A stretch of 25,632 bases of DNA from positions 1 through 25,632 of IMG/VR virus record IMGVR_UViG_3300025671_000459; one strand, given 5' to 3'. The stretch is from a virus. The notes beneath the pieces are model-generated. The model did no database searches and was not told where the DNA came from. It saw nothing but the letters and a program-made list of their open reading frames with translations. Positions 1 to 25,632 of the stretch are shown here, one piece after another (position 1 is the stretch's first letter; each line of letters begins with the position of its first letter). A program made the position numbers and the translations under genes.

Positions 1-292
1 GCACTGTGGCTACTGGTATTAACGCCTGTTGTTGTGGTTCAGGCTCTTGTTCTAAATCTTGATCTATTACATTATTTAAACTAATCACTTTGTATGTTTC
101 ATGAAATGTGCACTGAATTAATTGGGCCTCTAACAATGCAATCATATGCCGCCTAAACGTAGCCTTATCACACTTAAACGGCATTTGGCACATTAATGAT
201 TCGTGGGTTGTGTATTCTATTTCTTTTTTTTCATATACCGTGCAAAAAATTTGCAAAGTAAGTTTCTTGTTGATGAAATTTAGAATGCTCAT
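1..292 (-). CDS. Partial protein, possible winged-helix DNA-binding domain (C-terminus off the left edge)
   Basis: An open frame starts at an ATG at 292 and runs to base 1 without a stop (at least 97 codons), so the gene is cut by the window edge. The ATG overlaps the stop of the nuclease gene as ATGA, a typical translational coupling. The stretch around residues 30-65 (ESLMCQMPFKCDKATFRRHM, then ALLEAQLIQ) reads like a helix-turn-helix followed by a wing: a short helix, a turn with the polar run KCDKATFRR, and a hydrophobic recognition-type helix. Residues 80-95 are Gln/Glu/Pro-rich (EQEPEPQQQ), a likely linker to a second domain outside the window. A replication initiator or regulator would suit the position after a nuclease, but that is inference; only the frame and the coupling are seen directly. 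Confidence 0.6.
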   Translation of the reverse strand, partial: MSILNFINKKLTLQIFCTVYEKKEIEYTTHESLMCQMPFKCDKATFRRHMIALLEAQLIQCTFHETYKVISLNNVIDQDLEQEPEPQQQALIPVATV

Positions 293-1098
293 ATTCCAAA
301 CCTCGATTTACCGTGAATGTATTTGCAACTGTTGTAATGACTACATGCTGATGGACTGCATTGCCATGACCCCTTAGCGGCTGGTAAAAATATACCTTTT
401 TCAATGCTTTCGGTAACGACTCTTAATGTATTAATTAATGGGGTAATTGAATTTTCATTATGTTCAGTTGATATTTTTTTAAATAATGTCTCATGCCCCT
501 TAGTTTTAGTATGCTTGGTTACGTAATTGTGAAACTCAAGTTTTGGAAAATTGTGAAAATATACACGATGTATTAATGCATAAGCCATTAATTGTATATC
601 AACATCAGTTTCTAGTTGCGTTTTTGGCTTCCCTGTGACTTTATAATCAATAACCCTGTTGTCATCCGTAATGCAATCAATAATTGCTTTTAATGGCTTT
701 GCTATGCCAGGAATTTGTATGTTATATTCCGATTCAGTTTCAATTGGAATAACGTCTTTTGTGTTAATTGCCAATTGATCTATTGCCCCCATTAAACTAT
801 CTTTAGCATCACCTTTTGTTTTAGATAAATTGTCCTTTTCATCTTTTTTATATGTAATTTCACTATCAAATCTTGAATCCAAATCGTTACTTGCAATTTC
901 TTTTAGCTCATCTAAGCATAAATCAGTCTTAGTTACCTTTTTTTGGATATTATTAGTTTCCGCAACCTTATGAAACGCTGATCCTTTTATCATGGAAACA
1001 TTTGGTGGCTGTTTAATGCCTTCGATATATTGTAGCCGGTATGCCTCCCCACACCCCAAATACTTATTAATTTGGGATATTGATATGTGTTTAGCCAT
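289..1098 (-). CDS. PD-(D/E)XK nuclease with probable 4Fe-4S cluster (Cas4/RecB/AddB type)
   Basis: 269 residues. The core nuclease signature is visible: GSAFHKVAE around 39-46 (His43), Asp141 in AIIDCI, the D-x-K pair Asp151 and Lys153 in VIDYKVTG, and the Q-x-x-x-Y helix DIQLMAYAL (Gln169, Tyr173). One Cys near the N-terminus (Cys16) and three near the C-terminus (Cys247, Cys252, Cys258) have the 1+3 layout that ligates an iron-sulfur cluster in Cas4, AddB and related phage exonucleases. The family cuts or resects DNA ends; in phages it usually serves recombination or replication. Start ATG at 1098 has AAGGAGG nine bases upstream and overlaps the preceding gene by 8 bases. No cas1 or cas2 is present, so a phage recombination or DNA-degradation role is more likely than CRISPR adaptation. 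Confidence 0.85.
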   Translation of the reverse strand: MAKHISISQINKYLGCGEAYRLQYIEGIKQPPNVSMIKGSAFHKVAETNNIQKKVTKTDLCLDELKEIASNDLDSRFDSEITYKKDEKDNLSKTKGDAKDSLMGAIDQLAINTKDVIPIETESEYNIQIPGIAKPLKAIIDCITDDNRVIDYKVTGKPKTQLETDVDIQLMAYALIHRVYFHNFPKLEFHNYVTKHTKTKGHETLFKKISTEHNENSITPLINTLRVVTESIEKGIFLPAAKGSWQCSPSACSHYNSCKYIHGKSRFGI

Positions 1099-1501
1099 AA
1101 TAATGTACCTCCTTATCTAAATAATCATTAAACAATTCCTCCAACTCGTGATAAAAGTTAGACGGCAAATCACCTGATTCATATTGCTTTACATAAAGTA
1201 GTACTAGCCTTTCAGCTTCCAATAAAAAGTCGGTTACGTGATATGGGACATCGTTATTTCCTATAGCTATTAATGCCCGTGTAATAAATTCTAATAACAA
1301 GCTTAGTTTTTTCCCAAGCTCAGCTATTTTTTTAATTTTAGCACTTATAATGTAGGAATGATTTGTTACCCCTATATTGATGATATTAATAAGTAACTTT
1401 TCACGTAATTCCCATAAATCCTCGCCAATTTCCAAGACATCAGCACAAAATGCTTCTACGTCGGATAATTCACGATATATATTTGCTTGATCCATGCACA
1501 A
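1091..1501 (-). CDS. Hypothetical helical protein
   Basis: 136 residues, not recognised. The protein is almost wholly predicted helical, with heptad-like Leu/Ile spacing (for example LWELREKLLINIINIG and LLLEFITRALIAIG) and an acidic C-terminus ending in tyrosines. There is no signal peptide or clear membrane span. The start is a TTG at 1501 with GAGG six bases upstream; an in-frame ATG lies two codons later at 1495 and is the alternative. It overlaps the nuclease gene by 8 bases and is the first gene after a 120-base gap (1502-1621), so it may open the DNA-metabolism operon. A partner or regulator of the nuclease is possible, but only the position suggests it. Confidence 0.65.
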   Translation of the reverse strand: MCMDQANIYRELSDVEAFCADVLEIGEDLWELREKLLINIINIGVTNHSYIISAKIKKIAELGKKLSLLLEFITRALIAIGNNDVPYHVTDFLLEAERLVLLYVKQYESGDLPSNFYHELEELFNDYLDKEVHYYG

Positions 1502-1571
1502 ACAATACCTCGAGGGCTATGTAAACATACAAGTTACACACGTTTTTGCTATTAGCTATTAAAGGATTTGG

Positions 1572-1651
1572 TTTAGCCTCAATACGTATCGATTGTTTTT
1601 AATATGTCCAAACAATAAACACTATAATTTTGTTAATAAAATGAGGCTAAA
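1572..1651. repeat. 12-base inverted repeat around the end of the tail-anchored membrane gene
   Basis: TTTAGCCTCAAT at 1572-1583 and AATGAGGCTAAA at 1640-1651 are inverted copies with one mismatch, about 56 bases apart. The right arm lies in the last codons of the 1622-1897 gene; the left arm is in the 120-base non-coding gap before the gene at 1501. The gap also holds a weak A+T-rich hairpin (ATTGTTT paired with AAACAAT, 1596-1620) but no convincing promoter or terminator. The core TGAGGCTAA recurs at 25472-25480 in the early control region, so it may be a protein-binding site. Confidence 0.35.
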
Positions 1652-1897
1652 AAAGCTGATGAACACCAATATTAAACCAGTACCTATTACCATATTACGT
1701 TCAATGGATTTAAAACCATTTGAAAAGTGATTAAATTTTTCATTAAAAGTGCTTACTTGCACATCAATATCGTTCCATCGTTTCATCGTTAAATCTTTCG
1801 TTTGTTGCATATCCAATTTGATTATATCGATTTCTCTTTGTAAACCGGATAAAATCTCGACATACTCTTGTTCATTAATCTTTTTTTGGTTTTGCAA
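1622..1897 (-). CDS. Small coiled-coil protein with C-terminal membrane anchor
   Basis: The open frame extends up to an ATG at 1972, but I prefer the TTG at 1897: it has GAAGG nine bases upstream and gives 91 residues. The longer form would begin with a Cys/Arg-rich stretch that is only the repeat DNA of the upstream gene read in another frame. From about residue 10 the protein is a coiled coil (EYVEILSGLQREIDIIKLDM and on), followed by one strongly hydrophobic C-terminal segment (GTGLILVFISFFSLILL) ending in TKL. This makes a C-tail-anchored membrane protein. It lies with other small membrane proteins after the virion genes; a lysis role such as holin accessory or spanin-like part is possible but unproven. 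It overlaps the preceding gene by 23 bases. Confidence 0.55.
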   Translation of the reverse strand: MQNQKKINEQEYVEILSGLQREIDIIKLDMQQTKDLTMKRWNDIDVQVSTFNEKFNHFSNGFKSIERNMVIGTGLILVFISFFSLILLTKL

Positions 1898-2165
1898 AAT
1901 TGAACACCTTCGTTGTATAAAGTACAATAGCCTCAAACACCTTCGTTGTAAAAAGCACAATAGACTCCCCATATTTATTGAATATTCTTCGTTGAATATA
2001 GGTGCCTACCGCATTATAAATTTGTAATCCAATCGCAATTTGTAATCCAATAGAAATGTCAATTCCAAACCATTTTTTTGCAACATAAATGCCGCACGCA
2101 TTCCCAATATTGTCCCTAATAATTGTGATGAACGTCTCAACAACGCTTCCGGTTTTGGATTGCAT
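1875..2165 (-). CDS. Small phage membrane protein, DUF7220-like
   Basis: 96 residues. The N-terminus SKTGSVVE, the hydrophobic stretch with FGI and a polar Gln, and the end of the core, NAVGTYIQRRIFN, match a pattern I know from a widespread family of small phage and bacterial membrane proteins (S-x-T-G-S-x-x-E, then a segment ending R/T-x-Y-x-x-R-R-x-F-N, listed as DUF7220). Its function is unknown; a holin-like or membrane-remodelling role is often suspected. The last 25 residues are an extra tail built of two 11-residue repeats (IVLFTTKVFEA and IVLYTTKVFNF) absent from the core family pattern. The ATG at 2165 is preceded only by GGGG; a TATAAT lies at 2177-2172 just after a terminator, so the gene may begin a new transcript. 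Confidence 0.65.
   Translation of the reverse strand: MQSKTGSVVETFITIIRDNIGNACGIYVAKKWFGIDISIGLQIAIGLQIYNAVGTYIQRRIFNKYGESIVLFTTKVFEAIVLYTTKVFNFAKPKKD
1903..1968 (-). repeat. Tandem 33-base direct repeat inside a coding region
   Basis: Two adjacent 33-base copies (1903-1935 and 1936-1968) match at 29 of 33 positions. In the frame of the membrane protein gene they encode the 11-residue repeats at its C-terminus. Copies are in frame, so the duplication lengthened the protein without breaking it. The downstream copy also supplies the GAAGG used as ribosome binding site by the next gene. Confidence 0.85.
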
Positions 2166-2182
2166 GGCCCCATTATAACAAA

Positions 2183-2209
2183 CAAAAAACCCTTCGGCTA
2201 GGAAGGGTT
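2183..2209 (-). terminator. Intrinsic terminator after the putative lysis hydrolase
   Basis: Read on the minus strand, AACCCTTC (2209-2202), a 6-base loop, and GAAGGGTT (2195-2188) form a perfect 8-bp stem followed at once by a T-rich run (TTTTTTGTTTG). It lies about 50 bases after the stop of the hydrolase gene at 2257. No T-run follows on the other strand, so it acts on leftward transcripts. It probably ends the long late operon. Confidence 0.8.
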
Positions 2210-2256
2210 AATTGATTTATATAAATGAGTTATTTTATTTTTTTTTGTTATGTTCA

Positions 2257-2733
2257 TTATACTTGCGACTGGCCATATTTCCAAGCCATTAATACTAATC
2301 GCAAATCTTTGGGGCTATAATTTGTTCTTTCTGATATTAATTCTGGGGCATAATGTTTTAAAAAAATATTATTTAGTTCATTGCAATAATACCTATCATC
2401 ATCTTGTATCTTAATACCAAAGAATCCAAGCATTGCGCCTTTATAATCATAACCTTTCCCTATTTGACCTTGTAGTTCATTGTAATATGCCCTAAATTGA
2501 TCGTCTCGTGGCACTTCAAATGTTATCGAATACCCAACCTTAGTTGACGGCTTTCTATTGCGCACAACACCTTTAAATACAACTGATTCATAATACCAGT
2601 CATCAATTAATGTGCTAGCATGAAAATACTTATCATTGGTTTTCATTTTAATAAGATTGCTACCTATTACACGGTAATCAAAAATAGAAAATTTAGTGCC
2701 GTGAAAATTATGTGTGATTTTAACTTTATCCAT
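2257..2733 (-). CDS. Permuted papain-like (NlpC/P60, YiiX-type) hydrolase, candidate lysis enzyme
   Basis: 158 residues. The order of the likely catalytic residues is that of permuted NlpC/P60-like proteins: His38 in the strand FHASTLIDD, then the segment YDYKGAMLGFF at 95-105 and Cys117 in RYYCNEL at the start of a helix, followed by a SPKDL segment at 140-144. The Y/F-C-N/S-E signature is the usual nucleophile site of these small phage proteins. The family cleaves amide or thioester bonds, in some members peptidoglycan peptides or lipids. No signal peptide is seen. The start ATG at 2733 has GGAG four bases after it and overlaps the stop of a membrane-protein gene by 8 bases, a pairing that recalls holin plus endolysin. 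No other lysozyme is visible in the window, so this is the best lysis candidate here. Confidence 0.6.
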   Translation of the reverse strand: MDKVKITHNFHGTKFSIFDYRVIGSNLIKMKTNDKYFHASTLIDDWYYESVVFKGVVRNRKPSTKVGYSITFEVPRDDQFRAYYNELQGQIGKGYDYKGAMLGFFGIKIQDDDRYYCNELNNIFLKHYAPELISERTNYSPKDLRLVLMAWKYGQSQV

Positions 2734-3046
2734 GACTCTCCAACTTCATTTTAATAAATAACTCTAGTTTTCCTTCAATGCCAGATAATGTTTTATTCAT
2801 TGCGTTCATCCGCTCATGTAATTTTTCTTTATCTTCTGCGGCTTCTGTTTGAATTTTATCTAAACGATCTTTAAACCCTTTAAAATCTTCTTTTAACTCA
2901 TTTATGTCATTACTATTCTTTTTCAAAAAAAACGCAAACCCAAAAAGTAAAAATAAAAACATCACAAAAATACCTAATGACAAGTTATATCGCATAATGG
3001 CAGGTATCCCCATGGCCATTATACTTATTGGATCAGGGCCTACCAC
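2726..3046 (-). CDS. Single-span membrane protein with coiled-coil tail
   Basis: 106 residues with a GTG start at 3046, preceded by GAGG six bases upstream. Residues about 24-41 (LGIFVMFLFLLFGFAFFL) form one strong transmembrane helix, followed by a lysine pair and a long charged coiled coil (INELKEDFKGFKDRLDKIQ and on to about residue 100). With a short N-terminal outside segment and a long soluble C-terminal region it resembles small phage inner-membrane proteins, such as holins or spanin-like parts, but no specific family is recognised. It overlaps the 50-residue gene upstream by 14 bases and the hydrolase gene downstream by 8, so it is translated with both. A role in lysis is inferred from this pairing. 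Confidence 0.65.
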   Translation of the reverse strand: MVGPDPISIMAMGIPAIMRYNLSLGIFVMFLFLLFGFAFFLKKNSNDINELKEDFKGFKDRLDKIQTEAAEDKEKLHERMNAMNKTLSGIEGKLELFIKMKLESHG

Positions 3047-3185
3047 GCTTTACCTCGGTTGTGTTACGTAACTTAATTGGATGGCCACATCTAATTACTT
3101 TACTTTGTGTTTTTTGAACTTGGTTCTTTGCTCGTTTAAGTGGGTTCGGTTGTGGTGGCAACCCGAACCTAATTCTAATGTTCAT
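3033..3185 (-). CDS. 50-residue very basic microprotein
   Basis: This short gene runs from an ATG at 3185 with AAAGGA seven bases upstream to a TGA at 3033-3035. It fills an otherwise empty 190-base gap and its stop overlaps the GTG start of the membrane-protein gene by 14 bases, so it fits the packing of the operon. The protein is rich in Arg, Lys, Asn and Pro (FGLPPQPNPLKRAKNQVQ) and ends VKRGRP, a short motif like the core of an AT hook. No family is recognised. DNA or RNA binding is a guess from charge. Confidence 0.6.
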   Translation of the reverse strand: MNIRIRFGLPPQPNPLKRAKNQVQKTQSKVIRCGHPIKLRNTTEVKRGRP

Positions 3186-3238
3186 TGCACATTCCTTTCT
3201 GGTTTACCATTTGACTTTATTGGCCCAATAAGCCGCAC

Positions 3239-3457
3239 TCATTTTGCCCTCACAGATTTTTTGCCACGACACCCCCATGCCTTACGTCGTACTTTAACTT
3301 TTTCAGTTTGTTTTTGGCCGCTTGATCTTGCACAATAAGCATCCCCCCTTTTAGTTCCTTTAGCAGACGTTCGTTTGTGGGTTTTTCCTGCACTATCTTT
3401 ATACGTTGTCCCATTGGCATATTTAACACTTGCAGAAACCTTTTTTTTGCGCTTCAT
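3239..3457 (-). CDS. Small basic phage protein with AYCARSSG motif
   Basis: 72 residues, strongly positive (about one residue in three is Lys or Arg). The C-terminal half has the pattern GDAYCARSSGQ, then a basic stretch, then RKAWGCRGKKS. I recognise this as a recurrent pattern of small proteins in tailed phages (GD-x-Y-C-A-R-S-x-G followed by R-x-R/K-x-W-x-C), of unknown function. The two Cys are well placed to bind metal or pair with each other. Start ATG at 3457 has AAAGGAAA upstream, which lies over the stop of the 31-residue gene before it. Being the middle one of three basic microproteins next to the ejected virion proteins, it could be packaged with the DNA, but this is inference. Confidence 0.7.
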   Translation of the reverse strand: MKRKKKVSASVKYANGTTYKDSAGKTHKRTSAKGTKRGDAYCARSSGQKQTEKVKVRRKAWGCRGKKSVRAK

Positions 3458-3459
3458 AT

Positions 3460-3555
3460 TTATTTCCTTTTAGCCGTTTTCTTAGCTTTCGCCTTCTTGT
3501 ATGCGGCCATTCCTGCTTTTGTGTATGCGTATTTCTTTTTTCCTAATTTTGGCAT
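3460..3555 (-). CDS. 31-residue lysine/alanine-rich microprotein
   Basis: ATG at 3555, TAA at 3460-3462. GGGAG sits eight bases upstream and contains the stop of the large internal protein gene. The sequence begins MPKLGKKKYAYTKAGMAAYK and continues as a Lys/Ala run. Very short proteins with this opening (MP-x-V/L-G-x-K-x-F/Y-x-Y-T, then an Ala/Lys helix) are common right after tail or internal-protein genes in podovirus-like phages, so I regard it as a real gene though it is often missed. Function unknown; the high charge suggests nucleic-acid contact. Confidence 0.75.
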   Translation of the reverse strand: MPKLGKKKYAYTKAGMAAYKKAKAKKTAKRK

Positions 3556-3560
3556 TGTGG

Positions 3561-6407
3561 TTACTCCCGTTCTATTAATTTAGCTGCGGCTTGTTTTTGT
3601 AAGCCTGCTTGTTTCTTTACTTTGATATACAGGTCTATCATTGTTTTTAAATCTTTATCTTTTTTATAAGCCTTCTCTGGGTACTCTTCCATTTCTCTAC
3701 GTATCTTATTTATTTGGTACTTAATTCCTCTCGCTTCTTCATCTGATAACTTATTAAACTTTCTTAACAAATCTTCTGTTTTATACTCATACACCTTTCC
3801 ACCAAGTAACAAGTTAAATGCTTTGGTTGGCCCATCTTGAAAGGTATACTTATCACCAAATATCTTTTCTAACTCCGTCATCGGACGATACAACCGTGCT
3901 AAATGCTCAAGTCTGCCAGGGATTCGTGTAAACAAATAATCCCTTTCACCATAACCAGTAAACCCCTTAATCCCTTTTTGTCGTGTTAATGGTTGCCCAA
4001 AAAAGAAATTGTAGTTTAGGGTTTGTTCTGTAGGGGCCTTAATAATTGGGCTTACTAATGCCAATAATTCTTGAGCTGGCTGACTTAAACGGTTTAGATC
4101 GGCTGTGGGTAAAAACCCTTCTAACTTAATGTAGCGTAACTTACCATCTTTCTTACCGATAAATACTGGGCTTGCGTTTTGCATGTATTCTGGCAATAAC
4201 CCACTTGTTTGGTCATCACCTGCGTACACCTCTACATTGTTTTTTAACTTAATCAATTTGGTTTGCCTTGATGGGTCTTTAATTAATGTTTCTATTTGAA
4301 GAGGTATGTTTTTTCGTGTGAATGTATAGAATGGCATTAATCGCTTAAAGACATCTTTTTCCAGACGTGTTAAATCTTTATAATCAAACAAATACTTTTT
4401 AACCGATTCCCCAGCTTCAAATGGTGTTAACCCTTCTTTTCTTTTAGCAATGTAATGCGCAAGTTTTGCATTTGTTTCGACCCCATTACCTACGGCTCCG
4501 GTAACTTGGTTTATTCCTTGAATAGTCCCCTTAACCACTTTTCTTTGTTTGAGGATATCAAATGCACTATTAATTTGGGCTTCTATAGACTGTTCAATGT
4601 CACCACTAAAATGTCCTATTGTATCAAGTCCTTGTTCCCGATACTCTTTCATAATCTGTTTGTCCGCATCATTTAAACCCTCAATCCCTTTTCTTGATTG
4701 AAGCTGGATTTTACTAGCTCTTGCATAATCTGCGGGATCATTAACCCCAGCGAGTGTGTTTTGATACATGTTAGATAAGGCGTTTCGACTATGAAAAGCT
4801 GTATTCCAGAATGTTGCTGTAGTTTTCCAAGCATTTTGGATTTTGTCATAATTACGCATAAAATTACTTAATTCTTGTGGCTTTAGGGCTTCATATGTTT
4901 TATCGATGTGTGATACCACTGCTGGATCATAAAATTTGCCTGCTAGCTCTGGAGCTGATGACTGAACCATTCCGGGTTTCTGTACACGGCTACCAATCTT
5001 TGCTACCTCTTTGTAAAATTCATCCCCACCTACTACCTTGGCCGTTCTTAGTCCTTGGATTGCCATTAATTTAGATAAATTCGTAGCAAATACGGTATCG
5101 CCATAAGCTCGGTTTATTTCTGATATACTAGCTTGGGATAAGGCTTCTTCGTCCAACTCTTTTAATTGCTTAGGTCTTAACGTTCCTTTTAATAGGCCAT
5201 CTTGATAGTACTTCCCTGTTTTTGTACTTAAAACAAACTCATCCCCAGCATCATCCGTGTATTTAAGTAATGTTCGGGCAATATCTGATGGGCTCATTGT
5301 AGCAAATTCCCTTTTCGAAAAACCCATTGCATCTTTGTATTTTTTTGATTTTTTTTCTGCAACGTGTGGAACGTAACCTATATTGGGATCATCAATTAAC
5401 TGCTTCCCTGATGCCCCAGTTTTAGCATAACGTTCTGTCATTTCCTCACTAAATTGCTTAGCCATTAAACCGCCTGGACTTGTAATCGGCTGTTTAGTTT
5501 CTAATTGGTTGGTTATATTCGCTATTGCATCCTCATCTAACCCTTCATCTCGAAACGCTTTAGCCATTTGACGTGATTTTTCAATAGAGTCCAACTCTAA
5601 GTTAGCCTGAATATTTTTTGCAATAGTTTTCGCTTTTATCATTTTTTCCCACATAATTGGGTCAATATCTTTTGGTCTAAACTTGTTTGACATGTTTTTA
5701 CCTAAGTAATCAATCGCATCTGACATCTTACCTAAATCTTCTTTAACAAATTTACCTGTTTTACCTAAGATTTGTGCTATTGGTTCAGCAACAAACCGTG
5801 TGCCTGGGATTACTTTTTCCTCAAACTTCACAGGCTTAAACACACTTTTTCTAAATCCAGTAGGGACACTTGCTGTTAGTACCCTTTTTGATCCATCCGC
5901 TTTTCCTGCGGCTCTTGCGGCCTTAGCCATTTTATAAGATTGCGTACCAACCTTTAATAATTTACCGCCTTTAGTTAGGGGTTGAGTTATTAACCCCACA
6001 CCAACATAAGTTAATGGGTCCGTTAATATATCCCCTGCAAATCCACCTACCCCCGTTGCTATTTTACCAAACTTACTTTCTGGCTCTATAACTTCACGCA
6101 AAGTATCCCCTACACTGCGTTTTTCTTGAAGACTTAACCCATCCCATAACGATTGCCCTAACTTAAAGTCATCATTAGTATATGCTTGGTAGATAGCGTT
6201 AGCTACGGCATATTGTGGACGGTTGACATTGTCTAATACCTTAAATAATAAGTTTTGCTTATTTTCTAGTTCTTCTAGTGTCTCGTCTTTTTCAACGGGT
6301 TCGGGTTCTACCGAAACAAAACTTGATTTTTTTTCCACCGGAATAAACGTAGATTTTTTTTCTACCGGAACAAAACTGGATTCTTTTTCTACAGGAACAA
6401 ATACCAT
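3561..6407 (-). CDS. Large internal (ejected) virion protein
   Basis: 948 residues, the third of three consecutive internal-protein genes. The N-terminal 40 residues are a nine-residue tandem repeat of the form F-V/I-P-V-E-K-x-S-S/T. A Gly-rich hydrophobic patch follows near 115-145 (VGGFAGDILTDPLTYVGVG), then long charged helical regions. Around residue 540, WNTAFHSRNALSNMYQNTL matches a motif (F-H-x-x-N) that recurs in very large phage virion proteins. Size, position after the gp7-like protein and helical make-up point to the ejected tunnel or DNA-transfer protein (as P22 gp16 or T7 gp15/gp16 in role). No lytic transglycosylase or other enzyme motif is seen. The ATG at 6407 overlaps the preceding stop by one base; GGAG is 14 bases upstream, so translation is probably coupled. 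Confidence 0.75.
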   Translation of the reverse strand: MVFVPVEKESSFVPVEKKSTFIPVEKKSSFVSVEPEPVEKDETLEELENKQNLLFKVLDNVNRPQYAVANAIYQAYTNDDFKLGQSLWDGLSLQEKRSVGDTLREVIEPESKFGKIATGVGGFAGDILTDPLTYVGVGLITQPLTKGGKLLKVGTQSYKMAKAARAAGKADGSKRVLTASVPTGFRKSVFKPVKFEEKVIPGTRFVAEPIAQILGKTGKFVKEDLGKMSDAIDYLGKNMSNKFRPKDIDPIMWEKMIKAKTIAKNIQANLELDSIEKSRQMAKAFRDEGLDEDAIANITNQLETKQPITSPGGLMAKQFSEEMTERYAKTGASGKQLIDDPNIGYVPHVAEKKSKKYKDAMGFSKREFATMSPSDIARTLLKYTDDAGDEFVLSTKTGKYYQDGLLKGTLRPKQLKELDEEALSQASISEINRAYGDTVFATNLSKLMAIQGLRTAKVVGGDEFYKEVAKIGSRVQKPGMVQSSAPELAGKFYDPAVVSHIDKTYEALKPQELSNFMRNYDKIQNAWKTTATFWNTAFHSRNALSNMYQNTLAGVNDPADYARASKIQLQSRKGIEGLNDADKQIMKEYREQGLDTIGHFSGDIEQSIEAQINSAFDILKQRKVVKGTIQGINQVTGAVGNGVETNAKLAHYIAKRKEGLTPFEAGESVKKYLFDYKDLTRLEKDVFKRLMPFYTFTRKNIPLQIETLIKDPSRQTKLIKLKNNVEVYAGDDQTSGLLPEYMQNASPVFIGKKDGKLRYIKLEGFLPTADLNRLSQPAQELLALVSPIIKAPTEQTLNYNFFFGQPLTRQKGIKGFTGYGERDYLFTRIPGRLEHLARLYRPMTELEKIFGDKYTFQDGPTKAFNLLLGGKVYEYKTEDLLRKFNKLSDEEARGIKYQINKIRREMEEYPEKAYKKDKDLKTMIDLYIKVKKQAGLQKQAAAKLIERE
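6321..6401 (-). repeat. Tandem 27-base coding repeat (three units)
   Basis: Residues 3-29 of the large internal protein are three nine-residue units: FVPVEKESS, FVPVEKKST and FIPVEKKSS. A fourth, degenerate unit (FVSVEPEPV) follows at 6294-6320. The units are 27 bases long and similar at the DNA level, so the number of copies could change by slippage or recombination without breaking the frame. Confidence 0.9.
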
Positions 6408-7300
6408 TATTGTTTAGTAAACTCCTCCCCACCAATAACTACTGTTGTCCCAATAGGGATATTTGCAGCTTCTGCTTCTTCCATAGTATCAAATATGTAC
6501 TTACCCTTATCTGATGTATCAGGAATTGTAGGGGTATCAATGTCCAGAAATTGATTACCATCTTGTACAACCCCTTCTAATATTGAACGGGCTCCTGGAA
6601 TAATCTTCTCAACCTCTTCAATAACCTGTTCTGTTGTAAACTCTGGTTGCCCAGCCACATTCTTTCTTCTTAATAAAGAATTGGCCAAACTAACAATATT
6701 GCCTGCATCTGGTCTTTGGTCTTTTTCAATTTCTACTGGATTAAACTTAACACTCATTGGAATAAACCCACCTTGTGGATTCCTAGCAAAATCAAAGGTA
6801 TATTCTTTGCCTATATTAGGGACCGCTTGATCATAAAAATCTTGATCTATTGTTCCTTGCCCTAGCAATTCATCAAGTTTTTCTTGGGTAACTATACCTG
6901 TCTCAGTCATAACAACTCGCCCTTTAGGGGTTACTTGTATTTTGGGTTGACCTAACATCTCCCTATATTCTGAGCTATTATCGTACATTTGATTTACTTG
7001 CTGTTGGATTTGTCCTATTGGAACATTACCCTCACGAGCATCATCAATATATTTATATAATGCGTTTTCTTGGGCTTGTGCTTTGGCTTTATTTTTCTTT
7101 CTTTGTAATTTTTCTTGCCTTAACCGTGCATCCTCTGCCAGCTTCTTTTTATTATACTCTAATGTTTCTCTAGCTAATTGTGACGCACCTTCTTTATAGG
7201 CTCTATCAGTAGCCGCTTCATAACCTTTAAAGAATGAACTTACTGGTCGTGCTACCTGCATTGGCTGTACATTGGTCATATATCCTGGCATCCGTAACAT
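6407..7300 (-). CDS. Internal virion protein, helical, with C-terminal AEAANIPIGT motif
   Basis: 297 residues. Residues 25-85 are a long basic helix (YKEGASQLARETLEYNKKK and on). The middle part is mixed, and the C-terminus ends with MEEAEAANIPIGTTVVIGGE, a short motif (A-E-A-A-N-x-P-x-G-T-x-V-x-x-G-G) that closes many phage internal or tail proteins in my knowledge, though its role is unclear. The gene is between the gp7-like ejection protein and the 948-residue protein, with AGGAGG before the ATG at 7300; the upstream gene stops 0-3 bases away. A role in DNA ejection, like P22 gp20, is inferred from order and composition rather than from a direct family match. Confidence 0.7.
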   Translation of the reverse strand: MLRMPGYMTNVQPMQVARPVSSFFKGYEAATDRAYKEGASQLARETLEYNKKKLAEDARLRQEKLQRKKNKAKAQAQENALYKYIDDAREGNVPIGQIQQQVNQMYDNSSEYREMLGQPKIQVTPKGRVVMTETGIVTQEKLDELLGQGTIDQDFYDQAVPNIGKEYTFDFARNPQGGFIPMSVKFNPVEIEKDQRPDAGNIVSLANSLLRRKNVAGQPEFTTEQVIEEVEKIIPGARSILEGVVQDGNQFLDIDTPTIPDTSDKGKYIFDTMEEAEAANIPIGTTVVIGGEEFTKQ

Positions 7301-8187
7301 TATTTCATACCTCCTACTAATTGACCGGCAAATTCCCCAGCTTGCTCAGCTAAACCTCCATAAATATTGCCTATCTGGTTAAAGTAGTTTGCCTCTATGG
7401 CCCCTTTTCCCATTTCAATGTTTGCTAAATTTCCTGAATGGGTATACTCCATAGCTCCACGGCTTGCTTGAATCCCTGCTTGTTTTTGACCACGTTCAAC
7501 ATCTAATCCTGATTGATATGCTCGCCCTGCCATCATTCGCCTACCCAAATCAGCCGCATATGATGCTTGTTTACCAGCAACACCAGCTAAGGCTTGATTT
7601 AAACCAGCTTGTTGTCCTGCGGCACCATAACCATATTGGATCAATGGCTGATACCTACCTAATGCGCTTGCATACTCTTGTTCCATTAATTGTTGATATG
7701 CTGGGGCAAAACTTGCTGTAATATCGGCTGATGCCCCTAAACGCCCTGTTTGTGCGGCTTGTGCTGATAACAACTTAGTAAGCCTTGCTTCCTTGGAACT
7801 ATAAATAGGGCTATCAAAAATAGAACTTGGTTGATTCAGCATTTTCTCGTAGCCAGATAAGGCCCTAGTTCCAGCTTGTGCATACGGGTCAAATCGCTCA
7901 ATCCCAGCTTCAATATCCGATCTAGCAACATCTAAGTCTCCTCTAGCTCGTTGGTATCCGGCTTGCATTTCTGCCATACCCTGTTCCATACGTTGCAAAC
8001 CTAGATCATAAGCGGTATCAAGATCGGTTGAGGCTAAATCCATGCGTCGATCATATTCCTCTTTACCTAATCCTAATTCTTCTTTTGCACGTTCTGCCGC
8101 ACTCATTTTTGCCCTTCTTGCCTTAGCTGCTTGATCCCCTTGTATTAATGCGGACCCTACCATTACTGCGCCTATAATTGGTGCCAT
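7300..8187 (-). CDS. P22 gp7-like DNA ejection (injection) protein
   Basis: 295 residues, rich in Ala, Gly and Gln. After a short Gly/Ala N-terminus (GAVMVGSALIQGDQAAKARR) comes a long helical region, then at 97-130 the phrase FDPYAQAGTRALSGYEKMLN, followed by SSIFDSPIYSSKEA. This is the hallmark of gp7-type ejection proteins: a Pro-Y/F-x-x-x-G-x-x-A-L segment, then F-x-x-S-P-x-Y and a run of Ala/Gln helices. The protein is packaged in the virion and leaves with the DNA to help it cross the host envelope. AGGAGG stands ten bases before the ATG at 8187. It opens the three-gene internal protein block. Confidence 0.8.
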   Translation of the reverse strand: MAPIIGAVMVGSALIQGDQAAKARRAKMSAAERAKEELGLGKEEYDRRMDLASTDLDTAYDLGLQRMEQGMAEMQAGYQRARGDLDVARSDIEAGIERFDPYAQAGTRALSGYEKMLNQPSSIFDSPIYSSKEARLTKLLSAQAAQTGRLGASADITASFAPAYQQLMEQEYASALGRYQPLIQYGYGAAGQQAGLNQALAGVAGKQASYAADLGRRMMAGRAYQSGLDVERGQKQAGIQASRGAMEYTHSGNLANIEMGKGAIEANYFNQIGNIYGGLAEQAGEFAGQLVGGMK

Positions 8188-8188
8188 A

Positions 8189-8641
8189 CTATTTTAACCT
8201 CCTACTATATTTTTTTTCAGTTAATGTATACCCATTACGATCGTAATATTTGGATAAGTCGTATTTTTTATCTACACTAAATGCAATCTCATTTGTATCA
8301 AACATAAATGCCATATATTCCAATTTATAAATGAGACTTAATAAAATCCTTCCTTGTTTTACCTTGTTCAAATCTGGGTCTGCCTGCATTGCAAATTGGT
8401 ATATGAGATTTGTTGTTGGGCTATACATTTCAGGAATAAGCATCGCAAATAATCCCCCAACAATCACATTATTATCTACACATTTCAAAATAATATAATC
8501 GTCACTTTCAATTTGTCCCTTTAATATCTTTTTGAAATAATCAGAATCGTATTCCCCTTGGAACTCCATCTTCTTGTAAGACTTACTCGCAATGACTTCT
8601 AACGCATCTATATCTGCAATTTCTGCTTTTCTAACTTTCAT
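8189..8641 (-). CDS. GNAT-family N-acetyltransferase
   Basis: The frame extends to 8677, but the family begins at MKVRKAEIADIDAL, so I place the start at the ATG at 8641 (150 residues), which overlaps the preceding gene's stop by 11 bases. The GNAT layout is visible: beta1 VRKAEIADIDALEVI, central strands YIILKCVDNNVIVGGLFA, the acetyl-CoA loop region LNKVKQGRILLSLIYKLEY (the Q-G-R in place of the usual Q-x-x-G-x-G/A), and the C-terminal YYDRNGYTLTEKKY, equal to the common F/Y-Y-x-x-x-G-F/Y. The family moves an acetyl group to an amine; the substrate is unknown. A GNAT lies among tail genes in many podovirus-like phages and may modify a virion or host protein. Confidence 0.75.
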   Translation of the reverse strand: MKVRKAEIADIDALEVIASKSYKKMEFQGEYDSDYFKKILKGQIESDDYIILKCVDNNVIVGGLFAMLIPEMYSPTTNLIYQFAMQADPDLNKVKQGRILLSLIYKLEYMAFMFDTNEIAFSVDKKYDLSKYYDRNGYTLTEKKYSRRLK

Positions 8642-8834
8642 ACGTTGCTTTTTGGTCCATACTTTCAACAACATCAATTAACTGGTTCACCTGGTTTCGC
8701 ACTGACGCATCACTCAAAATGACATAATCCTTTAAGCGATTAATCAATGTAATTGCTGATGCAACATCTGTACAATCAGCGTAATCACTTCTATTGATAC
8801 CGTCTAATCTTGTGGGAATAATGTGTTTCTTCAA
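8631..8834 (-). CDS. Small helical protein, TTG start
   Basis: 67 residues, not recognised. The start is TTG at 8834 with GAGG seven bases upstream; it overlaps the stop of the gp10-like gene by four bases (TTGA), so translation is probably coupled. The sequence is a helical segment (DVASAITLINRLKDYVILSD and then VRNQVNQLIDVVESM) without membrane spans. Its end overlaps the GNAT start by 11 bases. Position among tail genes suggests a small tail-assembly or chaperone protein, with no direct evidence. Confidence 0.6.
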   Translation of the reverse strand: MKKHIIPTRLDGINRSDYADCTDVASAITLINRLKDYVILSDASVRNQVNQLIDVVESMDQKATYES

Positions 8835-10279
8835 AATTCTTCCTCGATACTAGATAAAACAAACTTAGCATTGTCTGGCATTTTAATGTGGTATTGGCGG
8901 CTATAGTACGGCTTACAAGAATTATACAAAATAGCCCGAAAATTGGTGTCGCCAATAGGCCCAAGTTGTACCTCTTTAAAATTGCTCCATGACTCATTTT
9001 GGTCCCGATGCCTAATAAGTATTCTAGGGCTATCGGTAACGGAACCTTCTTTACCATCACCTCGTCGAATACGGGCAATGACTTTCTTTGGTTGCTTGAG
9101 AAAACCATCGGACCCATAATTAATGTGACCGGTGATGATTTCCGCATTGATTGTATTTCCATCATCTGAATGAGAATTAACATCCAATTGATATAATTTA
9201 CCATTATTAATATCCCCAATTATGTGTTTATTCCAAGTCGATGCGTATGTATAACAATTTGCTCTAAATAGGCTTCTAGTTGACGTTGCTTCATCCCATG
9301 ATGACCATTTGTAGTAGGCTTGGCTTATATAATCATAAACAAAAGTTTTTTTGTCTGATGGGAAATTAAGCATTAAAAAGTTTTTACCATTTATTACAAT
9401 ATTAAACGCAACTGCATCTTCTACCGTTGATAAGTTTTGGATTTCATTATTAATCGCCATCCCCATATCAATGTAGCTACTACCTTCTAACATAACTAAA
9501 CGCCTTGTCTTATCTAAAAAAATCATTCGTGTGCCATCAATAACTACTGAGGCATAAGGACTCGCTAACCCTATTTGTGCGTATTGAGCTTTAACTGAAC
9601 TCAAATATGGGTTTAAAAAATCACCACTTTGGCCCCAGATATCAATGTTTGTACTAGAACACACTAGAAAATTATTTGCACCCTTAAACAACCCTTTAAC
9701 ATTTTGTTGTCCAATCATCTGGTAGCTATCTGATAATGTCCATGAAAATGGGTTCCCAGGAAAACTAAACTTCCATGAATTACTATTTTTTTCTGAGCAT
9801 ATTAAATATGAAAAAAACTCAATCATATGGGTTACATTGGTTGGTGCCGTACCAACTAATGGCGGTGTACTTGATGCGCTTAATGTCTGGGTGTTAGCTG
9901 TAAAGTTGGTAAATATAGGGGTGCTATTGGCAACCATAAATAAATAATTGCTTCCACCATACTTAAACTCGTTAAACTGTACTCTTTGGTCAATAGGTAG
10001 CGTATCCCCTGTAATATCCGTTTTAGCCCCATAACGATCTGTAATCATAAAGGTTTTACCTTTGCTTACTGCAACCAACTTTCCTTCATCTACGCTAAAA
10101 TAAACCCCCATAACATCGGCATTGGTTCCTAAATCAGAAAATAGAGAATAACCAGCACGCTTATGGAATGCATTAAATTCATCAATAAAGCCATCTTGTA
10201 CTAACTCGCAAGTTGATAATAATGATGTGCTATCAACATTGTAATACGGCTTACTTAATTGAACTTTTTGGAAAGGCAT
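8831..10279 (-). CDS. P22 gp10-like packaged-DNA / tail stabilisation protein
   Basis: 482 residues, close to the 472 of P22 gp10. The N-terminus has the family opening, with an E-L-V-Q-D segment and F-H-K-R-A-G-Y-S. The middle is all beta, with repeated short motifs (VAVSKGKTFMITD, GTRMIFLDKTRRLVML) like a beta-propeller. The C-terminus has SPRILIRHRDQNESWSNFKE, the family's D-x-x-x-W-S motif. gp10-type proteins form the tail hub that plugs the portal after packaging and holds the DNA in place. ATG at 10279 is joined to the previous gene as TAATG; AAGGA is 12 bases upstream. This gene and the portal are the strongest links to P22-like short-tailed phages. Confidence 0.85.
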   Translation of the reverse strand: MPFQKVQLSKPYYNVDSTSLLSTCELVQDGFIDEFNAFHKRAGYSLFSDLGTNADVMGVYFSVDEGKLVAVSKGKTFMITDRYGAKTDITGDTLPIDQRVQFNEFKYGGSNYLFMVANSTPIFTNFTANTQTLSASSTPPLVGTAPTNVTHMIEFFSYLICSEKNSNSWKFSFPGNPFSWTLSDSYQMIGQQNVKGLFKGANNFLVCSSTNIDIWGQSGDFLNPYLSSVKAQYAQIGLASPYASVVIDGTRMIFLDKTRRLVMLEGSSYIDMGMAINNEIQNLSTVEDAVAFNIVINGKNFLMLNFPSDKKTFVYDYISQAYYKWSSWDEATSTRSLFRANCYTYASTWNKHIIGDINNGKLYQLDVNSHSDDGNTINAEIITGHINYGSDGFLKQPKKVIARIRRGDGKEGSVTDSPRILIRHRDQNESWSNFKEVQLGPIGDTNFRAILYNSCKPYYSRQYHIKMPDNAKFVLSSIEEEF

Positions 10280-10689
10280 TACCCAGGATAATCCTTTTTA
10301 ACATTTTTGCGATGTAAATAGAACTCCCCCTCTTTTAATGTTTTGTCTTGGTCAATATCATGCCAGAACTTGTCTATCTGCTCTTTGATGTCGTCGTATT
10401 TTTTATTGCCAAATTGTCTCGCATAATCATAGTTATAATCTTCGTGATCTGGGTTGCAACGGTTTTCATGCTCTTGTATTGCTAAAACACGCTCATATTC
10501 AGCTTGGTTCTTATCTCTGTAATACTCTAATGCTTTTGATAAGGTTTTAATTTCATTAATTACTTTACCTGACTCATCTTCAACCATATCAATAATAGGA
10601 ATATAATGGGTTTCACCAAACCTAAATTCTCGTGGACTTCCTTTTGGGTATTCTTCTACTTTTTGGTTGTTTATATAATAGTTGTACAT
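10279..10689 (-). CDS. Tail-fibre-associated small protein with DQLD-WHDID-type C-terminal motif
   Basis: 136 residues. The C-terminus, KYDDIKEQIDKFWHDIDQDK, then a short segment and YLHRKNVKKDYPG, is a variant of a motif I know from many phages (YP-x-I-x-D-Q-L-D-x-L/F-W-H-D-I-D, then F-x-x-x-I-x-x-V-K-x-x-Y/N-P). It often closes small proteins coded beside tail fibres or connector genes. A role as fibre-assembly chaperone is likely but not shown. The N-terminal half is charged, with a helical part (LSKALEYYRDKNQAEYERVL). AAGGAG stands before the ATG at 10689, 13 bases after the fibre gene. The stop overlaps the start of the gp10-like gene. Confidence 0.65.
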   Translation of the reverse strand: MYNYYINNQKVEEYPKGSPREFRFGETHYIPIIDMVEDESGKVINEIKTLSKALEYYRDKNQAEYERVLAIQEHENRCNPDHEDYNYDYARQFGNKKYDDIKEQIDKFWHDIDQDKTLKEGEFYLHRKNVKKDYPG

Positions 10690-10702
10690 AAGCCTCTCCT
10701 TG

Positions 10703-13700
10703 TTATATGACCCGATTTGGGAATAATGAAATTCTTACCCAGTTATTAATAGCATATGAGCTAGTGGATATAAGGCCATAATCCCCATACAAATTGTATA
10801 AATCATTATTGCTCGATGAATTAAGCTGATATACTGTGGGTTTAGTCCCATTACTAAATTCATACTTATATGTCATATCTTGCATATTTAGCCCATGCCT
10901 ATAATGAACATAACTGCCAGATGAATGATAACAAAATCCACTATGGACCATTGGTTTACGGCCAATTGATCCATCTGACTTGGAACCATACACATCTAAT
11001 CTGTGCGATGTGGATACAGGGGATTTATTACTTGCTGATGTGTTATATCTTGTCCACTTTGGCATGCAAAATATACTATCTGACTCTACAACATCACCAA
11101 CTTCAAATATTATTCCCTCAAACCCCTGTGTAGACCCACCATTTTTTGTGATTCTCAATTCTTGAGAGTCGAGGGATATCCCGTCAATATATGAATCGTA
11201 CAAGACTTGAACAAATGACCCTTGGCCATAATTATTTGTGTCGGTATTGATATACCTGAGATTGCTTGACGCTCCGCCTAAACTAATTTTTAACTCACCT
11301 CGATCACTCGATACACGATTGATCAAGTATATAGCCTTTACATTTGTGGGCGTTGTAATTGTCACATAATCAGCATCTGTTGTGGTTGTCTTGTATCGCC
11401 CTAGAAATGATTGCCCAGAATCGGCGGCCGTCCATGATCCGGTATAGGTAAAATCGGTTGAGTCTGAACCAACCGCATAGCTATCCTTCCCACATATCAA
11501 TGATCTAGCACAGGTTGTTGGGTATTTAGAGCTGTAATGCGCCCACCCCGATATTCCCAATTGTTCTGTCCCCCCTGTTGATGTCGTGGTTATTTTCACT
11601 GTATGAACACCTTCTGGAAGTGATCCATTGTCTAGTCTTACCCAAACAGGGTGATCCCCATCATAAGAGGGCATTGATACACTAGAATTTTTCACATATG
11701 TTGTTGCGCCATCAATTGTTACCGAAAATGTTGCATCATAGGTACTATATGTATATCCAATCACATATATTGAACTACCGTAAAATTTATATTCCACGGT
11801 AGCAGAATTATGTTGTGTATTATTGTTAATCCCATTCCATAGTGCTGTGCTTGTCCCACCTATACTATCCCATGTACCACCAAATAATGTTGTCAAAGGG
11901 GGAACATCATTAATATCCGTTGGTGATTCTGATAAAAATGCCTTTTGTGTCATTGGGGTTTGGATTAAGTAGGTGGCGTATGAAAAGCCTTCGATACTCA
12001 CGGAATCAGTTCCAGTTAATATCGTTACTTTGACCTTGTAGTCACCGTATTCGAGCCCTTGGTATAGCTCGGTCACATTTTTGTAATTAAAGTCGCCAGA
12101 GATTTCAGTATTGAATGTTTTTTTACTGTGATATGTTGAACCATCATCATCACTTAATTCAACAGATATATAACCTGTTGATGTACTGTCTTTCAAGTAT
12201 ATTAAATTAACGCTTACTCCACTAAAGCTAAAAATAGCGGTTGAATTTGCTGTGCTTGATCTTTTTGCCCTTCCAAAAAAATAGCTAGAGACATCTGAAT
12301 TTGTCCAAGTCCCACTATACACAACTTCACCATTAACTGAATCTGCTGGCACCAATATTGTATCAATGTATTGTAAGTTTGTTTTATCTTGTTGAACATA
12401 ATCAAACTTAGTGTCAAATGGAATCTGTTGGAACATCTGCTGGTTGTCATAGTATGAATTCTCGTCATCTTCCTTTTGATTAACACTAAAATTCGTCTTA
12501 AAGTGGCCATCAACGTTTTTATTTTTAATGGATATTCTGGCATCCAATATGTCACGATTATAAATGGTGTTACCTGCTGTGCTTGCTTTTCTGTAGACAT
12601 AAGCGATTGGGTCTTTACCTGCTGTTCCTAATGGATATGTAGGGTTAGCCGCTGCTGTGCCATCAACAACGCTATATGTGCCTGCTGATGCATCTAATTC
12701 CACTAAATCCCATCGTGGATTACTTGCATCTGAACTTGTTAAACTAACGGTAACTACGCTTGCATTGGATGACACATAAACCGCCCCATCACTACCAAAA
12801 AACGTACTTGATGATCGATCATCAACTTGCACGCTTTGGCCTGGGGTTTCTGATTGTGAACATTCAAAATTACCAGCCCCACTTATATACAAATACCCTT
12901 TTTCCGTGTTAAGCAATGGAACTTGTCTTAATCCACCTATTTCTAGTTTAGTCATATCCAAGGTACCATCTGCATCATAGATAGCGGCCTTACTATTAAC
13001 CACATCACCAGCAACACTACCATCTACTAGGTTTAATTCGGGGGCTGTTGAGGTTACCGACGTTGAATTTAATTTTAATTCGGTTGTGTTTACTGACCCT
13101 TTAAAATCAACGGCATCGGTAACTGAATCACCACCAGTCCATATTGGTTTAACTTCTTGAACTGCACTTCCATAGCTTACACTTGGTGTTCCTGTAAAAA
13201 ATTGGAAGTCCGGTATTTCAGGGGTTCGATTAATGGTGATTGTTCCAGTACTTTGATTTATTGTTGCTGTCATTGTTCCCTTAACTAATACGTTGCTAGG
13301 GAAATTTAAACTTGCCCCAACTGTGAACTCCGCATCCTTAAAGAGGAATGTATAATTAACTGCTGGGTTTACATCATCAATAGCTGATTGAATGGCGGTA
13401 TTGGTTGTGCCGTAATCCGCTCCTATATCAATATATAGTCCACCAAAATCTACGGAACTCGAATAGCTTATTGTAAAGCTATCATATAATGCCCCTGCTG
13501 GGGTTTTTATTTGAACATAATACTCGCCATCACCATACACATCAATTTCACCTTTATTCCCCAATGTAACCCCTGATGACTGATCAATTACGCTTGTTTT
13601 ATTAATATCCGACCATACAGTTTTAGCCGTGCTCGCCGCACTACTTACCCAAAAATATGCTTTGTAATTTTTAAGCGGCTGACCTGATGAATCATGTAAC

Positions 13701-13744
13701 CCGTTAAGGAACAAGTCCATCTGTTTAGCTTTGCTTGATGACAT
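10703..13744 (-). CDS. Tail fibre / receptor-binding protein with repeated beta-sandwich modules
   Basis: 1013 residues. The N-terminal 100 residues (DLFLNGLHDSSGQPLKNYKA, then GVTLGNKGEIDVYGDGEYYV) look like a virion-attachment domain common in short-tailed phages. Residues 130-260 have pentapeptide-like or beta-helical character. Residues 283-412 contain NPRWDLVELDASAGTYSVVDGT, a known fibre or baseplate module. Three related modules follow, starting near 476 (YSGTWTNSDVSSYFFGRAK), 621 (FGGTWDSIGGTSTALWNG) and 767 (YTGSWTAADSGQSFLGRYK); each opens with F/Y-x-G-x-W and is Ser/Thr/Tyr-rich, like carbohydrate-binding jelly-rolls. Residues 885-1013 form a separate C-terminal domain rich in Tyr, Ser and His, the likely receptor tip. 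No hydrolase active site is seen. AGGAGG before the ATG at 13744. Confidence 0.8.
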   Translation of the reverse strand: MSSSKAKQMDLFLNGLHDSSGQPLKNYKAYFWVSSAASTAKTVWSDINKTSVIDQSSGVTLGNKGEIDVYGDGEYYVQIKTPAGALYDSFTISYSSSVDFGGLYIDIGADYGTTNTAIQSAIDDVNPAVNYTFLFKDAEFTVGASLNFPSNVLVKGTMTATINQSTGTITINRTPEIPDFQFFTGTPSVSYGSAVQEVKPIWTGGDSVTDAVDFKGSVNTTELKLNSTSVTSTAPELNLVDGSVAGDVVNSKAAIYDADGTLDMTKLEIGGLRQVPLLNTEKGYLYISGAGNFECSQSETPGQSVQVDDRSSSTFFGSDGAVYVSSNASVVTVSLTSSDASNPRWDLVELDASAGTYSVVDGTAAANPTYPLGTAGKDPIAYVYRKASTAGNTIYNRDILDARISIKNKNVDGHFKTNFSVNQKEDDENSYYDNQQMFQQIPFDTKFDYVQQDKTNLQYIDTILVPADSVNGEVVYSGTWTNSDVSSYFFGRAKRSSTANSTAIFSFSGVSVNLIYLKDSTSTGYISVELSDDDGSTYHSKKTFNTEISGDFNYKNVTELYQGLEYGDYKVKVTILTGTDSVSIEGFSYATYLIQTPMTQKAFLSESPTDINDVPPLTTLFGGTWDSIGGTSTALWNGINNNTQHNSATVEYKFYGSSIYVIGYTYSTYDATFSVTIDGATTYVKNSSVSMPSYDGDHPVWVRLDNGSLPEGVHTVKITTTSTGGTEQLGISGWAHYSSKYPTTCARSLICGKDSYAVGSDSTDFTYTGSWTAADSGQSFLGRYKTTTTDADYVTITTPTNVKAIYLINRVSSDRGELKISLGGASSNLRYINTDTNNYGQGSFVQVLYDSYIDGISLDSQELRITKNGGSTQGFEGIIFEVGDVVESDSIFCMPKWTRYNTSASNKSPVSTSHRLDVYGSKSDGSIGRKPMVHSGFCYHSSGSYVHYRHGLNMQDMTYKYEFSNGTKPTVYQLNSSSNNDLYNLYGDYGLISTSSYAINNWVRISLFPNRVI

Positions 13745-13757
13745 TTAATTAGACCTC

Positions 13758-14774
13758 CTAATATACATAATTCACAACATTCGCCACTGGGCTTACTGGT
13801 GCGAATTCCAATGACTTTGTTCCACTTTCTTTTTCTTCTAATTTTCGCTTAATTAATATTTGTTGCTCGGAACTTACGTTGTATTGCATTGCTAACATAT
13901 CAGCAACGCCATAAATAATTTGTGTAAATGTGTCTGAAGGCAAATTTAATACCGTACTACCTTCATAGGTTTCAGCTCTTAATTGAGCTTTATAATGCAA
14001 CACATACCCATCAATTCCCACTGAATCCGGATTAGGATACAAATGAGCTTTTTTGTTAACGCCTATATTTTCAATATAAATATGAGTTGGTTTTCCTTGG
14101 GATGCTTTTTCAACTACTGGCTGAAAATTGTAATCAGTAACAATGTCCAAGGTTGTATCTTCATTATTTTTTCTAATGTATGCACTTTCTATACTAACCT
14201 CATCTGACTGCAAATCAAATTGACCAGCTCTAACATAATTGCCAGCCGCATAAGCACTCCCACCCGTAGCAGATAAATCCTCTTTAAAATACGTTCGCCA
14301 ATTTAAACCAACATTTGGCTTTTCATCGGGTATGGCTTTCCATGTGATATCATTGTCAACAACCGTGTAATTCTGTATTACTGGGAATGTTGGGGCACTA
14401 CCTGCTGAATCACCAGCATTCTGTGCTTCATATCTAAACCCATTATATACACTAGGATAAACATTATCCCCTTCAGAATAACTTGTTGATGTTGCATAGG
14501 TGGTTATAGTAGGGGCTGTAAACGCTTTAATACAACGATATCTAACCGCTCCCTCTAATACAATGCTATCATCAGGAAAAACATACTGCCTGTTGGCACG
14601 TAGGAAGAACCGGCTACCTAATTGTGGTAAATTATCTAAATATCGGTTAAAAGCGAATCTTGCATCTTCCATTTGCTCTATGGAAGGGTCTGACCCCTCC
14701 ATATGACCATTCAATATTTTTATAACTTCTTTTAGTAATTTATCTACGGTAGCGGTTACTCCATACGTTGCCAT
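13758..14774 (-). CDS. Head-tail connector protein (gp4-like) with inserted carbohydrate-binding-like domain
   Basis: 338 residues. Residues 5-80 and 180-338 form a head-tail adaptor core: an N-terminal helical part (LLKEVIKILN, MEDARFAFNRYLDNLPQLG) and a C-terminal part with GKPTHIYIENIG, AHLYPNPDSVG and YGVADMLAMQYNVS, as in connector proteins of podovirus-like phages. Between them, residues 90-148 form an independent module: TSYSEGDNVYPSVYNGFRYE, APTFP and NDITWKAI. That is the spacing of the small CBM5/12-type fold (Y-x-x-G-D-x-V, G-x-x-Y, A-P-x-F/W-P, D-x-x-x-W-x-A) often grafted onto phage structural proteins. P22 gp4 is only 166 residues. The gene is between the small head protein and the tail fibre; AGGAG precedes the ATG at 14774. 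Confidence 0.75.
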   Translation of the reverse strand: MATYGVTATVDKLLKEVIKILNGHMEGSDPSIEQMEDARFAFNRYLDNLPQLGSRFFLRANRQYVFPDDSIVLEGAVRYRCIKAFTAPTITTYATSTSYSEGDNVYPSVYNGFRYEAQNAGDSAGSAPTFPVIQNYTVVDNDITWKAIPDEKPNVGLNWRTYFKEDLSATGGSAYAAGNYVRAGQFDLQSDEVSIESAYIRKNNEDTTLDIVTDYNFQPVVEKASQGKPTHIYIENIGVNKKAHLYPNPDSVGIDGYVLHYKAQLRAETYEGSTVLNLPSDTFTQIIYGVADMLAMQYNVSSEQQILIKRKLEEKESGTKSLEFAPVSPVANVVNYVY

Positions 14775-14776
14775 AA

Positions 14777-14971
14777 TTAGAACTCCTGAACCTTAGCTTT
14801 TCTACCCCTTTTAACTGGTTTCTCGCTAATAACAGGTTCCTTTTTAGTAGGGGAGGCTACTTCAACCTTTTTAGTCCAAGACCCCAAAGGAAAATCATCA
14901 GGGACTTCGAAAACATCCCCTTTTTCTTTTATTTCTATGTAAAAACCTTTTGATATTGCTTCAACTAACAT
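14777..14971 (-). CDS. Small head-associated protein with GDxFEV motif
   Basis: 64 residues. It starts with a short beta hairpin, MLVEAISKGFYIEIKEKGDV, followed by FEVPDDFPLGSW, and ends in a basic, proline-rich tail (KRGRKAK). The pattern (M-x-V-x-A-x-x-x-G-F/Y-Y-x-x-x-x-x-x-G-D-x-F-x-V, then S-x-W) is shared by small proteins coded next to capsid genes in many phages. Its job is not known; head completion or a minor decoration role is a guess. AAAGGAGG lies seven bases before the ATG at 14971, and the stop is two bases before the connector start. Confidence 0.6.
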   Translation of the reverse strand: MLVEAISKGFYIEIKEKGDVFEVPDDFPLGSWTKKVEVASPTKKEPVISEKPVKRGRKAKVQEF

Positions 14972-14996
14972 TGTTTCACCTCCTTTAATTTGAAAA

Positions 14997-15422
14997 TTAT
15001 GCCAAGTTATCTGCGTATGCTACGCTAACCAATGGCATAGGTGTAATGTAGGTACTAAACTTACCAGTGGTTAAGTCGCCGTTAGCTACGGTGTATTTAA
15101 CACGGATATATCGCTGTACTGAATCAGAAATAACCAAACCTACTGATAACTTAGTTCCTGCGGCTGATGTCGCGGAAAAAGTACCAATAGTTTGCAATTC
15201 AGTTGGTGAAGAAAAAGATGTGTTATCATCAGTTTCTAAGGTCAACGTCATGGTTGAATCTGACCCTGCATCGGTCATTGCTGTGCGTACTAGGCTCTCA
15301 ATATATAATGGGGTACCTGCGCCAATGTTTCGACCAATTGCTAGGTCAAGATAGTTGGTGCTAGCCCCAGTCGTAAGCTGTTCAGCATTTTCATCGAAAA
15401 TTAAATTTTTATCTAGTGCCAT
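14997..15422 (-). CDS. Capsid cement (decoration) protein, Bbp16-like
   Basis: 141 residues, directly after the major capsid gene. It is all beta, with ATGASTNYLDLAIGRNIGAG-like opening (about 17-37), TPLYIESLVRTAM, MTLTLETDDN and QRYIRVKYTVANGDLTTGKF. This resembles the cement protein of BPP-1 and related phages in length (about 140 residues), gene order and sequence style. Such proteins bind outside the mature shell and lock the capsomers. AAGGAGGAATAA precedes the ATG at 15422. No enzyme or immunoglobulin-like add-on is present. Confidence 0.75.
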   Translation of the reverse strand: MALDKNLIFDENAEQLTTGASTNYLDLAIGRNIGAGTPLYIESLVRTAMTDAGSDSTMTLTLETDDNTSFSSPTELQTIGTFSATSAAGTKLSVGLVISDSVQRYIRVKYTVANGDLTTGKFSTYITPMPLVSVAYADNLA

Positions 15423-15432
15423 TTATTCCTCC

Positions 15433-16422
15433 TTATGATACCAGTGACTCGGACTCTATTATTGCGTCAACTGTTTTAACAGGGATGCCTCTAAAAAAAG
15501 GAACCGGCATCCCATCAATGGTTTGATAGGTTAATCCGCCCCCTGATATAACATCAGCTCTAGCTTGTATATCAAGTTGTTCTGCAACAGCTCTATTAAC
15601 ATAAAAACAAGCGTTTTTTGTAGTTTCAATTCGGTGAGTCGCTTTAATCATTAATTCTGGAAGATCGGCACCTGAGCCAGCTCGAAGTGCGCTAACATCA
15701 AGATTACATATACGAACTGCATATCTCCAATCTTTAAGCACAAATGCCATTTCAAATTGTAAATGCTCAGTATATACTTCCAATAAAGTTCCATCAGGTT
15801 GATTACTAATTCTTTTTTTATAATCAGTATGTTTAATACCTGCGGTTGATCCAGCTGGGAACGCCCCATAAACACCTTGGGTACCATGTGAAACTAAATA
15901 GATTGAGGTGTTATCAGAACCTGTTGCTTCACCGTTAAGTACGTTTCTAGAATTTTCCCCTGATAAACTGTTGTAGTATGTAGCTAACCCAGAAAACTTT
16001 TTCTCATCTGTACTCGCATTACCATAAAAAAGAGTATCTTCAACTTTTTGGTTAATGGACTCAATTAATGGGGTAGACTCAGATAGTCTATTAGCCGCAA
16101 GGTTTCCACCTTTAGTTAAAACACTTGCTGGGTTTTCTCCCCAAATTTCAACCATTTTACATGGGAAAGTGTTTTGTGCGGTCGAAGAACTAACGGGCGT
16201 ACCACCTTGACCATGCATAACAAAACTTGCTTCTGGTAAACTAGTACGAACTGTAACTAATTCGCTAGTTGCTTGGTTAGCTTCCTTAAAAGATAAATCA
16301 CCAAGTAATGCTTTTTTGTCGGTAAGTAATTCAGCAATATGTTGAATCCCACCTTTTGAATCTGTTCGCTTTGCGAAATCAAGAAGTGTCATCCGACTTC
16401 CTGAAGCTGCTAATCCTGCCAT
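15433..16422 (-). CDS. Major capsid protein (HK97 fold, BPP-1-like)
   Basis: 329 residues, similar in length to the BPP-1 capsid protein and shorter than P22 gp5 (430). It starts LAASGSRMTLLDFAKRTDSK and contains ATSELVTVRTSLPEASFVMH, KMVEIWGENPAS, ESINQKVEDTLFYGNASTD and the C-terminal ACFYVNRAVAEQLDIQARAD, then a short FFRGIPVKTVDAI. The last stretch, a target-sequence strand followed by G-I-P-V-x-x-x-D, is typical of HK97-fold capsids (P domain). It assembles around the scaffold coded just upstream. Strong AGGAGG before the ATG at 16422. No separate protease gene is seen and no delta domain is obvious, so a protease-independent assembly with scaffold is likely. Confidence 0.85.
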   Translation of the reverse strand: MAGLAASGSRMTLLDFAKRTDSKGGIQHIAELLTDKKALLGDLSFKEANQATSELVTVRTSLPEASFVMHGQGGTPVSSSTAQNTFPCKMVEIWGENPASVLTKGGNLAANRLSESTPLIESINQKVEDTLFYGNASTDEKKFSGLATYYNSLSGENSRNVLNGEATGSDNTSIYLVSHGTQGVYGAFPAGSTAGIKHTDYKKRISNQPDGTLLEVYTEHLQFEMAFVLKDWRYAVRICNLDVSALRAGSGADLPELMIKATHRIETTKNACFYVNRAVAEQLDIQARADVISGGGLTYQTIDGMPVPFFRGIPVKTVDAIIESESLVS

Positions 16423-16450
16423 AGTTTCCTCCTAAAAAAATAAATGGTTT

Positions 16451-17368
16451 TTAGCCATATAAGGCCATTGCTGGGTTATAGGTAGGGGGAACAGAGGTGT
16501 CTGATAATGGTTCATCAACTAAATGAGGGCTATTTTTAACACGGTTAAGTCGTTTTGTAACTTCACCAGGCTTATTTTTAAGCTCCTCTTTTAATTTTTT
16601 TATTTCACTTTCGTATTCAGCGTTTATTTCACGTAAATCATCTACGTCATGCTGTAAACGAATGCGATCCACAATATGATAAAAATTAGTTGGGTCAATA
16701 AAACTTAACGGGTCTTTTTTAAAGTGTTTGACAGCATCATTGGTCTGGGATTCATCTAATCCAAATTCTTGGTAATCCTTAGTCAATATGCCAATAATGT
16801 CATCTTTTATTTCTGTCATTGACAACGCTTCCATTGTGTCTGACTCCGTTTTAGCCAATATCCCCTTATTTATCTCAATATTGCGCTCCATTATTAATGC
16901 CTGTTCTTGTTCCTGGGCCTTTCTCGCTTCTTCATCACGCTTTCTTGCCTCTGCCGGGTTATCTAGTGCCAATTCATTGTATTCATCATCAGAAATACCT
17001 TTAGCTTTTTCTTTAATTGACTCAAGCTCTTTAGCAATTTCCTCTAGTCTTTTATTTTCTGCACCTTGCTTCCCAATGGTAATATTGCGCTTGTGAAGTT
17101 CACGATCCTTTTCCTCAAGCATTGTTAATACACTTTCGTCGGTTATTCCGTCTTCAATGTATTTATCTCGGTTAAAAACGAACTCCTTCTTTTTTCTTTT
17201 TTTACGAGGCTCATCTTTGGCCTTGTTTGATTCTTCGGACTTTTCTTGTTTGTCCGCATCGTCCTCAACTACTTCATCAACCGCTTCTGCTTCTTCGGGA
17301 CTGGGAACATCGCCGTACAAGTCATTTGCTGGGTTGTATTTTTTTTCCTGAGTGACTTCTTCGCTCAT
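16451..17368 (-). CDS. Scaffold protein
   Basis: 305 residues, of the same size as P22 gp8 (303) and in the same place, between portal and capsid. It is highly charged and helical: an acidic start (EEAEAVDEVVEDDADKQEKS), a basic patch (RKKRKKKEFVFNRDKY), a long coiled coil at about 75-165, and a second one at about 240-275 (LQHDVDDLREINAEYESEI), ending near the C-terminus with a basic stretch that could contact the capsid. The protein directs procapsid assembly and leaves before or during packaging. AAGGAG precedes the ATG at 17368. Its transcript leader holds the terminator at 17422-17470, so expression may be set apart from that of the portal. Confidence 0.8.
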   Translation of the reverse strand: MSEEVTQEKKYNPANDLYGDVPSPEEAEAVDEVVEDDADKQEKSEESNKAKDEPRKKRKKKEFVFNRDKYIEDGITDESVLTMLEEKDRELHKRNITIGKQGAENKRLEEIAKELESIKEKAKGISDDEYNELALDNPAEARKRDEEARKAQEQEQALIMERNIEINKGILAKTESDTMEALSMTEIKDDIIGILTKDYQEFGLDESQTNDAVKHFKKDPLSFIDPTNFYHIVDRIRLQHDVDDLREINAEYESEIKKLKEELKNKPGEVTKRLNRVKNSPHLVDEPLSDTSVPPTYNPAMALYG

Positions 17369-17421
17369 TTTTTACTCCTTTTGGGTCGCTATGCCCTAAC
17401 TTTTTAATGTGAATTTTTCCC

Positions 17422-17470
17422 AAAAAAAAAGGCCCCACAGAAAAATTACTAAGAATTAATCTGTGAGGCC
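17422..17470 (-). terminator. Intrinsic terminator between portal and scaffold genes
   Basis: On the minus strand GGCCTCACAGA (17470-17460) pairs with TCTGTGGGGCC (17441-17431), an 11-bp stem with one T-G wobble and an 18-base A+T-rich loop, followed by a run of nine T (17430-17422). This is a strong rho-independent terminator for leftward RNA. It lies inside the late operon, about 90 bases after the portal stop and 54 bases before the scaffold start. Confidence 0.9.
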
Positions 17471-17510
17471 CATGGTGATTCCATTAAGCGGTTATTATGA
17501 TATTTACAGA

Positions 17511-17537
17511 ATTACATAAATAATATAAAATTGTCAA
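17511..17537 (-). promoter_or_regulatory. Sigma70-like promoter before the portal-scaffold terminator
   Basis: On the minus strand a perfect TTGACA (17537-17532) is followed 15 bases later by TGTAAT (17516-17511; 5 of 6 to the -10 consensus). A start site would be near 17504. The short spacer lowers confidence. From this start to the end of the T-run is about 80 nt, which is a possible small RNA or an attenuated leader of the scaffold-capsid transcript. Confidence 0.5.
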
Positions 17538-17561
17538 TTATTTATTGTTAATTGACTAATT

Positions 17562-19787
17562 TTAACTTTGATTTAATCCCTTATCAATTACTTTCATTCT
17601 TGTTTCGTGCTCAAACTGCTGTTGCTGTCTAATGTTTTGCCCTTGTTGTGCAATATTCGTCTTTTCAATCTCAATATTATTTTTCTGTTGTTCTAATTGT
17701 GCTTGCATTTGCTGACCTTGTTGGGCGGCATTTAACAATCGTTTTTTCTGTGCTTCATCAATATCTGGCCTTAATTGCAATAAGAAATCTGCGGTTATTC
17801 CTGGGACACCTTGTTGCGCTAATTGTGCGAAAGTAGCAAAATTTTCATCAGACTTAGTGGTATAGTACGGCCCGTAATCAATAACAATATCATATTTAAG
17901 GGAATCAGGGTTTTCCCATATCTTTTTGATTGCCTCGGCGTTATATTGCGTAAATGAAATGCCGTTAATAGTAAACTCGTCATTATTTTTCATTCGCATT
18001 TCATTTGAATGGTTTTCTAGTATCCTGTAAATCCGTTCAGGGGTATACAATATTCGATACATTTCAATCAATCTAAATCCTAGTTGCCGCAACATAATAT
18101 TATAGTTATCAAATAAATATTGAATATTAGCTAACGCCGCATTACGTCTTTCGCGGAATAAAGGTGTGGACTGAACCCCTCTAACACCAGCGACCCCCTC
18201 AGTATTAAAACCTGAAATTAAATCAATGTGTTTTTCGCTTAATTGAGCAATTTGTAATAATTCTGTTGGAAATCGAGGTGGTGTTTTTTCTCTCGGGGGC
18301 TTATCAGCGTTTGCAACTTTAAGTAATGCGCCTGGAGTTGATCGCCCTGTTTCATAGTTCTGCTTATCATTTTCATCATTAAAAGTTTCGTCATCATATA
18401 TTTCAGCATTTGTTCCAAGCCTCATTAATAGCTCAATATAACTTGTGGTACGCTTATTTAATTCGTTTTGTGGGTCAATTAAATCATAAACCTCACCTTT
18501 GATACGGCCACGACGTATAGTAGCATAACAAGGGATAGTCATGTATCCATCAAATTCACTTAATCTGTCATACAACATAATGTCTGCGGCAAATGTGCCA
18601 ACCCAATATTCTGTAACCCGTCTTGTGTCTTTGGTAAACCCAGGGATACTCAGGATGCGTTTGCGAGTTTTTGCATCTAATAACCACGATTCTATTGCTC
18701 CATCTTCCCCATCTAAATAATATTCATCTACTGGATTAAAGATAACAAGGCGTTCTTTATACTCTCGACGTGTCACATTCATTAATCTGTACTTTTCCTC
18801 ATTGACAACATTATTATCGAATAATAACATTGGCTCATTTTGAGCAGTGTAATATAGGGCCGTATCATGGGGAATATTACTTCCGCTCATTTGCTCAATA
18901 TCTTTTTTCTTACTTTCTGGGGCTATTCTTAACAAATAATCCTTTGTTACCCATCTCCACTTAACGACACCCTCACAATCACTGAGGTCTTTTTTACGGT
19001 GAGGCATATAATTCACCTGCTCCCAGTCTTGGTGGTCAATCATAGGGTCTCCATACTCAACCCCATGCTTAGTATCAATCCCTATATTGATATTGCCTCT
19101 ACCGGTAATAATCATATCCGTGACAACTTCACTTTGAACGCTCTTATAATCGCAATCAGCCAATGTATGTGTAATTAACGCATTATATACGTCACTTAAC
19201 GTTGCATCACTACCTTCAGTTGGCTTAACTTTTGGCACCATTGGATCGGACCGAAAAAATCCAACTAACGTATTGACTTTATTTTTTAACACGTTAAATG
19301 ATAAATAAGGGCGCTTCATTTTCTGCAATACCTGTTTAATTGATTCATCCCACTGGTATTCCCCACCAAAAACCATTTCCTCTGCTTTTATAGCGTCACC
19401 ATGATACTGGCTACAATCATTATCATAGGCTTGAGCCGCAATTTGAAGATACTTCTTTTTTATTTCTTCATAATCTTCGGGGTTTTTTTCCCGTTTATTG
19501 GACGGAATACTTAAATATTGGTCCAATATCTCATGAGTGTGCCCATTAACTTCTTGCACAAAATATCTCTCTGGGATAACCATTGGTTCTCCGGTGTCTG
19601 GGTTTGGGATTTCTTGCCCCATTGACCCTGGGTTATACCAAATTTCGTGTTGATGCCCGTCATCTTCATTAGCACTGGTAAACCCAATAATCCCATCTCC
19701 ATTTTCCGTAACACTTTCCGGTTCAACGGCAGACCTAATATATATAATATGATCGTGGCCTAGAACCTCCGAACTAAGTTTTAACAT
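17562..19787 (-). CDS. Portal protein, P22 gp1-like, with His-rich N-terminal extension
   Basis: 741 residues (P22 gp1: 725). The portal core starts near residue 147 (DESIKQVLQKMKRPYLSFNV, then NKVNTLVGFFRS), with the family's R-P-x-L-x-F-N and L-V-G-x-x-R. It goes on to the stem and crown, including QSTPLFRERRNAALANIQYL near 545, and ends with a Gln-rich coiled coil (about 690-730), like the barrel of P22. The dodecameric ring carries DNA in and out and binds the terminase and connector. Unusual is the N-terminal part, with three GHxHxI motifs at residues 10-15 (GHDHII), 44-49 (GHQHEI) and 82-87 (GHTHEI), spaced 34 and 38. This part is extra to the P22 core. AGGAGG precedes the ATG at 19787. 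Confidence 0.85.
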   Translation of the reverse strand: MLKLSSEVLGHDHIIYIRSAVEPESVTENGDGIIGFTSANEDDGHQHEIWYNPGSMGQEIPNPDTGEPMVIPERYFVQEVNGHTHEILDQYLSIPSNKREKNPEDYEEIKKKYLQIAAQAYDNDCSQYHGDAIKAEEMVFGGEYQWDESIKQVLQKMKRPYLSFNVLKNKVNTLVGFFRSDPMVPKVKPTEGSDATLSDVYNALITHTLADCDYKSVQSEVVTDMIITGRGNINIGIDTKHGVEYGDPMIDHQDWEQVNYMPHRKKDLSDCEGVVKWRWVTKDYLLRIAPESKKKDIEQMSGSNIPHDTALYYTAQNEPMLLFDNNVVNEEKYRLMNVTRREYKERLVIFNPVDEYYLDGEDGAIESWLLDAKTRKRILSIPGFTKDTRRVTEYWVGTFAADIMLYDRLSEFDGYMTIPCYATIRRGRIKGEVYDLIDPQNELNKRTTSYIELLMRLGTNAEIYDDETFNDENDKQNYETGRSTPGALLKVANADKPPREKTPPRFPTELLQIAQLSEKHIDLISGFNTEGVAGVRGVQSTPLFRERRNAALANIQYLFDNYNIMLRQLGFRLIEMYRILYTPERIYRILENHSNEMRMKNNDEFTINGISFTQYNAEAIKKIWENPDSLKYDIVIDYGPYYTTKSDENFATFAQLAQQGVPGITADFLLQLRPDIDEAQKKRLLNAAQQGQQMQAQLEQQKNNIEIEKTNIAQQGQNIRQQQQFEHETRMKVIDKGLNQS

Positions 19788-19796
19788 AATTTCCTC

Positions 19797-21431
19797 CTAT
19801 AACGCCATCCAAGCGTTGTCTAACTGCTGAATAATATTCCCTGAAACAAATGATCTATCCTTTTTTCTTTCTTTTATTCTCATTGTCACTTCATATCTGT
19901 TGTAAAAGCACATCATTAGAGCATCAAGTTTGTTGGGACTTTCATAGCCCAACTTGCCACGCATTTCCTTCTTGAACTTGTCATTCTTTTTACTGACCAA
20001 CTTAAATTTACCACTTCGATGCTCTGGGTCCTCCATCAATAAACTAATTTCATTGATTAATTCCTCATCATCTGGAATATATATATTGCCAGTCTCAAAT
20101 GCATCTCGCAATCTAAAACCTAACTCATCCCTTAAATTGAAATAGCGATCACTTCTTGAGAAAGAATTACCTTTTATTCCCTTTAATTTTGTATACCCCA
20201 TGGCAACCAATTTATCGTAAACGCCTTGCCCAATCCCCACCGCATCAATGTAATATTCATCTGGCTCGTAATCACTCAGTAATTCTTCATACCAAGACGC
20301 TACCACTTCTGTATTTGGGCTTGTGTTTTTCTCAAATCTAATCAGTTTACGTCCTTTCATAATGACGCATTGGCTAGGATCGCCACCACCACCAACATCA
20401 AGCGCGGTAATAAGTGGGGCATCTTTTTCGGGGTCATACATATCATAGGCTTCAACCGATTGCCGAATCCACTCATAACTTATAAATGCCCCGTCATCGG
20501 TTAATGGCGGCAACCCTAACACGTTTACTCGATACATATTGCTATCTACACCAAACTTGTTCCTCATATATTCAATATGATCTTTGCTTACCAAAGTGCT
20601 ATTTTCGCAATTAATTTGGTGCGTAATCCAATATTTTGACATTTTGGCACTATGGGCATCAATTGCCCAACCTGTATTTTTATTCGGGTTAAAAATATTG
20701 AATATTACGTTGTTAGCCTGCGTACACGTATCATCTATCGCATCAAATACGTAATTTGGGATACCCGGGGCCTCATCCGTAATAAATAGCATATTATCAG
20801 CGTGTTTACCCTGTAACCCAACGGTATTTTCTTTGTTATTAGCACTTTGGCCAAATGTAATAATCTTGATCGACCAACCTTTAGCCGCATTTAATTTCTT
20901 ATCACCTTGCCCTGTATATAAAACGGTTTCCCCTTTAACATCAACACATTCACGCAAGTAATTCCCCTCTACCCCATAAACCTCTATGGATCGGTTATAC
21001 CATTTGCTTATTTCTGGAAATAACCCTGCCATAATTTGATCGTATTTAGGGCCAATTAAAAACACCTTGCTATTATCGTAACACACCAAAAACCATAACG
21101 AGACTAAGCTCGCAATGGCTGTCTTCCCACAACCTTTGCCAGCCATGGTAGACACACCTTTTTTCTTTGATAATTTCTCTTCAACCTCATGCAACTTTAC
21201 CCCATTGCCCTTTTTCCACTGCACAAAACATAAATCCGCTAACGACTGAATAATATCTACCTGTAACGGGTCTAGCATGTAATGTAACCCTAGTGGGCCT
21301 GGGCTAGTACCGTATAATTCGCCTTTTTTATCAAGTTCTTCTTGTGTTAAATGGAACCCAATGACATCTTGCACAAAGGTTATTGGCTTAGTACGCCATT
21401 TATGGATTAACTCCTCGCTAGCCGTAATCAT
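19797..21431 (-). CDS. Terminase large subunit (packaging ATPase and nuclease)
   Basis: 544 residues with both domains. The ATPase has Walker A AGKGCGKT at 97-104, Walker B MLFITDE at 214-220 (Asp219, Glu220 as the catalytic acid), and a coupling motif near NIFNPN (245-250). The RNase H-like nuclease has Asp345 in ITALDVGGGGD, Asp396 in YYIDAVGIGQG and Asp503 in SPNKLDALMM, the three acidic metal ligands. It translocates DNA into the procapsid and cuts concatemers. The ATG at 21431 overlaps the stop of the 64-residue gene (ATGA). The portal gene starts 9 bases after the stop. All key residues are intact. Confidence 0.93.
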   Translation of the reverse strand: MITASEELIHKWRTKPITFVQDVIGFHLTQEELDKKGELYGTSPGPLGLHYMLDPLQVDIIQSLADLCFVQWKKGNGVKLHEVEEKLSKKKGVSTMAGKGCGKTAIASLVSLWFLVCYDNSKVFLIGPKYDQIMAGLFPEISKWYNRSIEVYGVEGNYLRECVDVKGETVLYTGQGDKKLNAAKGWSIKIITFGQSANNKENTVGLQGKHADNMLFITDEAPGIPNYVFDAIDDTCTQANNVIFNIFNPNKNTGWAIDAHSAKMSKYWITHQINCENSTLVSKDHIEYMRNKFGVDSNMYRVNVLGLPPLTDDGAFISYEWIRQSVEAYDMYDPEKDAPLITALDVGGGGDPSQCVIMKGRKLIRFEKNTSPNTEVVASWYEELLSDYEPDEYYIDAVGIGQGVYDKLVAMGYTKLKGIKGNSFSRSDRYFNLRDELGFRLRDAFETGNIYIPDDEELINEISLLMEDPEHRSGKFKLVSKKNDKFKKEMRGKLGYESPNKLDALMMCFYNRYEVTMRIKERKKDRSFVSGNIIQQLDNAWMAL

Positions 21432-21622
21432 GGCTTAATTGTTTCCTCAACACTTTCTTTGTGGTGGAAAAAGGCTGGCTTATTATTTTCGCACGTTATC
21501 CGAAATGATAACTCAATTTTCCCGTACCCCTTCTTTAACGCATTAGGCATGGAGGCTCGGGCAAGCAAATACTCGTGAACCGAATCCTCCATCTTGTTTT
21601 TTAAATCATCAATCGAAAACAT
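21428..21622 (-). CDS. 64-residue protein in the small-terminase position
   Basis: The gene ends in an ATGA overlap with the large terminase gene. The protein has a helical N-terminus (FSIDDLKNKMEDSVHEYLLA) and a short beta part with Phe, His and Cys (KIELSFRITCENNKPAFFHH). At 64 residues it is less than half the usual 140-200 of a small terminase, and no helix-turn-helix is evident. It could be a minimal DNA-recognition factor or an unrelated protein. The ATG at 21622 has only a GGAG 14 bases upstream. A better-spaced ATG at 21634 is in another frame, open for 7 codons only, so the start remains a little uncertain. Confidence 0.6.
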   Translation of the reverse strand: MFSIDDLKNKMEDSVHEYLLARASMPNALKKGYGKIELSFRITCENNKPAFFHHKESVEETIKP

Positions 21623-21642
21623 GCGAGCGCATAATACTCCAT

Positions 21643-22374
21643 TTATTGTGGATTAATTCGCTTCATTAACTCGTTTTCTTGATTTTCTATTTCTTCTTGT
21701 TTAACTTTTATTAAAGCCGCAATATCACGTCGCTTTAAGAAATTATGCAAAGAAATATATGAACATCCCAATGGCTCCCCATCTTTCCCCTTTATATCAT
21801 TTAATTTCCTTGCAATTCTTGCCTTACTCCAATTGCGGTCGCAATACCACGTTAAAATAACATTAGTGTATTTGTCAAGTTTACTACCACGCTTTGACCC
21901 TTTTTTGGGTCCGGGCATCCGCCCAGCCGCCATAGCCGAATATAACCCATCTTTTGTTCGCTCACTTAACTGCTCACGCTCAAACTGGGCAAAAGACGCT
22001 AAAATATTAACAAACATCTTAACCGCCGGGGAAGGCTTCTTACTGTCTAATACCAATCCTTCCTTAATTAAGTGAACTACAACCCCCTTCGTATATAAAT
22101 CCTCAATTATTTCATTGGCCTGTCTAAGTGTTCTGGCTAACCGAGATATCGAATAGAATAATAAATGATCACCATCCTCTAATTCATAAACCCGGTTAAT
22201 CATTCGATTCTCAACCCCCTTAGTTGAACTACAAATAACATGAATCATATCCCCAACTTCCTCATCAATCTTAAATCCATGCTTAGTGCAATACTCATAT
22301 ATAGCCATTTTCTGCATAGATACTTCTTGTTTACGTGTGGAAACCCTTAAATAACCTACTGCTCGTGGTGACAT
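21643..22374 (-). CDS. Small serine recombinase (resolvase/invertase family)
   Basis: The frame extends to 22419, but AAGGAGG lies eight bases before the ATG at 22374, and MSPRAVGYLRVSTRKQ is the usual family start, so I place the gene there (243 residues). Catalytic residues match Tn3/gamma-delta: Arg10 and Ser12 in YLRVST, and Arg78 and Arg81 in ISRLAR. Helix E is present as ASFAQFEREQLSERTKDGL (127-144), followed by an Arg/Lys/Gly arm and a helix-turn-helix DNA-binding domain (RNWSKARIARKLN, 180-192). A basic, Glu-rich tail follows. The enzyme makes 2-bp staggered cuts with a 5'-phosphoserine link. It could resolve genome multimers, invert or insert DNA. No site pair for it was recognised in the window. 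Confidence 0.88.
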   Translation of the reverse strand: MSPRAVGYLRVSTRKQEVSMQKMAIYEYCTKHGFKIDEEVGDMIHVICSSTKGVENRMINRVYELEDGDHLLFYSISRLARTLRQANEIIEDLYTKGVVVHLIKEGLVLDSKKPSPAVKMFVNILASFAQFEREQLSERTKDGLYSAMAAGRMPGPKKGSKRGSKLDKYTNVILTWYCDRNWSKARIARKLNDIKGKDGEPLGCSYISLHNFLKRRDIAALIKVKQEEIENQENELMKRINPQ

Positions 22375-22387
22375 ATTAATAACCTCC

Positions 22388-22756
22388 TTACCTAATAAAC
22401 CGCTTCTTCTTGTAGGCACGGTTTTTTCTTTGAATATTCTCTTTAGTATAAAAATCTTTGTTGACCTGGCTATCGTCTATCTGCAACCCAGATTCAGTGG
22501 TATATTTAAATGGAACCCCCGTCCTATTTATAATTACACCGTCAATATCCAGGCTATACGCTTTCCCATCGTCATAATACGCCCAAGCATTTTGATACAA
22601 CTTAAATTGCTTTTTCGCATTACCTTTTGCTTTAGTCCCATATATAACAATCCATACGCCATATGACGTAGGTTTAGCTATCCAACGACTGATAATATCG
22701 CTAAATAACAACTTAAATCGGTCTACTATACTCTGTATTATCATTTTAATATCCAT
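22388..22756 (-). CDS. Hypothetical protein
   Basis: 122 residues if the ATG at 22756 is used; the open frame extends to 22795, and another ATG is at 22744. None has a good ribosome binding site (AGGG is 12 bases before 22756), so it is probably coupled to the upstream gene, which it overlaps by 11 bases. The protein has an amphipathic N-terminus (MIIQSIVDRFKLLFSDIISR), a likely beta-rich centre (TSYGVWIVIYGTKAKGNAKK, AYYDDGKAYSLDIDGVIINR), and ends in a very basic tail (RKNRAYKKKRFIR). I do not recognise a family. The gene stops 13 bases before the recombinase start. Confidence 0.55.
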   Translation of the reverse strand: MDIKMIIQSIVDRFKLLFSDIISRWIAKPTSYGVWIVIYGTKAKGNAKKQFKLYQNAWAYYDDGKAYSLDIDGVIINRTGVPFKYTTESGLQIDDSQVNKDFYTKENIQRKNRAYKKKRFIR

Positions 22757-23348
22757 ATCTTGGTAACACCCTATATCCACTAATCCCATTATCATTTAAC
22801 TCGATCTTTAAATCGTATCTAGCAATATCTGCATGCTTATCCTTCACTAAATCCATATCAATAATTTCCTTGATATCGTAACGGTATACCTTGCAACTAC
22901 TCCCCATACGTATAATGGAATTGCCACCAGTAATAAACTTGCAATTATTACCAGCAATCAATGTTCCCATCCCCAATACCTCGATTACACAACAATCCTT
23001 TACCTTACCTTTGGAATTATGACCAACTGTCATTTCAACATTGCTTCCAACATTAAATACGGAATCATCCCCAGATACACACTTTACATTATCAAACGCT
23101 CGTATATCACCATGATTACCAATTTTTATCTCGTTATCCGATAAACCACGAACCGTAATGTTATCCCCAGCCGAAATATAACACCCTCCACCAACATAAA
23201 AAGATACCCCATCTATGCCATGAAAATAACACTGTATATTACTTTCCTTGGTTCGCAATACCTTGCTATTCTCATCCCATTGAAATAAATCTAAGTCTAA
23301 TAACTGGTTATTCTTATGGATTCGCTTTTGAACTTGTTGTTTATTCAT
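22746..23348 (-). CDS. Beta-solenoid protein with Gly/Asn-rich repeats
   Basis: 200 residues from the ATG at 23348, chosen over the ATG at 23357 because AAGGA lies eight bases upstream of it. After 40 residues of mixed sequence, residues about 45-150 are a run of short strands and turns built on x-x-x-G-x-x-C/N-x-I/V, for example YISAGDNITVRG, IKIGNHGDIRAF, FNVGSNVEMTVGHNSKG, LIAGNNCKFITGG and IIRMGSSCKVYRYD. The repeat length is about 10-12 residues. This is the look of small right- or left-handed beta-helices common in phage early regions, and of bactofilin-like or pentapeptide-type mimics. Cys residues recur at turn positions. The end (residues 160-200) is not repetitive. Function unknown; DNA mimicry or protein scaffolding would be guesses. 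Confidence 0.7.
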   Translation of the reverse strand: MNKQQVQKRIHKNNQLLDLDLFQWDENSKVLRTKESNIQCYFHGIDGVSFYVGGGCYISAGDNITVRGLSDNEIKIGNHGDIRAFDNVKCVSGDDSVFNVGSNVEMTVGHNSKGKVKDCCVIEVLGMGTLIAGNNCKFITGGNSIIRMGSSCKVYRYDIKEIIDMDLVKDKHADIARYDLKIELNDNGISGYRVLPRYGY

Positions 23349-23754
23349 TTCCTGCATCCTTAAAAATATTGTTGTATTTAATATATATCTGCCCTATATC
23401 CTCAATTTCACGTAACGCGTTATAAACAAGGAATGGGGCAAGGTTTGATTTCCATTTATAATAATGAAAAATACATTTGCTATCACTTAATTGCAAACCC
23501 ATGCTATATAAAATCCTAGCAATCTCCTTTTTAACCCCATCCCCCTCTATATCAATCCCTAACCCCTCTAAATACTTAATGCCTTCACCATTATCGGATA
23601 TAACAAGTGAACGTGAACTATCGTCAGTCTCTCTTATATATAAATTCCAATTAGTCCCATAAAGATTTTCCAGCTTATACGCATCCTTATCTTTGGTTGT
23701 CTTTATTTCATGTCTTGACCCTATAATATACATATACTTTTCAATTAGTTTCAT
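23341..23754 (-). CDS. DUF1828-like protein
   Basis: 137 residues from the ATG at 23754, chosen because GGAG lies six bases upstream; the frame extends six codons further. The middle has SSRSLVISDNGEGIKYLEGL, followed by GIDIEGDGVKKEIARILYSM and GLQLSDSKCIFHY, then a helical end (NLAPFLVYNALREIEDI). The order strand, S/L-x-D-x-G-x-x-x-x-x-L-x-x-x-G-I, helix, strand and C-terminal helix is like DUF1828, a family of unknown function found in bacteria, plasmids and phages. It overlaps the coiled-coil gene before by 14 bases and the solenoid gene after by 8 bases. It is likely co-translated with both. Confidence 0.55.
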   Translation of the reverse strand: MKLIEKYMYIIGSRHEIKTTKDKDAYKLENLYGTNWNLYIRETDDSSRSLVISDNGEGIKYLEGLGIDIEGDGVKKEIARILYSMGLQLSDSKCIFHYYKWKSNLAPFLVYNALREIEDIGQIYIKYNNIFKDAGNE

Positions 23755-24022
23755 TATTAACTCCATGTACAATTCCTAGTTTTAGTATTTGATCGTTTAG
23801 TTTTACTTGTAAGCTGTTTAACTCTTTTTCTCGTTTATTCAAGTATTCTTCTCTAATCGCCATTTCATCTTTCATTTCTGCGAAATAATCTTTTGCGTGC
23901 TTAGATTCGTAAAACCTTTGATACATATCTGATTCTTGTCTAACCTTTATATCCCTTATTAACCTTCTTTCTTCCCTCTTTAACTCTCTTACCTTTTTAA
24001 AAATCTTAAATATTAATTTCAT
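23741..24022 (-). CDS. Small coiled-coil protein
   Basis: 93 residues, nearly all one charged coiled coil (LIFKIFKKVRELKREERRLI, then AIREEYLNKREKELNSLQVK). It starts with an amphipathic, basic helix that could touch a membrane or DNA. There are no membrane spans. The ATG at 24022 overlaps the upstream stop as ATGA and has GGAGG ten bases upstream. Not recognised as a family. Confidence 0.6.
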   Translation of the reverse strand: MKLIFKIFKKVRELKREERRLIRDIKVRQESDMYQRFYESKHAKDYFAEMKDEMAIREEYLNKREKELNSLQVKLNDQILKLGIVHGVNNETN

Positions 24023-24225
24023 TTTTTAAGTGCCTCCATGCATTTTTTACATTCTTGTTTCGTAAGTTTCCCATCAAATGGACGGCCTATGATTTTCTCA
24101 ATTAAATGCATATGACGGATATAGTTTTTTCGTACAGTCTCATTCTGGTGATAACTAATATTTGGATTACACGCTCTGTCTCTATGTAAAATTCTGTTTA
24201 TTCCTGCTGATTTATTTACTCTCAT
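24019..24225 (-). CDS. Small hypothetical protein, basic, with C-terminal CxxC
   Basis: 68 residues. The sequence is rich in Arg, His and Asn (RILHRDRACNPNISYHQNET) and ends GRPFDGKLTKQECKKCMEAL. The Cys pair C-x-x-C at the end, plus two His and one Cys further up, could bind zinc. ACAGGAGG stands before the ATG at 24225. It overlaps the previous gene by 14 bases and the next by four. No known family. Confidence 0.6.
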   Translation of the reverse strand: MRVNKSAGINRILHRDRACNPNISYHQNETVRKNYIRHMHLIEKIIGRPFDGKLTKQECKKCMEALKK

Positions 24226-24409
24226 TTATTTTCCTCCTGTGTTTTTTTTTAAATCTATTTACTGCCTCAGATAACGTACAATCTGTATAGTATCCTGTTA
24301 AAGATTTCTTAGTATTTGGGTTAAACGAAAAACAGCATATCTCGCCACTGTTGGTATAAGTTGCCATCATCTTGTCATCACAATAAAATTCCCTTATTTC
24401 AATTTCCAT
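24212..24409 (-). CDS. Small hypothetical protein
   Basis: 65 residues with a beta-rich start (MEIEIREFYCDDKMMATYTN, then GEICCFSF), a possible small helix (LSEAVNRFKKKHRRK) and a basic end. Three Cys are in the first half. The strand-strand-strand-helix layout suggests a compact fold, but no family was recognised. GAGGAAAATAA precedes the ATG at 24409, and it starts at the base after the upstream stop. Confidence 0.55.
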   Translation of the reverse strand: MEIEIREFYCDDKMMATYTNSGEICCFSFNPNTKKSLTGYYTDCTLSEAVNRFKKKHRRKINESK

Positions 24410-24784
24410 TTATTTTCCTCCAATCAATTCTTCACCCCTCAATATTTTTAAAAGAATTTCATCATGGCCTTCCTTTGCTTCCTTTAAAGAAGCGTATCTT
24501 TTCTGGTACCCGTTATAATCCCTTTCACTACTAGAAATCAGTGTGATAAAAATTGAATGGCTTATTGAATCTTGAGGATTAAATAAAGATACTGTTGAAA
24601 TTACATAGGTACTGCATAATTCATCCATCGGCAAACCCCATTCGTATGCCAAAATAAACTCATCATGTTTAACCTTATCAAAATTATCCAACTGGCATTC
24701 TGGGTCTACTTCTATGTATTCACCATAAGAACACCCAATAAACTTATTTTTATTTTTGTCATAGTAAAAATATGTATCTGTCAT
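24410..24784 (-). CDS. Hypothetical protein
   Basis: 124 residues, not recognised. It begins with Tyr/Lys-rich strands (YFYYDKNKNKFIGCSYGEYI), has a middle with hydrophobic strands (TYVISTVSLFN, SIFITLISSSER), and ends in a helix (ASLKEAKEGHDEILLKILRG). It is acidic overall. The ATG at 24784 follows the upstream stop directly (TAAATG); GAGG is 11 bases before. It could be an anti-host factor, as are many early phage genes, but nothing in the sequence shows it. Confidence 0.55.
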   Translation of the reverse strand: MTDTYFYYDKNKNKFIGCSYGEYIEVDPECQLDNFDKVKHDEFILAYEWGLPMDELCSTYVISTVSLFNPQDSISHSIFITLISSSERDYNGYQKRYASLKEAKEGHDEILLKILRGEELIGGK

Positions 24785-24997
24785 TTATTTATTTGCCTCG
24801 ACGCTCTTAGCCCAGCACTCCACCATTTCGATTCTCAATCCCATACTTACATATTCAAAAGCATCAATATCACTCCTCAACGCCTCCAGAACCACCTCAG
24901 GGTCATTACTAAGTTCATAACTTGCATAACGCAACAACAGCCCACTCGCCCTCACCGCTTTCAGTATTTCTTCCTTTGTGCTCTCGTCGTCAATCAT
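24785..24997 (-). CDS. Small helical hypothetical protein
   Basis: 70 residues from the ATG at 24997, which has GGAG six bases upstream; a TTG four codons further up (25009) is the alternative. The protein is acidic and helical (DDESTKEEILKAVRASGLLL, VVLEALRSDIDAFEYVSMGL). No family is recognised. It sits between two small early genes, 20 bases from the first one. Confidence 0.6.
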   Translation of the reverse strand: MIDDESTKEEILKAVRASGLLLRYASYELSNDPEVVLEALRSDIDAFEYVSMGLRIEMVECWAKSVEANK

Positions 24998-25017
24998 TTT
25001 TTGCTCCAATCAATTCC

Positions 25018-25200
25018 TCATAACTCGTATATCTTATTAATTAATACATCACCCATCTCACTAGACCCCCCAGATAACAACGCCTTAAATAAAATATTAA
25101 CCTCGTAGTCCATTGGGCATATAGTCCACCTAGTTGACCATCCACCACCACGATTACTGTCTATTGCTACCATTACCTTCCCCTTAGTTTTTTTAATCAT
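25018..25200 (-). CDS. First gene of the early operon, small hypothetical protein
   Basis: 60 residues. A perfect AAGGAG stands six bases before the ATG at 25200. The protein has a basic start (MIKKTKGKVMVAIDSNRGGG), then WSTRWTICPMDYEVNILFKA and a hydrophobic end. It has no known motif. As the gene nearest the control region to its right, it is probably the first one transcribed after infection. Small proteins at this place often act on the host. Confidence 0.6.
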   Translation of the reverse strand: MIKKTKGKVMVAIDSNRGGGWSTRWTICPMDYEVNILFKALLSGGSSEMGDVLINKIYEL

Positions 25201-25233
25201 TTATTTCTCCTTTACTTCCAATTTAATTTTTTT

Positions 25234-25250
25234 TAGTGGGGATAGTGGGG
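25234..25250. repeat. Two TAGTGGGG direct repeats, 9-base period
   Basis: TAGTGGGG occurs at 25234-25241 and 25243-25250, separated by one base. With the G5 tracts at 25283-25293 they make four G-runs of four or more on the plus strand within 60 bases. They may belong to a terminase-binding region beside the possible packaging site. Confidence 0.5.
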
Positions 25251-25282
25251 TTCGTAATAATAACAGCCGCCGTCAAAAATTT

Positions 25283-25303
25283 GGGGGTGGGGGACCCTCC
25301 CCC
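25283..25303. other. G/C-tract near-palindrome, possible cos or packaging site
   Basis: A G5-T-G5-A-C3-T-C6 block forms a stem (GGGGGTGGG against CCCTCCCCC, one T-T mismatch) with a GGA turn. It is flanked by AAATTT on one side and GGTTTT on the other, in otherwise A+T-rich DNA, and no T-run follows on either strand, so it is not a terminator. GC-tract blocks like this are often seen at or near cohesive ends of phages. The role here is inferred. Confidence 0.4.
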
Positions 25304-25413
25304 CGGTTTTCCTGAGCACAATTACTACTACAATGCCTACTGTCTATATCCACTATATAATTAAATCGTTCTTTACCTAATTAAATATATAACAATGGCT
25401 AAGCAATTGCAAT

Positions 25414-25501
25414 ACCTATTTAATGATAACTTGAAATAAAATTATATCGATCGGTTAGCATTCATACAAAATGAGGCTAACATTTTAGGGACCTATTTAA
25501 T
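25414..25501. repeat. 11-base direct repeat ACCTATTTAAT flanking the early promoter
   Basis: ACCTATTTAAT is present at 25414-25424 and again at 25491-25501, 77 bases apart, one copy on each side of the leftward promoter. Paired sites on both sides of a promoter suit a looping repressor or an initiator protein, but the short length makes chance possible. Confidence 0.45.
25441..25481 (-). promoter_or_regulatory. Leftward early promoter with operator-like inverted repeat
   Basis: On the minus strand TTGTAT (25469-25464) is followed by a 17-base spacer and a perfect TATAAT (25446-25441). GTTAGC at 25454-25459 and GCTAAC at 25476-25481 are exact inverted copies 16 bases apart; one arm lies in the spacer and the other just upstream of the -35, so a bound repressor would block the polymerase. 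This is the most likely promoter for the genes from 25200 on. Confidence 0.6.
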
Positions 25502-25523
25502 TTTAAGTTATTTAACTAAATTT

Positions 25524-25548
25524 ATACATACAATGTATGTATTATAAT
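25524..25548 (+). promoter_or_regulatory. Odd palindrome (operator-like) abutting a TATAAT box
   Basis: ATACATACA-A-TGTATGTAT (25524-25542) is a perfect palindrome with 9-base arms and one central base, typical of a dimeric repressor operator. It ends at the first base of TATAAT (25543-25548), which reads as a -10 box on both strands as it lies in ATTATAAT. No good -35 is seen at 17 bases on either strand. It could control rightward transcription beyond the window. Confidence 0.5.
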
Positions 25549-25632
25549 GTGTATGACGTGTGTTGTTGGCGTGCGGAAGGCCATGTTCGGGATTCCGAAA
25601 TCCACCCTTACCCAGCCCCAATAACGGTATTC

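Follow-up and report, generated by a model that had tools for sequence, protein, structure and literature searches.

The portal protein analysed here carries, ahead of a P22-type core, an N-terminal domain with three HxH pairs, and in the sequence alignments the six histidines of these pairs are constrained more tightly than any other position of the domain, even where identity falls to about 20-30%. Judged from portal sequences, the domain characterises a single large clade among the P22-type portals of uncultured phages, and it is an undescribed variant feature of that clade. One structural transition-metal ion is probably held by the three HxH pairs of a single chain, within a predicted beta domain that would have a head-assembly role on the portal wing. 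The term window is used below for the whole stretch of DNA that was analysed, itself a virus record, which is 25,632 nt long.

The portal gene and its N-terminal domain

The assignment as a portal comes from the core of the protein and from its neighbourhood. The Pfam P22_portal model (PF16510) matches with an E-value of 1.3e-69 and 235.7 bits against a gathering cut-off of 26.1, and the PHROG portal family (phrog_156) matches residues 105-724 with an E-value of 2.9e-57. The gene order is terminase, portal, scaffold-like ORF and major capsid protein (MCP), with a TerL-like gene (terminase large subunit) at 19797-21431 and an MCP gene (phrog_212) at 15433-16422. The 305-aa ORF between portal and MCP is called a scaffold by position only. 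Apart from its N-terminal domain, this is an ordinary P22-type portal. The Pfam core begins at residue 126 and the PHROG match at residue 105, which leaves about 105-125 residues for the extra part. The original prediction of a portal extension was right that the extra N-terminal part is real, but its length of about 145 residues was too great.

Some other features were seen in the same window. The portal core contains a hypervariable patch (window 18768-18887, residues 301-340) with about 57% nucleotide identity to relatives, where 21-22 of 40 codons differ nonsynonymously, whereas the rest of the core is about 93% identical. A serine-recombinase-like gene (DNA invertase; window 21643-22419, minus strand; phrog_125, E 7e-35) lies just upstream of the terminase, and an acetyltransferase-like ORF (window 8189-8677, minus strand; phrog_1249, E 1e-9) lies within the structural gene block.

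Reading the sequence confirmed the three GHxHxI motifs that had been predicted in the N-terminus (Table 1). They are the only GHxH occurrences in all six frames of the window and the only HxH occurrences in the whole portal, and together they use all six histidines of residues 1-100. When residues 1-100 were shuffled 100,000 times, three HxH arose in 113 shuffles (0.1%) and three GHxHxI in none. Comparison of codons 1-100 with two close relatives found 8 synonymous and 0-1 nonsynonymous differences, which shows that this region is translated and strongly constrained and rules out a chance translation. The linker diverges faster than the domain, as 16 nonsynonymous differences fall in codons 101-160. 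Together with the codon constraint, an AGGAGG ribosome-binding site 5 nt before the ATG makes the annotated start sound, and it rules out a start downstream of residue 87, which had been named beforehand as a finding that would refute the prediction.

No Pfam, PHROG or NCBIfam model covers residues 1-100, and PDB sequence searches with the single sequence and with a profile returned nothing that explains them. Weak PDB matches of the domain to rubrerythrin (E 0.16-0.28) did not recur with the profile and were dropped. A metal-free AlphaFold2 model of the domain is mainly beta and of moderate confidence (mean pLDDT 78.1, pTM 0.63), and its predicted strands (residues 2-6, 11-17, 32-37, 48-52, 74-77 and 86-88) include some at or next to each motif. 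A shorter relative also gave a model of moderate confidence (pLDDT 74.9, pTM 0.57). Foldseek searches of both models against the PDB and viral models gave no match below E 0.5, and the confidence of the models is too low for a claim of a new fold.

Table 1. Coordinates of the portal gene, its parts and the related fusion genes (window positions unless a locus is named).
Feature	Position	Strand	Basis
Portal gene, 741 aa, P22-type with N-terminal triple-HxH domain	17562..19787	-	ORF; Pfam PF16510; phrog_156
Triple-HxH domain, residues about 1-92	19512..19787	-	alignments A3, A4, A6
Motif 1 GHDHII, residues 10-15 (His11, His13)	19743..19760	-	sequence
Motif 2 GHQHEI, residues 44-49 (His45, His47)	19641..19658	-	sequence
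Motif 3 GHTHEI, residues 82-87 (His83, His85)	19527..19544	-	sequence
Charged linker from domain to portal core, residues about 93-125	19413..19511	-	codon comparison
P22_portal core, residues 126-724	17616..19412	-	Pfam
Ribosome-binding site AGGAGG, 5 nt before ATG	19793..19798	-	sequence
S78 - triple-HxH - Phage_capsid single-ORF fusions	L036:3119-5848; L105:2019-5045; L128:1596-4151		many similar loci from two-HxH pattern

Conservation and distribution of the domain

Single-sequence scans reached near-identical relatives only, and the family was opened by a two-HxH DNA pattern and a portal profile. The profile was scanned on viral contigs by way of patterns from the core only, which gave 80 loci, and 74 new ones were read. 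Five of these were cut at the 5' end, one was an internal fragment, 16 had a short N-terminus without HxH, one was locus L197 and 51 had the full extension. Exactly three HxH were present in 49/51 of these core-selected portals with a complete extension, a count of loci that includes near-copies. The exceptions, L173 and L176, are sister portals that have lost motif 1, and L176 is also missing part of motif 2. This loss suggests that the HxH site is not essential in all portals. Locus L197 seemed at first to be without the domain, but it has one; at L197:4636-6392 the triple-HxH domain and the portal core lie in different overlapping frames, through a frameshift or a sequencing error. The 3.4-kb contig L214, which was binned into an Anaerohalosphaeraceae MAG, also has the triple-HxH portal domain.

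Homologues with the extension thus keep its histidine pairs almost without exception; loss of the histidines from a retained segment had been named as a finding that would refute the prediction, and the reverse was found. In an alignment of 27 non-redundant divergent portal domains (A4; mean column identity 30%), no column apart from the six histidines is invariant, and the next best reaches 81%. In an alignment of 34 rows from portals and from the protease-capsid fusions described below (A6), the six are again the only invariant columns and the next reaches 76%. The rows of both alignments were picked partly by the presence of HxH, which inflates the word invariant, and 49/51 is the fair figure. 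No Asp, Glu, Cys or Ser is conserved comparably to the six histidines in A4 or A6.

The spacing of the motifs is far less constant. The gap between motifs 1 and 2 in the 49 relatives is 19-32 residues (median 21), and that between motifs 2 and 3 is 16-112 residues (median 34), often with a Pro/Gly-rich stretch. The regular spacing of 34 and 38 residues in the original prediction is present in this portal, but it is peculiar to this lineage rather than a feature of the family. The description of a triplicated regular repeat is not supported either, because the segment resembles a single domain containing three HxH strands rather than three equal units.

A FastTree phylogeny was built from 71 portals with the triple-HxH domain cut off and was rooted at the midpoint; some long branches lie outside the clade. 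One branch (support 100) separates the 42 portals with the domain from the 29 without it, so the core of the present portal groups with other HxH portals even when the domain is excluded. The domain is absent in seven phage-database portals that were checked (two Manatee Spring phages, Acidovorax AP1, Burkholderia DC1, Microcystis Mwe-JY25, Ochrobactrum POI1126 and Erwinia Stean). The claim that known P22-type portals lack the extension holds for those seven, although an entire uncultured clade carries it.

The same module was found outside portals. The two-HxH DNA pattern found more than 120 stretches in viral contigs, mostly in 860-1030-aa proteins. Three representatives (L036, L105 and L128) have an S78 prohead protease domain at the N-terminus, a Phage_capsid domain at the C-terminus and the triple HxH between them, in a module that reads GHYHTVE...GNGVTTYASH..NHAHKI...EAEGHTHDI. 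An hhalign comparison of the portal domain with the fusion module gave a probability of 95.5 and an E-value of 1.5e-8, and an HMM built from A4 finds the domain in portals and in protease-capsid fusions alike. The best phage-database matches of the fusions are to protease and capsid as separate genes. Some matches of the two-HxH pattern were left out because they were spurious frames or GHxH-rich proteins with no relation to the module (tail-fibre-like DPGHTH arrays). A protease-related protein (phrog_15223) at L131:3270-5402 on the minus strand has six GHxH motifs in an expanded HxH array.

A tblastn search of the phage database with the domain alone gave nothing convincing at first, and then a match in the cultured Roseobacter phage RDJL Phi1 (E 0.1) that was confirmed from the protein sequence. 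The protein, gp72 (L213:3797-4909), is a 371-aa hypothetical protein with triple HxH at residues 70, 94 and 114. Its gene lies two before that of the MCP, gp74, and close relatives are found in RDJL Phi2 and RDJL6. Erythrobacter phage R6L gp93 was rejected as a carrier of the module, as it has in common only the C-terminal part of gp72, without HxH. Both in the fusions and in gp72, the three motifs together span no more than about 45 residues. Portals, S78 protease-capsid fusions and a gene two before the MCP all point to head morphogenesis as the common setting of the module, and gp72 offers an accessible experimental system for it.

The proposed metal site and its alternatives

The original prediction had read the paired histidines as metal binding, and conservation supports this reading well, as the six are the sole invariant columns among 27 portal domains and among 34 domains in two contexts; we infer a metal site on that basis. 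R-pyocin fibres have an octahedral Fe(II) site of six histidines built by HxH pairs from three chains, and similar His6 sites occur in T4 gp37, P2 gpV and the phi92 spike (PMC6116203). Because the present domain has three HxH in one chain, exactly six histidines and little else conserved, a single-chain His6 site is the economical reading. The three pairs would converge on a single transition-metal ion, with Fe(II) and Zn(II) as the likeliest candidates. The site would be structural, saturated and made of histidines only, a single-chain counterpart of the three-chain His6 Fe(II) sites, and the metal would stabilise the small domain.

The lack of any Asp, Glu or Cys conserved to a similar degree suggests a saturated structural site rather than a hydrolase. 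Many metallohydrolases have HxH and some module-bearing proteins are proteases, which would fit a catalytic metal domain with hydrolase-like HxH sites. However, such a domain is very improbable: no conserved Asp, Glu, Cys or Ser lies beside the histidines, the protease of the fusions is a separate S78 domain, and no enzyme family in Pfam, PHROG or NCBIfam matches. The histidines might also bind metal in another arrangement than a single His6 site within the chain. Four of the six could hold Zn(II), for instance, or sites could be shared between neighbouring ring subunits or with scaffold or coat, where the metal would link subunits. Zn is present at an HxH site in the crystal structure of T4 gp12 (PMC6116203), portals are ring oligomers, and the gap between motifs 2 and 3 ranges so widely that motif 3 could reach a neighbour. 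Partial or shared sites are nonetheless rather unlikely, as six equally invariant histidines are simplest with one site that uses all of them, and the short span of the motifs in the fusions and in gp72 fits a compact single-chain unit.

A domain without metal seems more doubtful still. Its histidine pairs would serve as a pH switch or as a protein- or DNA-docking surface, with HxH kept for packing or charge. Histidine residues can act as pH sensors, the metal site is itself an interpretation, and the models of the domain match no solved fold. However, strict HxH three times amid variable positions is typical of metal ligands, and a docking surface would be expected to have other conserved residues, of which there are none in A4 and A6.

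The place of the single-chain site in the virion can be judged from P22, whose portal wing is made up of residues 6-319 and 417-524 and is bound by scaffold (PMC12005531). An N-terminal domain of the portal would thus be expected at the wing, near scaffold and coat. The outer face of the ring, which the original prediction had suggested, is a conjectural position for it. By homology with P22, it would hang where scaffold contacts the ring, and it would most likely act in head assembly (scaffold or coat docking, or portal incorporation) rather than in catalysis. This role is the most likely one on context, and it fits the place of the fusion module beside protease and capsid domains. If the ring is dodecameric, as the family suggests, three motifs per chain make 36 per ring.

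With one ion per subunit, each virion would gain about 12, which could suit an iron cargo, carried in the head-neck rather than in the tail, that exploits host uptake or binds environmental iron. Such a 'Ferrojan horse' has been proposed for HxH tail fibres (PMC11705849). There is only a slight chance that it applies here, since the portal occupies the head vertex and does not serve as a receptor ligand, and nothing ties the module to iron uptake. A further point against it is that the fusion module adjoins protease and scaffold regions, and HK97-type phages remove these regions on maturation.

In the literature that was searched, no earlier account of HxH in a portal or a prohead protease turned up. 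Phage tail tips have known metal sites, but to our knowledge none has been described on a portal or in a head-assembly module. It is a plausible but tentative further step that an unnamed head domain builds a full octahedral Fe(II)-type six-His site from the three HxH strands of one chain, and that it sits on the portal of one large clade and inside the protease-capsid polyproteins of another. If this is true, a metal ion would serve in the structure or assembly of the phage head and not only in tail tips. The domain has no Pfam or NCBIfam model and keeps little but six histidines across this clade of environmental phages, which makes it a compact case in which metal-dependent head assembly can be tested and, with the HMM from A4, a clean annotation target.

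Comparison with known systems

The present portal has in common with P22-type portals (PF16510, phrog_156; P22 gp1 and the Pam1 portal) the core match and the gene order, and it adds the N-terminal residues with three HxH that none of the seven phage-database portals has. With the His6 Fe(II) needles and fibres (T4 gp37, P2 gpV, phi92 spike, R1/R2 pyocin fibre) it is alike in having HxH pairs, six histidines in all and, as predicted, beta structure. However, those proteins contribute two histidines from each of the three chains of a trimer, whereas here one chain has all three pairs. As a portal with three motifs per chain, and not a trimeric fibre or spike, it is not a member of the tail needle/fibre class and would only work alike. 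Calprotectin offers another parallel, in that six histidines make one transition-metal site like that proposed here, but that site is made by two S100 chains of an unrelated protein. The S78-HxH-Phage_capsid fusions have the same three-HxH module, placed between protease and capsid domains and with tighter spacing (23 and 15). In RDJL Phi1 gp72 and its relatives in RDJL Phi2 and RDJL6, the triple HxH lies among the clustered head genes of a cultured phage, in a protein without a portal core.
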